Positions 1 to 64,000 of a DNA stretch of 64,000 nucleotides are shown here, one piece after another; position 1 is the first letter of the stretch; each line of letters opens with the position of its first letter. The notes under the pieces were generated by a model, which did not search any database, was not told the origin of the DNA, and saw only the letters and a list, made by a program, of their open reading frames with translations. This stretch comes from Cellulomonas fengjieae (GTDB lineage Bacteria; Actinomycetota; Actinomycetes; Actinomycetales; Cellulomonadaceae): assembly GCF_018388465.1 (NCBI RefSeq), contig NZ_CP074404.1:2356001-2420000 (forward strand), written 5' to 3'. A program made the position numbers and the translations under genes.

Positions 1-48
1 CGTCGGCACACCGGAGCCCCCGAGAGCAGCCTGGAGAACCCGTCGTGA
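1..48 (+). CDS. C-terminal tail of upstream gene, probably fabD (partial)
   Basis: An open frame enters from the left edge and ends at TGA 46-48. It encodes only the last 15 residues of a protein (ending ESSLENPS). Its stop overlaps the GTG start of fabH as GTGA, which indicates translational coupling. By the usual actinobacterial order fabD-fabH-acpP-fabF it should be the malonyl-CoA:ACP transacylase, but too little protein is visible to confirm this; the assignment rests on position alone. Confidence 0.5.
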   Translation, partial: RRHTGAPESSLENPS

Positions 49-1049
49 CCCGTCCCACCCTCACGCAGGCCACCGGCCCCGCCCACACCCGCATCCTGGG
101 CATCGGCGGCGTCCGCGGCGAGCGGGTCGTCCCCAACGACGAGCTGGTCGCCGCGATCGACTCCTCCGACGAGTGGATCCGCCAGCGCACCGGCATCGTG
201 ACGCGCCGCCGTGCCGAGGCCGGCACCGACGTGCTGGACCTCGCCGAAGGCGCCGCCCGGGCCGCCCTGGAGAACGCGGGCCTGACCGGCGCCGACATCG
301 ACGTGGTGATCCTGTCGACCGTCACGTACTTCCACCAGACGCCCGCGGGCGCCGCCATCGTCGCCGAGCGCATCGGCGCCATCCCCGCCGCGGCGTACGA
401 CATCTCGGCCGCCTGCGCCGGCTACTGCTACGGCATCGGCCAGGCCGACGCGCTCGTCCGTGCCGGCTCCGCCCGCAACGTGCTGGTCATCGGCGCCGAG
501 AAGATGAGCGAGTTCGTCGACCCGACCGACCGCTCCATCTCCTTCCTGCTCGGCGACGGCGCCGGCGCGGTCGTCGTCGGCCCCTCCGACACGCCCGGCA
601 TCGGCCCGACGATCTGGGGATCCGACGGCAGCCAGGCGCAGGCCATCCGGCAGACCCACTCGTGGCTGGCCACCCGCGACGAGGGGCTCGGCTGGCCGAC
701 GCTGCGCCAGGAGGGTCCGAGCGTCTACAAGTGGGCCGTCTGGCAGATGGCGCCGGTCGCGCAGAAGGCGATGGACGCGGCGGGAGTCACCGCCGACCAG
801 ATCGAGGCGTTCATCCCCCACCAGGCGAACATGCGGATCATCGACCAGATGGTCAAGACCCTGAAGCTGCCCGACACGGTCGTCGTCGGACGGGACATCG
901 TGGACACGGGCAACACGTCCGCGGCCTCGATCCCGCTGGCGACCGAGCGGCTGCTGCGGGAGGGCCAGGTGCCCAGCGGCGCGGTCGCCCTGCAGATCGG
1001 CTTCGGCGCGGGCCTCGTCTACGCGGCGCAGGTCGTCGTCCTGCCCTGA
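45..1049 (+). CDS. fabH: Beta-ketoacyl-ACP synthase III (KAS III)
   Basis: This 334-aa enzyme condenses an acyl-CoA primer with malonyl-ACP to start fatty acid synthesis in the cytoplasm. The thiolase-fold triad is visible: Cys124 in SAACAGYCYG, His259 in IPHQANMR and Asn290 in DTGNTSAAS. Length is normal for the family. GTG at 45 is chosen because it overlaps the stop of the upstream frame (GTGA) and a GGAG-type ribosome site lies just upstream. In actinobacteria this enzyme often favours branched primers, but the sequence does not settle primer preference. acpP and fabF follow on the same strand. Confidence 0.95.
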   Translation: MTRPTLTQATGPAHTRILGIGGVRGERVVPNDELVAAIDSSDEWIRQRTGIVTRRRAEAGTDVLDLAEGAARAALENAGLTGADIDVVILSTVTYFHQTPAGAAIVAERIGAIPAAAYDISAACAGYCYGIGQADALVRAGSARNVLVIGAEKMSEFVDPTDRSISFLLGDGAGAVVVGPSDTPGIGPTIWGSDGSQAQAIRQTHSWLATRDEGLGWPTLRQEGPSVYKWAVWQMAPVAQKAMDAAGVTADQIEAFIPHQANMRIIDQMVKTLKLPDTVVVGRDIVDTGNTSAASIPLATERLLREGQVPSGAVALQIGFGAGLVYAAQVVVLP

Positions 1050-1131
1050 CGGCCTGCGCACGACGCCGGTTGTACGGTTCGTCCCACCCCCAGCACCATC
1101 CACCAGAACGACACGACACGAGGAGACACCG

Positions 1132-1380
1132 ATGGCGTACAGCGAGCAGGAGATCCTGGCCGGCCTGGCCGAGATCGTCAGCGAGGAGACCGGTCTGCCC
1201 ACGGACTCCGTCCTGCCCGAGAAGTCCTTCACCGACGACCTCGACATCGACTCGCTGTCGATGATGACGATCGTCACGCTCGCCGAGGAGAAGTTCGACG
1301 TCCGCATCCCCGACGACGAGGTCAAGAACCTCGCCACCGTCGGCGACGCCGTCTCGTTCATCACGGGCGCGCAGGCCTGA
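1132..1380 (+). CDS. acpP: Acyl carrier protein
   Basis: This 82-aa acidic protein carries the growing acyl chain on a 4'-phosphopantetheine arm. The attachment serine is Ser41 in the DIDSLSM motif, followed by the usual helix (EEKFDVRIPDDE). The ATG at 1132 is preceded by GAGGAGACACC, a strong ribosome site. It lies 82 bases after fabH, and an 88-base gap holding a strong hairpin separates it from fabF. Confidence 0.97.
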   Translation: MAYSEQEILAGLAEIVSEETGLPTDSVLPEKSFTDDLDIDSLSMMTIVTLAEEKFDVRIPDDEVKNLATVGDAVSFITGAQA

Positions 1381-1394
1381 ACCTGCCGAACCCG

Positions 1395-1429
1395 GGTCGG
1401 TCCCGGGCAGTGAACGCCCGGGACCGACC
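1395..1429 (+). terminator. Strong hairpin between acpP and fabF
   Basis: A perfect 14-bp stem (1395-1408 with 1416-1429) encloses the 7-base loop AGTGAAC and is followed by TCTCTC rather than a T run. It starts 15 bases after the acpP stop. It may be a partial terminator or an mRNA-stabilising 3' hairpin that lets acpP be expressed above fabF. Which of these is true cannot be read from sequence. Confidence 0.7.
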
Positions 1430-1468
1430 TCTCTCGCACCACCTCTCGACCGCCGACCTGGAGCACCG

Positions 1469-2713
1469 ATGAGCCACGTACCCGACGTCGTCGTCACCGG
1501 ACTGGGGGCCACGACGCCCCTCGGCGGCGACGTGCCCAGCACCTGGGCAGCAGCACTCGCGGGCGAGTCCGGCGCACGGCCGTTCGACAACGACTGGGTC
1601 GAGACCTACGGGCTGCCCGTCACCTTCGCGGCGACCATCAAGGTCCGGCCCGAGGACGTGCTGCCCCGTCCCGAGATGAAGAAGATGGACCCCTCCGCGC
1701 AGTACGCGGTCATCGCGGCGCGGGAGGCGTGGGCCGACGCCGGCGCCCCCGAGGTCGACGGCGACCGGCTCGGTGCCGTCGTCTCCTCGGGCATCGGTGG
1801 CATCTGGACCACGCTCGACGCCTGGGACACGCTCAAGGAGAAGGGCGCCCGCCGCATCCTGCCGATGACGGTGCCCATGCTCATGCCCAACTCCCCCACC
1901 GCCTACGTCTCGCTCGAGCTCGGCGCGCGCGCCGGTGCGCACGCCCTGGTCTCGGCCTGCGCGTCGGGCGCCGAGGCCATCGGGTACGCCGTCGAGATGA
2001 TCCGGACCGGCCGCGCCGACGTCGTCGTCGCCGGCGGCACGGAGGCCTCGATCCACCCCATGCCGGTGGCGGCGTTCGCCGCGTCGCGCACCCTCTCGCT
2101 GCGCAACGACGACCCGCAGGGCGCCTCGCGCCCGTACGACGTCGACCGCGACGGGTTCGTCCTCGGTGAGGGCGCCGGCGTGGTGGTGCTGGAGAGCGCC
2201 GAGCACGCGGCCGCCCGTGGCGCCCGCGTCTACGCCCGCATCGCGGGGGTCGGCCTGTCGGCCGACGGGTACCACATCACCTCACCGGAGCCCACGGGCG
2301 ACGGGCAGGTCCGCGCGATGCGCGCCGCCCTGGAGCAGTCGGGGATCGACCGGCTCGACGTGGTGCACGTCAACGCCCACGCCACGTCGACGGTCGTCGG
2401 TGACCTCATCGAGGCGCGGTCGATCCGTGGGCTGCTCGGCGACGAGGCGGACCACGTGGCCCTCTCCGCCACGAAGTCCATGACCGGGCACCTGCTCGGT
2501 GGCGCGGGTGCGCTGGAGACGATCTTCACTGTGCTCGCGCTGCACGACCGTCAGGCGCCGCCCACGATCAACGTCGACAACCCGGACCCTGAGCTGCCGC
2601 TGGACCTCGTCCGCGACAAGCCCCGCGCGCTGCGCGACGGAGACGTCGCCGCGGTGAACAACTCGTTCGGCTTCGGTGGCCACAACGTGGCCCTGGTCGT
2701 CGCCTCCGTCTGA
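1469..2713 (+). CDS. fabF: Beta-ketoacyl-ACP synthase II
   Basis: This 414-aa KAS II elongates acyl-ACP with malonyl-ACP. The triad is Cys164 (VSACASGAEA), His304 (VNAHATST) and His341 (SMTGHLLGGAG), with the conserved Lys336 (SATKSM). The C-terminal NNSFGFGGHN loop is present. Its ATG follows the ribosome site CTGGAGCACCG. It closes the fab operon and is followed by a large hairpin shared with the convergent DUF3145 gene. Confidence 0.96.
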   Translation: MSHVPDVVVTGLGATTPLGGDVPSTWAAALAGESGARPFDNDWVETYGLPVTFAATIKVRPEDVLPRPEMKKMDPSAQYAVIAAREAWADAGAPEVDGDRLGAVVSSGIGGIWTTLDAWDTLKEKGARRILPMTVPMLMPNSPTAYVSLELGARAGAHALVSACASGAEAIGYAVEMIRTGRADVVVAGGTEASIHPMPVAAFAASRTLSLRNDDPQGASRPYDVDRDGFVLGEGAGVVVLESAEHAAARGARVYARIAGVGLSADGYHITSPEPTGDGQVRAMRAALEQSGIDRLDVVHVNAHATSTVVGDLIEARSIRGLLGDEADHVALSATKSMTGHLLGGAGALETIFTVLALHDRQAPPTINVDNPDPELPLDLVRDKPRALRDGDVAAVNNSFGFGGHNVALVVASV

Positions 2714-2722
2714 GGTCCGACG

Positions 2723-2778
2723 CGACCGTGCCCTGACCGACGCCCACGGCTGCCGTGGCACAGGTCAGGGCACGGTCG
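2723..2778. terminator. Bidirectional terminator hairpin after fabF
   Basis: A perfect 16-bp stem pairs 2723-2738 with 2763-2778. Its loop holds a further short stem (CCACGG 2744-2749 with CCGTGG 2753-2758). It lies exactly between two convergent genes, fabF ending at 2713 and the DUF3145 gene ending at 2782, so it can serve both. Confidence 0.8.
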
Positions 2779-2781
2779 TCC

Positions 2782-3282
2782 TCAGCCCACGCGGTGCAGC
2801 CACCGGACCGGCGCGCCCGCGCCCGCGTACCGGAAGGGCTCGAGCTCGTCGTCCCACGCCTGCCCGAGCGCCAGGTCGAGCTCGGTGCGCAGGCGCAGCG
2901 GGTCGGCGGCGTGCTCGAGGGCGGCGCGGATGCGGTCCTCGGGGACGACGATGTTGCCGTGCACGTCGGTCGCGGCGTGGAAGATCCCGAGCTCGGGCGT
3001 GTGGCTCCAGCGGGAGCCGTCGACGCCGTGGCTCGCCTCTTCGGTGATCTCGTAGCGCAGATGCGCCCAGCCGCGCAGCGCGGAAGCAAGTCGGGCGCCG
3101 GTCCCCTGCGGGCCCTGCCAGGAGTGCTCAGCGCGGTAGAAGCCCGGTCCGGCCGGCTGCGCCGTCCAGTCGAACGTCGCGCGTGTGCCCAGCACGTTGC
3201 CTGCCGCCCACTCCACGTGGGGGCACAGCGCGCGGGGTGCAGAGTGCACGAAAAGTACACCGCGGGTGATCGCACCTGCCAT
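2782..3282 (-). CDS. DUF3145 family protein
   Basis: This 166-aa protein has the N-terminal signature RGVLFVHSAPRALCPHVEWA of DUF3145, a soluble family confined to actinobacteria and of unknown function. The ATG at 3282 is chosen because AGGAGG lies 6 bases upstream; the frame also stays open further upstream without a better ribosome site. No signal peptide or membrane segment is seen. It faces fabF across a shared hairpin. I recall it near fabF in other actinobacteria, so a link to lipid metabolism is possible but unproven. Confidence 0.85.
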   Translation of the reverse strand: MAGAITRGVLFVHSAPRALCPHVEWAAGNVLGTRATFDWTAQPAGPGFYRAEHSWQGPQGTGARLASALRGWAHLRYEITEEASHGVDGSRWSHTPELGIFHAATDVHGNIVVPEDRIRAALEHAADPLRLRTELDLALGQAWDDELEPFRYAGAGAPVRWLHRVG

Positions 3283-3434
3283 GTCGTCCTCCTGAACGGG
3301 CTCGAGGTTCGCCTTCCCCAACGACCTCAGTCACGTTCACAGGACTCACGGATGATGTGCAGACAGCACGCGCGGCGTGCTGGGGACAGCATGCCGGACG
3401 GATCCGCAGGGCGCCAGCCCTTGGGCAGGAACGG

Positions 3435-3923
3435 CTACAGCGTGTCGCGGATCGCGCGCATCGCCTTCTTGCGCACCGACCGCTCGAGGCGGTCGAGGTA
3501 CAACATCCCGTCCAGGTGGTCGACCTCGTGCTGCAGGCACCGCGCCATGAGCTCGACGCCCTCGACGACGACCTCCTTGCCGTCCAGGTCGGTGCCGACG
3601 ACGCGTGCGTACCAGGACCGGTGCGTGGGGAACCAGAGGCCGGGGACCGACAGGCAGCCCTCGTCACCGTCCTGGTACTCGTCCTCGGACAGCTCGACGA
3701 TCACGGGGTTCAGCACGTAGCCGACCTCGTCGTCGATGTTCCAGGAGAACGCCCGCAGGCTGACGCCGATCTGGTTCGCAGCCAGGCCCGCGCGGCCGTC
3801 CGTGTCCACGGTCTCGAGCAGGTCCTCGACGAGGCCGCGCACGCGGTCGTCGATGGTCGTGATCGGGTCGCAGGGGGTGCGCAGGACGGGGTCCCCGACA
3901 GTCCGGATCTCTCGCATCGCCAT
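3435..3923 (-). CDS. def: Peptide deformylase
   Basis: This 162-aa metalloenzyme removes the N-formyl group from nascent proteins. All three family motifs are visible: GLAANQIG (about 46-53), EGCLS with metal ligand Cys90, and QHEVDHLDG with ligands His132 and His136 and catalytic Glu133. The ATG at 3923 (MAMREIR) has GAGG upstream; ATG 3917 (MREIR) is an alternative. The gene appears to stand alone, with about 150 bases to DUF3145 downstream and about 200 noncoding bases upstream. Confidence 0.95.
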
Positions 3924-4123
3924 GCGCAGATCCTCGCACGGCGCGCGGTTCGAGGAGGCGCACACGACGCCCGCGAGGCCCCGGAGGCCGGTGAGTGTGA
4001 GCAGCGTGACATCCCGTGGCCGTCCCGCGCGCCGGACCGCGACGGTCGCCGGTCCCCGTCTTTCCGGCAGGGCCAGCTATCACCGTCGCCGGCACGTTCG
4101 TGCGGACGCAGGAATGCAGAAAA

Positions 4124-4148
4124 CCCCCGAGCTCATCGAGCTCGGGGG
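4124..4148 (-). terminator. Rho-independent terminator of bldC
   Basis: Read on the minus strand, an 11-bp perfect stem (4148-4138 with 4134-4124, three-base loop) is followed by TTTTCT, an unusually clean intrinsic terminator for this genome. It lies 23 bases after the bldC stop. On the plus strand the hairpin is followed by CTTTCTT, but no plus-strand gene ends here. Confidence 0.85.
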
Positions 4149-4171
4149 CTTTCTTGACGTTCAGCGAGAAT

Positions 4172-4384
4172 TCACTCGCCGCGCTGCGTGGGAACACCCG
4201 TGAGGAGCGAACGCACCTCGGCCTCGTGGAAACGGCGGTGGCCGCCGAGCGTACGGACGGCCGACAGCTTGCCGGCCTGGGCCCAGCGGGTGACCGTCTT
4301 CGGGTCGACGCGGAACAGCACCGCGACCTCGCCGGGAGTAAGCAGTGCGCCCTGCGAGAGGGGGGCGTCGGTGGTCGTGGCCAT
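4172..4384 (-). CDS. bldC: BldC-type MerR-like small DNA-binding protein
   Basis: This 70-aa protein is a single winged helix-turn-helix of MerR/excisionase type: LLTPGEVAVLFRVDPKTVTR, then WAQAGKLSAVRTLGGHRRF. It closely resembles Streptomyces BldC (68 aa), which binds arrays of direct repeats and controls the onset of development. ATG 4384 is chosen for the length match and for AGGAG 8 bases upstream. Cellulomonas-like bacteria do not form aerial hyphae, so the regulon here must differ. The gene has its own promoter, a structured leader of about 95 bases resembling a c-di-GMP riboswitch, and its own terminator. Confidence 0.9.
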   Translation of the reverse strand: MATTTDAPLSQGALLTPGEVAVLFRVDPKTVTRWAQAGKLSAVRTLGGHRRFHEAEVRSLLTGVPTQRGE

Positions 4385-4401
4385 GGTGGTTCTCCTGTCG
4401 T

Positions 4402-4483
4402 TCGGTAGCTCGGCTGGCCCTGTGGGCCCCGTGGCTTTGCGTCCCCGCCTTGCGGCGGGTTTGCCGTTGTCGCTGACAACAGG
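4402..4483 (-). promoter_or_regulatory. Candidate c-di-GMP-I (GEMM-like) riboswitch in the bldC leader
   Basis: On the minus strand the leader contains GGCAAACC (4465-4458), a CCCGCC-GCAA-GGCGGG hairpin with a GNRA tetraloop (4459-4444), then GGGACGCAAAGCC (4445-4433). These match the P2 arm and junction strands of the c-di-GMP-I class as I remember it from the Vc2 aptamer. A second stem follows, GGCCC-ACA-GGGCC (4428-4416), shorter than the usual P3. The 5' segment CCTGTTGT (4483-4476) can pair with ACGACAGG (4401-4394), which overlaps the bldC ribosome site, so control of translation is plausible. Ligand class is inferred from the motif only. Confidence 0.6.
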
Positions 4484-4484
4484 A

Positions 4485-4513
4485 ACTATGCCCGAATCTG
4501 GACGCTTGTGCAA
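4485..4513 (-). promoter_or_regulatory. bldC promoter
   Basis: On the minus strand a TTGCAC -35 (4513-4508) and a CATAGT -10 (4490-4485) are separated by 17 bases. Transcription would begin near 4480-4477, giving a leader of about 95 bases. The perfect inverted repeat GTTGTC-AGC-GACAAC (4480-4466) falls at the predicted start and could be an operator or a 5'-end hairpin. Confidence 0.65.
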
Positions 4514-4550
4514 CAACCTCCGCGCACGATTCGCGGGGCAAACGGGTGAT

Positions 4551-5327
4551 TTAGATGCGGCCATATCGGGCGCGAACGAACGAGTAGGCACCGAACGCCA
4601 CGAACCCCGCCGCGACGATCACCAGGAGCAGCACGCCAGCGGGCTGGTCGCGCAGGGTGTGCAGGGCGCCGTCGAGTCCCGTGGAGCTCGACGGGTCCGA
4701 CGTCACCGCCGCCTGGACGAAGAGCGCGCCGACGATGCCGAGCGCCACGCCCTTGGCCACGTACCCGAGCACGCCGAGCCGCAGCACGACGGAGCCGGCC
4801 GTGCCCGAGGGCAGCCGGTTCAGGTCCTGCAGGAACTTCTTCTTCCAGCCCTTGTAGACGTGGTAGACGCCGACGGCGATGATCCCGAGCCCGACGGCTG
4901 CCACGAGGACCCGCCCGCCAGGAGCGCTCATGAGCGTGGCGGTCAGGTCCGCGGTCTGGGTGGACGCGGCGGACCCGCCGCCACGCGCGAAGCTGAGCGC
5001 CGCGAACGCGAGGGCGATGTAGACGACCGCGCGCCCCGCCGACTTGGCGCGGTCCCCGGTCTCGCGGGAGTGGAACGCCCGCGCCACCTGCCAGGCACCG
5101 AGCGCGACGAACGCCACGACCGAGAACCACAGGATGGCGGCACCGAAGGGGGTGGCGGCGATGGCGCTGAGCGCCCCGGACTGGTCCGCCTGCTCGCCGC
5201 CGCTGCCGAACGCAACCCGCAGGGCCAGCACACCGATCAGCACATGGAGCACTCCGCTGACTGCGTATCCCGCCCGTGCCGCCAGCTCCCAGGACCTCTG
5301 CGCATTGACCGTGCTACTTGTCGTCAC
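4551..5327 (-). CDS. DUF1206 multi-pass membrane protein
   Basis: This 258-aa integral membrane protein has about six hydrophobic segments arranged as three similar pairs, the layout of DUF1206 (for example AGYAVSGVLHVLIGVLALR near the N-terminus and LRLGVLGYVAKGVALGIVGA in the third unit). The GTG at 5327 is chosen for the AGGAG site 8 bases upstream. Its function is unknown. It stands between the bldC leader and the CAU tRNA, and nothing in the sequence ties it to either. Confidence 0.85.
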   Translation of the reverse strand: MTTSSTVNAQRSWELAARAGYAVSGVLHVLIGVLALRVAFGSGGEQADQSGALSAIAATPFGAAILWFSVVAFVALGAWQVARAFHSRETGDRAKSAGRAVVYIALAFAALSFARGGGSAASTQTADLTATLMSAPGGRVLVAAVGLGIIAVGVYHVYKGWKKKFLQDLNRLPSGTAGSVVLRLGVLGYVAKGVALGIVGALFVQAAVTSDPSSSTGLDGALHTLRDQPAGVLLLVIVAAGFVAFGAYSFVRARYGRI

Positions 5328-5413
5328 GGTGACATCTCCTCCGTCTCGGGCCCCCCGTGGCGCCGATGGTGGCAGCACTGGGATGGGACGGCGACCCGAG
5401 AGCTCCGACATCG

Positions 5414-5487
5414 TGGGGCAGGTGGGGCTTGAACCCACGACCGACGGATTATGAGTCCGCTGCTCTGACCGGCTGAGCTACTGCCCC
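5414..5487 (-). tRNA. tRNA with CAU anticodon, probably elongator tRNA-Met
   Basis: Read on the minus strand, a 74-base cloverleaf begins GGGGCAG and ends CTGCCCC plus discriminator A, giving a perfect 7-bp acceptor. The anticodon loop is CTCATAA (CAU) and the T arm carries GTTCAAG. CCA is not encoded. A CAU anticodon is shared by elongator Met and by Ile2 (lysidine-modified). Lack of an initiator-type unpaired first base argues against fMet, but Met versus Ile2 cannot be settled by eye. Confidence 0.9.
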
Positions 5488-5556
5488 GAAGCAGCCTCAC
5501 CCTACCGAGGGGCGTGCGCGTGCGTCCGTCACGCGCGCCGCGGGTACCGTGATGCG

Positions 5557-6066
5557 GTGCCCCTGTTCCGTCGTCGTCTCCCCGCTGCCGTCCGCGCCCG
5601 TCTGGACCTGCGGCCGGGCGACACCGTGCTGGTGAGCACCGAGCTGTCCGACGGCCGGTGGGCCGTGGCCTCCCGTCGCGCGCTGCACCTCGTCCCTCCC
5701 GACGGCCCGGCCGCACGGCACCCCTGGTCGGACGTCGACCACGGCTCGCTGGACCCGGAGACCCGCACGATGACCCTGCGCTGGGTCTGGGGCGACTCCG
5801 AGCGGCTGACCTTCTCGGAGGCGCCGGGGTCGTTCGCGTTCTCCCAGACGTTCCGCGAACGCGTGCAGCAGTCGGTCGTCCACGCCGCGGCGGTCTCGCT
5901 GCCCGGTGGGAAGCGGGCCCGGGTGGTGCTGCGCCGCGACGAGGACGGAAAGCTGTTCACCCAGGTTCTGGGCGATGCGGCCATCGACCTGACCGATGCC
6001 GCCGTCGCGGCTGCGGTCGACGCGGCCGAGGACGAGGTCCGCGACGCCGTCGGGCTGCCCCGCTGA
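5557..6066 (+). CDS. Conserved actinobacterial hypothetical protein
   Basis: This 169-aa soluble protein starts with GTG at 5557 (MPLFRRRLPAAVRARLDLRP). The first half suggests a PH-like beta-barrel (DTVLVSTELSDGRWAVASRR, then HPWSDVDHGSLDPETRTMT), a pattern found in small uncharacterised actinobacterial proteins. The C-terminal part is acidic and Ala-rich (TDAAVAAAVDAAEDEVRD). No signal peptide or membrane helix is seen. It lies between two tRNA genes. No function is assigned. Confidence 0.75.
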   Translation: MPLFRRRLPAAVRARLDLRPGDTVLVSTELSDGRWAVASRRALHLVPPDGPAARHPWSDVDHGSLDPETRTMTLRWVWGDSERLTFSEAPGSFAFSQTFRERVQQSVVHAAAVSLPGGKRARVVLRRDEDGKLFTQVLGDAAIDLTDAAVAAAVDAAEDEVRDAVGLPR

Positions 6067-6094
6067 CCGGTCCTGGGCACCCCTGACCGGCTGC

Positions 6095-6100
6095 TAGAGT
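6095..6100 (+). promoter_or_regulatory. Probable -10 element of tRNA-Asn
   Basis: TAGAGT lies 13 bases before the mature tRNA-Asn start, the expected place for a -10 box. No convincing -35 is seen 17 bases upstream. Confidence 0.4.
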
Positions 6101-6113
6101 TCTTCCCGCACGA

Positions 6114-6186
<73 letters not shown>

Positions 6187-6195
6187 CAACGAAAG

Positions 6196-6232
6196 GGCCG
6201 CTGACCTGGGGTTTTAAACCCTGGCAGCGGCC
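6196..6232 (+). terminator. Terminator after tRNA-Asn
   Basis: GGCCGCTG (6196-6203) pairs with CAGCGGCC (6225-6232). Inside lies a second pairing around GGGTTTTAAACCC. GTTCGTCTTT follows, a weak T-rich tail. It sits 10 bases after the tRNA. Confidence 0.75.
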
Positions 6233-6239
6233 GTTCGTC

Positions 6240-6683
6240 TTTCCCCCTTGGGCGTGCGATCGACGTCGACTCGACAAGTATTCGGAGGCGAGCCCCCAGA
6301 GCCGGGTGCCTCCGTACCCCCGCATCGACCCGCTTCGCACTCCTCGGAGCGAACTGATCGAGGATCGCCCGCCGGTCCGAGCAACCGTCGAATGTCGCAG
6401 CCATCCCCGCGCGTCTGGGCAGGGCGCTTTCGGTTGTGCTGGCGGCCCCGCTCTCGCCGGGTTGGTGGGGCTTGGCGCTACTCCTGCTGGCTGGTCACCG
6501 GTGCTTGCCGCGCTGATCGCCGCAGGAACCCCCGCGCTCTCGGGCTAGCCCCCGCACGAATCATGGTCTCAGCGTCGAAGCCGGGCCATGAACGGTAGCT
6601 ATCGCAAGTCTGGTAGCCGGCTGGCACAGCGCTCGCGCCGTCGGGGACAACGCCGAACAGATACCAGGAGAGACCGTGAGCGT
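6240..6683. other. Noncoding stretch downstream of tRNA-Asn
   Basis: About 440 bases with no supported gene. Frames that stay open here have no ribosome site, no recognisable domain, and in one case run through the tRNA itself. Base composition is visibly less GC-rich than most of the window and continues so into the MarR gene. It may be decayed island DNA next to the tRNA. I see no integrase fragment and no copy of the tRNA 3' end that could mark an attachment site. Confidence 0.5.
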
Positions 6684-7109
6684 TCAGAAGGTGGAGCTGG
6701 CCTGTTCGAGGTAGCGGGCGACAAGGCCGAGTTCTTCTTCGGTGAACTCGGCGTTGGTCCGGTCGAGCGTGTCGGTGTACTGGCCGTAGCGGTTGATGAT
6801 CGGCGCGATCTTCTCGGGGATCAGTTCGATGTTGATGCGGCGTCGGTCCTGTGGGTCATGCGCGCGCCGCAGGTAACCGGCTGCCTCGAGTCGGTCGAGG
6901 ACGCGCGTGATGGTGCTCGTGGGTAGGCCCGTCGTCTGACTGAGCTGCTTGGGTGTGCGTACGTCGTCGCGCAGGACGAGCAGGTGCAGCGTCTGGAGGT
7001 CGGTGACGAGCAGGTCGAACTCGCGCGCGATGCGCTCGTTACCGAGCACCGCGTTGACCAACGCGCCCCGGAGCGCCCGCTGAATTCGCGCGCCGTTCGG
7101 ACTGGACAC
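6684..7109 (-). CDS. MarR-family transcriptional regulator
   Basis: This 141-aa protein has the MarR winged helix: LQTLHLLVLRDDVRTPKQLS, a recognition helix in LPTSTITRVLDRLEAAGYLR, and the wing AHDPQDRRRINIELI with the family D-x-R-R. The GTG at 7109 is chosen because GGAGG lies 6 bases upstream. Helices at each end should form the dimer. Two palindromes lie 23-51 bases upstream of the start and could be its own operator. The divergent neighbour is a nitroreductase-like gene, a common target for MarR regulators, but the ligand is unknown. Its GC content is lower than that of the flanking housekeeping genes. Confidence 0.85.
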   Translation of the reverse strand: MSSPNGARIQRALRGALVNAVLGNERIAREFDLLVTDLQTLHLLVLRDDVRTPKQLSQTTGLPTSTITRVLDRLEAAGYLRRAHDPQDRRRINIELIPEKIAPIINRYGQYTDTLDRTNAEFTEEELGLVARYLEQASSTF

Positions 7110-7131
7110 CTCACACCTCCATGGATATTCT

Positions 7132-7160
7132 TCCCGATACGGGACTATCCCAGATGGGGA
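7132..7160. promoter_or_regulatory. Candidate MarR operator (two palindromes)
   Basis: TCCCGATACGGGA (7132-7144) is an inverted repeat with five-base arms TCCCG/CGGGA. TCCCAGATGGGGA (7148-7160) is a near-copy with the same TCCC/GGGA ends. Their centres are 16 bases apart. They lie in the divergent region between the MarR start and the nitroreductase gene, where a MarR dimer would bind. This is inference from position and symmetry. Confidence 0.45.
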
Positions 7161-7480
7161 TTGAGTCATGGTGGGATGTTCCCGTCTTCGAAATCGTAGC
7201 GGGAGGAGCCCTCCGGTCTCGGTGTCGCTGTGGTGGGCGCATCGAAGGGCCAGTCCGCAACCTCCGCCTGCGCCGCCCGTCCGGCGTCCCCGTCGGAGTC
7301 CGCATCGGCGGCGGAGCGCATTGCATCCACAGCGACGGCGAAACTCGGCGCGATCGGACGCGGCTACCGCAACACCGCGCCCACCAGCCCGGACCACGAC
7401 ACGCTCGTCATCGCCAGAGCCGTGGACGGGCTCACCGTCACCGACTAGCCGGACCGATAACACCGCGAAGGAGCACACAC
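7161..7480. other. Divergent intergenic region without a supported gene
   Basis: Some 320 bases lie between the operator-like palindromes and the nitroreductase start. A plus-strand frame of 72 codons (7230-7448) and one of 71 codons on the other strand are open. Neither has a clear ribosome site or recognisable protein, and their Arg/Ala/Ser/Pro-rich composition is typical of chance frames in GC-rich DNA. The promoter of the downstream gene presumably lies here. Confidence 0.45.
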
Positions 7481-7942
7481 ATGTCCGACATGGGAACACT
7501 GCCCGGATGGCTCAAGCCAGCAAACCGCGTCGTGAAGTTGCTGCACCGCCTCGGTGTGCCCCTCGGGACCATCCACCTCATCACGATTCCTGGCCGTGCC
7601 ACCGGCGAGCCCCGATCGACGCCCGTCTCCCCCCTGACCGTCAACGGACGCCGGTACGTGATCGCCGGACTCGCGAACTCCAACTGGGCCGAGAACGCCC
7701 GCGCCGCCGGCCACGGGAGGCTCAGCAAAGGCCGCGGTCACGAGGTCATCGACCTCATCGAGGTCACAGATCCCGCGACGCGCAGACAGGTCATGACCGC
7801 CTTCCCCACTGAAGTACCCCACGGGGTCCAGTTCTTCATCCGCATCGGACTAGTCAGCAGCGGCGATCCCGCCGCCTTCGCTGCGGCCAGCGACAAAGTG
7901 GCCGTCTTCGAGATACGTCGTGGCGAGCGATCGGATGGTTGA
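7481..7942 (+). CDS. Deazaflavin-dependent nitroreductase family protein
   Basis: This 153-aa protein belongs to the DDN-like split-barrel family (formerly DUF385) that binds F420 or a flavin. The core IHLITIPGRATGEPRSTPVS followed by GRRYVIAGLANSNWAENARA is the family signature. The ATG at 7481 is preceded by GAAGGAG 7 bases upstream; a frame open further upstream has no ribosome site. The substrate is unknown; relatives reduce nitro compounds, quinones or enones. It lies downstream of a divergent MarR gene, which suggests inducible detoxification. The following SDR fragment starts 12 bases later. Confidence 0.85.
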   Translation: MSDMGTLPGWLKPANRVVKLLHRLGVPLGTIHLITIPGRATGEPRSTPVSPLTVNGRRYVIAGLANSNWAENARAAGHGRLSKGRGHEVIDLIEVTDPATRRQVMTAFPTEVPHGVQFFIRIGLVSSGDPAAFAAASDKVAVFEIRRGERSDG

Positions 7943-7953
7943 GCGGGGCTCTT

Positions 7954-8424
7954 ATGAATGCGAACAGGGCGAACGGCCAAGGCGCGCCCGCGCTCGTGGG
8001 GACGACTGTCGCGGCCGGACGGTTCCGCGGTCCGAGTTCCGTGGTCAACGTGTCCTCGCACCAGGCGCAACGGCCCGTCCGCGGCTCGCTCCCCTACGCG
8101 ACGGCGAAGGCGGCGGTCGAGGGTCTCACCCGCGCCGCCGCCGTCGAGCACGGGGCGCGGCAGGTCCGGGTGAACGCGGTCGCACTGGGCTCGATCTCGA
8201 CCGCGCGCTACGACGCGCTGCTCGACGCGAGCGGGCCCGTGCACGCTCGCGACATCGAGGAGCAGATGCGCCGGCTCCATCCGCTCGGGCGGGTGGGGCG
8301 CGCGCAGGAGGTGGCGGCGACGGTGGCCTACCTGCTCTCCGACGCCGCGTCGTTCGTGAGCGGCGCGGTCCTGCCGGTGGACGGCGGCCGTGCCGCGCTA
8401 GGGCTGGACCCCGAGGCGACCTGA
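7954..8424 (+). pseudogene. 5'-truncated short-chain dehydrogenase (SDR)
   Basis: From about 8035 the frame encodes the C-terminal half of an SDR: SVVNVSSHQAQRPVRG with the catalytic Ser strand, YATAK (Tyr/Lys pair), VRVNAVALGSI, and the C-terminal AYLLSDAASFVSGAVLPVDGG. The N-terminal Rossmann half with the TGxxxGxG cofactor loop is absent. The residues before it (about 27 from ATG 7954) do not resemble SDR sequence. The enzyme cannot bind NAD(P) normally, so this is a remnant. The break point near 8030 probably marks the right edge of an insertion or deletion that began near tRNA-Asn. Confidence 0.8.
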
Positions 8425-8455
8425 GGCACCGGCCGCCGCTACCGCACGCCGCGGA

Positions 8456-9016
8456 TCACCCCGCGACGGAGCGCGCGCCCGGGTCGAGCGGTCGCGGCCC
8501 GGGCAGCAGGCTCGTGATCGACACGCCCCACGAACGCGCGCGCTCGAGCTCGCCGTCGCGCAACGGCCCGGTGGTGCCCAGCACCCAGAACGACTCCGCC
8601 TCGGCCGAGACGTCGAACCCCGCCCGCCGCAGGGCGCGCCACGCACCGACGGCCGCGGAGCCGGGCACGTGCGGGCTGTGGATGCGCGTGTCGAACGTCG
8701 CGGCATGGACCTGCCGAGCAGGTGGCTTCAACGACGCGAGCCACTCCCGGACGCCGACCGTCGGACCGTTGTCGGCCATACCGGCCCACTGCCGCGCGTC
8801 GGCGCGCGTCGACGCCCGGCTCATGCCGAACGCCTGCGTCGGACCGCCGACCACCAGCAGCTCGAGGTCGCCGGGGAGGCCCACAGGCGCCGCGCCGACC
8901 TCCATCACCGACGTGTCCGGCACCCGGGTGCACATGCCCTCCCACACCGCCCGCGCGATGTTGGCGGTGCTCCCGAACCACGACTCATAGATCACCAGGG
9001 CACGCACTGCACTCAC
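8456..9016 (-). CDS. Flavodoxin-family protein
   Basis: This 186-aa protein starts VSAVRALVIYESWFGSTANI, where SWFGSTANI is the FMN phosphate loop of flavodoxins. A second conserved strand, LELLVVGGPTQAFGMSR, supplies the flavin-ring contacts. GTG 9016 is chosen for a nearby GAGG and for immediate entry into the first beta strand; GTG 9007 is an alternative. It is a single-domain electron carrier or quinone-reductase-like protein of unknown partner. It is divergent from a small acidic ORF and a histidine phosphatase, with about 170 bases between them. Confidence 0.82.
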   Translation of the reverse strand: MSAVRALVIYESWFGSTANIARAVWEGMCTRVPDTSVMEVGAAPVGLPGDLELLVVGGPTQAFGMSRASTRADARQWAGMADNGPTVGVREWLASLKPPARQVHAATFDTRIHSPHVPGSAAVGAWRALRRAGFDVSAEAESFWVLGTTGPLRDGELERARSWGVSITSLLPGPRPLDPGARSVAG

Positions 9017-9074
9017 CGTCCTCGTCGAGCGGTTGGACCACTCCAGGATCCGCGCCGCGGACAACCGCCGCCCA

Positions 9075-9087
9075 GGGCCATAGGTCC
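9075..9087. promoter_or_regulatory. Near-palindrome in the flavodoxin divergent promoter region
   Basis: GGGCCATAGGTCC is nearly symmetric around ATA. It lies 59 bases upstream of the flavodoxin start and about 100 bases upstream of the 49-aa ORF. It loosely recalls hypoxia (DosR-type) boxes such as GGGAC-n-GTCCC, but the match is partial. Confidence 0.25.
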
Positions 9088-9187
9088 TGAATGCACCATG
9101 TGATGAGCGGATCCAGCGGTACGGGATGCACCGACGGGCGAGCAGGGCGACAGTGGTGCCGCACAGATTGACGACGAGGGAGAGACG

Positions 9188-9337
9188 ATGAGCGAGCTGA
9201 GCAGCCAGTCGGCGGACGACACGCCCGCACTGCCGGAGTCGACCCCGGACCACGGACAGCCGGAGGAGGGCGACAACCAGGACGTGGCCGTCGAGAAGAT
9301 CTATCCCAGCGACCCCACGGGGGCCGAGCCCGAGTGA
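9188..9337 (+). CDS. Small acidic 49-aa protein
   Basis: ATG 9188 is preceded by GAGGGAGAGACG, a good ribosome site. The 49-residue product (MSELSSQSADDTPALPESTP then acidic, ending SDPTGAEPE) is rich in Asp, Glu, Ser and Pro, has no hydrophobic segment and is probably disordered. Its TGA stop overlaps the GTG start of the next gene (GTGA), which supports translation and coupling to the phosphatase. I do not recognise the family. Confidence 0.65.
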   Translation: MSELSSQSADDTPALPESTPDHGQPEEGDNQDVAVEKIYPSDPTGAEPE

Positions 9338-10095
9338 GCACCACGTCCCCCGGCATCGCCGGTGTCACCGAGCTCATGCTGGTCCGCCACGGTGAGAGCG
9401 TCGGGAACGTCGCCGCGACCGCGGCGGAACGCGCCGGCCTCGAGGTGATCGACCTGGAGACGCGTGACGCCGACACCCCGCTGTCGGCGCGGGGCGCCGA
9501 GCAGGCCGAGGCGCTGGGCACGTGGCTGCACGAGCAGTCGCCGGGCGCCGGTCCCGAGGTCGTCTGGTGCTCGCCGTACGTGCGGGCGGAACAGACGGCG
9601 ACGATCGCCCTGGCGGCCGCCGGCGCGACCCTCGACGTGCGGCTCGACGAGCGGCTGCGCGACCGCGAGCTCGGCATCCTGGACCTGCTCACCCGGACCG
9701 GCGTCGAGGCGCGCTACCCGCAGGAGGCGGCCCGGCGACGGCACCTGGGCAAGTTCTACTACCGCCCGCCGGGCGGCGAGTCGTGGGCGGATCTCGCGCT
9801 TCGCGTGCGCGCCTTCCTGGCCGACCTCGACCGTGTCGAGAGCGGCAGGCGCGTGCTGCTCGTGGCGCACGACGCCGTGATCATGACGATCCGCTACGTC
9901 TGTGAGGCGCTGACCGAGCACGAGGTGCTCGAGCTCGGCCGGCGGGACCCGGTCCGCAACGCCACCGTGACCCGGCTGGCGCGGACGCCGGCGGGGGCGT
10001 GGACGCTGACCGCGTTCAACCACGACTACCACCTGGAGCGCGAGGGCGCCGCCACGACCACCCACGCAGGAGACCGCGATGCCCTCCCGCACTGA
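9334..10095 (+). CDS. Histidine phosphatase family protein
   Basis: This 253-aa phosphoglycerate-mutase-like phosphatase has the catalytic LVRHGES motif (phospho-accepting His near residue 17) and the second His in VAHDAVIM near residue 190. An Arg of the pocket is in CSPYVRAEQTA. An RYPQE insert and KFYYRPPGGESWADL match the broad-specificity branch that includes GpmB and alpha-ribazole phosphatase. Substrate is unknown. GTG 9334 overlaps the stop of the 49-aa gene, and its own end overlaps nnrD by 17 bases, so the three genes form an operon. Confidence 0.88.
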   Translation: MSTTSPGIAGVTELMLVRHGESVGNVAATAAERAGLEVIDLETRDADTPLSARGAEQAEALGTWLHEQSPGAGPEVVWCSPYVRAEQTATIALAAAGATLDVRLDERLRDRELGILDLLTRTGVEARYPQEAARRRHLGKFYYRPPGGESWADLALRVRAFLADLDRVESGRRVLLVAHDAVIMTIRYVCEALTEHEVLELGRRDPVRNATVTRLARTPAGAWTLTAFNHDYHLEREGAATTTHAGDRDALPH

Positions 10096-10942
10096 ACAGG
10101 TCACGCCCGCCCTGCTGCGGGACTGGCCGCTGCCGGCCGACGCGGACTCCAAGTACAGCCGCGGGCAGGTCGTAGCCGTCGGAGGGGCGCGGACCACCCC
10201 CGGGGCGGTGCTCCTGGCCGGGGTCTCGGCCTTGCGCGTCGGAGCAGGCCGGTTGACGCTCGCCGTGGCGCGGTCCGTCGCGGTGCCCATGGCGATCGCC
10301 CTGCCAGAGGCCGGGGTCGTGGGGCTCCCGGAGACCGAGACGGGGTCCCCGGACGGGACCGGCGTCGACCAGCTCATGGGTGACCTGTCGAGCGCGGACG
10401 CGGTGCTCGTGGGGCCGGGCCTGGACGACCCCGACCGGACCGTCGACCTGCTGACGTCGATGATCGACGGCATCCCCGACGAGGCCGCGGTGCTCCTCGA
10501 CGCCTTTGCACTGGGGGTGCTCCCCCGCGTCCCCGAGGTCGCCGAGCGGCTCCAGGGGCGGCTCGTCCTGACCCCGAACGCCAAGGAGGCGGCCCTGCTG
10601 CTCGGGGTCGAGGAGATCGACGACCGGTCGGCCGCGCGCATCGCCGCGACGTACGGTGCCGTGGTCAGCTGTCAGGGCCGGATCGCGGCTCCCGACGGCT
10701 CGCAGTGGGAGGTCGCGACCGGTCTCGCCGGGCTGGCCACCTCCGGCAGCGGAGACGTCCTCGCGGGTGCCCTCGTCGGGATCCTCGCCCGCGGGGCGCC
10801 GCCGGACCAGGCCGCCTGCTGGGCGACGCACCTGCACGCGGCGGCCGGTGACCGGCTGGCGACGCGGGTCGGCCGCCTCGGCTACCTGGCCCGCGAGCTG
10901 CCCGACGAGCTGCCGACCCTCCTGACGGAGCTGACGCCGTAG
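10079..10942 (+). CDS. nnrD: ADP-dependent NAD(P)H-hydrate dehydratase
   Basis: This 287-aa ribokinase-fold enzyme repairs hydrated NAD(P)H using ADP. The N-terminal SKYSRGQVVAVGG, the LVLTPNAKEAALLLG strand and the C-terminal GSGDVLAGALVGIL with its catalytic Asp are characteristic. The epimerase partner (NnrE), often fused or adjacent, is not in this window. It overlaps the upstream phosphatase by 17 bases. An 8-bp hairpin (CCTGACGG 10921-10928 with CCGTCAGG 10943-10950) overlaps its stop and that of the convergent HNH gene 3 bases away. Confidence 0.92.
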   Translation: MPSRTEQVTPALLRDWPLPADADSKYSRGQVVAVGGARTTPGAVLLAGVSALRVGAGRLTLAVARSVAVPMAIALPEAGVVGLPETETGSPDGTGVDQLMGDLSSADAVLVGPGLDDPDRTVDLLTSMIDGIPDEAAVLLDAFALGVLPRVPEVAERLQGRLVLTPNAKEAALLLGVEEIDDRSAARIAATYGAVVSCQGRIAAPDGSQWEVATGLAGLATSGSGDVLAGALVGILARGAPPDQAACWATHLHAAAGDRLATRVGRLGYLARELPDELPTLLTELTP

Positions 10943-10945
10943 CCG

Positions 10946-11389
10946 TCAGGCCGCGCGCAGCACCAGCAGGTACTGGCCGCCACCGGGCTCCACGTCCGCC
11001 GTGACGCGCAGGTCGGGTGCGAACCGGGAGAGCCGGTCCACCAGCCACGCCGCGGCCTCCTCGGCGTCGGCGCGCGTGGGGCACCGCGCCACCATCTCGC
11101 GGCCGCCCTTGCGGGTCAGCCGCTCGACCGTGCCGACGATCGGTGCCGGGTCGACGACGAACAGGTCGGGCGACCAGGCGACGACGGGCTTCACGGCACC
11201 CTTGCGGGTGTTGCAGGCGCGATGTGCGAGCCGCTCGGACCCCGCGGTCGGCTTCTTGCCCTTCGGCGTCGCACCCCCGTCGATGCTCGGGCCGCGGTCG
11301 GCGTTGACGGACGCATCGGGGTCGACGGGCTCGTCGCACAGCCAGCATCGCCATCCGTCGCGCCGGCCGACCTCATCCAGGGTGCTCAT
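10946..11389 (-). CDS. HNH-motif protein
   Basis: This 147-aa protein has an HNH nuclease-like zinc core: CWLCDEPVDP near residue 15, then LAHRACNTRKG near residue 55, where H-x2-CN-x2-KG is the usual second half. The central His expected between the halves is not obvious, so cleavage activity is uncertain. The second half (TADVEPGGGQYLLVLRA) has no known motif. Similar small proteins occur outside mobile elements in actinobacteria. No restriction or toxin partner is adjacent. Confidence 0.7.
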   Translation of the reverse strand: MSTLDEVGRRDGWRCWLCDEPVDPDASVNADRGPSIDGGATPKGKKPTAGSERLAHRACNTRKGAVKPVVAWSPDLFVVDPAPIVGTVERLTRKGGREMVARCPTRADAEEAAAWLVDRLSRFAPDLRVTADVEPGGGQYLLVLRAA

Positions 11390-11452
11390 GGCCCGGAGAC
11401 TACGTGAGGCCGCGGCACCGCCGGTGCACGCCTGGACGCCTGGGCACGCTCG

Positions 11453-11881
11453 CTAGGCGGCCTGCCCGTACCCTGCGCGGCGCGTCCGGCCGGCGCTCTC
11501 GACGACGGCACCGTCCCGCACCACCCCGTCGGCCTCCACGATGGCGCCCTGCTCGATCGACACCCGCTGCCCGACGCGCGCGTTGGCGCCGACCCGCGCA
11601 CGGGCGCCCACGCGCGTCCGTGCGCCCAGGTGCACGTTGCTCCCGATCTGGACCCCGGGGCCGAGCACGACGTCCACGTCGACCCAGCTGCCGGCCCCGA
11701 CGCGCGCACCCGGCCCGACGACGGCGCCCGCCTCCACGTACGCCGTGCGGTCCAGCCAGGCGTCCTCGTGCACGCGCGCCCCGGGTGCGACCAGGCCGCC
11801 ACCGTTCGCGTGCGGGATGTACCGCATCACCGCACCACGGTCGTCCTCGAACTCCACCAGACCCTTGATCCGCCGCGACAT
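11453..11881 (-). CDS. Hexapeptide-repeat (left-handed beta-helix) protein
   Basis: This 142-aa protein is mostly a run of hexapeptide turns of the form [V/A]-G-x-G-[A/V]-x, for example APGARVHEDAWLDRTAYVEA and GARVGANARVGQRVSIEQGA. This folds as a left-handed beta-helix, as in acyl/acetyltransferases and gamma-carbonic anhydrases. The His residues that bind zinc in gamma-carbonic anhydrase are not seen in the usual pattern, and there is no added catalytic domain. ATG 11881 is chosen for GAGGAGAGGT directly upstream. Function unknown; possibly a nucleotide-sugar or CoA enzyme, or a structural protein. Confidence 0.75.
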   Translation of the reverse strand: MSRRIKGLVEFEDDRGAVMRYIPHANGGGLVAPGARVHEDAWLDRTAYVEAGAVVGPGARVGAGSWVDVDVVLGPGVQIGSNVHLGARTRVGARARVGANARVGQRVSIEQGAIVEADGVVRDGAVVESAGRTRRAGYGQAA

Positions 11882-12054
11882 ACCTCTCCTCAGCTGCTGT
11901 TCTCGCATGACATAACGACCGAGTCCCCAGGAGGTTTCCCGGACCGCTCAGCCGTCCGCGAACACCGGCTGGACGCGCGGCCGCGCGAGCCCCACACTTG
12001 CGCCTGCCCCCCTGCTTGGTCCGGCCGCCGATGGTCGGGAAAGGACTCTCGGCC

Positions 12055-12849
12055 GTGCTGCGCACCGTCACCTCGCACCTGTCCCTGGACGTGCGCTCAC
12101 CGCTCGAGATCCTGCTCAGCGTCGCCGTCGCGGACGGCGCCCACGACCGCTCCGAGATCCTGTCCGTGCGCCACGAGGACGGGCCCCTGGACGTGGCCGA
12201 GATCAAGATGGCCCACGGCGGTCGCATGCACCGCGTGCTGTCCCCCGCGGGCCGCCTGGTGGTGGACTACCAGGCCACGGTGACCGGCCTGGCCGACCCG
12301 CCCGCCATCGACGACGTCGACCTCGTCGAGTACCTGCGGCCCAGCCGCTACGCCGACTCGGACCGCCTGCTGGCCTTCGCCAGGGACCAGTTCCGCGAGC
12401 TGCGGGATGCCGAGCTGCTCGACGCGGTCGTCGCCTGGGTCGCCGGCCACGTCACCTACCTGTCGGGTGCCAGCCTTCCGACGGACGGCGCCACGGACAC
12501 GCTGCTCAAGCGACGGGGCGTGTGCCGGGACTTCGCGCACCTCGTGGTCGCCCTGCTGCGGGCCAGGGACGTGCCCGCCCGCCTCGTCTCGGTGTACGCC
12601 CCCGGGCTCAAGCCGATGGACTTCCACGCGGTGGCCGAGGCCTACGTCGAGGGTGCCTGGCGCGTGGTGGACGCGACCGGGCTGGCCCGGCGTGAGTCGC
12701 TCGTCCGCATCGCCACGGGTCGCGACGCCACCGACACGGCGTTCCTGTCGTACTACGGTGGCCAGCTCTCGATCCGGGCAATGACCGTGACGGCCGCGGT
12801 GCACGGCACACGCGACGACGACGTCACGCGGCTCGTCGCGCTGCGCTGA
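12055..12849 (+). CDS. Transglutaminase-like cysteine protease-fold protein
   Basis: This roughly 264-aa cytoplasmic protein has an N-terminal beta-rich domain (LEILLSVAVADGAHDRSEIL) and a transglutaminase core with an intact triad: Cys in RRGVCRDFAHL, His in MDFHAVAEAYV, Asp in RVVDATG. These proteins may act as proteases or amide-bond enzymes; substrate unknown. GTG 12055 is chosen because AAGGA lies 9 bases upstream; ATG 12031 or 11998 would add residues unlike the family. Its intact triad contrasts with the inactivated transglutaminase core at 41245-43494. Confidence 0.82.
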   Translation: MLRTVTSHLSLDVRSPLEILLSVAVADGAHDRSEILSVRHEDGPLDVAEIKMAHGGRMHRVLSPAGRLVVDYQATVTGLADPPAIDDVDLVEYLRPSRYADSDRLLAFARDQFRELRDAELLDAVVAWVAGHVTYLSGASLPTDGATDTLLKRRGVCRDFAHLVVALLRARDVPARLVSVYAPGLKPMDFHAVAEAYVEGAWRVVDATGLARRESLVRIATGRDATDTAFLSYYGGQLSIRAMTVTAAVHGTRDDDVTRLVALR

Positions 12850-12877
12850 CGGCCCACGGCTGCGCTGTCGGCCGACG

Positions 12878-13471
12878 TTAGAGCGCGACCCCGACGAACG
12901 CGCCGACGGCGAACGTCACGGCCATCGCGACGGACCCGCCGACGATGTTGCGCAGCACCGCCCGCCGCGGCTCGGCCCCGCTGAACCGTGCCGCCACCAG
13001 GCCGGTGAGGGCCAGCGCGACGACGACGGCGGCGAACGTCGCGGGGACGCGGGCCGCGCCCCAGGGTGCGAGGACGACCACGAGCGGGATGAGACCTCCC
13101 GCGACGAAGGCGCCGAGCGAGGCGACGGCGGCGTGCCACGGGTTGGTGAGCTCCTCACCGCCCCGGACCACGAGCGTCGGCAGCACGCGGCCCCGACGGA
13201 CGGCGGCCCGCTCCGCGTCGCGCTGGCTGCTCACCGACACGTACTCCCCCGCGGCCATGGACAGCGCCCCCGCGACGAGCGCGGCGATGCCGGCGACCGC
13301 GATGGTCCGGACCGGGGTCGACGCTCCCGCCACGCCGAGCACGGTGGCGGCGATGGAGACGATCCCGTCGTTGGCCCCGAGCACCCCGGCGCGCAGCCAG
13401 TTGAGGCTGGACGTCGTCACCTCGCGGCGGCGCCCTGGGGCCGGGGATCGGCGTGCGGACAGGACGGTCAT
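12878..13471 (-). CDS. VIT/CCC1-family membrane protein lacking the cytosolic metal-binding domain
   Basis: This 197-aa protein has five hydrophobic segments in VIT1/CCC1 order. The first two carry ANDGIVSIAATVLGVAGA and ALSMAAGEYVSVSSQRD, the family's ion-path and Glu/Met motifs. Family members transport Fe2+ or Mn2+. Most carry a helical cytosolic domain of about 60-90 residues between segments 2 and 3 that collects metal. Here it is reduced to about 20 residues (AERAAVRRGRVLPTLVVRGG), after which NPWHAAVASLGAFVAGGLIP resumes the fold. It may be a compact transporter with altered regulation. It is convergent with the transglutaminase-like gene. Confidence 0.8.
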   Translation of the reverse strand: MTVLSARRSPAPGRRREVTTSSLNWLRAGVLGANDGIVSIAATVLGVAGASTPVRTIAVAGIAALVAGALSMAAGEYVSVSSQRDAERAAVRRGRVLPTLVVRGGEELTNPWHAAVASLGAFVAGGLIPLVVVLAPWGAARVPATFAAVVVALALTGLVAARFSGAEPRRAVLRNIVGGSVAMAVTFAVGAFVGVAL

Positions 13472-13552
13472 CTGTCCACGGTAGGCCGGTCGGCCGGCCG
13501 TGTCACCGAAGCAAAGGCTGCCCTGACCTGCGACGATGCAGGACCGCCTGGC

Positions 13553-15502
13553 CTAGGCCGAGGCGCTCTCGCGCAGGTTGCGACGACGGCCTTCGACCTC
13601 GACGAGCTCGGCGAACGCGGCCTGGTACGCGGCCGGGTCGGCCTCGGCGTCCATGCGCTGCAGGCGTCCGCGCAGGTCCGCGATGTGCCGGGTGAACCCG
13701 ATCTCCACGAGACGGAGGACCACGCCCTTGACGTAGCCCTCGAGGGACTCGGGGCGGTCCTCGGGCAGGGGCGCGACGGCGAGCTCGGTGACGAGGGGCC
13801 GGACGGGTTCCGCGGCCTGCTCGATGACGGCACCCACCCATCCGGTGGATCCGCCCGAGGCCTGCACCAGGGGTCGCGCGGCGCTCAGCCCACCGGCCGC
13901 GCGGATGGCCTCGTGCACCGCCCGGTACGCCGGGGCGCCGAACGCGTCGGTCGGAAGCTCGTCGAAGTCCGACGCCACCAGGTCGGGGCGCTGGAGCACC
14001 ACCTCGAGGGCGGTCCGCTCGATCTGCGCGACGGGGTCACGGCGGTCCGGGACGGGCATGCGCACGATCGGGACCCGCACGGGCTCCGCCGACGCCGACG
14101 TCGATGCCGAGGGCCGCTCGCCGCGCGTCGTCTGCGGCCTCGTCGACGCACCGTGCACGGCCCGGCGCACGGCGTCGGGGTCGTCGATGCCGAGCCAGCC
14201 GGACAGCATCCGGGTGTACTCGGGACGCAGACCCGCGTCGCGGATCCCGGCCACGATCGGGGCGGCGGCACGCAGCGCACCGATCCGGCCCTCCGCGGTG
14301 CGCAGGTCGTAGGACGCGAGGGTCGACCGGATGACGAACTCGTACAGCGGCGTCCGGCCGGCCACGAGCGCCCGGACGGCGTCCGGACCCCTGGCCTGCC
14401 GCAGCTCGCAGGGGTCCATGCCGGACTTCTCGACGGCCACGAACGTCTGGGCCGAGAACGACTGGTCCTCCCCGAACGCGCGCAGCGCCGCCTTCTGACC
14501 TGCGGCGTCACCGTCGAACGTGAAGATGATCTCGCCGCCGACCGAGGCGCCGGATGCCAGCTGGACACCCCCCGAGGACCCCGAGTCGCCGATCAGCCGC
14601 CGCACGATCCGGGCGTGGTCGGACCCGAACGCGGTGCCGCAGGTGGCCACGGCCGTGCCGACGCCGGACAGGTGCATGGCCATCACGTCGGTGTAGCCCT
14701 CGACGACGACCACGCGCTTCTCGCGCTGCAGGTCCCGCTTGGCCAGGTCGATCCCGTAGAGCACCTGCGACTTCTTGTAGAGCGGCGTCTCGGGCGTGTT
14801 CAGGTACTTGGGCCCCTGGTCCTGCTCGAACAGGTGCCGCGCACCGAAGCCGATGGTCTCGCCCGTCAGCTCGCGGATGGGCCACACGAGGCGGCCCCGG
14901 AAGCGGTCGTAGATGCCCCGCTGCCCCTGGCTGACGAGCCCGGAGAGGGTGAGCTCGGCCTCCGTGAAGCCCCGGCCGCGCAGGTGCCGCAGGAGGGAGT
15001 CCCAGCCCTGCGGCGCGAACCCGACGCCGAAGTCTGCGGCGGCGCTCCGATCGAAGCCGCGCTCGGCGAGGAACTGCCGTCCCGCGGCGGCGGCCGGCGT
15101 GCTCAGCTGCTCGCGGTAGAACTCCTCGGCCACCTTGTGCGCCTCGATGAGCCGACGCCGCTTGCCGGGCTCCTCGCCGGGCCGGGGGGCGCCGCCCTCC
15201 TCGTACCGCAGCTGCAGGCCCACCTTGCCGGCCAGGTACTCGACGGCCTCGGAGAACCCGAGCCCGTCGACCTTCTGCACGAAGTCGATGACGTCGCCAC
15301 CCTCGCCGCAGCCGAAGCAGTGGTAGCGCCCGACCTGGGGCCGCACGTGGAAGGACGGGGACCGCTCGTCGTGGAACGGGCACAGGCCCTTCATCGACCC
15401 GACGCCCGCGGACCTCAGCGTGACGTGCTGGCCGACGATCTCCTCGATGTGGGCACGCTCGCGGACTGCCTCCACGTCCTCCCGCCGGATGCGTCCTGCC
15501 AC
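13553..15502 (-). CDS. dnaG: DNA primase
   Basis: This 649-aa primase makes RNA primers at replication forks. The N-terminal zinc ribbon is Cys41, His44 (CPFHDERSPSFH), Cys62 and Cys65 (CFGCGEGGD). The Toprim core has EGY at 268-270 and DGD at 330-332. The C-terminal helicase-binding domain is present. An added Gly/Ser-rich stretch of about 15 residues (about 307-322, SGSSGGVQLASGASVG) sits just before the strand ending in DGD, which looks like a clade-specific loop. It is followed, on the same strand, by the VIT gene and preceded by dgt. Confidence 0.96.
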   Translation of the reverse strand: MAGRIRREDVEAVRERAHIEEIVGQHVTLRSAGVGSMKGLCPFHDERSPSFHVRPQVGRYHCFGCGEGGDVIDFVQKVDGLGFSEAVEYLAGKVGLQLRYEEGGAPRPGEEPGKRRRLIEAHKVAEEFYREQLSTPAAAAGRQFLAERGFDRSAAADFGVGFAPQGWDSLLRHLRGRGFTEAELTLSGLVSQGQRGIYDRFRGRLVWPIRELTGETIGFGARHLFEQDQGPKYLNTPETPLYKKSQVLYGIDLAKRDLQREKRVVVVEGYTDVMAMHLSGVGTAVATCGTAFGSDHARIVRRLIGDSGSSGGVQLASGASVGGEIIFTFDGDAAGQKAALRAFGEDQSFSAQTFVAVEKSGMDPCELRQARGPDAVRALVAGRTPLYEFVIRSTLASYDLRTAEGRIGALRAAAPIVAGIRDAGLRPEYTRMLSGWLGIDDPDAVRRAVHGASTRPQTTRGERPSASTSASAEPVRVPIVRMPVPDRRDPVAQIERTALEVVLQRPDLVASDFDELPTDAFGAPAYRAVHEAIRAAGGLSAARPLVQASGGSTGWVGAVIEQAAEPVRPLVTELAVAPLPEDRPESLEGYVKGVVLRLVEIGFTRHIADLRGRLQRMDAEADPAAYQAAFAELVEVEGRRRNLRESASA

Positions 15503-15518
15503 GCGAGGAGTCTAGGCG

Positions 15519-16826
15519 TCACACGAGGACGGCCGGTCCGCCGTGCCGCGGCGGGTGGACCAGGCGCGCGTGCAGCTCGGCCGCGGAGACGTCGGTGAGC
15601 GAGGCCACCTGGTCGATCACCACGCGCAGGCGCGCGGCGTCGTCTCCGGCCTGCGCCCAGTCCGCGGCGAACGGCGGCTCCAGGGCGATCGGTGCACGCT
15701 CCGACAGCACGTGCACCAGGTCGACGAGCACCTCGCGCTGCCGGTGGTACAGCGGCTCCAGCTCGCGCGGCGCCATGACGTAGGTGACGGCCAGGCCCTT
15801 GAGCACCAGGATCTCGGCGAGCGTCTCGTGCGGGACGATCAGGTCGGCCGCGTAGCGGGTGAGCGGCCCGGGGCCGTACTCCTCGCGCGTGGCCAGCTGC
15901 GAGGCCTTGGCGAACCTGCCGATCAGCTGGCTCGTGGCGTCCTTGAGCGACGCCAGCGCAGCACGGGAGCCGTCGAACCCCGGGCGCCACAGCCGCGCAC
16001 GGACCAGCCGGTCGATCGCGTCCTGCAGCCCTTGCTCGCTCACCGCGTCCCCGTACCAGGTGTGCACCGCCTCGACCACGCGGTCGCGCTCGGTCGCGAC
16101 GCCGAGCACCTCCAGGTCCAGCCGCCCGCCGACGACCGCGTCCTCGACGTCGTGCACCGAGTAGGAGATGTCGTCGGCCAGGTCCATCACCTGCGCCTCG
16201 AGGCACTTGCGCGCGTCCGGGGCCGGCTCACGGAGCCACTCGAACACCGGCAGGTCGTCCTCGTACACGCCGAACTTGTGCGTCGGCCGGCCGCTGGCCG
16301 CGCTCACCGGCCCCTGCCCGTGCCGCCACGGGTACTTGACCGAGGCGTCGAGGCTGGCGCGGGTCAGGTTGAGCCCCACCGCGCGACCGTCGGGGGCGAC
16401 GACCTTGGGCTCCAGCCGGGTCAGCAGCCGCAGCGTCTGGGCGTTGCCCTCGAAGCCGCCGATCCCCTTCGCCAGCTCGGCCAGCGCACGCTCGCCGTTG
16501 TGCCCGAACGGGGGGTGCCCCAGGTCGTGCGCCAGGCAGGCGGTGTCGACGATGTCCGGGTCGCAGCCCAGCGCCTTGCCGATCTCCCGGCCCACCTGCG
16601 CGACCTCGAGGGTGTGCGTGAGCCGCGTGCGGACGAAGTCGTCCGACGACGGCCCGAGCACCTGCGTCTTGGCGCCGAGGCGGCGCAGCGCCGAGGAGTG
16701 CACGAGCCGCGCCCGGTCGCGCTCGAAGGCCGTCCGCTCACGCGACTTCACCGGCTCGGTGACCCAGCGCTCCCGGTCGGCGTCGACGTACCCGTCGACG
16801 TCCAGGGACTGGTCCAGTGCGGTCAC
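15519..16826 (-). CDS. dgt: Deoxyguanosinetriphosphate triphosphohydrolase-like HD protein
   Basis: This 435-aa HD-domain enzyme hydrolyses dNTPs to nucleoside and triphosphate. The metal site is visible: His71 in RTRLTHTLEVAQ, and His100-Asp101 in CLAHDLGHPPFGHNGE. DLADDISYSVHDVEDA supplies the later conserved Asp. It starts with GTG 16826 and lies 16 bases upstream of dnaG, the usual actinobacterial dgt-dnaG pair. Its usual upstream neighbour dusB is now about 10.5 kb away, beyond the maltose locus. Confidence 0.94.
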   Translation of the reverse strand: MTALDQSLDVDGYVDADRERWVTEPVKSRERTAFERDRARLVHSSALRRLGAKTQVLGPSSDDFVRTRLTHTLEVAQVGREIGKALGCDPDIVDTACLAHDLGHPPFGHNGERALAELAKGIGGFEGNAQTLRLLTRLEPKVVAPDGRAVGLNLTRASLDASVKYPWRHGQGPVSAASGRPTHKFGVYEDDLPVFEWLREPAPDARKCLEAQVMDLADDISYSVHDVEDAVVGGRLDLEVLGVATERDRVVEAVHTWYGDAVSEQGLQDAIDRLVRARLWRPGFDGSRAALASLKDATSQLIGRFAKASQLATREEYGPGPLTRYAADLIVPHETLAEILVLKGLAVTYVMAPRELEPLYHRQREVLVDLVHVLSERAPIALEPPFAADWAQAGDDAARLRVVIDQVASLTDVSAAELHARLVHPPRHGGPAVLV

Positions 16827-16857
16827 GCCCCCAGCCTAACGAGCCGCCACGACGCGA

Positions 16858-18726
16858 CTACGCGAGCCGCCAGACCTGGACGCCCGGCCCGTCACCCGGG
16901 AGCACCAGCGCCCCGTCCACGAGCCGCAGGTCACCGCCGCCGTACAGGTTCTGCGCGCGTTCGCCGGGCGCCAGCAGGTGGCCCGGCAGCAGGGCACCGC
17001 TCCACGGGCCGCGCGCGAGCAGGACCAGCACGCGCTCGTCGGCGGTCTCGCGCAGGAAGGCCACGGCGTCGTCGGTCACCACGGCCCAGCGCAGGCCTCC
17101 GGTACGCAGCGCGACCGACGAGCGGCGCAGGGCGGCGAGCCGGCGGTACGTCTCGAACGTCGTGGCGTCCCAGTGCGGGCCACCGCCGGCGTCGATCTCG
17201 TCCCACGGCATGCTCGCCCGCGCGTGCTCGCCGTTCTCGCCGGTCATGCCGCCCTCGTCGCCCGCGAACACGACCGGCGTGCCGGGATAGGTGAACAGCA
17301 TGGCCGCGGCCACCTCGGCACGCTCGCGGCTGCCGACGACCGTGCGCAGCCGCGCCGTGTCGTGGGACGCCAGCATGTTCCACTGGTGCCGCGTGACGGA
17401 CCACGGCACGGCGGCGTCGAAGTCGCGCATGGTCTCGACCATCGTCCGGCCGCTGCGGCGCGGGACGACGACCGGCATGCCGATGAACGGCAGGGTGCTG
17501 CCCGGCTCGACCAGCCACGACCACACGGGGCGCGTGAACGCCGAGTAGTTCATGTTGACGTGCCAGCCGCCGACGCCCATGTCCGCGCCGGCGTCGTGGA
17601 AGTGCTCGGAGACCAGGACCGCGTCGCGGTTGTGCGCCCGCATCGTCGACCGGATCATCCGCGCGACCTCGTGCGTCTGGTCCTGCCCCCCGTAGCGGCC
17701 GGTCATGTTGGCGACGTCGATACGCCAGCCGTCCAGGCCGTAGGGCGGACGCAGCCACCGCGCGATGACCGACTCCGGTCCCTCGACCATCCGGCCGGCC
17801 AGGCCGGGTGCCGACCAGTCCAGCTTGGGCAGGGAGGCGTGCTCGAGCCAGCCGACGTAGCCCGGCGGCTCGTCGGAGGGGTAGTAGAACCGCGCCTCCT
17901 CGCTGGAGGGGTCGGCCTGCGCGGTCACGAACCACTCGTGGCCCGCCCCGGTGTGGTTGGTCGTGAGGTCCCCGACCAGGCGCATCCCCCGCGCGTGCAG
18001 CTCGCTCGACAGCGACGCCAGCGCCTGGTCGCCGCCCAGCAGCGGGTCGACGCGGTCGAACGTGCTCGCGTCGTAGCGGTGGTTGGACCGGGCGGGGAAG
18101 ATCGGGGTCAGGTAGAGCGTGTCGACCCCCAGTCTCTGCAGGTGGTCGAGCCGCGACTGGATGCCGGGCAGGTCACCGCCGAACAGCTGGGTCGAGGTGT
18201 CCCGGCCGAGGGCCGCAGGCTCCGTGCCCCAGGCCACCGGCTGCGCCCAGTCCGGCAGCGGCCCGGCGGGTTCGCCGTGGTGGCCGCTCGACCGGGCGAA
18301 CCGGTCCGGGAACACCTGGTACACGAACGCCGTGTCCAGCCACGCGGGCGCCGGGTCGTGCGCCGACAGCCTGAAGTCGGCGGCGTCCGGGACGTCACGC
18401 TGGTGCGCCCCGCGCCCGTTGAGCCACCGGTAGCCGCCCGGTTCGTCCAGCAGGAACCGGTAGCTGGTGAGCGGGTTGTGCACCAGGACGTCGGCGACGT
18501 ACCACCGCTCGTGCTCGGTCTCCTGGTCGAGCCGCGCCGGCTCGAGCCGAGGCTCGCCGTCGCGGATCGTGCGCAGCCAGACGGCACGCTCCGTGCCGGA
18601 GGCCGGGACCCGGACCCGGACCGGGACGCGCTCGCCGAGCGCGGCCCCGGCCGGTGCGTACAGCGGTGACCCGTCGTGGTGCGGGGTGTCGAGAAGGTGC
18701 GCGACGGGGCCTCGCATCGCCGTCAT
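16858..18726 (-). CDS. GH13 alpha-glycosidase (cyclomaltodextrinase/neopullulanase type)
   Basis: This 622-aa cytoplasmic enzyme hydrolyses imported maltodextrins. An N-terminal beta domain of about 110 residues (VPVRVRVPASGTERAVWLRT) resembles CBM34-type domains of cyclomaltodextrinases. The GH13 barrel carries DLTTNH (243-248), nucleophile Asp327 in GWRIDVAN, acid/base Glu364 in VLVSEHF and HD 445-446 in LASHDTAR. No signal peptide is present. ATG 18726 overlaps the malG stop as ATGA, so it is coupled as the last gene of the malEFG operon. Exact bond specificity cannot be told by eye. Confidence 0.88.
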   Translation of the reverse strand: MTAMRGPVAHLLDTPHHDGSPLYAPAGAALGERVPVRVRVPASGTERAVWLRTIRDGEPRLEPARLDQETEHERWYVADVLVHNPLTSYRFLLDEPGGYRWLNGRGAHQRDVPDAADFRLSAHDPAPAWLDTAFVYQVFPDRFARSSGHHGEPAGPLPDWAQPVAWGTEPAALGRDTSTQLFGGDLPGIQSRLDHLQRLGVDTLYLTPIFPARSNHRYDASTFDRVDPLLGGDQALASLSSELHARGMRLVGDLTTNHTGAGHEWFVTAQADPSSEEARFYYPSDEPPGYVGWLEHASLPKLDWSAPGLAGRMVEGPESVIARWLRPPYGLDGWRIDVANMTGRYGGQDQTHEVARMIRSTMRAHNRDAVLVSEHFHDAGADMGVGGWHVNMNYSAFTRPVWSWLVEPGSTLPFIGMPVVVPRRSGRTMVETMRDFDAAVPWSVTRHQWNMLASHDTARLRTVVGSRERAEVAAAMLFTYPGTPVVFAGDEGGMTGENGEHARASMPWDEIDAGGGPHWDATTFETYRRLAALRRSSVALRTGGLRWAVVTDDAVAFLRETADERVLVLLARGPWSGALLPGHLLAPGERAQNLYGGGDLRLVDGALVLPGDGPGVQVWRLA

Positions 18727-19625
18727 CCCTTGACCGCACCAGCCGTCAGGCCGGAGACGATGTACTTCTGCAGGAACAGGAACAGCAGCATCACGGGGAG
18801 GGCCGCGAGCACCGCGCCCGCGGCGAACAGGCCCCACTGCGCGGTGCGCTCGTCGGCCGCCCAGAAGAAGAGACCGAGCGCGAGCGTGTACTCCTCGGGC
18901 CTCTGCAGGACCACCTTGGCGATGATGAACTCGCCGAACGTGCCGATGAACGACAGGAACCCGACGACCGCGAGGATCGGTGCGACGAGCCGCAGGATGA
19001 TGGTCCAGAAGATCTGCGCGTGGCTGGCGCCGTCGATCTTCGCGGCCTCGTCCAGCTCACGGGGCACGGTGTTGAAGAACCCGTACATGAGGAACGTGTT
19101 CACCCCGAGGGCGCCGCCGAGGTAGACCGCGATGAGCCCGTACCGGCTGTTGAGCCCGAGCGCGGGGAACACCTCCCCGATGGAGAGCAGGACGAGGAAG
19201 ATCGCGACGAACGCCAGCATCTGCGGGAAGATCTGGATGATCAGCAGGGTGGTCAGGCCACCGCGGCGGCCCTTGAACCGGAACCGCGAGAACGCATACG
19301 CGGCGGCACCTCCCATGAGCACGGTGCCCACGGCGGTCACCGTGCAGATGATGAGGGAGTTCGCGAACCAGCTCCCGTACCCGCGGCCCCACAGTTCCCC
19401 GTAGTTCTGCAGGTCGACCGTGCGGAACAGGTCGTTCGAGCCGGTCAGCGTGCCGCCGGGGTTCAGCGACGCCGACAGCACGTACACCAGCGGCAGGACG
19501 CAGACGACGATCATCACGAGGCCGATGACGTGCCGCCAGCCGATCTCGATCCACCAGCGGCGCCCGCGGAGGGACATGTCGCGCTCCACGAAGGTGTCGG
19601 TCCGATCCACGAGTGTGTCGGCCAT
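18723..19625 (-). CDS. malG: Maltose/maltodextrin ABC transporter permease MalG
   Basis: This 300-aa inner-membrane permease has six hydrophobic segments, and the EAA loop PRELDEAAKIDGASHAQIFW couples it to the ATPase. The C-terminus ends LTAGAVKG, as in MalG proteins. The ATG at 19625 has GAGGAG upstream and starts 1 base after the malF stop. Together with MalF it forms the channel. The next gene, a GH13 enzyme, overlaps its stop. Confidence 0.93.
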   Translation of the reverse strand: MADTLVDRTDTFVERDMSLRGRRWWIEIGWRHVIGLVMIVVCVLPLVYVLSASLNPGGTLTGSNDLFRTVDLQNYGELWGRGYGSWFANSLIICTVTAVGTVLMGGAAAYAFSRFRFKGRRGGLTTLLIIQIFPQMLAFVAIFLVLLSIGEVFPALGLNSRYGLIAVYLGGALGVNTFLMYGFFNTVPRELDEAAKIDGASHAQIFWTIILRLVAPILAVVGFLSFIGTFGEFIIAKVVLQRPEEYTLALGLFFWAADERTAQWGLFAAGAVLAALPVMLLFLFLQKYIVSGLTAGAVKG

Positions 19626-19626
19626 C

Positions 19627-21243
19627 TCAGATCTCCTCGAGGGTGCGCGTACGACGGAAGGCGAGGTAGGCGATGACTCCGACCACGATGAAGATGAGGA
19701 TCGACAGCGCGCTCGCCAGTCCGTACTGCTTGGTCCCGCTCTCGAAGGCCACGGAGTAGACCATCGAGATGAGGAGGTCGGTGTGGCCCACCACGACCGG
19801 GGAGCCCACGAAGTTGGGACCACCACCGGTGAGCATGAAGATGAGCGAGAAGTTGTTGAAGTTGAACGCGAACGACGAGATGAGCAGCGGCGCCACCGAG
19901 ACCATGAGCAGCGGGAGCGTCATGGACTTGAAGATGCGCCACGGGCCCGCGCCGTCGATCCGCGCGGCCTCGATGGTGTCCGCGGGGATGGACTGCAGCG
20001 CCCCGGTGCAGACCAGGAACATGTACGGGAAGCCGAGCCAGAGGTTGACCAGCAGGATCGAGAGCTTGGCCAGCCAGGGGTCGGAGAGCCATGGGATGCT
20101 CGCGCCGCCGAGCAGGACCTCGTTCACGTACCCGAACTTCTCGTTCAGCATGCCGCGCCAGACGAGCGCGGACAGGAAGCCGGGGAACGCGTACGGGAGG
20201 ATGAGCAGCGAGCGGTAGATCTTGCGGCCGCGGATCCGGGGGTCGTTGAACACGATCGCCAGGAAGAGCCCGAGCGCGAACGTCGAGGCCACCGAGAGCG
20301 CCGCGAAGGCGAACGTCCAGGCGGTGATCTGCAGGAATGGGCCCGTGAGCCGGGAGTCGGTGAAGACCCGCGTGAAGTTGTCGAAGCCGACACCGACGCG
20401 CCACCCGGGGGTCAGGCGGTCGCCGTCCTCCGACACGAAGTTGCCGGTGTCCGCCGGGCTGAAGGTCTCGCCCGTGGCCGTGTCGACGAACGTGTCGCTG
20501 GCCTCGTCGTACGCGAGCGTGGGCTGGTACACGTAGCCGGTCGAACCGTCCTGCGTGCGCACCGAGCCCTCGGCCGGGTCGTCGGAGAACGGGACCCGCA
20601 GCTCGGTGATCGCCGCCTGGTCCTGGGCGATCTGGGCGAAGCCCAGGACCTCCCAGCCCGGGAGGGCCGTGACGCGGTCGCCCTCGACGGTGGCGTCGTC
20701 CACGGTCGTGAACGGCTCCTCGGCCGTGCCGACCTCGGCGTCGCCGTCCTGCACGATCGCGAACCCGAGCTCGCCATCGCGCGCCACGATCGTCAGCGGC
20801 AGCGTGGGCGAGCCCTCGACGCGGGTCTCGTTCTGGATCGAGATCGACTCGATCGCGTCGGCCTTGGTGGAGTTGTGCCCGTCGCCGTAGTTCGTGAACG
20901 CCACGTACCCGGTGTAGGCCATGACGAAGATCTGGTAGACGAGCAGGAAGAGCAGGCCCGGGACCAGGTACTTGGCGGGGACGGCGCGCTTGGAGAAGTA
21001 GACCCAGTTCGCGACGAGCAGCGCCACGACGAGGAACGCCACGATCCCCCATGACTGCACCGCCCAGGCGGTGAGGACCCCGTAGACGCCCAGCGCGTCG
21101 ACCAGGGCGATGAGGATGAGCTTCGCGAAGAAGCCCGGGGACATGTTCCGGGCGTGGGAGCCGTCGCCGCGCGAGCGGCGCCGGGACCTCGCGCCGGGCT
21201 CTTCCGGGGGCGCCGGGGGCGCCACGGTCTGCTGGTCGGTCAT
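19627..21243 (-). CDS. malF: Maltose/maltodextrin ABC transporter permease MalF (large P2-type loop)
   Basis: This 538-aa permease has a disordered N-terminus (about 35 residues), hydrophobic segments near residues 40-115, then an extracytoplasmic loop of about 165 residues (roughly 115-280). Six-segment permease architecture resumes with TAWTFAFAALSVASTFALGL. The EAA loop is IPADTIEAARIDGAGPWRIF. A large loop is also found in E. coli MalF, where the P2 domain touches the binding protein. ATG 21243 follows GGAGGACCTCGC. malE lies upstream across a long hairpin. Confidence 0.93.
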   Translation of the reverse strand: MTDQQTVAPPAPPEEPGARSRRRSRGDGSHARNMSPGFFAKLILIALVDALGVYGVLTAWAVQSWGIVAFLVVALLVANWVYFSKRAVPAKYLVPGLLFLLVYQIFVMAYTGYVAFTNYGDGHNSTKADAIESISIQNETRVEGSPTLPLTIVARDGELGFAIVQDGDAEVGTAEEPFTTVDDATVEGDRVTALPGWEVLGFAQIAQDQAAITELRVPFSDDPAEGSVRTQDGSTGYVYQPTLAYDEASDTFVDTATGETFSPADTGNFVSEDGDRLTPGWRVGVGFDNFTRVFTDSRLTGPFLQITAWTFAFAALSVASTFALGLFLAIVFNDPRIRGRKIYRSLLILPYAFPGFLSALVWRGMLNEKFGYVNEVLLGGASIPWLSDPWLAKLSILLVNLWLGFPYMFLVCTGALQSIPADTIEAARIDGAGPWRIFKSMTLPLLMVSVAPLLISSFAFNFNNFSLIFMLTGGGPNFVGSPVVVGHTDLLISMVYSVAFESGTKQYGLASALSILIFIVVGVIAYLAFRRTRTLEEI

Positions 21244-21305
21244 GCGAGGTCCTCCGGACACGGGTCACTGCTGCGGGGATCGCCGGGCTGGGGCGGCGGG
21301 AGCGA

Positions 21306-21345
21306 GAACGTCCCGCCGGGCAGCATGCCGCCCGGCGGGACGTTC
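21306..21345 (-). terminator. Intercistronic hairpin between malE and malF
   Basis: A perfect 16-bp stem (21306-21321 with 21330-21345, loop AGCATGCC) starts 10 bases after the malE stop and ends 63 bases before the malF start. No T run follows. Position and form match the structures that terminate part of transcription, or protect the malE mRNA, so that binding protein exceeds permease. Confidence 0.75.
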
Positions 21346-21354
21346 ACGAAGCCA

Positions 21355-22590
21355 TCACGCCTTGTCGATGGCGTCCTGGATGTTGGTCACCATGGTGTTC
21401 CATGCACCGGCCGGCTCGGCCTGTCCGCCGATGATCTGTGCCTCCGTGGCGCCCCAGAAGGCCCACACGGTGCTCATCGCGGGGATCGCCGGCATCGGGG
21501 CACCGGTCGCGCCGGCCTCGTTGAAGCCCTGAAGGATCGGGTTCTCGACCTTCGCGGCGGCAGCGGAGTTGGCGGGCATGCGGCCACCCTCCTCGTACAG
21601 ACGGTCCTGCGCGGCCTCGGTGGACAGGTAGTTGACCACGAGCTCGTTGGCGAGGACCGGGTTCTCCGACTTGGCCGAGATGAAGACGCCCTGGACGCCC
21701 ACGAACGGCTGCGCGGGCTGCCCACCGGCGCTCGGGACGGGGAGCACGGTGATGTCCATGCCCGCCTCCTCGAAGGCCGAGGTGTTCCACGGCCCGGTGA
21801 TCATGTACGGCGCCTGGCCGTCGAGGAACGCCTGCTTGGCCTTCTCGCCGTCGATCGCGAGCTGGAGGACCTGCTCCTGGCCGAGCTTGGCCAGGTACGC
21901 GGCGAACGCGTCGCCGGCCGGGCCGCCGAGCGCGAGCGTGTCGGTGTAGGAACCGTCCGCGCTCTGCTCGAAGACGGGGGCGCCGAACGAGGTCTGCAGC
22001 GGGTACAGGTGGTACGGGTCGGACGCGTCGCCCTGCTGGACGAGGACCGAGAACGGGGTGCCCGTGCCCTTGGCCTGCGCGACCAGCTCGTCGAACGTCG
22101 CGGCCGGCGTCTCCGTGAGGAGCGCGTTGTTGCGCACCAGGGCGATGTTCTCGATCGAGATCGGGACACCGTAGGTCTTGCCGTCGTACGTGACACCGGC
22201 GAGGGCCGACTCGGAGAAGTCGGCGGCCTTGTCGCCGAGCTCCACGGGTGCGACGACGCCGTTGTTGACCCACTCGCCCAGGCCGTCGTGCGCCGAGACG
22301 ATGATGTCGGGGCCCTCGCCGGTCGGGACCTGCGCGACGAAGTCCTTGCCGATGTCGCCCGAGGCCTTCTGGACCAGGTCGACCTTGATGTCGGTCTCGG
22401 CCGTGAACTCCTCGACGACCGGCTTCATCTCGTCGATGCGGGTGTCGTCCACCCACATCGTCAGCGTGCCGCCAGCCTGCTCGGCGGGTGCGCTGGACTC
22501 CGTGTCGGCCGGGTCCGACGAGCCGGAACAGGCGGCCAGGGCGAGCGTGATGCCCAGGGCCGCAGCGGTAAGGGGGATGCTCCGTCGCAT
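21355..22590 (-). CDS. malE: Maltose/maltodextrin-binding lipoprotein MalE
   Basis: This 411-aa binding protein starts MRRSIPLTAAALGITLALAA with lipobox LAAC (lipidated Cys21), then a Ser/Asp/Ala linker and GGTLTMWVDDTRIDEMKPVV, the first strand of the cluster-D maltodextrin-binding fold. AVGGYAF-like and WAFWGATEAQIIGG segments fit the family. It is anchored outside the membrane and delivers maltodextrins to MalFG. ATG 22590 has AGGAG upstream. A 205-base divergent region separates it from the LacI regulator and holds repeats of the GCAAC/GTTGC type. Confidence 0.93.
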   Translation of the reverse strand: MRRSIPLTAAALGITLALAACSGSSDPADTESSAPAEQAGGTLTMWVDDTRIDEMKPVVEEFTAETDIKVDLVQKASGDIGKDFVAQVPTGEGPDIIVSAHDGLGEWVNNGVVAPVELGDKAADFSESALAGVTYDGKTYGVPISIENIALVRNNALLTETPAATFDELVAQAKGTGTPFSVLVQQGDASDPYHLYPLQTSFGAPVFEQSADGSYTDTLALGGPAGDAFAAYLAKLGQEQVLQLAIDGEKAKQAFLDGQAPYMITGPWNTSAFEEAGMDITVLPVPSAGGQPAQPFVGVQGVFISAKSENPVLANELVVNYLSTEAAQDRLYEEGGRMPANSAAAAKVENPILQGFNEAGATGAPMPAIPAMSTVWAFWGATEAQIIGGQAEPAGAWNTMVTNIQDAIDKA

Positions 22591-22669
22591 CGTGTATCTC
22601 CTAGATCGAGGTAGTGAGCCGCAGCGGCAGATCCCTACGATCGACCAGCGTTGGCGTGATGACGCGACG

Positions 22670-22730
22670 GTAACCTCGTTGTGTCCGCGGCTGCAACTCG
22701 TTACGGTAAGTTGCGGCGAACCGTTGCAGA
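22670..22730. promoter_or_regulatory. Candidate LacI/MalR operator region for malE
   Basis: Three imperfect versions of the GCAAC-n2-GTTGC pattern occur in the divergent region: GTAACCTCGTTGT (from 22670), GCAACTCGTTAC (22693-22704), and GAACCGTTGCAG (near 22718-22729), whose complement begins CTGCAACGG. The clean form GCAACGCGTTGC lies upstream of the alpha-amylase gene at 27223. The shared pattern suggests control by the adjacent LacI-family protein. This is inference from sequence similarity. Confidence 0.5.
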
Positions 22731-22795
22731 AGCGTGACTCGGAGGATCCTCCGGTCCTCTGACAGCGGTGGCTGCTACCCGGACAAAGGAGTGTC

Positions 22796-23869
22796 GTGGT
22801 CCCCACCGTGCCCATCGCGCGAACCCGCCTGACGGATCTTGCCGAGCAGGCCGGGGTCAGCACGGCGACGGTGTCGCGGGTCCTCAACGGCAAGCACGGC
22901 GTGTCGGCGCAGGCGCGCCAGGCCGTGCTCGCAGCCCTGGACGTGCTCGGGTACGAGCGCCCCGAGAAGCTGCGCACCCGCTCCGCCGGACTGGTCGGGC
23001 TCGTGGTCCCGGAGCTGTCGAACCCGGTGTTCCCCGCCTTCGCGCAGGTCATCGAGACGATGCTCACAGAGCGCGGCTACACGCCGCTGCTGTGCACCCA
23101 GTCCCCCGGTGGCACCACCGAGGACCAGTACGTCGAGATGCTGCTCGAGCACAACGTCGACGGCATCGTCTTCGTCTCCGGACTGCACGCCGACACGACG
23201 ACCAACATGTCGCGCTATCACCGGCTGCGCAGCCGCGGCATGCCGATCGTGCTGATCAACGGCCACGCCGACGAGGTCGACGCACCCTCGGTGTCCACCG
23301 ACGACTCCGCCGCCCTCGACCTCGCCTTCCGCCACCTGGTCTCCCTCGGCCACCGCAGCATCGGTCTGGCCATCGGCCCCGAGAGGTTCGTGCCCTCCGC
23401 GCGCAAGCGCACCGAGTTCGCGATCAACCTCGAGCGCCACCTCGGGGTCACCGACGCCGACCCGCACATCGTCACCACGCTGTTCACGGTCGAAGGGGGC
23501 CAGGCCGCGGCGCTCGACCTCCTCGACGGCGGCCACACGGCGATCATCTGCGGGTCCGACCTCATGGCCCTCGGCGCCATCCGTGCGGCCCGCTCCCGCG
23601 GACTGACCGTGCCCGGCGACCTCTCGGTCGTCGGCTTCGACGACTCCCCCCTGATCGCCTTCACCGACCCGCCCCTGACCACCGTCCGCCAGCCCGTGCT
23701 GTCCATGGGGCACGCCGCCGTCTCCGCCCTCGTCGCGGAGATCACCGGAACCCCCGCGTCTCGCACGGAGCTGAAGTTCCACCCCGAGCTCATCGTCCGC
23801 GACTCCACCGGTGCCGCGCCGGCGCTGACCTCGGTCGCTGTCACCCCAGAGGCGCCCGCCGTACCCTGA
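22796..23869 (+). CDS. LacI-family transcriptional regulator (maltose-type repressor)
   Basis: This 357-aa regulator has the LacI helix-turn-helix RLTDLAEQAGVSTATVSRVL at residues 10-29 and the hinge YERPEKLRTRSAGLVGLVVP. A periplasmic-binding-fold effector domain follows (ICGSDLMALGAIRAARSRGL, then VPGDLSVVGFDDSPL). GTG 22796 has GGAG upstream. It is divergent from malE and followed by a GH13 gene, the usual place of a MalR-type repressor. The inducer is expected to be maltose or a maltodextrin. Confidence 0.9.
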   Translation: MVPTVPIARTRLTDLAEQAGVSTATVSRVLNGKHGVSAQARQAVLAALDVLGYERPEKLRTRSAGLVGLVVPELSNPVFPAFAQVIETMLTERGYTPLLCTQSPGGTTEDQYVEMLLEHNVDGIVFVSGLHADTTTNMSRYHRLRSRGMPIVLINGHADEVDAPSVSTDDSAALDLAFRHLVSLGHRSIGLAIGPERFVPSARKRTEFAINLERHLGVTDADPHIVTTLFTVEGGQAAALDLLDGGHTAIICGSDLMALGAIRAARSRGLTVPGDLSVVGFDDSPLIAFTDPPLTTVRQPVLSMGHAAVSALVAEITGTPASRTELKFHPELIVRDSTGAAPALTSVAVTPEAPAVP

Positions 23870-23951
23870 CCGGCCGCGGGTTCCCGGTGGACCCACGCCC
23901 GGCAACGGCGCCTCCCCCCTCGAGATACACCCCGAAGTGAGGCATGCCCGC

Positions 23952-25703
23952 ATGACGACGATCGACACCCGACCCCTGCGCACCCTGGTGCACACCGCCG
24001 GCTCGCCCGACGGCGAGTGGTGGCGCGATGCCGTGATCTACCAGGTCTACCCGCGCTCGTTCGCGGACGCGTCCGGGGACGGAATCGGCGACCTGCCGGG
24101 CGTCACCTCGCGGCTGGACCACCTGGCCGAGCTGGGGGTGGACGCCGTCTGGCTCTCCCCGTTCTACCGGTCACCGCAGGCCGACGCCGGCTACGACGTG
24201 GCCGACTACCGCGACGTGGACCCCCTGTTCGGCACGCTCGAGGACTTCGACACCATGCTGGAGCGCGCGCACGGCCTGGGCCTGCGCGTGATCGTCGACC
24301 TGGTGCCCAACCACACCTCGGACGAGCACGTCTGGTTCCAGGCCGCCCTCGCCGCCGGACCCGGTTCGCCCGAGCGCGCCCGCTACCTGTTCCGTGCGGG
24401 CCGCGGCATCGACGGGTCGGAGCCGCCCAACAACTGGCAGTCGATCTTCGGCGGTCCGGCGTGGACCCGCACGACCGACCCCGACGGCACCCCCGGCGAG
24501 TGGTACCTGCACCTGTTCGACTCGCGTCAGCCCGACCTCGACTGGGAGCACCCCGAGGTCCGGTCCGAGTTCGAGGACGTCCTGCGGTTCTGGCTGGACC
24601 GTGGTGTCGACGGCTTCCGCATCGACGTCGCGCACGGCATGGTCAAGGCGCCGGGGCTGCCCGACTGGGACGGGCACGTCTCCATGATCGAGGGCTCGGA
24701 GGGCGTCGCGCCCACCGACGTCGACCCGACCGACGCCGTCTCCGGCTCGGGCAACCAGGGTCCGATGTTCGACCAGGACGGCGTGCACGACATCTACCGC
24801 TCCTGGAACAAGGTGCTCGCCGAGTACCCCGGTGACCGCGCGCTCGTCGCCGAGGCCTGGGTGGAGCCGCTGTCGCGCCTGAGCCGGTACGTGCGCCCGG
24901 ACGAGATGCAGCAGGCGTTCAACTTCGCGTTCCTGAGCACGCACTGGGACGCGCCGGCGCTGCGGTCCGTCGTCGAGGCCTCCTACCGTGCGTCGGACGC
25001 CGTGGGCGCCCCGACCACCTGGGTGCTGTCCAACCACGACGTCGTCCGCCACGCCTCGCGCCTCGGCCTGGCCGAGCCGGGCTCGCGCCCCAACGGGATC
25101 GGCCACGGCGACGAGCAGCCCGACGAGGTCCTTGGGCTGCGTCGTGCGCGTTGCGCCTCCCTGCTCATGCTCGGCCTGCCGGGCTCCGCGTACCTGTACC
25201 AGGGCGAGGAGCTCGGCCTGCCGGACCACACCTCGCTCGACGACGGCCTGCGCCAGGACCCCGCGTTCTTCCGGACCGGCGGCGCCGAGCGCGGTCGCGA
25301 CGGGTGCCGCGTCCCCCTCCCCTGGGCGGCGGGCGAGGCCGGGTTCGGGTTCTCCCCGACCGGCGTGACGTGGCTGCCCCAGCCCGCCGAGTGGGCCTCG
25401 TACGCGCTCGACGCCCAGCGCGGCGCCGCCGGGTCGACGTACGAGACGTACCGGGCGGCGCTCCGGCAGCGCCGGGAGTCGCGCCTCGGCTCCGGCGGGA
25501 TGGAGTGGCTGCACGGGCTCGGCGACGACGTGATCGCGTTCGTGAACCGTGACGTGCTGGTTGTCGCCAACCTCGGGGCCGACGCCGTCGCGCTGCCGGC
25601 GGGCACCGAGGTGCTGCTCGCCTCGATCGACCTGCCGGTCGGCGCCGACGGTGACGTGCTGGTTCCCTCGGATGCCACCGTCTGGGCGCGCCACACCGCC
25701 TGA
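23952..25703 (+). CDS. GH13 alpha-glucosidase
   Basis: This 583-aa cytoplasmic GH13 enzyme belongs to the alpha-glucosidase/oligo-1,6-glucosidase branch. It opens with WWRDAVIYQVYPRSFADASG. Active-site regions are DLVPNH (116-121), nucleophile Asp225 in GFRIDVAHG, acid/base Glu301 in LVAEAW, and HD 362-363 in LSNHDVVRH. It would release glucose from imported malto-oligosaccharides. ATG 23952 follows GTGAGG; GTG 23937 is a less likely start. It lies 82 bases after the regulator and ends at a strong bidirectional hairpin. Confidence 0.9.
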   Translation: MTTIDTRPLRTLVHTAGSPDGEWWRDAVIYQVYPRSFADASGDGIGDLPGVTSRLDHLAELGVDAVWLSPFYRSPQADAGYDVADYRDVDPLFGTLEDFDTMLERAHGLGLRVIVDLVPNHTSDEHVWFQAALAAGPGSPERARYLFRAGRGIDGSEPPNNWQSIFGGPAWTRTTDPDGTPGEWYLHLFDSRQPDLDWEHPEVRSEFEDVLRFWLDRGVDGFRIDVAHGMVKAPGLPDWDGHVSMIEGSEGVAPTDVDPTDAVSGSGNQGPMFDQDGVHDIYRSWNKVLAEYPGDRALVAEAWVEPLSRLSRYVRPDEMQQAFNFAFLSTHWDAPALRSVVEASYRASDAVGAPTTWVLSNHDVVRHASRLGLAEPGSRPNGIGHGDEQPDEVLGLRRARCASLLMLGLPGSAYLYQGEELGLPDHTSLDDGLRQDPAFFRTGGAERGRDGCRVPLPWAAGEAGFGFSPTGVTWLPQPAEWASYALDAQRGAAGSTYETYRAALRQRRESRLGSGGMEWLHGLGDDVIAFVNRDVLVVANLGADAVALPAGTEVLLASIDLPVGADGDVLVPSDATVWARHTA

Positions 25704-25712
25704 GCTGCACGA

Positions 25713-25748
25713 GGACGGCCCCGCCGAGCCTGCTCGGCGGGGCCGTCC
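25713..25748. terminator. Bidirectional terminator between two GH13 genes
   Basis: A perfect 16-bp stem pairs 25713-25728 with 25733-25748 around a four-base CCTG loop. It lies between the convergent ends of the alpha-glucosidase (25703) and the alpha-amylase (25754). Confidence 0.85.
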
Positions 25749-25753
25749 GGGTG

Positions 25754-27202
25754 TCAGGGGCGGGCTGCGACGTGGAACGCCTGGGCGCTCAGCGGCGGCA
25801 CCACGACCGCGACGCTGCCGTCCTCGACGCGGATCGCGGCGCCCGGGCACGCCTCACCGGCCGCGACCGGCAGCCCGAGCACGTCGCAGTAGCGGCCGTC
25901 GGGCAGGCTCGTCGACAGCGTCGTGTCGAGCGGCTCGTCGCCGAGGTTGACCACCACCAGGCCCCGCTCGCCGCGGCCGACGGCGACCGCGTCACCGTCG
26001 GACCAGGCGTCCACCATCGGCGCGTCCCCGACGACGTTGCGCCAGCCCACCATGCCGGCGATCGGCGTCCAGCGGTGCTGGCACACCCAGTCGCCGTCGG
26101 CGAGGTCCACCCGCGGCCCCGCCTCGCGGCACGACGCGTCCAGCACGCGGCCGTCGGCGTCCTGCGGCGGACCGGCGTCACGGTCGGAGAACGCGTAGCC
26201 GCTGTACACCGCCGGCGTCCCGTACGTCCCGGCGAGCATCAGGACGTTCGCGAGCGCGTACTGCTCCGCGTCGGCGTAGCTGAGCGTCGACCCGTTGCGC
26301 TCGGTGTCGTGGTTGTCGACGAACACCACCGCGTCATCCGTCGGCAGGACCTGCGAGGACGTCCCCAGCTCGAGCGCGCGCCCGGGCGCCCCCGCGAGCA
26401 CGCCCTGCAGCTCCCTGCCGTACGCGAACTCGTAGACCTTGCCGTTGCCCACGTACTGCTCGGGCGTCACCGGCTCGCCGGAGCCTCGGATGACCTCCTG
26501 CGCGATGCCCGTGCCCTCGGGCAGCTCCGCGACGATGGCCGCGACGTCCTGCGGGGCCATGTGCTTGGCCGCGTCGATCCGGAACCCGTCGACGCCGAGG
26601 GACAGCAGGTCCTCCAGGTAGGCGACGACCGTGGCCCGCACGTGCGCGGTCCCCGTGGCCAGGTCGGCCAGGTTGACCAGCTCGCACGTCTGCACCTGGT
26701 GCGCGTCCTGGTAGAGGGCGATGTCGTCGTTCGGCGTCAGGCCGCAGTGGTGGAAGTCGGCCTCGGAGTACAGCCCGGGGTACTCGTAGTGCGCGTACGG
26801 CGACCCCGCCCACCCGGTGCCCGGCGCGTCCTGGCCGGTCATGTGGTTGACCACGGCGTCGGCCCACACGTCGACCCCGGCCTCGTGGCACGTCTCCACC
26901 ATGGCCGCGTACTGCTCGCGCGTGCCCAGGCGCGACTCCACCCGGTGGCTGACCGGCTGGTAGGCCGTCCACCACTGCTCCCCCACGATGTGCTCCTGCG
27001 GCGGGCCGGTCAGCACCCACGCGTAGCCGGCGGGACCCAGGGCCTCCGTGCACTCGGTCGCCACGGCGTCCCACGTCCACTGGAACAGCTGCACCCCGAC
27101 GTCACGCGTCTGGGTCACGGCCGGCTCGGACGGACCGCTGCACGCGGCCAGGACTGCCAGGGCGCCGACCAGGACGGTCGTGCGGGCGCGCAGGTGCGAC
27201 AT
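25754..27202 (-). CDS. Lipoprotein alpha-amylase (GH13, animal/Streptomyces-like)
   Basis: This 482-aa alpha-amylase starts MSHLRARTTVLVGALAVLAA and continues with Cys21 of an LAAC lipobox, so it should be tethered to the outer face of the membrane. Catalytic regions are DAVVNH (115-120), nucleophile Asp210 in GFRIDAAKH, acid/base Glu236 in IAQEVI, and HD 298-299 in VDNHDTER. It cuts starch near the cell surface to feed MalEFG. No starch-binding module is attached. ATG 27202 follows GAGG. An operator-like palindrome lies 21 bases upstream of the start. Confidence 0.88.
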   Translation of the reverse strand: MSHLRARTTVLVGALAVLAACSGPSEPAVTQTRDVGVQLFQWTWDAVATECTEALGPAGYAWVLTGPPQEHIVGEQWWTAYQPVSHRVESRLGTREQYAAMVETCHEAGVDVWADAVVNHMTGQDAPGTGWAGSPYAHYEYPGLYSEADFHHCGLTPNDDIALYQDAHQVQTCELVNLADLATGTAHVRATVVAYLEDLLSLGVDGFRIDAAKHMAPQDVAAIVAELPEGTGIAQEVIRGSGEPVTPEQYVGNGKVYEFAYGRELQGVLAGAPGRALELGTSSQVLPTDDAVVFVDNHDTERNGSTLSYADAEQYALANVLMLAGTYGTPAVYSGYAFSDRDAGPPQDADGRVLDASCREAGPRVDLADGDWVCQHRWTPIAGMVGWRNVVGDAPMVDAWSDGDAVAVGRGERGLVVVNLGDEPLDTTLSTSLPDGRYCDVLGLPVAAGEACPGAAIRVEDGSVAVVVPPLSAQAFHVAARP

Positions 27203-27222
27203 CGTCACCTCGGGAGTGGGCC

Positions 27223-27234
27223 GCAACGCGTTGC
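27223..27234. promoter_or_regulatory. Candidate LacI-family operator upstream of the alpha-amylase
   Basis: GCAACGCGTTGC is a perfect 12-base palindrome of LacI-operator form with a central CG. It ends 21 bases before the alpha-amylase ATG, where bound repressor would block the promoter or early transcript. The divergent region upstream of malE carries degenerate versions of it. Confidence 0.6.
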
Positions 27235-27295
27235 AGCAACGTGCAGGACGGCACACCCTAACGCGCGGGGTGGTCCCACAGCATCGAGTCGAGCA

Positions 27296-28480
27296 TCAGC
27301 CGCCCGACACGCTCAGCTCGGCCTCGTGCAGCGCGGCGGCGAACTCCGGCGACAGGTCGCGCGAGTCCAGCCAGCCGTACGGCAGGAGCGGTCGCTTGGG
27401 CGATCCGGCGCGTCCCCGCTGTCCCTCGGCACCCGCGCCCGGGTAGCCCTGGTCGAGGTCGAGGCGGGCCAGCCGCTCGTCGAGCTCGGCCATGGTCGAG
27501 ACCAGCCCGAGGGCGGCCCGGGTCTCCCCACCGACGACGTAGCCCTTGAAGTACCAGGCCATGTGCTTGCGCATCTCACGCAGCGCCTTGCCCTCGTCGC
27601 CGAAGTGCTCGACCATCAGCTCGGCGTGCCGGCGCACGATCGACGCGACGTAGCCGAGGCCCGGCCGGATGCGCTCGTCGGACCCGGCGAACGCGGCCGC
27701 GAGGTCGGCGAACAGCCACGGACGGCCCTGGCAGCCGCGACCGACGACGACGCCGTCGCAGCCGGTCTGCGCGACCATCTCCAGGGCGTCCTCCGCGGAC
27801 CAGATGTCGCCGTTGCCCAGCACCGGGATGTCGGTCACGGTCTGCTTGAGCTGGGCGATCGCGTCCCAGTCGGCCGTGCCGGAGTAGTAGTCGGCGGCGG
27901 TGCGGGCGTGCAGCGCGACCGCCGCGACACCGACCTCCTGCGCGACCAGGCCGGCCTCGAGGTAGGTCAGGTGGTCGTCGTCGATGCCCTTGCGCATCTT
28001 CACGGTGACCGGGACGCCGTAGGGGCTGGCCGCGTCGACCGCGGCCGTGATGATCGCCCGGAACAGATCCCGCTTCCAGGGCAGCACCGCTCCCCCGCCG
28101 CGGCGCGTGACCTTGGGCACCGGGCAGCCGAAGTTGAGGTCGACGTGGTCGGCGCGGTCCTCGCTCGCGATGAGCCGGACCGCGGCGCCGACGGTCGCGG
28201 GGTCGACGCCGTACACCTGCACGGAGCGCGGTCGCTCGTCCGGCTCGTGCGAGATAATCCGCATCGACTCCTCGCCACGCTCGACCAGCGCACGCGACGT
28301 GACCATCTCGGCCACGTACAGACCGGCGCCGGACTCGCGGCACAGCCGGCGGAACGCGGCGTTGGTGACGCCGGCCATGGGCGCCAGCACGACGGGGGTG
28401 TCGATGGTCAGCGGGCCGATGCGCAGCGGCGGCAGGACGGCACCGGGGCGCGCCGGAACCGCAGGAGTCATCGTGGTCAC
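27296..28480 (-). CDS. dusB: tRNA-dihydrouridine synthase
   Basis: This 394-aa FMN enzyme reduces uridine to dihydrouridine in tRNA D loops. VVLAPMAGVTNAAFRRLCRE opens the TIM barrel, catalytic Cys119 is in NFGCPVPKVTRRGGG, and VVGRGCQGRPWLFADL binds the FMN phosphate. It matches the NifR3/DusB branch. It is the first housekeeping gene after the maltose locus. Its C-terminal extension is moderately longer than that of enterobacterial DusB. Confidence 0.93.
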   Translation of the reverse strand: MTTMTPAVPARPGAVLPPLRIGPLTIDTPVVLAPMAGVTNAAFRRLCRESGAGLYVAEMVTSRALVERGEESMRIISHEPDERPRSVQVYGVDPATVGAAVRLIASEDRADHVDLNFGCPVPKVTRRGGGAVLPWKRDLFRAIITAAVDAASPYGVPVTVKMRKGIDDDHLTYLEAGLVAQEVGVAAVALHARTAADYYSGTADWDAIAQLKQTVTDIPVLGNGDIWSAEDALEMVAQTGCDGVVVGRGCQGRPWLFADLAAAFAGSDERIRPGLGYVASIVRRHAELMVEHFGDEGKALREMRKHMAWYFKGYVVGGETRAALGLVSTMAELDERLARLDLDQGYPGAGAEGQRGRAGSPKRPLLPYGWLDSRDLSPEFAAALHEAELSVSGG

Positions 28481-28567
28481 GCAGCCATTGTCCCTCAGCC
28501 GGGCAACCCGGCGTCCACGGCACTCAACCTTCCGGGATGCTGCTGCGTCTTCTACGGTGTGACCCCC

Positions 28568-29155
28568 ATGCCGCAGGCGCCGCAGCTACCCGCCCCGGCC
28601 GACGACGACGTCGGCGCCGAGTTGACGCGTGTGCTGCCGTCGGGACCTGCGACGACGGTCGACACCGACGCCGAGTTCACCGAGTTCATGGCCGCCCACA
28701 GCGCCGACCTGCTACGCACCGCGTGGCTGCTGGTCGGTGAAGCGCACCGCGCCGAGGAGCTGGTCCAGCACGCGCTGGTGCGCACCTACGCGTCCTGGTC
28801 CCGCGCCCGGCGCGACGACCCGCTGGCGTACACCCGACGAACCCTGGTGAACCTGCGCATCGACACCTGGCGACGACGACGTCGCGAGGTGCTGTCCGCG
28901 CCGGAGCACCTGCCCGAGAACGCCGCCGGGGGCACTCTGGGCCCTTCCGACGACCGCGACCAGCTAGTCCGTGCGCTCGCCCTGCTCTCTGCGCGCCAGC
29001 GCCGGATCGTCGTGCTGCGGCACTTCGTCGGGCTCCCGGAGGCCGAGGTGGCCGCCGAGCTCGGCGTCAGCGTCGGCACCGTGAAGTCCACGTCGTCCCG
29101 CGGCCTGGCGACCCTGCGCACGGCCCTGACCTCCACAGACCGGAGCACCCCGTGA
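28568..29155 (+). CDS. ECF-type RNA polymerase sigma factor (SigE-like family)
   Basis: This 195-aa sigma factor has region 2 (FTEFMAAHSADLLRTAWLLV, then HRAEELVQHALVRTYASWSR) and region 4 (ALALLSARQRRIVVLRHFVG, then VAAELGVSVGTVKSTSSRGL) without region 3. ATG 28568 is used; GTG 28559 in frame is possible. A TACGGT -10-like box (28553-28558) sits 9 bases before the ATG, so a leaderless mRNA is possible. The next gene encodes a single-pass membrane protein and overlaps as GTGA, the usual arrangement for a sigma factor with its membrane partner. Confidence 0.87.
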   Translation: MPQAPQLPAPADDDVGAELTRVLPSGPATTVDTDAEFTEFMAAHSADLLRTAWLLVGEAHRAEELVQHALVRTYASWSRARRDDPLAYTRRTLVNLRIDTWRRRRREVLSAPEHLPENAAGGTLGPSDDRDQLVRALALLSARQRRIVVLRHFVGLPEAEVAAELGVSVGTVKSTSSRGLATLRTALTSTDRSTP

Positions 29156-30105
29156 CCTCCATGCTGTCCGACGAGGACCTCGTCCGAGCCCTGCGCACCC
29201 GCGCCGACGTCGCGCTGCCGACGATGACCCTCGACCCCGGCGAGACCGTCGCCGCGGGTCGTCGGCGGCGCCGTCAGCGTGCGATCGGTGGCTCGGTGTC
29301 GGCCGTCGCGGCGCTCGCCCTCGTGGCCGGCGGGGCCGTCGGCGCCATCCCCCTTCCGCACCGCACGCCGGTCGGCACCCAAGCGCCACGGATGCTCGGC
29401 ACCGACCCCTCGGTCGAGGTGGCGCAGAACATGTGGGCGGCCAACGTGCCGGTCCTGCGAGACGGGCCGGACGGCAGCTGGCTGGACCTGAACCTGTCCG
29501 TCGAGGTCGACAGCCGGAGTCCCACCGGTGGGCGGATCTACGCGGTCGGGGTGCAGGCCCTCGGCGACCTTCCCGACGGCCGCGCCGGCGTCACGGTCGC
29601 CGCTCGGGACGGGTACGACGGCGGGGACGGCTCATCGCTCGGCACGGCCGCCACGGTCACGTGGAGCACCGACAGAACCCTGGACCGCGGTGCGCTGTAC
29701 CCGGCGGCACGGCGGGCCACCTTCTTGCCACCCGAGAGCGCCAGCAGCGACTGGCGGAGCACCGTCGTGATCCTCGTGGGCGACGTACCGCCCGGGCTCG
29801 AGAACCCGCGCGTCTTCGTCACGTACCCCGTGGGCGTCAACGAGGACGTCGACGGCGACGACGTCATCGCGCAGACGGGAGCGACCTTCGAGGTCCCCAC
29901 CTTCCGGGCACCGGGCTCCGACAGACTCCTCTTCGCGGTCCGCGAGAACACCACGGTGGCCAACTTCATCGAGTTGCAGGGCTCCGCTCCACCGTTCACG
30001 ACGTTCGTCGGCGCGGACGGCGCGACCGTCGCGGGCGAGGGCTGCGGCAGGCTCGACGCCTGCGAGCTCACCGCCGATCAGGTCCTCGCGCGCGTCCAGC
30101 CCTAG
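29152..30105 (+). CDS. Single-pass membrane protein, putative anti-sigma partner
   Basis: This 317-aa protein has about 40 cytoplasmic residues (SDEDLVRALRTRADVALPTM), a basic RRRRRQR stretch, and one membrane segment (SVSAVAALALVAGGAVGAIP). An extracytoplasmic domain of about 250 residues follows with no recognised family. It has two late Cys residues (GEGCGRLDACEL). The cytoplasmic part lacks a clear zinc anti-sigma His-x3-Cys-x2-Cys motif. GTG 29152 overlaps the sigma factor stop. By position it should sense an envelope signal and hold or modulate the sigma factor. Confidence 0.65.
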   Translation: MTSMLSDEDLVRALRTRADVALPTMTLDPGETVAAGRRRRRQRAIGGSVSAVAALALVAGGAVGAIPLPHRTPVGTQAPRMLGTDPSVEVAQNMWAANVPVLRDGPDGSWLDLNLSVEVDSRSPTGGRIYAVGVQALGDLPDGRAGVTVAARDGYDGGDGSSLGTAATVTWSTDRTLDRGALYPAARRATFLPPESASSDWRSTVVILVGDVPPGLENPRVFVTYPVGVNEDVDGDDVIAQTGATFEVPTFRAPGSDRLLFAVRENTTVANFIELQGSAPPFTTFVGADGATVAGEGCGRLDACELTADQVLARVQP

Positions 30106-30110
30106 ACGCA

Positions 30111-30143
30111 CCGCAGGCCCGGAGCAGCGCTCCGGGCCTGCGG
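30111..30143. terminator. Bidirectional terminator after the sigma operon
   Basis: A perfect 15-bp stem pairs 30111-30125 with 30129-30143 around an AGC loop. It starts 5 bases after the membrane-protein stop and lies 11 bases before the end of the convergent glyQS gene. Confidence 0.85.
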
Positions 30144-30154
30144 GACGTGCGAGG

Positions 30155-31540
<1,386 letters not shown>

Positions 31541-31664
31541 GATCGATCACTCCAGGGTGGTGGCGCCCGCGGCTGGGTGCCGCGGACGGATGGACCGCAG
31601 CGGGGACCGCCGCGGTTGAGCAGATGAGTGCAGCCCAGGCTACCGGTCGCCCGGCCCGAGCGTT

Positions 31665-31693
31665 TTGACAACCGTTCTCGCCTAACTGAGAAT
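31665..31693 (+). promoter_or_regulatory. znuA promoter (leaderless)
   Basis: A consensus TTGACA -35 (31665-31670) and GAGAAT -10 (31688-31693) are separated by 17 bases. The predicted transcription start is about 31700-31701, which is the A of the ATG that fits MYNARRL. No ribosome site precedes that ATG. Together these suggest a leaderless transcript. Confidence 0.65.
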
Positions 31694-31701
31694 GATCGTC
31701 A
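31666..31701. promoter_or_regulatory. Two Zur-like boxes over the znuA promoter
   Basis: TGAGAATGATCGTCA (31687-31701) fits the actinobacterial Zur pattern TGAnAATGATnnTCA and covers the -10 and start codon. TGACAACCGTTCTCG (31666-31680) is a weaker copy covering the -35. Their centres are 21 bases apart, two helical turns, so dimers could bind on one face of the DNA. Zinc repression of znuABC is the expected outcome. Confidence 0.7.
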
Positions 31702-32630
31702 TGTACAACGCTCGTCGTCTCGCTCTGCTGGCCCCGCTGGCCGCCCTGCCGCTCCTCGTCAGCGGCTGCACCAGCGATTCCGGTACCGAGGACGGGACCG
31801 TCGACGTGATGGCGTCGTTCTACCCCCTGGAGTTCATCGCCGAGCAGGTGGGCGGCGACCGGGTGGACGTGCGGTCCGTGACGCCGCCGGGGGCCGAGCC
31901 GCACGACGTCGAGCTCTCCCCCGCGCAGGTCGCACGGATCGACGGTGCGGACCTGATGCTCTACCTGTCCGGCTTCCAGCCCGCGGTCGATGACGCGGTC
32001 GCGCAGACGTCGCCCGGGCACGTGGTCGACGCGGCCTCCGACACCACGCTGCTGGCAGCTGACGAGCACCACGAGGACGAGACTGCCGAGGAGCACCAGG
32101 AGCACGACCACGGGGAGCTCGACCCGCACTTCTGGCTCGACCCCAGCCGGATGCCGGCCGTCGTCGACGACGTCGCGACGGCACTCAGCGAGATCGACCC
32201 CGAGGGCGCGGACACGTACGCCGCCAACGCGGCTGCGCTCAACCAGCGGTTCGAGGACCTCGACGCGGCGTACGCCGCAGGGCTCCAGCAGTGCGGGTCG
32301 CGGACCTTCGTCACCTCGCACGACGCGTTCGGGTACCTGGCGGACCGGTACGACCTGGACCAGGTCGGCATCTCCGGCATCGACCCGGACGCCGAGCCGT
32401 CGCCCGCCCGGCTCGCCGAGGTGAAGGACATCGTGCGCGACGAGGGCGTGAGCACCATCTTCTTCGAGAGCCTGGTGAGCCCCAAGGTCGCCCAGACGCT
32501 GGCCGCCGACCTCGGGATCGACGCCGCCGTGCTCGACCCGCTCGAGGGGGTCACGGAGCCCGACGCCGACTACTTCTCGGTCGCCGAGGCGAACCTCGAC
32601 GCCCTGCGCATGGCATTGTCCTGCTCGTGA
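31701..32630 (+). CDS. znuA: Zinc ABC transporter substrate-binding lipoprotein
   Basis: This 309-aa lipoprotein starts MYNARRLALLAPLAALPLLV with lipobox VSGC (Cys23). The cluster-A metal-binding fold shows PPGAEPHDVELSP (first His ligand), a His/Glu-rich flexible loop (DEHHEDETAEEHQEHDHG), DPHFWLDP (second His), SHDAFGYLA (third His) and a late Glu/Asp site. The His-rich loop indicates zinc rather than manganese. ATG 31701 is chosen because it coincides with the predicted transcription start; ATG 31692 lies inside the -10. Its stop overlaps znuC. Confidence 0.93.
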   Translation: MYNARRLALLAPLAALPLLVSGCTSDSGTEDGTVDVMASFYPLEFIAEQVGGDRVDVRSVTPPGAEPHDVELSPAQVARIDGADLMLYLSGFQPAVDDAVAQTSPGHVVDAASDTTLLAADEHHEDETAEEHQEHDHGELDPHFWLDPSRMPAVVDDVATALSEIDPEGADTYAANAAALNQRFEDLDAAYAAGLQQCGSRTFVTSHDAFGYLADRYDLDQVGISGIDPDAEPSPARLAEVKDIVRDEGVSTIFFESLVSPKVAQTLAADLGIDAAVLDPLEGVTEPDADYFSVAEANLDALRMALSCS

Positions 32631-33403
32631 GCACACCCGTGATCGAGGCAGCCGGGCTCGGTGTGACGCTGGGCGGCCAGCCGATCCTCGACGGCATCGA
32701 CCTCACCGTTCCCGCGGGCGAGGTCCTCGCCCTGCTCGGCGCAAACGGCTCCGGCAAGTCCACCCTGGTGCGCACGCTGCTCGGCGTGGTGCCCCGCACG
32801 TCCGGCACGGTCCAGCTTTTCGGCGCCCCCCTGGGCCCGTCGGCACCGTGGGACCGCATCGGTTACGTCCCGCAGCGGCTGCCCGCGGCGGCAGGTGTAC
32901 CGGCCACCGCCTACGAGGTCGTGACGTCGGGACTGCTGCACGGCCGCACGCTGCGGCCCGCGCGCGGGCGCAGGCACCGCGTTCTCTCCGCACTGGCCGA
33001 CGTCGGCCTGGCCGACCGGGCGTTCCAGCGCGTGCAGGAGATGTCCGGCGGCCAGCAGCAGCGCGTGCTCATCGCCCGGGCCCTGGTGCGCGACCCCGAC
33101 CTGCTGGTGCTCGACGAGCCCACGTCGGGCATCGACATCCCCACGCAGGCCACCTTCGTCGACACCGTCAGCCGCCTGCACGACGCGGGGACCACCGTGG
33201 TGGTGATCCTGCACGAGCTCGGTCCGTTCGCCCCGCTCATCGACCGCGCCGTCGTGCTGCGGCACGGCAGGATCGCGCACGACGGGGCGCCACCCCGTGC
33301 CCGCGGTGAGCACGCCGGCGCCGACCACGTCCACACGCACGCGCACCCGGACCCCGAGCCGCCGCGCACCGGCCCGTCCCTGTCCGTGGAGGTGAACCCG
33401 TGA
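32627..33403 (+). CDS. znuC: Zinc ABC transporter ATP-binding protein
   Basis: This 258-aa ATPase powers ZnuB. Walker A is LLGANGSGKSTLV, the signature is EMSGGQQQRVLIARAL, Walker B is LLVLDEPTSGID, and the switch His is in VILHELG. The C-terminus carries a His-rich tail (HAGADHVHTHAHPDPEP) that could sense or buffer zinc. GTG 32627 overlaps the znuA stop as GTGA, and its own stop overlaps znuB the same way. Confidence 0.93.
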   Translation: MSTPVIEAAGLGVTLGGQPILDGIDLTVPAGEVLALLGANGSGKSTLVRTLLGVVPRTSGTVQLFGAPLGPSAPWDRIGYVPQRLPAAAGVPATAYEVVTSGLLHGRTLRPARGRRHRVLSALADVGLADRAFQRVQEMSGGQQQRVLIARALVRDPDLLVLDEPTSGIDIPTQATFVDTVSRLHDAGTTVVVILHELGPFAPLIDRAVVLRHGRIAHDGAPPRARGEHAGADHVHTHAHPDPEPPRTGPSLSVEVNP

Positions 33404-34356
33404 GCCCGTGGGACCAGGTCCTCGAGCTACTGAGCTCGCCCCTCATGCAGCGCGCCCTCATCGCCGCGATCCTGGTCGGCGCCGCCGCCCCCGTCGTCGG
33501 CACCTTCCTCGTGCAGCGCCGCATGGCCCTGATGGGTGACGGGATCGGGCACGTCGCCCTCACCGGCGTCGCACTCGGCTGGCTCGTCGGCAGCTGGGCC
33601 GGCCTGGTGCCGCAGGACACTCTGGCCCTGCCCGGCGCGGTGGTCGCGGCGGTCGTCGGCTCGGTGGTCATCGAGCTCGTGCGGGAGCGCGGCCGGACCA
33701 GCGGTGACCTCGCGCTCGCCCTGATGTTCTACGGCGGCATCGCCGGCGGCGTCCTGCTCATCAAGATCGCCGGCGGCACCAACGCCAACCTCATCAGCTA
33801 CCTGTTCGGCTCCATCTCGACCGTGTCGACCGCGGACCTGTGGTGGACGGGCGGCCTCGCCCTGCTGGTGCTCGGTGTCGGGATCGGGCTGCGCACGGCC
33901 CTGTTCGCCGTCAGCCACGACGAGGAGTTCGCCCGCGCGAGCGGGCTGCCCGTGCGGCTGCTGTCGATGGTCGTCGCGACCCTCGCGGCGCTGACGGTCA
34001 CCATCGCGATGCGGGTGGTGGGGCTCCTGCTGGTCAGCGCCCTGATGATCGTGCCGGTGGCCGTCGCGCAGCTGTTCGCGCGGTCGTTCAGCCGGACCAT
34101 GATCATGGCCAGCGTGATCGGCGTCGCCGTCAGCGTCGTGGGCCTCTCGCTCACCTACTGGCAGGACATCCCGCCCGGCGCCACCATCGTCGTCCTCGCG
34201 ATCCTGGTCTACGCCGTCACCGCCACCCTCGAGCCCTTGGTGCGCCGTCCTCCGCCACCGCGGGACCCGCACCCCGACATGGTGGACGACGTCCTGCTGG
34301 TGGACGACGTGCGCGACGACGACGGGGCCACGGGTCGGCCCGTCCCGTCGCCGTAG
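33400..34356 (+). CDS. znuB: Zinc ABC transporter permease
   Basis: This 318-aa ABC-3 family permease has about eight hydrophobic segments. AILVGAAAPVVGTFLVQRRM begins the core, GDGIGHVALTGVALGWLVG follows, and a helix near ALTVTIAMRVVGLLLVSALM is typical. The last 40 or so residues are a charged cytoplasmic tail (PPPPRDPHPDMVDDVLLVDD). GTG 33400 overlaps znuC. Its TAG stop forms part of the TAGAAT promoter box of the next gene. Confidence 0.92.
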   Translation: MSPWDQVLELLSSPLMQRALIAAILVGAAAPVVGTFLVQRRMALMGDGIGHVALTGVALGWLVGSWAGLVPQDTLALPGAVVAAVVGSVVIELVRERGRTSGDLALALMFYGGIAGGVLLIKIAGGTNANLISYLFGSISTVSTADLWWTGGLALLVLGVGIGLRTALFAVSHDEEFARASGLPVRLLSMVVATLAALTVTIAMRVVGLLLVSALMIVPVAVAQLFARSFSRTMIMASVIGVAVSVVGLSLTYWQDIPPGATIVVLAILVYAVTATLEPLVRRPPPPRDPHPDMVDDVLLVDDVRDDDGATGRPVPSP

Positions 34357-34359
34357 AAT
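34354..34359 (+). promoter_or_regulatory. -10 element of a leaderless promoter
   Basis: TAGAAT ends 6 bases before the GTG at 34366, placing the transcription start at the start codon. The first three bases are the stop codon of znuB. No good -35 is seen 17-18 bases upstream. Confidence 0.5.
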
Positions 34360-34365
34360 CACCGG

Positions 34366-34926
34366 GTGGACCCCCGCGACGCCTACCAGCTCGGCACCGT
34401 GCCCCTCGCGGTCGCCGTCGCCGGGCTGTTCGTCATCGTGATGGCCCGCTCGCACGCCACCTACTGGGCCGGCCGCGGCGTGGTCCGTGGCGCCCAGGTG
34501 GTCCATGAGCACGAGGGCGCACCCGAGTGGTGGCACGCGACCATCCGCCGGCTCGAGGCCTGGACGGACACCCGCAGCGCCCAACGGGGCCTCGACCTGG
34601 TGCGTCGCTGGGGCGCGATCGGCGTCACGCTCGCGTACCTGACCGTCGGCGTGCAGACCGCGGTCTTCGCGGCCGCCGGGTTGATCCGGATGCCCTACCC
34701 CCGGTTCTTCCTCGCCTCGCTGCCGGGCGCGGTGGCCTGGGCCGTCGTCTGGGCGACGATCGGCTTCGGCGCCCTGTGGGCCGCGTTCGCCCTGTTCACC
34801 ACGTCTCCCTGGGCGCTCGCCGGCGCGCTGGTGGTCGTCGGCATCCTCGTCGCCTGGCTCCTGCGGCGCCGGGCGCGGCGTCGCGCGGACCAGGGCGCTG
34901 CCGCGGAGGTTCAGGCGGAGGTCTGA
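34366..34926 (+). CDS. VTT/DedA-like membrane protein
   Basis: This 186-aa protein has a first membrane helix ([20 protein letters not shown]) and an amphipathic cytoplasmic stretch. The hydrophobic core [20 protein letters not shown], followed by [20 protein letters not shown], has the R-M-x(5)-F-x(5)-G pattern of VTT (SNARE-associated/DedA) domains. It ends in a last helix and a basic tail. DedA proteins act in lipid-carrier recycling and envelope homeostasis, which would suit the convergent uppS neighbour; the two genes overlap tail-to-tail by 16 bases. Zur is found at this position in Streptomyces but not here. Confidence 0.7.
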
Positions 34927-35693
34927 CCCGGCTTGTCGACCGCTCCCCCGTACCGGCGGTCCCGACGCGCGTACGTCTCCACCGCCCGCCACAGGTGCCG
35001 CCGGTCGACGTCGGGCCACGGCTCGTCCAGGAAGACCAGCTCGGCGTAGGCGGCCTGCCAGATCATGAAGTTCGACGTCCGCTGCTCACCCGACGAGCGC
35101 AGGAACAGGTCCACGTCCGGCAGGTCCGGCTCGTCGAGGTACCGGGCGAAGACCTTCTCGTTGACCTTCTCCGGCTTCAGGCGACCGGCCGCGGCCTCCC
35201 GCGCGATCGCCTGCGCCGCGTCGGCGATCTCCGCGCGACCGCCGTAGTTGACGCACATCGTCAGCGTGACCGTGGAGTTGTTCCTGGTCTGCTCCTCGGC
35301 CGTCTCCAGCTCGGTGATGACCGAGCGCCACAGCCGCGGCCGCCTGCCCGCCCAGCGCACCCGGACGCCCCACGAGTCCATCAGGTCTCGCCGGCGGCGC
35401 AGCACGTCCCGGTTGAACCCCATGAGGAAGCGCACCTCGTCGGGTGAGCGCGACCAGTTCTCCGTGGAGAACGCGTACGCCGAGACGTACTCCACGCCGA
35501 CCTCGATGGCACCGGCCACCACGTCGAGCAGCGACGCCTCTCCGGCGGCGTGGCCGGCCGTGCGCGGCAGCCCGCGGGCGTTCGCCCACCGACCGTTGCC
35601 GTCCATGACGACGGCCACGTGCCGGGGGACGAACTCCTTGGGGATGGCGGGCGCGCGCTCGCCGCTCGGGTGCGGCGGGGGTGGGACGGGCAT
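34911..35693 (-). CDS. uppS: Isoprenyl (undecaprenyl-type) diphosphate synthase
   Basis: This 260-aa cis-prenyltransferase makes the polyprenyl carrier for cell-wall synthesis. The substrate loop [17 protein letters not shown] has catalytic Asp31. [16 protein letters not shown] and [20 protein letters not shown] are the conserved diphosphate-binding motifs. Chain length cannot be read from the sequence. ATG 35693 abuts the recO stop directly, so recO and uppS are cotranscribed. Confidence 0.94.
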
Positions 35694-36425
35694 TCAGACC
35701 CTCTCGACCATCGGCAGCGAGCGCAGCTGGCGCTCGAGGTGGAACTGGCAGAACGCGGCGACCAGGCCGTTGCCCTCGCCGCGGTGCCGCTCGGCGCTGG
35801 CGTCGGCGACGGACCAGTCTCCCTCGAGCAGCGACGCGAGCAGCGCGAACGTCTCGGGCGCCGGCGCGGCGGCGCCGGGCGGCCGGCACGCGCGGCAGAC
35901 GGCGCCGCCCGACGCCACGGCGAACGCCGAGTGCGGACCCGTGGCCCCGCACCGCGCGCAGTCGGTGAAGCTGGGCGCCCAGCCCGCCATGGCGAGCGCC
36001 CGCAGCAGGTAGGAGTCGAGCACCAGTCCCGGGGCGTGGTCGCGGTAGGCCAACGCCTTCACGGCGCCGACCAGGAGCCAGTACTGCTGCAGGGCCGGCT
36101 CGTGCTCGGCCTCGACCAGCCGGTCGGCGGTCTCGAGCATGACCGTGCCGGCGGTGTACAGCGTGTAGTCCTCGCAGATCCGGCGCCCGAACGGTCCGAG
36201 CGTCTCCGCCTGCGTGACGATGTCGAGGTTGCGGCCGGTGCTCAGCTGCAGGTCGACGTACATGAAGGGCTCGAGCCGGGAGCCGAACTTCGAGGACGTG
36301 CGGCGCACCCCCTTGCCGACGGCACGGACCTTCCCGTGCGACCGGGTCAGGAGGGTGACGATGCGGTCGGCCTCCCCCAGCTTGTGGGTGCGCAGGACGA
36401 TCGCCTCGTCGCGGTAGAGGCTCAC
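35694..36425 (-). CDS. recO: DNA repair protein RecO
   Basis: This 243-aa protein acts with RecR in RecA loading at gaps. The N-terminal OB fold begins [20 protein letters not shown], with [20 protein letters not shown] following. A four-Cys zinc module is visible: CARCG and CRACRPPG, the second after a Gly/Ala loop. GTG 36425 has GGGGAGAAT upstream. The frame open further upstream crosses a large inverted repeat and is not coding. Confidence 0.93.
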
Positions 36426-36492
36426 CGGACCATTCTCCCCCGCGCCGCCCACAGTCCGCGTCGGCGCGCGGGGACGACCGGCATCGGTGGCG

Positions 36493-36562
36493 GCGAGATC
36501 GTGGGTTCGGCGCCAGATCGGGTGTTCACAGGCACGAGCTCGTGCGAAACCCACGATCTCGC
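36493..36562. repeat. Composite inverted repeat upstream of recO
   Basis: A 15-bp inverted repeat (GCGAGATCGTGGGTT 36493-36507 and its complement 36548-36562) encloses 40 bases that contain a perfect 14-base palindrome (GCACGAGCTCGTGC, 36532-36545). No gene overlaps it. It lies between the leuA terminator and recO. It could be a palindromic repeat element or a regulatory structure. Confidence 0.6.
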
Positions 36563-36601
36563 GGCCGCCGCACGGTGCCGAACCCGCCGGGCAGTGCTGA
36601 C

Positions 36602-36649
36602 CCCGGGGAGGGACACGCTCGGGTTTGCCGAGCACAGCCCCTCCCCGGG
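36602..36649 (-). terminator. leuA terminator hairpin
   Basis: An 11-bp stem (36602-36612 with 36639-36649) encloses a second 6-bp stem (GCTCGG 36617-36622 with CCGAGC 36628-36633). It begins 53 bases after the leuA stop on the minus strand. No T run is present, as is common in GC-rich actinobacteria. Confidence 0.7.
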
Positions 36650-36702
36650 TACACCGTCCAGCCGGGGTCGACCGCCCGGACGGTGGCTCTGGGTGGGTGC
36701 GG

Positions 36703-38571
<1,869 letters not shown>

Positions 38572-38648
38572 TCACCGTACTCCTAAAGTCCCGACCATCC
38601 GCAACCGCACCGCCGCCCGAGACGTGCTGACCCGACGACCACCCGCGC

Positions 38649-40091
38649 TCAGCCGTAGACCACGAGCTCCTTCTCCGTGCGCACGACGAGGACCCCGCCG
38701 ACCGCGTCCACCCGCCGCACGCCCTCGGGGAGCGCCACCGACCAGTACCGGACGCCGTCCTGCAGCCCTCTGCCCCACAGCTCGGGGCCTCCCCCGGGTG
38801 AGCTGCCCGGGCCGAGCACGAGCGTCCCGTCGGAGGTCGGGTACCACGGCAGGGCGGTACCCGTGTCGATCTCCCACAGCTCCGTGCCGTCGGTGGCGTC
38901 GATGACTCCGTACGTGCTCGCGCCCGAGGCGACCAGCCGGCGCGAGACGAGCAGCCGCGGATCGAGCGAGGACTGCGTCCTCCACAGCGGCGCGCCCGTC
39001 GCCTCGTGGACGGCGGTGAGCTGCGACCCCTCGTCGATGATCACCCCGTCCGGCAGCGAGCCGTCGTCCGCCGTCAGCTCGGCCGGCAGGCCCTCGACGG
39101 GGTAGAGCTCGGAGCCGTCGATCGCGTGCACGTGCCCACCGCCGGACGGCGCCCAGGTGGCGAACCGCTCGCCGAGCGCGGAGACCTGGAGGGCACCGAA
39201 CCGCGCGCCCGTGACGAGCGTGCGGCCGTCCCGGACGTCGAGGACGAGCGTCTGCCCGCCGTGCAGCACGACGACCGGCGGCCGCACGTGCAGGGACGCG
39301 GTCACGATCTGCTCGGGTGCCTCCATCACCTCCGGCGTGACCATCGACCAGACGACATCGCCCGTGCGGGCGTCGCGCCGCTGCACCAGGAGGTGACGGT
39401 CGTCGTCGAGCGTGCCGACCACGATGTCGTCGCCGACCCTGTCGATCCCCACGACGTCGCCGCGGACCTCCCACCCACCCAGCCGAGCACCGTCGCGCGC
39501 GCTGAGCGGGACCACCGCGAGCCGCGGCGGCTCCTGGTTGGACACGTCACCGGAGTAGAGGACCTGCGGCTCGCGGACGAGGCACACGAGGAGGCTGCCG
39601 AGGTCGGCGCGCGACGCCGGGCAGATGACGTCCGTGGACTCGAAGCCGCTGCGCGAGACAGGCGCGACGTCGGCCGTCCAGCGCGGTGCTCCCGACACGG
39701 GGTCGTGCGAGGTCACGGTCCACGCCTCCGCGCCCTCGACGAGCACGACGAGGCCCCCGTCGGCGGCCAGCACCGTGCCGGGTGCGATCGAGGCACGGGT
39801 CTGCCACAGGGGCTCCGGCGCGGCGTCCAGGGGCCGCACCAGTCCCGGCACCGCCGCGACGCGCGCGACGAACGCGCCGTTGCGCGCCGACACCACGACC
39901 GTGGCACCGGTCAGCACGAGCACGGCGAGCGCGGCGACGGGCCACCAGCGGCGCAGCGTGCCCCGCGGGCGTCCGGCCCGGGCATCCGGTGCCGCCCCGT
40001 GCGGGGGCGTCGGCTGCGCACCGGTCGTCACGCTCGGGGCATCGTCGACCTCCACGAGCTGCATCCGCGCACCGGTGCGCCGATCCGCCAT
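38649..40091 (-). CDS. Membrane-anchored PQQ-like beta-propeller protein
   Basis: This 480-aa protein has about 50 cytoplasmic residues, one membrane helix (RRWWPVAALAVLVLTGATVV), and an extracytoplasmic propeller. The propeller is built of blades such as TVTSHDPVSGAPRWTADVAP, RRDARTGDVVWSMVTPE, VHEATGAPLWRTQSSL and VIDATDGTELWEIDTG. The A-x-[D/T]-G-x-x-x-W pattern is that of PQQ-type (BamB-like) repeats, which here act as binding scaffolds; no quinoprotein active site is seen. It starts 14 bases after the RDD-FHA gene and closes the PFNA-like operon. Its partner may be the large Ig/FN3 surface protein. Confidence 0.82.
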   Translation of the reverse strand: MADRRTGARMQLVEVDDAPSVTTGAQPTPPHGAAPDARAGRPRGTLRRWWPVAALAVLVLTGATVVVSARNGAFVARVAAVPGLVRPLDAAPEPLWQTRASIAPGTVLAADGGLVVLVEGAEAWTVTSHDPVSGAPRWTADVAPVSRSGFESTDVICPASRADLGSLLVCLVREPQVLYSGDVSNQEPPRLAVVPLSARDGARLGGWEVRGDVVGIDRVGDDIVVGTLDDDRHLLVQRRDARTGDVVWSMVTPEVMEAPEQIVTASLHVRPPVVVLHGGQTLVLDVRDGRTLVTGARFGALQVSALGERFATWAPSGGGHVHAIDGSELYPVEGLPAELTADDGSLPDGVIIDEGSQLTAVHEATGAPLWRTQSSLDPRLLVSRRLVASGASTYGVIDATDGTELWEIDTGTALPWYPTSDGTLVLGPGSSPGGGPELWGRGLQDGVRYWSVALPEGVRRVDAVGGVLVVRTEKELVVYG

Positions 40092-40105
40092 GGACCGACT
40101 CTAGG

Positions 40106-41248
40106 TCACCCGTTGCGGCCGGGGGCGCGGACGAGCCGCAGCGAGCAGTCGCCGAACGACACCGTCGAACCCGCACGAAGACGCACCTGCTGGTCCACCT
40201 GGCAGACCACCTGGGCACCGTCGGGCAGCGTCACCACGGTGCCGTTGGTGGAGCCACGGTCCGCCACCCAGACACCGCCCGGCTCGACGCCGATCTGCAG
40301 GTGGGTCTTGGACACCGACCGCCCCGGGTCGATCACCCGCACGAGCTGCACGTCGGCGTCGGACGCCGGGTTGCGGCCGACCAGGGCGGTGCGGGCGACC
40401 GTGATGCGGCGACCGTCGGCGAGCTCGATCTCGGCGGCCGCGCTGTCGACCGGGACGGGGTCGGCCGGCTGGACCAGGTCGTCGCGCGGGCCGGCAGGGC
40501 GGGTCATCTCGAGCTCGGGAGCGAGGCCGTAGCTGAGGCCGACCTGGCGCACCACGGGCATGGCCCGGGTGTCCAGGTCCGGTCCGCTGCGCTGCGGCGA
40601 GAGAGGCGCCAGCACGAGGCCGGACCGCGCGCCACCCGGAACGACCGCGTTCTGGCCGGTGGTGGGCGGGAGCTCCGCGAGCGCCCAGTCCGGGACGCTC
40701 ACCGCGCGGCGCTCCGGACGCGGCGGGGCGACCTCCTGCTGGCGGCGCGGTGGCACAGCGGCGGCCGGCACCGGTCCCCGCGCGGCACGGACGTCCAGGA
40801 CCTCGTCGCCAGCGGCCAGGTCGTGCCAGCCCCGCCTGCGGCCGGTCCTGTCGAACGCCGGCGACGCCAGGACGACGAGCAGCCCGACCACGGCCGCGAG
40901 CGAGCCGGCCGCGACGACGAGGCCGCGCAGCAGCACTCGCAGCACACCGATCGGGCGGCGCGACTCCACGTCGAGCGTGCGGATACCGACCGCCCGCCGC
41001 CCGAGGGTCCAGCCGGCCCGGCCGTGCAGGACCCACTGGACCACCGAGACCATCACCAGGCCGGCACCGCCGACGGCGACCATGCGGGGCTCGGCCAGCA
41101 CCAGGCCGAGGATCACGAGCCACCCGCCCAGCGCGAGGAGCAGCGCGAGGTCGAGCAGGCCCGCGGACAGGCGACGCGCCGCCGTGGCGGGTGGGAGATC
41201 GTGCGCGAGTGCGAGCCGCGGTTCCGGCCGGACTGCCTGATATGTCAT
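40106..41248 (-). CDS. RDD-FHA membrane protein
   Basis: This 380-aa protein has an N-terminal RDD domain with four hydrophobic segments (residues about 25-150; ARRLSAGLLDLALLLALGG, then GWTLGRRAVGIRTLD and a late GWHDLAAGDEVLD). A Pro/Ala-rich linker follows, then a C-terminal FHA domain (about 285-375) with the phosphothreonine-binding residues: VGRNPASD (Arg), SVSKTHLQI (Ser-x-x-His) and STNGT (Asn). It can bind a phosphothreonine protein at the membrane, most likely a target of the kinase in the same operon. ATG 41248 overlaps the upstream stop (ATGA). Confidence 0.88.
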   Translation of the reverse strand: MTYQAVRPEPRLALAHDLPPATAARRLSAGLLDLALLLALGGWLVILGLVLAEPRMVAVGGAGLVMVSVVQWVLHGRAGWTLGRRAVGIRTLDVESRRPIGVLRVLLRGLVVAAGSLAAVVGLLVVLASPAFDRTGRRRGWHDLAAGDEVLDVRAARGPVPAAAVPPRRQQEVAPPRPERRAVSVPDWALAELPPTTGQNAVVPGGARSGLVLAPLSPQRSGPDLDTRAMPVVRQVGLSYGLAPELEMTRPAGPRDDLVQPADPVPVDSAAAEIELADGRRITVARTALVGRNPASDADVQLVRVIDPGRSVSKTHLQIGVEPGGVWVADRGSTNGTVVTLPDGAQVVCQVDQQVRLRAGSTVSFGDCSLRLVRAPGRNG

Positions 41249-43494
41249 GACGTGCCCTTCGGGCGTCGGTGGCGGCGATCCTTCAGGGACGCCGTCGACA
41301 TTCGTGCCCGCATCCGTCGACGCCAGCCGACGCTGTGGGCCATGGCGTGGACGGTCTCCTGGACGTCCGCCCAGTATGCCGTCGCGTGCTCGCGGCTGGG
41401 CTCCCCCGGCCCGAAGACCGCCTGGTCGGCCGACCTCGCGAGCGCGCCGACGCGGGCGGCGACGACCCCGCCGCCGGGCGTGTCCGCGAACGCCGTCGCC
41501 AGCTCGCGCGCCGACTCGTTCCGCGTGGCCAGCCGGCCGGCCGGTCGGCGCAGGTCGCGCGCGGTGTCCAGCACCTCGTCCCAGCCCCCCGCGACCCGGG
41601 CGACGGTGTCGGGGGCCCGACTCCGCCGGCGCCGGCGACGCGCCTTGAGCGCGACGACCACCAGCAGCGGCGTCGCCAGCACCAGCAGGGGGAGCGCCAC
41701 GAGACCGGCCGTGCGCAGGATCCGCCAGAGCGCGCCGTCGTCGTCCTGCGCGTCGGGGTCCTCCGTCTGCGGCTGCTCGGTGTCCTCGTCCGGCGGTGTG
41801 ACGGCACCCGGGGGCGGCGGCGGCGGCTGCACCACCTGCGGGTTGGGTTCCGACGGCTTCTCCTGGTCCTCCTGCTGCGGGGTCTGCTCGGGGGGCGGCG
41901 TCGCATCGAACGGCACCCAGCCGTAGCCCTGGAACGCCACCTCGACCCACGCCTGCACGTCCGCGCCGGTCACCTCGACGGGCCCCTCGGCGCCGCCCGG
42001 CTCCGGCACGAAGCCCAGGACCACGCGGGCAGGCAGCCCCATCTCGCGCACCATGAGCGCCATCGCGGCGGCGTACTGCTCGCCGTCGCCCACCATGAGG
42101 TCCCCGCCCAGCAGGGTCGTGATCCGGTCCGCGCCGTGGCCGGAGAGGGACTCCGTCCTGGAGATGTCGAACCCGTGGCTGAAGTAGCCCTCCTCTGCCA
42201 ACCAGGTGGCGAGCGCACGGCTGATCTGCACGGGGCTGCCGGCGTCACGCGCCACGTCCGCGGCGGTGACCAGGACCACGTCCGGCACGCCCGCTTGCGG
42301 CGGCTGGACCAGGTCCGACGCCGGCGCCCGCCCCACCTCGCCGTCCTCCGGCACCCGCGGGACCACGGCCTCGACGGTGTACCGCAGGCCGTCGCGGACA
42401 CCGCCGGTGAGCACCGCGGCACCCGTCGCGTCGTTGAACCGCAGCCCGTCGGCCGCGTCGGCGTCGTCGACGTCGAACGCCGTCGCCTGGCCGACGGTCG
42501 GCAGCCACACACCCGCGAGCTCGTCGATGGTGAACTCGACGCGGACCCGCTCGCCCCGCGCGCTGGTCTCGATCTGCGCGCCGACCCGCCGGAACTCGCC
42601 CGACGCCTGCGCGGAGCCGTCCCCCGCGACGTTCCAGACCACACCGTCGTAGCGGTCCATCGTCGCCAACCGGACGCGGGCACCCTCCGGCAGCCCGGTC
42701 ACGGTGAACAGCGGGGCGTCCTCCTTCAGGTACTGGCGGAACGCGGACAGCGGGCTGCGGTAGTCCCGGGGGTCGAACGGGGGCACCAGCTCGTCCCGCA
42801 CGACGAAGCGGTCCGCCCCCGCCACCACGGGCGCGGCGAGGAGGCCCGCCGCCAGCGCCGCCGCCACGAGCACCCCTGTGGCGACCACGCGCCGGGCGCG
42901 CAGCAACCCGGCCCGCCAGGCCGCCCACGGCAGCAGCACGACCGCCAGGACCAACCCCGTCAGCACCGGGGGTACCGTCGGCCGGCGCGTGCCCAGGACG
43001 ATCACCATGACCGCGACGGCGACCGGCACCAGCGCGCCCGCGGCGGCCGCCCCGCCGCGGGCACGCAGGGCGACGGACACCGCGACGGCCGAGCCGACGA
43101 GCGAGAGGAACCACGCCGCCACCAGGAGCGTGCCGTCCGCCCCGACCGGCGGCTGGAGCGTGAGCACCTGCTTCCACGTGGACGCGGTCCCGCGCGCCAG
43201 GTCGAGCACCGTCTGCGGCGTCGGCACCACCCCGGCGACCGTCGTGGCGGGCGCGGCCAGGGGTCCGCCTGCCAGCACGAACACCACCACCACGGTGGCG
43301 ACCACGGTGATCGCCGACCAGCGCCGCACCGCGCCCACGACCGCGGTCGCCGTGCCCAGCAGCAGGCCGGCCACCAGGACCACCAGTGCGGACGGGCCGC
43401 CGTAGACCTCGAGCAACGGCACCAGGACCAGCGCGAGAGTGCCCACCAGGCACACGAGGTCGACGGCCGCCCTGCGGGCCGGTCGCGCGGTCAC
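41245..43494 (-). CDS. TgpA-like membrane protein with an inactivated transglutaminase core
   Basis: This 749-aa protein has six or so N-terminal hydrophobic segments (DUF3488-like, residues about 10-225), an extracytoplasmic transglutaminase core (about 430-540), a Pro-rich linker, one more membrane helix near 595 and a C-terminal cytoplasmic domain (DUF4129-like). The core aligns well (GEQYAAAMALMVREMGLPAR, VQAWVEV, GWVPFDATPP), but the catalytic Cys position is Gly471 (codon GGC, 42084-42082) and the catalytic His position is Gln514 (CAG). Asp530 is retained. It should lack thiol catalysis. GTG 43494 overlaps the DUF58 stop. Confidence 0.87.
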   Translation of the reverse strand: MTARPARRAAVDLVCLVGTLALVLVPLLEVYGGPSALVVLVAGLLLGTATAVVGAVRRWSAITVVATVVVVFVLAGGPLAAPATTVAGVVPTPQTVLDLARGTASTWKQVLTLQPPVGADGTLLVAAWFLSLVGSAVAVSVALRARGGAAAAGALVPVAVAVMVIVLGTRRPTVPPVLTGLVLAVVLLPWAAWRAGLLRARRVVATGVLVAAALAAGLLAAPVVAGADRFVVRDELVPPFDPRDYRSPLSAFRQYLKEDAPLFTVTGLPEGARVRLATMDRYDGVVWNVAGDGSAQASGEFRRVGAQIETSARGERVRVEFTIDELAGVWLPTVGQATAFDVDDADAADGLRFNDATGAAVLTGGVRDGLRYTVEAVVPRVPEDGEVGRAPASDLVQPPQAGVPDVVLVTAADVARDAGSPVQISRALATWLAEEGYFSHGFDISRTESLSGHGADRITTLLGGDLMVGDGEQYAAAMALMVREMGLPARVVLGFVPEPGGAEGPVEVTGADVQAWVEVAFQGYGWVPFDATPPPEQTPQQEDQEKPSEPNPQVVQPPPPPPGAVTPPDEDTEQPQTEDPDAQDDDGALWRILRTAGLVALPLLVLATPLLVVVALKARRRRRRSRAPDTVARVAGGWDEVLDTARDLRRPAGRLATRNESARELATAFADTPGGGVVAARVGALARSADQAVFGPGEPSREHATAYWADVQETVHAMAHSVGWRRRMRARMSTASLKDRRHRRPKGTS

Positions 43495-44639
43495 GCGGTC
43501 ACGCGCCGGAGCAGCCGCGGCAGGTCGTCGAGCCGGCCGATGGTCGCCAGGCTGAGCGAGCCCTGCGTGCGCACCGACACCTCGGCGCCGCGCTCGCACC
43601 GCACCACGACCGTCCGTGTGCCCGTCGGGACGTGCCGCGCACCGAGGCGACGGTCCGCGTCGCTCGGCACGGAGCCGGTCACGAGCATCGCGACGGACGC
43701 GTCCGCGGCTTCCCGCACGATGCGGCGACCGAGGAGCGCGATCCCGGCTCCGCCGGGCGCCAGCGCGATCCCCGAGCAGTCGTCGAGCAGCAGCGGCGGC
43801 GTCTCGACCCGCAGCCGGCCCGGTCCGGCCAGGACGACGAGGTCGCGCTCCTCGCGCAGGGTCTGGACGCCGACCGAGGCGACCACCGACACCGCCAGCT
43901 CGAGCTCGTCGTCGTCGCCGTAGTCACGCGGGTCCGTGGCCAGCGCGACCGCCGTCGTGGTGCGGCGAGTGTCCTCGAACTGCTTGACCATGAGGCTGCC
44001 GCGACGGGCGGTCGTCCGCCAGTGGATGTACCGGCGGTCGTCGCCCGCCACGTAGTCGCGCAGCGCGTGGAAGGACAGGTCCGAGTCGGACAGGTCGCGC
44101 GTGGCCTGACCCTCCAGGTCACGCAGCAGGCCGGCGCTCGCGCCCGCGAGCGAGACGAGCAGCGGGTGCACGAACACCTCGACGGGACGGGTCCAGCGCA
44201 CGCTGCGGCGGGCGATGCCGAGCGGGTCGCCGCGCACCGAGCGCACCGGGCCGACGACGATGACCGCACGCCGGACGGTCGGGATCGCGAACAGGTCGTC
44301 GTGCTCGGCGCCCGGGGCGAGCGGCGGCACGGGGATCTCCGCGACCGCCGAGCCGACCGGCAGCTCGATGCGCGACGGCAGCGACCGTCGACGAGCGACG
44401 TTGCGTACCTCGACGCGGCCGAGCGCGCGCTCCCCCACCTTGACGCGGCGGTCGGCCATGTCGAGGGTGACGGCGTAGCGGGCGCGGCCCGCGGTCATCA
44501 GGAGGGCCACCAGGAGCACCGCACCGAGCGCGGCACCGAGCGCCGCGAGCTCGAGCCAGCCGAACCACCGGCCCAGCACGAGGCCGAGGGCCGCCAGCAC
44601 GGCGACCCCCCACCCGAGCGGTGAGACCCGAAGACCCAC
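43491..44639 (-). CDS. DUF58 domain protein
   Basis: This 382-aa protein starts with two membrane helices (GWGVAVLAALGLVLGRWFGW and ELAALGAALGAVLLVALLMT). It continues with a beta-rich part and carries the DUF58 motif FHALRDYVAGDDRRYIHWRT followed by TARRGSLMVKQFED. DUF58 proteins pair with MoxR ATPases and transglutaminase-like proteins; the VWA-like fold is thought to scaffold complex assembly. GTG 44639 lies 2 bases after the moxR stop. Confidence 0.9.
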   Translation of the reverse strand: MGLRVSPLGWGVAVLAALGLVLGRWFGWLELAALGAALGAVLLVALLMTAGRARYAVTLDMADRRVKVGERALGRVEVRNVARRRSLPSRIELPVGSAVAEIPVPPLAPGAEHDDLFAIPTVRRAVIVVGPVRSVRGDPLGIARRSVRWTRPVEVFVHPLLVSLAGASAGLLRDLEGQATRDLSDSDLSFHALRDYVAGDDRRYIHWRTTARRGSLMVKQFEDTRRTTTAVALATDPRDYGDDDELELAVSVVASVGVQTLREERDLVVLAGPGRLRVETPPLLLDDCSGIALAPGGAGIALLGRRIVREAADASVAMLVTGSVPSDADRRLGARHVPTGTRTVVVRCERGAEVSVRTQGSLSLATIGRLDDLPRLLRRVTA

Positions 44640-44641
44640 GG

Positions 44642-45598
<957 letters not shown>

Positions 45599-45650
45599 CG
45601 GGCACTTCTCCTTCGGTGTCGGGGCGTGGCGCCCCTCGGGTGCGGGTGCG

Positions 45651-48600
45651 TCATGGCGCGACGACCGTGTAGGTCGCGGGGGTCGACTGTCCGGCGCCGC
45701 GGTAGTTCTGCGCCGTCACCGTGACGGTGACGGTGTCGTTCGGTTGCGGGTCGGGCAGCCCGATGCGGTCGAGCCGCTTGTCGGCGGTCGTCCCCACGAC
45801 GGTGTCGCACGTCTGCTCGACGCCGTTGACCGACCAGCACACCCGGTAGGAGTCCACGCCGATGCCGCCGTCGCTGGCGGGGACCGACCATGCGACGGAG
45901 ACCCGCTCCGGCGACGCCGGGTCGTCCGACGTGATCGTCAGGCCCTGCACGGCGCCCGGTGCCTGCCCCCACGACACCTCGGCGGCCGCGGTGCCCTCGG
46001 TCGCGCCGATGGCCGTTCGTGCCGTGACCGTCGCGGTGACCCGGGCGCCACGGAAGGGCAGGTTCCAGCCGGAGACGTCGACCTGTGCCGACCGGCCGCT
46101 GAACGTCCCCGACGCGCTGTCCCCGCGGTCGCTGCTGAGCACCCAGGTGTACGTCACCGTGCCACCGCCGCCGTCTGCGACGTCCGATCCCCGGTCGATC
46201 GTGATCTGTGTGGGGCGGCCACCCGTGGCGTTGCCGGAGACCGCGACGCCCACCGTCGGACGACCCGGTGCGGTGGTCGCCGTCGCGGACGCCGCTGCGC
46301 TCCACCCGCTGGACCCGGCCCCGTTCACCGTGCGCACCTGGTAGGCGTAGCTGGCTCCGCCGGTGAGGTTCTCGAAGGTGTAGGACGTGCGACCGCCCAC
46401 GTCGAGCTCGCCGCCGTCGGGCAGCCGGACCACGTAGGACTGGATCGGCGTGCCGTTGTCGTCCGCCCCGGACCACCGCAGGTCGATCCGACCGGTCCCG
46501 GCGACCGCGGTCGCCGACACGGTCGTCGGAGCGGTCGGCAGCCCGAACGTGGACGCCGTGGCGCTGCCCGCCGCGCCCCAGCCGGCCTTGTTCCTGGCAC
46601 GCACCGACACCCGGTACGGGTACTTCGTCTGCGCGCGGTCGAACGTCATCTGCTGCGTCCCGGCCGGGACCGGGTACGTGTCCCCGCCGGGTCCGTCCAC
46701 CACGACCTCGTACTGGGCGACGGCGTCCCCGTTGTCGCCGGGCACGCTCCACGCGATCGCGATCAGCCGCCCGACGGTCGAGTCGGTCGGCGTCGCGCTG
46801 ACCTGCGGCGGCTCCGGCGCGCGCGCCGGGACCATCGGTGCCGAGGACGGCGACCAGCCGCTGGGCTCCGGTGCCTTGTTGTGCGCACGGACCCGCACGG
46901 AGTAGGCCGTGCCGTTCCTCAGGCCGCTGAAGGTGTAGCTGGTGGTGAGCGCCGTGACCGACGCCGGACCGGCGGGCGGTGCCGGGGAGATCTCGACGGT
47001 GTAGCTGGAGATGGGCGAGCCGGCCGAGGCCGGCGCCGCCCACGTCGCGCGGACGGAGCCGTCGCCGAAGTCGAGCGTCGGCGCGACGGGCGCATCGGGC
47101 ATGGCGTCGGGCCGGGCGCCCGCCGACGGCGCGCTCGGCTCCGACCAGTCGACGTCGTTCTGCGCCGCCACCGTGAAGGTGTACTCGACGTCGTTGGTGA
47201 GGCCGTCGATGGTGCACGTGGTGCTCGCGCACGGGCGCACGATGTTCCCGGGGCTCGCGACCACGCGGTAGCCCGTGATCGGGGCGCCGCGGTTGTCGGG
47301 TGCGTCCCAGGACAGCACGACGGTGCGGTCCCGGACCTCGCCGACCCGGGGGGCGGTCGGCGTCGCGGGCTTGCCGCGCACGACCACGACGACCCGCCCC
47401 TCGACCTCGCGGTCGGGGTCGCCCGTGACGTCCCGGACGCGGTAGCGCGTGACCATCTGCCCGATGAAGCCCTGCGCGGGTCGCACGCTCACGGTGTCGG
47501 CCGACGCGCCGGCGGTGCCCGCGCCCGGGGTCTCGACCGTGGCGCCGACGACGGTCATGGGCGAGTCGGGGAAGGGGTTGAACGCACCCTCGAGCACCGC
47601 GACGGTGCTCTGCCTACCCTCGACGCCGTCGGTGATCGTCCGGTCGACCAGCCGGATCGTGGGCCGGGTGCTCGCGATGACGCGCAGGTCGATCGTCGTG
47701 TCGATCGACCCCGTGCGGCCGTAGCCGATCCGTACGGAGAGCGTGTCGGTGCGCCCCTTGGGCGTGGTCTCGTCGGCCGCGATGCTCAGGACGCCGTTGC
47801 TGATGCCCCCCGAGAAGCCCGCCGGGACGGCCGCGGTCAGCGTGTAGGCGTAGCGGCCGCTGGTGGGGCTCGCGCCCTCGGGACCCGTGGTGAACGCGCG
47901 CAGGTCCACCGACAGCGGCGCCTCACCGGGTGCCACGTCGATGACGGACGGCGTGAACGTCGGCGGGTGGTCGTCGACGGCGTAGACGGTGATCTGCAGG
48001 GTGATGACCGCGGTCCGGCCCGACGTGTCGCCCGGGCCGGAGGCGTCCGTCACGGGGACGGTGATCGACGCCGGGCCCGCGTAGCCGGGGGCGGACCGGA
48101 ACTGCAGCGTCGTCGCGTCCCTGACGGGGTCGGAGAGGTCCGACTTCGTCGCCGAGACGGCCAGGGGGTCGGCGATGGACGCCGTGCGCCCCGGCGCCAC
48201 CTGCACCTGCTCGTCGAGCGGGATGAGCAGCTGCTCGCCCGACGCCACGCGCAGCTCGGGGGCCTTGGGACGCGGGGTCGGCGGGAAGAAGCCGAGTGCG
48301 GGCACGGTGATGAACGCGTACGACGACGCCGAGGTCGCCGTCCTGTTGGTCAGCAGGTACGGCACGGTCTGGGCGTGGTCCACGAGGGTCACCACCACGT
48401 CGCCGCGCGGGGTCACCCTGGCCACGTCGGACTGCGACCCCGGGACCGAGACCTCGAGGTCGCTGAGCGGGCCGCTCGGGTTCTGGGCGACCGCGAGGAC
48501 GTTGACGGACACCTCCGTGCGGCCCAGCGTGTCCAGCGCGGACACCACGACGTCGCGCGCGATGGGCGCCAGCACGGGCGCGTCGGAGACCACGTGCACC

Positions 48601-51600
48601 GTGAGCACGCCGGTGTCCCGCCCGCCCCGGCTGTTGGAGACGGTGTACGCGTACTGGAGCACCGTCGGCGCCTCCGGGGCCTGCACGATGATGCGGCGGC
48701 CGGAGACCTCGGCGCCCGCCCCGGACGGCTCGAGCACGCGGTCCAGCGTCAGGTCGCCGCCGCTGGAGTCGACGTCGTTGGCGAGCACCCGCACCTCGAC
48801 GCGCTGCCCGGGCCGCACGGTGACCTCGTCGTCGCGGGCCACGACGGGCGCCGCACCGGTCGGGCGAGGGCTGATCCCCACCCGGATCGTGGCGACGGCC
48901 CGCTGGCCGACCCAGTCCTCGACCGCGTAGGTGAACTCGTCGGTGTCGCGCTCGCCGGGAAGCGCCTGGTACTCGAGCCAGTCCGGTCCGACCGCGGTGA
49001 TGCGCCCCATCTCGGGCGACGTCGCGATCCCCAGCAGGGTCACGCCGTCCCCGTCGGCGTCGATCCCCACGAGCGGCACCGGGATCCGGACGGTGTCCCC
49101 CTCGAACACCCGGGCGACCAGGTCCACGGGCCGGGGCGGGGGCTTGGCGCTCGGGTCGGACTGGTGCACGCGGACGGTGAGTGTCGCCGCCGTCTCGTTG
49201 CCGGTCGCGTCCCGGACCGCGAACGTGGCGTGCGCGGTCAGGGCGTTCGCGGGCGCCTGGTACCGCAGCACGTCGCCGGAGACGAACAGCAGGCCCTCCC
49301 CCTCGCCGAGCGGCTCGGCCAGCTCGGGCACCAGCGTCAGACGGTCACCGTCGGGGTCGTACGCGTCCTCCAGCACGGGGATCGTCACGACTCCCCCGGT
49401 CCGGACGCTGACCTCGACGTTCTTGACCACTGGGGGCTGCGACGTCGACGACGGAGGGACCGGGTGCACGACGATCTCGCCGACCGCGCTCGACTGTCCG
49501 TTGGACACGGTGTACGGGAGCGCCACGGGGCCCTCGAGGGTCCGCTCCGCGGTGACCTGGACGAGGTGGTGCTCCAGGATCGCGACCCGCAGACCGGAGC
49601 CCGGTGGGACGTCGACCGACTGCAGGACCAGCACCTTGCCTGCGGGGTCGCTGTCGTTCGCCAGCGGGTCGACCGTGACCTCGCCGCCGGCCGGCAGGAA
49701 CGCGCGGTCGCGGACAGCCACGGGCGGCTCCGGCGTCTCCGGCCAGGGGCGCACGTCGACGCGGGCGAGACCCGTCGCCTGCTGCGGCGGGGCGGAGACG
49801 AGGAACCGCACGTAGTGACTGCCCGGGCGGGCCGAGCTGAACGTGAAGGTGCCGCCCTGCAGGTCGGTCGTGATGGTCGCCCCGACCACCTCGTCGACGC
49901 CGGCGAGGCGGGCCGGCTCGGCCGACGAGCTGCGCACCGCGTCGAGCGGGCGCAGCGTCACCGGCTGGTCGACGTACGTGACGGCGTGCACCGGGTCGAT
50001 CTGCGGCGGGAGCGAGCCCGCCGGACGCACGTCGACGTCCAGCAGCCCCTCCGTGGTGGACGTGCCGTCGGAGACGAGGAGCGTCACGGTGGTCCGACCC
50101 AGCCGGCCCCCGTCCGCGCGGAAGGTCACGGAGCCGTCCTGGCGGAAGCGCACCGATCCCGCGGCCGGGTCGGCGGTCGCGCCCACGAGCACGAGGTCGT
50201 CCCCGTCGGGGTCGGCGAAGTCGGCCAGCGCCTGGTGGTCCGTCTGCCCGCCCTGCTCGACCCGCACGGCACCGGTCCGCAGCTGGACCGGCGGCGAGTC
50301 GAGCGACCCGTCCCGCACGGTCAGCCTGACGCGTGCCGTCGACGGGGCGGTCGTCCCCTGACCGTCGGTGATCGTGTACGTGAGCTCGGCGGTCCCGGTG
50401 GCGTCCGCGGCGACGGCCACCTGGAGCGACCGGCCGCCGTGGATCGCCTCGACCCGGCCGAACTCGGCGGGCAGGGGGTCGTGCTCGGAGACGACGAGGA
50501 TCCCGCAGTCCGACGAGGAGTCGTTGTCGATGACCGGCAGGATCGTGGTGCGTCCCGGCCGCACGCCGAACTCGTCGTCGGCGGCTGTCGGGGGTGCCGG
50601 TTCCGCGGAGCACTCGGTGACGAGGTCCTGGGTCGTGTCGGAGGTCTCCGTCTCCTCCTCGGCCTCGTCCGGTTCCTCCTCCGGCTCGATCTGCGTCCAC
50701 TCAGGCACTCGCAGGTCGGTGTCCTGCAGCGGCATCCACAGCCGGCCGCGCAGTGTGTCGTTCAGGACGACCACCTGGCGGTTCACCCGGAACGCGAGCA
50801 CGTCCGCGCTCGACATCTCCTCGAGGTTGCTGACCTCGGCGTCGCCGCCGTCGCACAGCTGCAGGTAGGAGCCGATGGCGGACGCCCAGGCGCCGTGGGC
50901 GCACCGGTCCACCCGGACCGGCGCGGCGGGCACACCCGACCCCTCGGTGGGGTGGCTGACGACGGTGCCGCCGTCGAGCGGGACCTCCAGGAGCGCGGTC
51001 CGGCTGGCCACGAGGGCGCGCGACGACTCGGGACCGGGCTGCTGCAGGGCGAGCTCGTCACCCTCGACCTCCACCGCACCGGCGAGGGTGCGCACGGTTC
51101 CGCCGGACAGGACGACGGGCTCGTCGCCCACGGCGCTCAGCCGGTCGATCTCACCGGCGCCGAGCGTGCCGAGGGGGGTCGTCTGCCGGACGCCGTCGAC
51201 CACGTCGATCCTGGTCACGGCGCCGTCCTGCGCCGCCACCGCCAGGACCGCACCGCTGCGCGCCACGACCGCCGCTCCCCCGTCGCCCAGCTCGACGTCC
51301 GGCGCGTCCGTCGCGATGCGCAGCGAGTCGAGCTCGGCGATCGGCCGGACCCAGGCGTTCCCGTCCGGGTCGACCACGGCGACCACACCGGCCGCCATCG
51401 TCACCTCGGCGCCGGGCACCGCGACCTGTGTCGTGAGCGTGACCGAGGCCGGGTCCACGACGGCGACGGAGCCCGGCTCGACCAGGAGGACATCCCCCTC
51501 GTCCTGGAGCACGTCGAAGGTGCTGCCCGAGGCCGCGAGGCCGCCGTTGAGCTCCTCCACCTGGGCGTTGTAGCGGCCCAGCTGCAGCTTGCTCGTCGCC

Positions 51601-51740
51601 GTCAGCCACACGCCGCCGTCGTTCAGGTCCAGGCGCGCGAGCGGGAAGCCCTGGTCGAGCACCGCGAGGACGAGAACGAGCACGGGCACGGTGACGACGG
51701 CCGCGGCGGTCGTGGCGCGGTGACGCACCGAGCTCCACAT
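45651..51740 (-). CDS. fn3: Giant membrane-anchored Ig-like/fibronectin type III surface protein
   Basis: This 2029-aa protein has a short cytoplasmic tip (MWSSVRHR) and a membrane helix (TTAAAVVTVPVLVLVLAVLD). An extracytoplasmic propeller-like region of about 300 residues follows (GDVLLVEPGSVAVVDPASVT). Then comes a long series of Ig/cadherin-like beta domains of about 90-95 residues (PPTAADDEFGVRPGRTTILP, VEVSVRTGGVVTIPVLEDAY and others). The last 550 or so residues hold about five FN3 domains and one Ig-like domain, for example PTAPRVGEVRDRTVVLSWDA and APGAVQGLTITSDDPASPER. It has no sortase signal. ATG 51740 overlaps the kinase stop. It corresponds to the fn3 gene of bifidobacterial PFNA clusters but is larger and has more domains. 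Confidence 0.85.
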   Translation of the reverse strand: MWSSVRHRATTAAAVVTVPVLVLVLAVLDQGFPLARLDLNDGGVWLTATSKLQLGRYNAQVEELNGGLAASGSTFDVLQDEGDVLLVEPGSVAVVDPASVTLTTQVAVPGAEVTMAAGVVAVVDPDGNAWVRPIAELDSLRIATDAPDVELGDGGAAVVARSGAVLAVAAQDGAVTRIDVVDGVRQTTPLGTLGAGEIDRLSAVGDEPVVLSGGTVRTLAGAVEVEGDELALQQPGPESSRALVASRTALLEVPLDGGTVVSHPTEGSGVPAAPVRVDRCAHGAWASAIGSYLQLCDGGDAEVSNLEEMSSADVLAFRVNRQVVVLNDTLRGRLWMPLQDTDLRVPEWTQIEPEEEPDEAEEETETSDTTQDLVTECSAEPAPPTAADDEFGVRPGRTTILPVIDNDSSSDCGILVVSEHDPLPAEFGRVEAIHGGRSLQVAVAADATGTAELTYTITDGQGTTAPSTARVRLTVRDGSLDSPPVQLRTGAVRVEQGGQTDHQALADFADPDGDDLVLVGATADPAAGSVRFRQDGSVTFRADGGRLGRTTVTLLVSDGTSTTEGLLDVDVRPAGSLPPQIDPVHAVTYVDQPVTLRPLDAVRSSSAEPARLAGVDEVVGATITTDLQGGTFTFSSARPGSHYVRFLVSAPPQQATGLARVDVRPWPETPEPPVAVRDRAFLPAGGEVTVDPLANDSDPAGKVLVLQSVDVPPGSGLRVAILEHHLVQVTAERTLEGPVALPYTVSNGQSSAVGEIVVHPVPPSSTSQPPVVKNVEVSVRTGGVVTIPVLEDAYDPDGDRLTLVPELAEPLGEGEGLLFVSGDVLRYQAPANALTAHATFAVRDATGNETAATLTVRVHQSDPSAKPPPRPVDLVARVFEGDTVRIPVPLVGIDADGDGVTLLGIATSPEMGRITAVGPDWLEYQALPGERDTDEFTYAVEDWVGQRAVATIRVGISPRPTGAAPVVARDDEVTVRPGQRVEVRVLANDVDSSGGDLTLDRVLEPSGAGAEVSGRRIIVQAPEAPTVLQYAYTVSNSRGGRDTGVLTVHVVSDAPVLAPIARDVVVSALDTLGRTEVSVNVLAVAQNPSGPLSDLEVSVPGSQSDVARVTPRGDVVVTLVDHAQTVPYLLTNRTATSASSYAFITVPALGFFPPTPRPKAPELRVASGEQLLIPLDEQVQVAPGRTASIADPLAVSATKSDLSDPVRDATTLQFRSAPGYAGPASITVPVTDASGPGDTSGRTAVITLQITVYAVDDHPPTFTPSVIDVAPGEAPLSVDLRAFTTGPEGASPTSGRYAYTLTAAVPAGFSGGISNGVLSIAADETTPKGRTDTLSVRIGYGRTGSIDTTIDLRVIASTRPTIRLVDRTITDGVEGRQSTVAVLEGAFNPFPDSPMTVVGATVETPGAGTAGASADTVSVRPAQGFIGQMVTRYRVRDVTGDPDREVEGRVVVVVRGKPATPTAPRVGEVRDRTVVLSWDAPDNRGAPITGYRVVASPGNIVRPCASTTCTIDGLTNDVEYTFTVAAQNDVDWSEPSAPSAGARPDAMPDAPVAPTLDFGDGSVRATWAAPASAGSPISSYTVEISPAPPAGPASVTALTTSYTFSGLRNGTAYSVRVRAHNKAPEPSGWSPSSAPMVPARAPEPPQVSATPTDSTVGRLIAIAWSVPGDNGDAVAQYEVVVDGPGGDTYPVPAGTQQMTFDRAQTKYPYRVSVRARNKAGWGAAGSATASTFGLPTAPTTVSATAVAGTGRIDLRWSGADDNGTPIQSYVVRLPDGGELDVGGRTSYTFENLTGGASYAYQVRTVNGAGSSGWSAAASATATTAPGRPTVGVAVSGNATGGRPTQITIDRGSDVADGGGGTVTYTWVLSSDRGDSASGTFSGRSAQVDVSGWNLPFRGARVTATVTARTAIGATEGTAAAEVSWGQAPGAVQGLTITSDDPASPERVSVAWSVPASDGGIGVDSYRVCWSVNGVEQTCDTVVGTTADKRLDRIGLPDPQPNDTVTVTVTAQNYRGAGQSTPATYTVVAP

Positions 51741-53290
51741 CACGGGGCGCACCCCTGCGCCGGAGCAGCCGAGACCCGGCGGTCGGCACGCACGATCGCC
51801 ACCTCGACGCAGACCTGCCCCGCCGACGGGTCGGCCGGGACGGTCACGGTGGCCGCCTCGACCAGCGCCAGCTCGGGCTCACCCGTCGCCTGCCGGACGC
51901 CCCACAGGTACTGGTCGCCCTGCTGCGGGTCCGGGTTCTCCCAGGTGAACACCACGGACCCGTCCGCCTGGCGGGTGCCCAGCAGGGAGTGCGGCGACGG
52001 GACGGCGTCGGTGATCCGCGTGGGCTCGGCGTCCTGGGTGAAGTCGGCCGTCGTCGTGGGCCGGTCCCCCGGCTCGGCCCCGCCCCGGATCGCGGCGGCG
52101 CCGATCGCGGCGACCGCGGCCAGCACGATCACGCCCGACACGATGCCCGCGAGCACGCGGGGACGGCCCCGCCCACCGACCTCGTCCTGCTCGTCGACGA
52201 CCGGCTCCGGCGGCGCGACGAACACCGGCACGGGCCGCGCCGCGTGCGGGGCGACCGACGTCACGCCCCGCAGGCGGGTCGGATCGTCCGCGCCGGCCGG
52301 TGCCGGTTCGGCGTCGACGCCCGGCGCCACGCTCACGATGGAGCGCAGGCGGGTCGCGTCCTCACGACCCCCGTCCGGGGACGGCACGGGGACGGCGCGG
52401 TCCAGGCCCGCGTCGGGGGCGTCGGTGAGCTCCAGCGGCGTGATGGGCAGGCGGAGGTCGGCCTCGACCTGCTGGAGGGCCCGCGCGACGGCTGCCGCCG
52501 AGGCGAAGCGGCGGGCGGGGTGCTTGGCCATCGCCCGCTCGAGGACCTCCTGCAGGCCCGGTGGCACGTCGTCGCGCCCGGTGAGCGGCAGCGGCGCGCG
52601 CTCGATGCGAGCGACGAGCTGCTGCGCGGTGTTCTGCCCGCCCGGGATCTCGAACGGGGTCCGTCCGGCGAGCAGCGAGTAGATCGTGGCGGCCAGGGAG
52701 TAGACGTCCGAGCGCTCGTCCCCCGAGGGGTGGTCACCGAGCAGCTCGGGCGGCGACCACGGGATCGACATGCCCACCGTGGCGCCCCCGCCGTGACCGG
52801 TGGTCGCGGCGATGCCGAAGTCGGTCAGCGCCGGCCACCCGAAGTCGGTGGTGAGCACGTTCGCGGGCTTGATGTCGCGGTGCAGGATCCCTGCGCGGTG
52901 GGCGGTCTCCACCGCCGACGCCAGCCGGATGCCGATCCGCAGGGACTCGGCGACGGAGATCCGCTCCTGCCGGTACCGCTCCGCCAGACCGGGCCGGGAG
53001 CAGTACTCCATGACCAGGAACGGACGTCCGTCGGCGGCGATGGCCGCGTGGTAGATCGTGACGATCGACGGGTGGTGCGACAGCTGGGCCATGTGGTTGG
53101 CCTCCTGCTGGAACCGCCGGCGCACCTCGTCGTCCAGGCTGCCCGCCAGCAGCACCTTGACCGCGACCTCACGGCGCGGAAGCTCCTGCTGGTACAGGAA
53201 GACGTCGGCGAAACCGCCCAGGCCGAGGACACGGAGGAACTCGTACCCCGGCAGCCGGGGCGGCGTCGATGCTTCGCGACGTGCGGTCAC
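51740..53290 (-). CDS. Membrane Ser/Thr protein kinase (Pkb2/PknB-like)
   Basis: This 516-aa kinase has all catalytic elements: GLGGFADV loop, Lys45 (VAVKVL), HRDIKPANV with Asp139, DFG 157-159 and SIPWSPPE. A linker with two near-copies of TRLRxxxSVAP (Thr313 and Thr338) leads to a membrane helix at about 379-401. An external beta domain of about 115 residues follows (SVVFTWENPDPQQGDQYLWG), FN3-like rather than the PASTA repeats of PknB. GTG 53290 overlaps the FHA gene stop (GTGA), and its own stop overlaps the giant FN3 gene. It is the likely signal-receiving kinase of the cluster. Confidence 0.9.
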   Translation of the reverse strand: MTARREASTPPRLPGYEFLRVLGLGGFADVFLYQQELPRREVAVKVLLAGSLDDEVRRRFQQEANHMAQLSHHPSIVTIYHAAIAADGRPFLVMEYCSRPGLAERYRQERISVAESLRIGIRLASAVETAHRAGILHRDIKPANVLTTDFGWPALTDFGIAATTGHGGGATVGMSIPWSPPELLGDHPSGDERSDVYSLAATIYSLLAGRTPFEIPGGQNTAQQLVARIERAPLPLTGRDDVPPGLQEVLERAMAKHPARRFASAAAVARALQQVEADLRLPITPLELTDAPDAGLDRAVPVPSPDGGREDATRLRSIVSVAPGVDAEPAPAGADDPTRLRGVTSVAPHAARPVPVFVAPPEPVVDEQDEVGGRGRPRVLAGIVSGVIVLAAVAAIGAAAIRGGAEPGDRPTTTADFTQDAEPTRITDAVPSPHSLLGTRQADGSVVFTWENPDPQQGDQYLWGVRQATGEPELALVEAATVTVPADPSAGQVCVEVAIVRADRRVSAAPAQGCAP

Positions 53291-54822
53291 GAACCCCGCT
53301 CCACCGAGAACGTCACCCCGTCACCGAGGTCGACCACCTCGTCGGCACCGACGACGCTCGGCTCGCCCGGGTGCAGCCGCCGGGCGCCCTCGCCGGCACG
53401 CGCCACGTGGATGCCGTTGGTGGAGTCGAGGTCCGTCACCACGACGTGCTCGCCGTCCACGCGCACCTCGGCGTGCGTGCGGGAGATGTCCTGCTGCGGG
53501 CTCGGCACGGTGATCAGCCGCGGCAGCTCCCGGTTGGTGACCCGGGCGACCTGGGGCGCGCGGCCCAGGAGCACGGCCCGGTCGAGCGGCACGACGAGCC
53601 CGGTGGACAGGACCAGCCGCGCGGGGCTGCTGTCCCGCGCCGGTACCCGGAACGGCCCGGGCACCTCGTCCGCGGCCCAGGACGGCAGCTGGTCGCGGAT
53701 CTCCGCCAGGTCGGTCGACAAGATCGTCAGACCGTCGTGGTCGTCCAGCGACGCGCCGCCCACCGGCACCGGGCTCGTGCCCGCGGGCGGGGTCAGGAAC
53801 GACTCGGCGACCGCCACGACGCCCGTCGGGTCCTCGAGCCGGTCGCGGCGGTCGCGGTCGTCGACGTCGTCGTCGCGGCCCGGCCGGTCGGCAGCCACGG
53901 GAACGAGCTCGACCTCGGTCGGCTCGTCCCACGTCACCGAGTCGAACGTCGCCGACGAGTGCGCCGCGGCCTCGAGGTCGACGGCCGCAGCCGGCGACGC
54001 GGCGGGCTGGACCGGCCACGCGGGCAGCACGACCGGCTCGGCCCGGAACACGGCCGGGACCTCACGCTGGCTCTCGCCCTGGGCCTCGTCGTGGCTCGCG
54101 TCCGGGCCCTCGTCGTGGCTCTCGCCCGGGCCCTCGTCGTGGCTCTCGCCCGGGCCCTCGTCGTGGCTCTCGCCCTGGGCCTCGTCCTCGGTCGCGCCCC
54201 GGGTCTCGTCCTGCGTCTCGTCCTGCGTCTCGGCCTGCTTCTCGGCCTGGGGCGCGTCGACCTGCTCGCCGGCGTCGGCGACTGGCATCTCGGGCTCGTG
54301 GGCCGTGACCTGGGGGGCCGGCGTCTGCACCGCGACGGGGGCTGTCGCGACCGCGGCGGCGGCCGGTCCTGCGACGCCGTCCCCGCCGTCGCGCACGCTC
54401 AACCCCACGCGGACGCGCGAGGCGCTCGCGATCCCGTCGACGAGCGGCAGGCTGCCGCCGCCGAGGTCCGCGCCACCCACCTGCACGACCACGTCGGACA
54501 CACCGTCGAGCACGCGCTCGGTCCAGGTGCTCACCTCGCCCGACCGCCACACGTCCGACCGGCCGCCCACCTCGACGACGACCTCGACGTCGCCGCGCAG
54601 GGCGGCGTGCACGCGCTGACCCTCGACGGACACCACGGCGAACGGGGGCAGACCACCGAACCCGTCGCGCGCGAGCAGCGCCAGGGCCGCGAACACGCCC
54701 TCCCCGGCGTCCTGCCACAGCGCACGGACGGTCGACTCGGCTGCAGCCGGTCCGAGCAGCGCCACGAAGCCGGGCCGGACGACCGCGGTCCACTCGCCGG
54801 CGGAGTACTCGGGCACGCTCAT
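53287..54822 (-). CDS. FHA domain protein with acidic repeats
   Basis: This 511-aa soluble protein has an uncharacterised N-terminal domain of about 165 residues (FVALLGPAAAESTVRALWQD). A disordered acidic middle follows with an eight-residue repeat (GESHDEGP). The C-terminal FHA domain occupies about 415-505 (LLGRAPQVARV, QQDISRTHAEVRVD, DLDSTNGIHV; the Arg, Ser, His and Asn of phosphothreonine binding are present). It probably binds the autophosphorylated kinase encoded next to it. ATG 54822 overlaps the phosphatase stop (ATGA). Confidence 0.87.
   Translation of the reverse strand: MSVPEYSAGEWTAVVRPGFVALLGPAAAESTVRALWQDAGEGVFAALALLARDGFGGLPPFAVVSVEGQRVHAALRGDVEVVVEVGGRSDVWRSGEVSTWTERVLDGVSDVVVQVGGADLGGGSLPLVDGIASASRVRVGLSVRDGGDGVAGPAAAAVATAPVAVQTPAPQVTAHEPEMPVADAGEQVDAPQAEKQAETQDETQDETRGATEDEAQGESHDEGPGESHDEGPGESHDEGPDASHDEAQGESQREVPAVFRAEPVVLPAWPVQPAASPAAAVDLEAAAHSSATFDSVTWDEPTEVELVPVAADRPGRDDDVDDRDRRDRLEDPTGVVAVAESFLTPPAGTSPVPVGGASLDDHDGLTILSTDLAEIRDQLPSWAADEVPGPFRVPARDSSPARLVLSTGLVVPLDRAVLLGRAPQVARVTNRELPRLITVPSPQQDISRTHAEVRVDGEHVVVTDLDSTNGIHVARAGEGARRLHPGEPSVVGADEVVDLGDGVTFSVERGS
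54064..54185 (-). repeat. 24-bp tandem repeat within the FHA gene
   Basis: About four units of a 24-base repeat encode GESHDEGP; the three central ones are almost identical at DNA level, with degenerate copies (GESQ, DASHDEAQ) at the sides. A six-base TQDE/ETQDET repeat adjoins it. The unit keeps the frame, so copy number can vary without disrupting the protein. Confidence 0.75.
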
Positions 54823-55730
54823 GACGGGAGCTCCTCGATCGATGGAGACGGGTTGGGTACGCGCGGAGCGGGTGGGACCCGCCGGATGGGCTCCGTACCG
54901 GTGCCCGGACGGGAGCGACGCGGGACGGTGACACCGTTGAGCATCTCGTCCCACACGTGCGGACCCAGCTCGGCACCCGTGCGCGGCACGGTGATGTGCA
55001 CGTCGTCGTGGGCACCGGCAGCGGTGGCGACATCGACGACGACCGCGCTCACGTTGTCCCGGGCGCCGTGCTCGAGGGCGAGCCGGACGAGGTGCGTCGC
55101 GGCGTCCTGCGGGTCGCCCGTCTCGGCCAGGACACGCGCCAGGGCCTCGTCGCCGAGCTCGCGGGTCAACCCGTCGGTGCAGATCAGCAGGCGGTCGTTC
55201 AGACCGGCGGGCAACAGCCAGTACTCGGGCTCCGGCGCGTCCCCGGTGCCGAGCGCGCGGGTCAGGACGTGCCGCTCCGGGTGCGTCGTCGCCTCGGTCC
55301 GGTCGATCTCACCGAGGTCGAGCAGCTCCTGCACCACCGAGTGGTCGACGCTCACCTGGACGAGCTCGTCACCGGACCAGAGGTACACCCGGGAGTCACC
55401 GACGTTGAAGACGAGCCAGTAGGAGCCGCCGTCGTGCTCGGTCACGGCGACACCGGCCACGGTCGTACCGCCCTGGCGTCCGCCGGTGAACTCCGAGCGG
55501 ATCCGCGCGGCCGTCCGGTCGAAGCACGCGTGCACGTCGTCCGCGGTGGCCGCGGCCTGACCGGCGAGCTGCGCGAACTCCTCGACGGCGATCCGGCTGG
55601 CGAGGTCGCCCGCGTCGTGGCCGCCCATGCCGTCGGCCACGAGGAACACGGGCGGGTACGCGAGCAGCGCATCCTCGTTGACCTCGCGCACGAGGCCCCG
55701 ATCGGTGGCCGAACCCCACGACGTGCGCAC
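54819..55730 (-). CDS. prpC: PP2C-family protein phosphatase
   Basis: This 303-aa phosphatase removes phosphate from Ser/Thr. It opens SATDRGLVREVNEDALLAYP, with metal ligands in VADGMGGHDAG and LLICTDGLTRELGD and the final DNVSAVVVDV. There is no membrane helix in the catalytic part. A C-terminal tail (about 50 residues) ends PNPSPSIEELPS. GTG 55730 has GAGGGGG upstream; longer starts add no family sequence. It is the first gene of the PFNA-like operon and opposes the kinase. A GGACCGT direct repeat lies 19-35 bases upstream. Confidence 0.9.
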   Translation of the reverse strand: MRTSWGSATDRGLVREVNEDALLAYPPVFLVADGMGGHDAGDLASRIAVEEFAQLAGQAAATADDVHACFDRTAARIRSEFTGGRQGGTTVAGVAVTEHDGGSYWLVFNVGDSRVYLWSGDELVQVSVDHSVVQELLDLGEIDRTEATTHPERHVLTRALGTGDAPEPEYWLLPAGLNDRLLICTDGLTRELGDEALARVLAETGDPQDAATHLVRLALEHGARDNVSAVVVDVATAAGAHDDVHITVPRTGAELGPHVWDEMLNGVTVPRRSRPGTGTEPIRRVPPAPRVPNPSPSIEELPS

Positions 55731-55833
55731 GCGACCCCCTCGTCCACAGAACGGTCCTGACGGTCCGTTCAGTTCATCGGCGCACATCGTGCCGTACGTG
55801 AGCGCCTGGTACACAACGCGACCGCTGCCGAGG

Positions 55834-57420
55834 TCAGATCCCGAGCTGGAAGATCCCCCAGTAGGCCAGGACCACGAGCAGCACGACGGAGCCTACGACG
55901 CCGGCCCACAGCACGGCGGTCCGCACGATCCCGGGGAAGGGGGTGCCGCCGGCGAGGCGCACCCGGCGGCAGCGGCGCAGCAGCAGGAGGCCGGCCACGA
56001 CCACCGCGATGCCCAGGACGCGCACGGCGATCCAGCCGCCCTGGACGACGAGGTCGTCACGCTGGTAGTCGAGGGCCAGCCGCGCCACCGCGACGATGTA
56101 CCAGACCAGGCACACGACGGTGCCGATCGCGCCCACGCCCAGGGCGAGCAGCCGCGGCAGGACCCCCGGCGCGAACCGTGGCCCCTCGAGCGCCGCTGCC
56201 CCGCGCTGGCGCCGGACCCGGTCCCTGGCCTCCTCCACGCCTCGCGCCATGAGCAGCGCCAGCGGGCCGAGCAGGATGAGCCCCACCGCCGCCACCACGA
56301 GCGCCACGACGACGTTGCCGTCGCCGAACCACCGGGGCTCCGGCACGGGCGCCGCCATGTACGTCTGCACGGGCTGCGCGCCGGCGATGCGGGGCGCGGC
56401 GTCCCCTGTGGCGGGCAGGCCGCGCACCCAGCCGGCCAGGTCGTCCAGGAACACGGGATCCACCTCGCCGTGCACGCGGATGCCGTGGTTGGCGTCCTCG
56501 TAGTAGCGGACGGTGACGTCGTGGTTCCCGCCGACGGCCGTGTCCCGCAGCACCAGCTCCGCGCCCTGGATCACGGGCATCGACGCGTCACCCGTGCCGT
56601 AGACCACGAGCACGGGCTGGTGCATCTCGCGCTGGTACGGGGTGACGTCGAAGTCGGCGTACTCGAAGCCGCCGCCGGGCACCGACATGCCGACGGCGCG
56701 TGGGATCGCGCGGAACACCCCGCCGGGCACCCCGGTGTTGCGCAGGTAGGAGTCGACCGCGAAGGCGGCCTGCTCGCGGGGGGGCACCACGGGCGAGGAC
56801 ACCAGCACGACGAACGCGATCGACCGGTCCTTCGCGGCCATGACCGGTGCGATCCAGCCACCCTCGCTCTCCGCGTAGAGCCCCACCTGCTCCGGGTCGA
56901 CACCCGGGTGGGCCTGCAGGACCTCGACCGAGGCGTCGTAGTCCGCCGCCATCTGCACGTAGTCGCGGTGCCGGGTGGTGTAGGTGTCGAGGCGCTTGTT
57001 CGGCACCATCGCGACGACCCCCGAGGAGGCCAGTGCGCGCGCCTGGGCGATGAACGCGGTGTCGTAGCGGCCGGTGCCCGCACCGTGCACGAAGACCACG
57101 CCGCGCTTCGGCCCGTCGAGGCCGACGGGCTCGCTGATCTGGGCCTCCACGGTCGCGCCGTCGAGTTCCACCGTGACGATCGAGGTGCGCACGTCGTACG
57201 TAGGGACCGGCTCCGCACCGCCGATCGCCGTCGACGACGACTCGACGACGAGCGGGTCGACCAGCGGGACCGGGTCCCACTGGGGTCCCATCACGGCACC
57301 GAGGATCGCGAGGACCACGACGCCCAGCGCCGTGCTCGCCACCAGCCGGTAGGCGCCGCCGCGCCCGTCCTCGGTCGTCACCGTCTGCCCGGCCGGGTCC
57401 CGTTCGCCTGCCCTCAGCAT
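55834..57420 (-). CDS. Alpha/beta hydrolase with C-terminal membrane domain
   Basis: This 528-aa protein has one N-terminal membrane helix (LVASTALGVVVLAILGAVMG), then an external alpha/beta-hydrolase domain: oxyanion loop VVFVHGAGTGRYD, nucleophile Ser in GLYAESEGGWIAP, acid near VVYGTGDASMP, and His in DANHGIRVHG. Three or four more membrane helices follow (residues about 370-528). The substrate is unknown; an esterase or peptidase acting at the cell surface is possible. ATG 57420 starts 2 bases after the era stop, so it is cotranscribed with era. Confidence 0.82.
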   Translation of the reverse strand: MLRAGERDPAGQTVTTEDGRGGAYRLVASTALGVVVLAILGAVMGPQWDPVPLVDPLVVESSSTAIGGAEPVPTYDVRTSIVTVELDGATVEAQISEPVGLDGPKRGVVFVHGAGTGRYDTAFIAQARALASSGVVAMVPNKRLDTYTTRHRDYVQMAADYDASVEVLQAHPGVDPEQVGLYAESEGGWIAPVMAAKDRSIAFVVLVSSPVVPPREQAAFAVDSYLRNTGVPGGVFRAIPRAVGMSVPGGGFEYADFDVTPYQREMHQPVLVVYGTGDASMPVIQGAELVLRDTAVGGNHDVTVRYYEDANHGIRVHGEVDPVFLDDLAGWVRGLPATGDAAPRIAGAQPVQTYMAAPVPEPRWFGDGNVVVALVVAAVGLILLGPLALLMARGVEEARDRVRRQRGAAALEGPRFAPGVLPRLLALGVGAIGTVVCLVWYIVAVARLALDYQRDDLVVQGGWIAVRVLGIAVVVAGLLLLRRCRRVRLAGGTPFPGIVRTAVLWAGVVGSVVLLVVLAYWGIFQLGI

Positions 57421-57422
57421 CC

Positions 57423-58337
57423 TCAGAAGCCCAGCTTGCCGAGCTGCTTGGGGTCCCGCTGCCAGTCCTTGGCCACCTTGACGTGCAGGTCGAGGTACAC
57501 GCGAGCGCCCAGGAGCGCCTCGATCTCACGGCGCGCCTGGCTGCCGACGTCGCGCAGCCGCGCGCCGCCCTTGCCGATGATGATGGCCTTCTGGCTGTCC
57601 CGCTCGACGAACAGGTTCACCCGGACGTCGAGCATGGGCACGCCGTTCGCGGCCGGCTCGTCGCGCGCCACGATCTCGTCGACCACCACCGCGAGCGAGT
57701 GCGGGAGCTCGTCGCGCACCCCCTCCAGCGCGGCCTCGCGCACCAGCTCCGCGACCATGACGGCCTCGGGCTCGTCGGTGAGCTCGCCGTCGGCGTACAG
57801 CGGCGTGCCCTCCGGCAGGTGCCCGATCAGCACGTCCTCGAGCACGTCGACGTTGTACCCGGACGTCGCCGAGACCGGCACGATGTCGGTCCAGTCCCCC
57901 AGCGCCTGCACCGCCATGAGGTGCTCGGCGAGCTTGCCCTTGCCCACGAGGTCGGCCTTGGTCACGACGGCGACCACCGGGGTGCCGCGCCCGTCGCGGG
58001 CGAGCTCGGTCATCTGCTCGGCGATGAACCGGTCACCGGGCCCCACCCGCTGATCGGCGGGCAGGCAGAAGCCGACCACGTCGACCTCGGTGAGCGTGTC
58101 CTTGACGAGGGCGTTGAGCCGCTCCCCGAGCAGCGTGCGCGGCCGGTGCAGACCGGGGGTGTCGACCAGGATCAGCTGCGCGTCGGGCCGGTGCACGATC
58201 CCCCGGACGGTGTGCCGGGTGGTCTGCGGACGCCCGGACGTGATGGCGACCTTCTGGCCCACGAGGGCGTTGGTCAGCGTGGACTTGCCGGCGTTGGGTC
58301 GGCCCACGAAGCAGGCGAATCCGGAGTGGAAGGTCAT
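57423..58337 (-). CDS. era: GTPase Era
   Basis: This 304-aa GTPase binds the 3' end of 16S rRNA during 30S maturation. G1 is GRPNAGKSTLTNAL, G3 VDTPGLHRPR, G4 VVTKADLVG. The C-terminal KH domain includes AIIIGKGGARLRDVGSQAR. ATG 58337 overlaps the CorC-like gene stop (ATGA). Confidence 0.95.
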   Translation of the reverse strand: MTFHSGFACFVGRPNAGKSTLTNALVGQKVAITSGRPQTTRHTVRGIVHRPDAQLILVDTPGLHRPRTLLGERLNALVKDTLTEVDVVGFCLPADQRVGPGDRFIAEQMTELARDGRGTPVVAVVTKADLVGKGKLAEHLMAVQALGDWTDIVPVSATSGYNVDVLEDVLIGHLPEGTPLYADGELTDEPEAVMVAELVREAALEGVRDELPHSLAVVVDEIVARDEPAANGVPMLDVRVNLFVERDSQKAIIIGKGGARLRDVGSQARREIEALLGARVYLDLHVKVAKDWQRDPKQLGKLGF

Positions 58338-59668
58338 CGGGTGGCTCCGTGGTTGTCGGTCGGGGCGCGGCCCGGGGTGGTGGTGTCCGTGGGTCGGTCG
58401 GTGCTGTCGACCATGCTGACGAGCACGGTGGCGAGCTGGCGGCGTCGGCCCTCGGCCCGGTCTGCGACGAGGTGCAGCCCGTGGATGTCGCCGGCCGAGC
58501 CCGGCAGCGGCACCTTGCCGAGCGCCTTGGCCAGCAACCCGCCGACCGTGTCGACGTCCTCGTCCTCCACGTCGAGGTCGAACAGCTCGCCGAGCTCGTC
58601 GCGACCGAGGCGTGCGGGAACCCGGTACACGCCGTCACCGAGGTCCTCGACCACGGGCGCGGTCCGGTCGTGCTCGTCCGTGAGCTCGCCGACGATCTCC
58701 TCGAGCGCGTCCTCGATGGTCACCAGACCGGCGATCCCGCCGTACTCGTCGACCACCATCGCCATGTGCGAGGACCCGCTCTGCAGCTCGCGCAGCAGCT
58801 CGTCGACCGGCTTGGACTCCGGCACGAACACCGCGGGCCGCGCCAGGGAGGAGGCCGGTGCGTCGAGCATGGCTTCCTGCGTCCGGCGGTCCGACGGCCC
58901 CGCCGGGGCGATCGGCAGCCGCCCGACCACGTCCTTGAGGTAGAGGACGCCGCGCAGGTCGTCCACCGAGTCCCCGACCAGGGGGATCCGGGAGAACCCC
59001 GAGCGCAGCAGCAGGGCGAGCGCCTTGCGCAGCGGCGTGCTCTCCGGGGCGGTCACCATGTCCGTGCGCGGCACCATGACCTCGCGGGTGAGCGTCTCGC
59101 CCAGCTCGAGGACGGAGCGGAACATCTCGCGCTCCTCGTCCTCGATGACGTCCGACTCGCTCACGCGCTGGACCATGTCCCGCAGCTCGTCCTCGTCCTC
59201 GGCCGCCGACCCGGCGCCGGGGTGGCTGGCCGCACCGAGCCGGCCCGCGACCGCGTTGACGGCCGCCAGGAGCCGCGACAGGCGCGTCAGGACGGCGACG
59301 GGGTGCCGCCTGCCGATCGTGCGCGGGCTCGCGCGCACCAGCAGGAACGCCACCAGGGCGCACACCGCCACCGAGACCAGGAGCACGGCCCACCACGCCA
59401 GGCCCGTGGCGACCACGACGAGCGCGATGCAGACGGTGCCCGTCATCTCGGCGAGCAGCCGCACGAACGCGGCGGCTGCGGCGACCCGTGCGGGGTGCTC
59501 GGTCAGCCGGCGCACCCGCTCGGCGGACGGGGACCGCTCGGCGAACAGCTCGGTCACGGCGGCGCGCGAGACGCGCACGACCGCCACCTCGCCCGCCGAC
59601 AGCGCCGCGGCGGACGAGATGCCGATCACGGCGACCAGGACGAGGAGGGCGACGGGGACGTCCGTCAT
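58334..59668 (-). CDS. CNNM/CBS-domain membrane protein (HlyC/CorC family)
   Basis: This 444-aa protein has a DUF21 (CNNM) membrane domain with three or four helices ([20 protein letters not shown] and onward). A CBS pair follows ([25 protein letters not shown]-type [40 protein letters not shown]), then a C-terminal CorC/HlyC domain. Relatives affect Mg2+ or Co2+ homeostasis. ATG 59668 overlaps the ybeY stop. It is part of the phoH-ybeY-corC-era operon common in actinobacteria. Confidence 0.9.
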
Positions 59669-60117
59669 CGGGCCGCCAGGAACGTCAGCAACAGCTGACG
59701 CTGGAGGGCGAACATCTCCTTCTCCTCCTCCGGCTCCGCGTGGTCGTACCCGAGCAGGTGCAGGATCCCGTGGGTGGTCAGGAGCAGGAGCTCCTCGGCG
59801 GTCGAGTGCCCGGCGGCGCGGGCCTGCTGCGCGGCGACCTCGGGGCACAGCACGACGTCACCGAGCAGGCCCGCCGGCGTGGGGTCGCCCTCGCGGCCGG
59901 GCCGCAGCTCGTCCATGGGGAACGACAGCACGTCGGTCGGCCCGGGCTCATCCATCCACTTCACGTGCAGGTCGGTCATCACGTCGGTCCCGACGAGCAG
60001 GATCGAGACGTCCGTCTGCGGGTGCACGTGCATCGCGTCCAGCACGTAGCGCGCGAGCGCGGCGAACTCCGCCTCGTCGACGTCGTACCCGGACTCGTTG
60101 TTGACCTCGACGCTCAC
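59665..60117 (-). CDS. ybeY: Endoribonuclease YbeY
   Basis: This 150-aa zinc protein takes part in rRNA maturation and ribosome quality control. The metal motif is [11 protein letters not shown] (H-x3-H-x5-H), and [20 protein letters not shown] is the conserved substrate-site stretch. It begins 7 bases after phoH on the minus strand and overlaps the next gene. Confidence 0.95.
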
Positions 60118-60124
60118 GGCCGCC

Positions 60125-61123
60125 TCAGCTCCTGTCCCAGCGCGCGTACGCGTCGATGATGTCGCTGACCAGGCGGTGCCTGACGACGTCGGAGGACGTC
60201 AGGCGGCAGAAGGCCACGTCGTCCACCCCGTGCAGGATCTGCTCGACCACGCGCAGACCGGACGCCTGTGACGCCGGGAGGTCGACCTGGGTGATGTCAC
60301 CCGTCACGACGACCTTGGAGCCGAAGCCGAGCCGGGTGAGGAACATCTTCATCTGCTCGACGGAGGTGTTCTGCGCCTCGTCGAGGATGATGAAGGCGTC
60401 GTTCAGGGTGCGCCCACGCATGTACGCCAGCGGCGCCACCTCGATGGTCCCCGCCTCCATGAGCCGCGGGATGGACTCGGCGTCCACCATGTCGTGCAGC
60501 GCGTCGTACAGGGGGCGCAGGTACGGGTCGATCTTGTCGGAGAGGTTGCCGGGCAGGAACCCGAGCCGCTCCCCCGCCTCGACCGCCGGCCGGGTGAGCA
60601 CGATGCGGTGCACCTTGCGGTCCTGCAGCGCCTGCACGGCCTTGGCCATCGCCAGGTAGGTCTTCCCGGTTCCGGCAGGCCCGATGCCGAACGTGACCGT
60701 GTGGCGGTCGATCGCGTCGACGTAGTCCTTCTGGCCCGAGGTCTTGGCGCGGATCGTCCGGCCACGACCCGTGAGGATATTGAACGACAGGACGTCCGCC
60801 GGGCGGGCGCTCGAGGCCGCCGTGAGCATCGCCACGGAGCGGGTCACCACGTCGGGGGTCAGCGGGGTGCCGCCGGCCGCCATCTCGACGAGCTCGTCGA
60901 TGAGCCGGGACACGAGGGCGACGTCGCCGACCGGGCCGGAGAGGGTGACCTCGTTGCCACGGACGTGGATGTCGACACCGGTGAACCCGGACTCGATGGT
61001 CCGCAGCACCTCGTCCCGCAGGCCGAGCAGCTCGACCATCGAGACCTCGGACGGGACGCTGATCCGGTGCTCGACGCGCGCGGGCGCGCCGGAGGCGCGG
61101 GCGTCTGATGTGAACTCGGTCAT
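60125..61123 (-). CDS. phoH: PhoH-family ATPase
   Basis: This 332-aa PhoH-like protein has Walker [16 protein letters not shown], Walker [13 protein letters not shown] and [12 protein letters not shown]. The N-terminal part resembles a KH-like RNA-binding stretch ([20 protein letters not shown]). It is the standard partner of YbeY and Era in this operon, with a presumed role in RNA metabolism. About 130 noncoding bases separate it from rsmE, so it may have its own promoter. Confidence 0.92.
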
Positions 61124-61253
61124 GTGCTCGGCGTGCGCCGTGCGCTCCTTAGGTCGGTGCAGGTTGCATGCAGGTGCGTGCGGATCGGTGCCGCGGGTGC
61201 GACGGTCGCCAGTCTACGAGGAGGCACCCACAGGATTCCCCCACTGCGGCGGT

Positions 61254-62012
61254 TCAGCTCCAGCGACCGAGTCGCTCCGCCAGGAGGGCGAGCGCCACGG
61301 GTCCGGCGGTGGACGTGCGCATCACGTGCGGGCCGAGGCGCACGGCTCGTGCCCCCGCCTCGACCAGGCGACCGAGCTCACCGTCGCCGATGCCGCCCTC
61401 CGGCCCCACGACGACGAGGCACTCGCCCGACTCCGGCAGCGGGGCCGACGCGAGGGACTGCGTCGCGGCCTCGTGCAGGACGAGAGCCGCGCCGCCGCCG
61501 TCCGCGACGGCGCGGACGCGCTCGACCAGCCCGCGCGAGTCGAGCGCGGTCTCGACCTCGGGCACCCGTGCCCGCCGCGACTGCTTGGTGGCCGCCCGCA
61601 CGGTGCCCAGCCAGCGGGCACGGCTCTTGGCCGCCCGGTCCCCGCGCCACACCACGATCGAGCGCTCGGCCTGCCAGGGGACGACCGCGTCGACACCCAC
61701 CTCGGTCGCGGCCTCGATCGCCAGCTCGTCGCGGTCGCCCTTGGCGAGCGCCTGCACGAGCACGAGCACCACCGCGGGACGCTCCTCGACGACCCGCTGC
61801 TGCACGTGCACCAGCACGCCGTCACCGCTCACCGCGCCCACCACCCCGCGCAGGCGCACCCCCGCGCCGTCCACGACGTCGACCCGCTCCCCGGGGCCGC
61901 GCCGCTGCACGACGCCGGCGTGCCGTCCCTCGGCCCCCTCGAGCAGGTAGGTGCCACCGTCGGTGACCGCGTCGAGCGTGCCGGGGTCGGCCAGGAAGAC
62001 GGGCGCGCTCAT
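61254..62012 (-). CDS. rsmE: 16S rRNA (uracil-1498-N3)-methyltransferase
   Basis: This 252-aa SPOUT methyltransferase has the N-terminal PUA-like part (LLEGAEGRHAGVVQRRGPGE), the central KGDRDELAIEAATEVGVDAV and the knot motif CLVVVGPEGGIGDGELGRLV, then VRLGPHVMRTSTAGPVAL. It modifies U1498 in the decoding site. It lies 22 bases after dnaJ on the minus strand. Confidence 0.94.
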   Translation of the reverse strand: MSAPVFLADPGTLDAVTDGGTYLLEGAEGRHAGVVQRRGPGERVDVVDGAGVRLRGVVGAVSGDGVLVHVQQRVVEERPAVVLVLVQALAKGDRDELAIEAATEVGVDAVVPWQAERSIVVWRGDRAAKSRARWLGTVRAATKQSRRARVPEVETALDSRGLVERVRAVADGGGAALVLHEAATQSLASAPLPESGECLVVVGPEGGIGDGELGRLVEAGARAVRLGPHVMRTSTAGPVALALLAERLGRWS

Positions 62013-62034
62013 GCCGCGCCCGGCGCCGGCACGC

Positions 62035-63162
62035 TCACCGGCCGGAGAGCTTGTCGCGCAGCTTGGCGAACACGCCGGAGCTGGAGGCCGCGAGCCGGGA
62101 CTCGGGGCGCTCCTCGCCGCGCAGCGCCGCGAGCCGTCGCAGCAGCTCGGCCTGCTCCTCGTCCAGCGCCGTCGGGACGTGCACCTCGACGTGGACGTGC
62201 AGGTCGCCGCGGCCGGGGGCGTGCAGGTGACCGACGCCCAGGCCCTTGATCGACACGATCTGGGACGGCTGGGTACCGGGACGCAGGTCGACGTCGCGCG
62301 GACCGTCCAGCGTGTCGAGCGTGAGCACCGTGCCCAGGGCGGCGGCGGTCATCGGCACCTCGAGCGTGGCGTGCAGGTCGTCACCGCGGCGCACGAAGGT
62401 GTCGTGCTTGCGCTCGCGCACCTCGAGGTAGACGTCGCCCGCGGGACCGCCGGCGGGACCGACCTCGCCCTGGCCGGTGAGCTTGATCCGCGTGCCCGTG
62501 TCCACGCCGGCCGGGACGTCGACGCTGAGCGTCCGGCGCGAGCGCACGCGGCCCTCGCCCGAGCACTCGGTGCACGGCTCGGGGATGACCGTGCCGAACC
62601 CGTGGCACGCCGCGCAGGGCTGCGTCGTCATGACCTGACCGAGGAACGACCGGGCCACCCGCTGGACCGAGCCGCGCCCGCCGCAGACCTCGCAGGTCCG
62701 GGGCGAGGTGCCGGGCCGGCAGCATGAGCCGTTGCACGTCGGGCACAGCACGGCCGTGTCGACGGGCACGTCCTTGTGCACACCGAAGGTGACGTCCGCG
62801 AGGTCCAGGTCGAGCCGCACGAGGGCGTCCTGACCGCGCCGGGCGCGCGGGATCGGGCCACGCTGCGCGGCGGCGCCGGTGGCGGCACCGAAGAACGTCT
62901 CGAAGATGTCCTGGAAGCCGAACCCGCCGCCCATGCCGCCCCCGGGGGACGACGGGTCGCCGCCCAGGTCGTACGCGCGGCGCTTCTCGGGGTTGCCGAG
63001 CACGTCGTAGGCGCGCGAGACGTCCTTGAACCTGTCGTCGGAGCCGGCGTCCGTGCCCGCCACGTCGGGGTGGTGCTCGCGCGCGAGCTTGCGGTACGCC
63101 TTCTTGATCTGCTCCGGCGTCGCGTCACGCGGCACACCGAGGATCTCGTAGTAGTCGGTCAC
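62035..63162 (-). CDS. dnaJ: Chaperone protein DnaJ
   Basis: This 375-aa type I J protein has an N-terminal J domain with HPD (KLAREHHPDVAG), a short G/F-rich stretch (SPGGGMGGGFGFQDI), and a zinc module with CPTCNGSC, CEVCGGRG, CAACHGFG and CTECSGEG. C-terminal substrate-binding domains follow. The first zinc repeat deviates (C-x-x-C-x-G-x-C rather than ending in Gly). Placed after hrcA, it is the DnaJ2-type copy that pairs with the HrcA regulon in actinobacteria. Confidence 0.94.
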   Translation of the reverse strand: MTDYYEILGVPRDATPEQIKKAYRKLAREHHPDVAGTDAGSDDRFKDVSRAYDVLGNPEKRRAYDLGGDPSSPGGGMGGGFGFQDIFETFFGAATGAAAQRGPIPRARRGQDALVRLDLDLADVTFGVHKDVPVDTAVLCPTCNGSCCRPGTSPRTCEVCGGRGSVQRVARSFLGQVMTTQPCAACHGFGTVIPEPCTECSGEGRVRSRRTLSVDVPAGVDTGTRIKLTGQGEVGPAGGPAGDVYLEVRERKHDTFVRRGDDLHATLEVPMTAAALGTVLTLDTLDGPRDVDLRPGTQPSQIVSIKGLGVGHLHAPGRGDLHVHVEVHVPTALDEEQAELLRRLAALRGEERPESRLAASSSGVFAKLRDKLSGR

Positions 63163-63262
63163 AGGAGGGTCTGCTCGCTTCCAGCGTTCGTCGTCGGGTG
63201 TGTCGCTGCGGGGGTCTCTGCAGGGGTCTCGGTCGGGGTCGTCGCGGGGGTCGTCGGGCCTG

Positions 63263-64000
63263 TCACTGGGCGAGGATGCGGGTCAGGTACCTGGCCACCG
63301 CCCGCACCGCGGACATCGTGCCGGGGTAGTCCATCCGCAGCGGCCCGATGGAGCCGATGCGCGCGACCGAGCCACCACCCTCGTCGCCGTAGCCGGTGGT
63401 GACGAAGCTCGTCTCGACCAGCCCCTCGTGCTGCGTCTCCCGGCCGATCCGCACCGCCACGGCCGCGGAGTCCTCGGCCATCTCCGAGAGCAGGCGCAGG
63501 AGCACCACCTGCTCCTCGAGCGCCTCCAGGACCGGCCCGATGGCGCGGACGTCGGAGCTGCCTGCGCGCGCGAGGTTGGCGGTCCCCGCCAGCACGACAC
63601 GCTCCTCGCTCTCCTGGGCCAGCGTCTCCTCGACGACGCCCACGGCCGCGTGCACCAGCGGGTGGTCGTCCGGCGCGAAGGCCTCGGTCAGCTCGCTCAG
63701 CACGACGGGCAGCTCGGACAGACGGCGCCCCGCCGCGCTGACGTTGAGCCGGGTCCGCAGGCGCGCGACGACCGACTCGTCGAGGTCCGAGACGAGCTCG
63801 AGGGTGCGCTGCTCCACGCGGCCGGTGTCGGTGATGATGACCACCAGCAGGTGACGCGCGCCCACCGGCACCAGCTCCACGTGCCGCAGCGCCGAGCGCC
63901 GCAGCGACGGGTACTGCACGACGGCGACCTGCTGCGTGAGCTGGGCGATGAGCCGCACCGCACGGTCCACGACGTCGTCGAGGTCCTGCGCGCTCTCCAG
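63263..64000 (-). CDS. hrcA: Heat-inducible transcription repressor HrcA (partial)
   Basis: The C-terminal 245 residues of HrcA are visible; the gene starts beyond the right edge. LRRSALRHVELVPVGARHLL and LVVIITDTGRVEQRTLEL are the conserved core strands, and VARIGSIGPLRMDYPGTMSA with VRAVARYLTRIL the family C-terminus. HrcA represses chaperone genes by binding CIRCE elements. The DNA-binding domain and the upstream CIRCE are outside the window. The spacing of about 100 bases to dnaJ fits an hrcA-dnaJ operon. Confidence 0.95.
   Translation of the reverse strand: MESAQDLDDVVDRAVRLIAQLTQQVAVVQYPSLRRSALRHVELVPVGARHLLVVIITDTGRVEQRTLELVSDLDESVVARLRTRLNVSAAGRRLSELPVVLSELTEAFAPDDHPLVHAAVGVVEETLAQESEERVVLAGTANLARAGSSDVRAIGPVLEALEEQVVLLRLLSEMAEDSAAVAVRIGRETQHEGLVETSFVTTGYGDEGGGSVARIGSIGPLRMDYPGTMSAVRAVARYLTRILAQ

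Follow-up and report, generated by a model that had tools for sequence, protein, structure and literature searches.

Riboswitches of the c-di-GMP-I class (Rfam RF01051; Vc2 and its relatives) share a three-way junction, a GNRA-type loop on P2, which in this class docks into a P3 receptor, and the contact bases G20, A47 and C92. The same scaffold, including an A-G bulge in P3, is modelled by RF03167 (c-di-GMP-I-GGC), whose consensus carries a G at position 47; this variant reportedly stems from Weinberg 2017. We infer, from no source, that GGC denotes G20/G47/C92, and in the parts of the literature available to us c-di-GMP-I-GGC appears only as a model name. According to the available sections of two reports, the J2/3 base of this fold is an A (A41 or A47) stacked between the two ligand bases, C75 or C92 touches one of these bases and A14 or G20 the other (PMC6274999, PMC9049102). 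The 3',3'-cGAMP riboswitch (GEMM-Ib) has the same fold and junction geometry (PMC6274999, available in part) but carries A14 at what we take to be position 20, an equivalence based on our own alignment and on the helix limits given in that paper. In the part of the Vc2 literature at hand, Vc2 is an OFF switch of translation that is governed by the stability of P1 (PMC9262584).

In Streptomyces, c-di-GMP acts on development via proteins, BldD among them, and a predicted diguanylate cyclase gene, cdgE, is activated by BldC (PMC6428758, available in part). The portions of the literature consulted make no mention of an RNA that controls bldC in Streptomyces. With a c-di-GMP riboswitch ahead of a BldC-family gene this order would be turned round, and c-di-GMP would act on a BldC-type regulator via RNA.

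Here we analyse 64,000 nt of the Cellulomonas fengjieae genome (NZ_CP074404.1, positions 2,356,001 to 2,420,000; hereafter the window), for which an earlier note had proposed a GEMM-like c-di-GMP riboswitch in the leader of bldC. We put at roughly 0.78 the probability that a c-di-GMP-I (GEMM-I) riboswitch forms nearly the entire 5' leader of a BldC-family mRNA in Cellulomonas. Compared with RF01051 riboswitches, the RNA in the window has a shorter P3, lacks a separate expression platform, has its predicted start at P1 and precedes a BldC-family target. No publication joining bldC, riboswitch and c-di-GMP was found among the matches listed, although supplements of subscription papers may list the target; those naming Cellulomonas together with c-di-GMP and riboswitch mention the genus only once or twice each in the parts available. 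As far as the literature examined shows, the BldC-family target of this known riboswitch class is apparently unreported.

Results

Aptamer and gene

A search of the whole window with Rfam 15 gave a complete RF03167 match (model positions 1-80) at 4474-4400 on the minus strand, with 63.0 bits against a cut-off of 59 and an E-value of 1.7e-12 for the full window, far above chance. RF01051, the model that the earlier note had suggested running, scored 59.4 bits at the same place in a whole-genome search (cut-off 35). The leader motifs named there were all found on the minus strand, namely GGCAAACC, a GCAA-capped hairpin, GGGACGCAAAGCC and TTGCAC spaced 17 nt from CATAGT. Read on that strand from 4513 to 4384, the region consists of TTGCAC, 17 nt, CATAGT, 7 nt, GTCAGCGACAACGGCAAACCCGCCGCAAGGCGGGGACGCAAAGCC...GCTACCGAACGAC, AGGAG, 7 nt and the ATG. 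Its features are the following.

4508..4513, minus strand: -35-like TTGCAC, from the sequence; a TTG-type -35 occurs in 51/54 distinct bldC leaders
4485..4490, minus strand: -10-like CATAGT, 17 nt from the -35; [CTG]ATAGT is conserved in 50/54 leaders
4477, minus strand: predicted transcription start at the first P1 base, 7 nt past the -10, where the conserved GTC or GTTG begins
4400..4474, minus strand: c-di-GMP-I class aptamer, Rfam boundaries; RF03167 63.0 bits, RF01051 59.4 bits
4471..4477, minus strand: P1 5' strand GUCAGCG, pairing with 4397-4404; from the covariation alignment
4397..4404, minus strand: P1 3' strand CGAACGAC, from the sequence; GUC-GAC or GUUG-CGAC in 53/54 bldC leaders
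4439..4464, minus strand: P2 with a GCAA tetraloop at 4453-4450; 98.9-100% of cells paired, 5 two-sided pairs
4407..4436, minus strand: P3 with the A-G bulge; 95.9% of cells paired, 5 two-sided pairs
4465, minus strand: G20-equivalent, predicted ligand contact; G in 153 and A in 3 of 156 distinct aptamers
4438, minus strand: A47-equivalent, predicted to stack between both ligand guanines; A in 156/156 distinct aptamers
4405, minus strand: C92-equivalent, predicted to pair with a ligand guanine; C in 155 and T in 1 of 156 distinct aptamers
4392..4396, minus strand: Shine-Dalgarno AGGAG abutting P1, from the sequence
4172..4384, minus strand: BldC-family gene, 70 aa; HTH_BldC NF033787, 100.1 bits, cut-off 77
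4124..4148, both strands: hairpin with T-runs after the gene, terminator-like in either direction; 11 pairs on the plus strand, a 5-pair stem inside it on the minus strand

The same arrangement recurs throughout the genus. Among 60 Cellulomonas genomes, in which 125 aptamers were listed, 58 (that of C. fengjieae included) have an aptamer 54-67 nt before a BldC domain, the BldC genes for this count being hand-picked among the matches listed, in a block near 100 bits. The remaining two genomes had no aptamer; one is 61% complete and the other is 100% complete in 530 contigs. Further BldC copies without an aptamer exist in genus genomes. With the covariance-model matches, this recurrence and the covariation given below, the idea that a BldC-family gene has a c-di-GMP-I type aptamer in its leader is borne out; judged by computation, the element is a c-di-GMP-I riboswitch and belongs to a known class.

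The name bldC given earlier to the gene holds for the family and fails for the particular copy. The window protein matched PDB entries 6amk and 6ama, which we take to be BldC of S. coelicolor, with 94 and 93.7 bits, respectively, and another copy in the same genome, at 3,181,675, is closer to 6ama (113.8 versus 93.7 bits). Since that copy, 68% identical to the window protein, matches S. coelicolor BldC better, the gene in the window is, by sequence comparison, best called a BldC-family paralogue. A genome-wide search with RF03167, which listed two places only, placed no aptamer at the 3,181,675 copy. The accessible part of the structural report assigns 6amk and 6ama to S. coelicolor BldC (PMC5859096); the window protein shares its winged helix-turn-helix and retains the interface residues F21, V23 and W31 described there, although it is a paralogue of Streptomyces BldC and not its closest copy.

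The BldC-family mRNA is probably monocistronic. Judging by their sequence, open reading frames at 45-3965 may encode ketoacyl synthases and an acyl carrier protein, as in a cluster for fatty acid synthesis, and, beyond bldC, a peptide deformylase. The Rfam scan of the window also showed two tRNA genes, at 5414-5487 (minus strand) and 6114-6186 (plus strand).

Covariation of the fold

We aligned 59 aptamers, picked for diversity, with MAFFT. The structure is paired in 93.2% of the cells of this alignment, and 13 pairs show two-sided changes, compared with 7.4 +/- 1.2 in shuffled controls (0 of 500 shuffles as high) and 5-6 in slid controls; relatedness is removed by the slid control and left in by the shuffle control. 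The fold thus covaries across the 59 aptamers, as the earlier note had suggested examining for related leaders, and the P1-P2-P3 three-way junction is backed by covariation. Support is weakest for P1, where all three outer pairs show two-sided change although pairing there reaches just 65.5% of cells; the two inner pairs form in 96.6% without paired variation. In P3, the window and 13 further rows leave one position (C 4433 opposite A 4410) unpaired. The loop of P2 is GCAA in the window, and by a loose pattern each of the 156 distinct aptamers has GNRA close to this loop. The unconstrained fold of the window leader differs from the aptamer fold.

Ligand contacts

The contact bases were placed on 4438, 4405 and 4465 by means of the published helix limits and our own alignment. 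The window carries the canonical set of G20, A47 and C92. Among 156 distinct aptamers, position 20 is G in 153 (A in 3) and position 92 is C in 155 (T in 1), in a search whose pattern admitted only G or A at position 20 and C, T or A at position 92; position 47, which the pattern left unrestricted, is A in all 156. The set is the 158 distinct sequences retrieved minus a false regex match in L033 and a tandem fragment in L067. The patterns missed the aptamers of L036, L051, L057, L063, L074, L195 and L196, and L075 was removed for its 3' end; these also carry A at position 47 where it is readable. Because this RNA has the canonical contact bases and lacks the G47 of RF03167, the ligand is very probably c-di-GMP, and the RNA in the window is, by its sequence, an RF03167 scaffold with canonical c-di-GMP contacts. 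The rare exceptions, 4 of 156, are A20 in L110, L134 and L209 and U92 in L093; ligand preference may have shifted there. L110 and L093 are themselves bldC leaders.

Two other readings bear on what, if anything, this RNA senses. It is improbable that it recognises another cyclic dinucleotide, be it 3',3'-cGAMP or whatever true G47 'GGC' RNAs bind. That the GGC variant family is the top-scoring model for the window copy (63.0 against 59.4 bits) speaks for such a ligand, as do the rare A20 copies, but the second aptamer of the same genome prefers RF01051 (67.4 against 66.2 bits for RF03167). The window has G at 4465, where the 3',3'-cGAMP riboswitch has its A14, and A at 4438, where the RF03167 consensus has G. 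A pattern for the G47 core matched in 4 of 296 phylum genomes, below the roughly 16 matches of a backwards control, and the rest of the aptamer was absent in all four, as against 60 of 296 genomes for the A47 pattern; a true 'GGC' variant with another ligand is unsupported in this lineage. A sister genus, moreover, has an EAL gene under the same aptamer. The suggestion in the earlier note that a short P3 might signal a different ligand finds no support in the contacts or in this EAL gene. Still less probable is a structured leader that serves mRNA stability or constitutive translation, ligand sensing having been lost in this gene. Its layout would suit such a role, as a P1 helix at +1 could shield the 5' end and a separate expression platform is absent, but the contact bases, which have no role in the helices, are almost invariant family-wide.

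Promoter and leader layout

Of the bldC leaders of the genus, 58 are linked to an aptamer, and 54 distinct ones were read by regex. In 50 of these 54, P1 begins 6-8 nt after [CTG]ATAGT, and 4 are without it; a free scan found the hexamer nowhere else in the upstream sequence examined of the 54. A first -10 search had covered only 5-8 nt before P1, so that its counts of 54/54 and 51/51 were partly built in. By pattern, a TTG-type -35 stands 16-18 nt from a -10-like hexamer in 51/54. The 'good promoter' of the earlier note is accordingly good in its conservation and poor in its consensus strength, TTGCAC/CATAGT being missed by a consensus scan at its threshold. Because the hexamer keeps this distance from P1 in 50/54 leaders, the predicted +1 of the bldC leaders that have it is the base that opens P1. 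No fixed -10 distance holds for the 51 other leaders, which start with GTCARCG: under the same strict rule in a free scan, 11 have a hexamer at 6-7 nt, 2 have one at 14 nt and 38 have none, and the best mean match to TATAAT falls at 9 nt (3.49 of 6), followed by 7 nt (2.80). An argument from one -10 distance common to both promoter groups was accordingly given up, and the wider view set out at the end was rated slightly lower for it.

P1 is closed by GUC-GAC or GUUG-CGAC in 53/54 bldC leaders, and the remaining one sets GUC against GAU. In the window AGGAG follows the GAC of P1 with zero gap, and promoter, aptamer and ribosome site abut in a leader of about 93 nt. It had been proposed that the 5' end pairs over the ribosome site. 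This stands for the 5' GUC, whose partner is the GAC immediately ahead of the Shine-Dalgarno sequence, and not for the 8 bases further upstream, with which matched leaders do about as well as unmatched ones: the mean pairing energy is -4.83 kcal/mol for matched leaders, -4.62 +/- 0.18 for unmatched leaders and -4.43 +/- 0.22 for shuffled spacers. An extended P1 that hides the Shine-Dalgarno sequence by means of bases before +1 (UCCUGUUGU with ACGACAGGA in the window) was rejected because bases upstream of +1 should stay untranscribed and the gain in pairing is negligible.

Direction of control

With this layout, transcription would begin at the first base of P1, c-di-GMP would bind at the G20/A47/C92 junction, binding would close or stabilise P1 against the Shine-Dalgarno sequence, and the closure of P1 would alter the access of the 30S subunit. 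Control likely acts on translation initiation since the leader leaves no room for a terminator or a long expression platform; transcription termination is an unlikely control point. Cellulomonas would in this way provide a compact system for testing translational control by an aptamer without a separate expression platform.

As to the sign, repression by the ligand is slightly favoured because Vc2, of the same class, is a translational OFF switch that depends on P1 stability. Activation by the ligand appears possible but doubtful. In an ON switch, CUACC, which comprises the end of P3, J1/3 with C92 and the start of the P1 3' strand, would pair in the free RNA with the GGAG of the Shine-Dalgarno sequence, and the ligand would recruit C92 and set that sequence free. 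This pairing is present in the unconstrained minimum-free-energy structure of the window leader, and the four commonest local 3' folds, which account for 18 of 41 bldC leaders, belong to this type; the fold energy of the local 3' region averages -3.1 kcal/mol over all 41. The sets used here are the 41 of 54 bldC leaders and 35 of 65 other leaders that passed the start-codon and leader filters. Modelled openness of the Shine-Dalgarno sequence rises in the ligand-like fold in 39/41 bldC leaders cut at the AUG, but the effect shrinks to 26/41 once 20 or 45 nt from the AUG are included and is indistinct in the non-bldC leaders (19/35, 15/35 and 10/35). The alternative hairpin is also weak, and both of its strands are conserved for other reasons. 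Modelled folding alone leaves the sign of control undecided, and repression is kept as the preferred direction.

Distribution and further targets

In the family, aptamers were found in 96 of 200 genomes and in 7 of 25 genera. We read 38 aptamer places from six genera other than Cellulomonas, in 40 loci chosen among the matches listed: 7 precede bldC-like genes, 15 small (V/I/L)PxQ proteins, 2 EAL-type genes and 14 other genes. In one sister genus the aptamer lies directly before EAL genes, recognised by Pfam EAL with 199.7 bits in L208 and by sequence in L210; these pairs are a possible c-di-GMP feedback loop. Other genes after the aptamer in sister genera encode PKD and DUF4214 domains. Across the phylum, 157 of 396 genomes match at E <= 0.001, with up to 11 matches per genome, and the genes that follow include type IV pilin-like, CAP and glycosyl hydrolase 16 ones. 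A genus with large genomes (g32) showed only two weak matches among those listed (E 2.5e-4 and 7.2e-4). In the C. fengjieae genome itself, GGDEF and EAL gave 6 and 7 matches, respectively, not all of them complete. This GGDEF/EAL content and the downstream genes fit c-di-GMP as the ligand.

Both models detect a second place in the same genome, near 3,739,400, and RF03167 lists only these two. The second aptamer (L031:4828-4971, minus strand) precedes a 48-aa orphan protein (MDQRGYS...VPAQREHAAA) whose gene is followed, by eye, by a terminator-like hairpin with a T-run. The protein has no Pfam match, and a protein search retrieved 22 homologues, of which the named ones are hypothetical and the organism-labelled ones come from Cellulomonas. 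Small orphan proteins follow 51 of 65 non-bldC aptamer rows, with the false match in L033 counted among the 65. The BldC-like and the orphan small proteins have VPxQ near the C terminus in common, which raises the question of a common partner or a degradation signal. Derivation of the orphan protein from BldC, considered for the shared W-A and VPxQ, was rejected at an hhalign probability of 1%.

From sequence comparison, c-di-GMP in Cellulomonas probably controls a BldC-like protein directly by RNA and not through a protein sensor. We give even odds to a wider view, that Cellulomonas and its sister genera possess a small regulon of c-di-GMP-sensing RNAs in which minimal riboswitches govern two recurrent targets, a BldC-like DNA-binding paralogue and a family of orphan proteins of 38-66 aa that end in (V/I/L)PxQ. 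Transcription would there start no more than a few bases from the aptamer start, and the ribosome site would come right after the aptamer. If true, c-di-GMP would reach a developmental-type regulator via RNA, parallel to the protein route of Streptomyces BldD, and an uncharacterised family of small proteins would gain a testable link to c-di-GMP. Aptamers can also be repeated: in L067, about 340 bp hold three aptamer-like units in tandem, the middle one degenerate.
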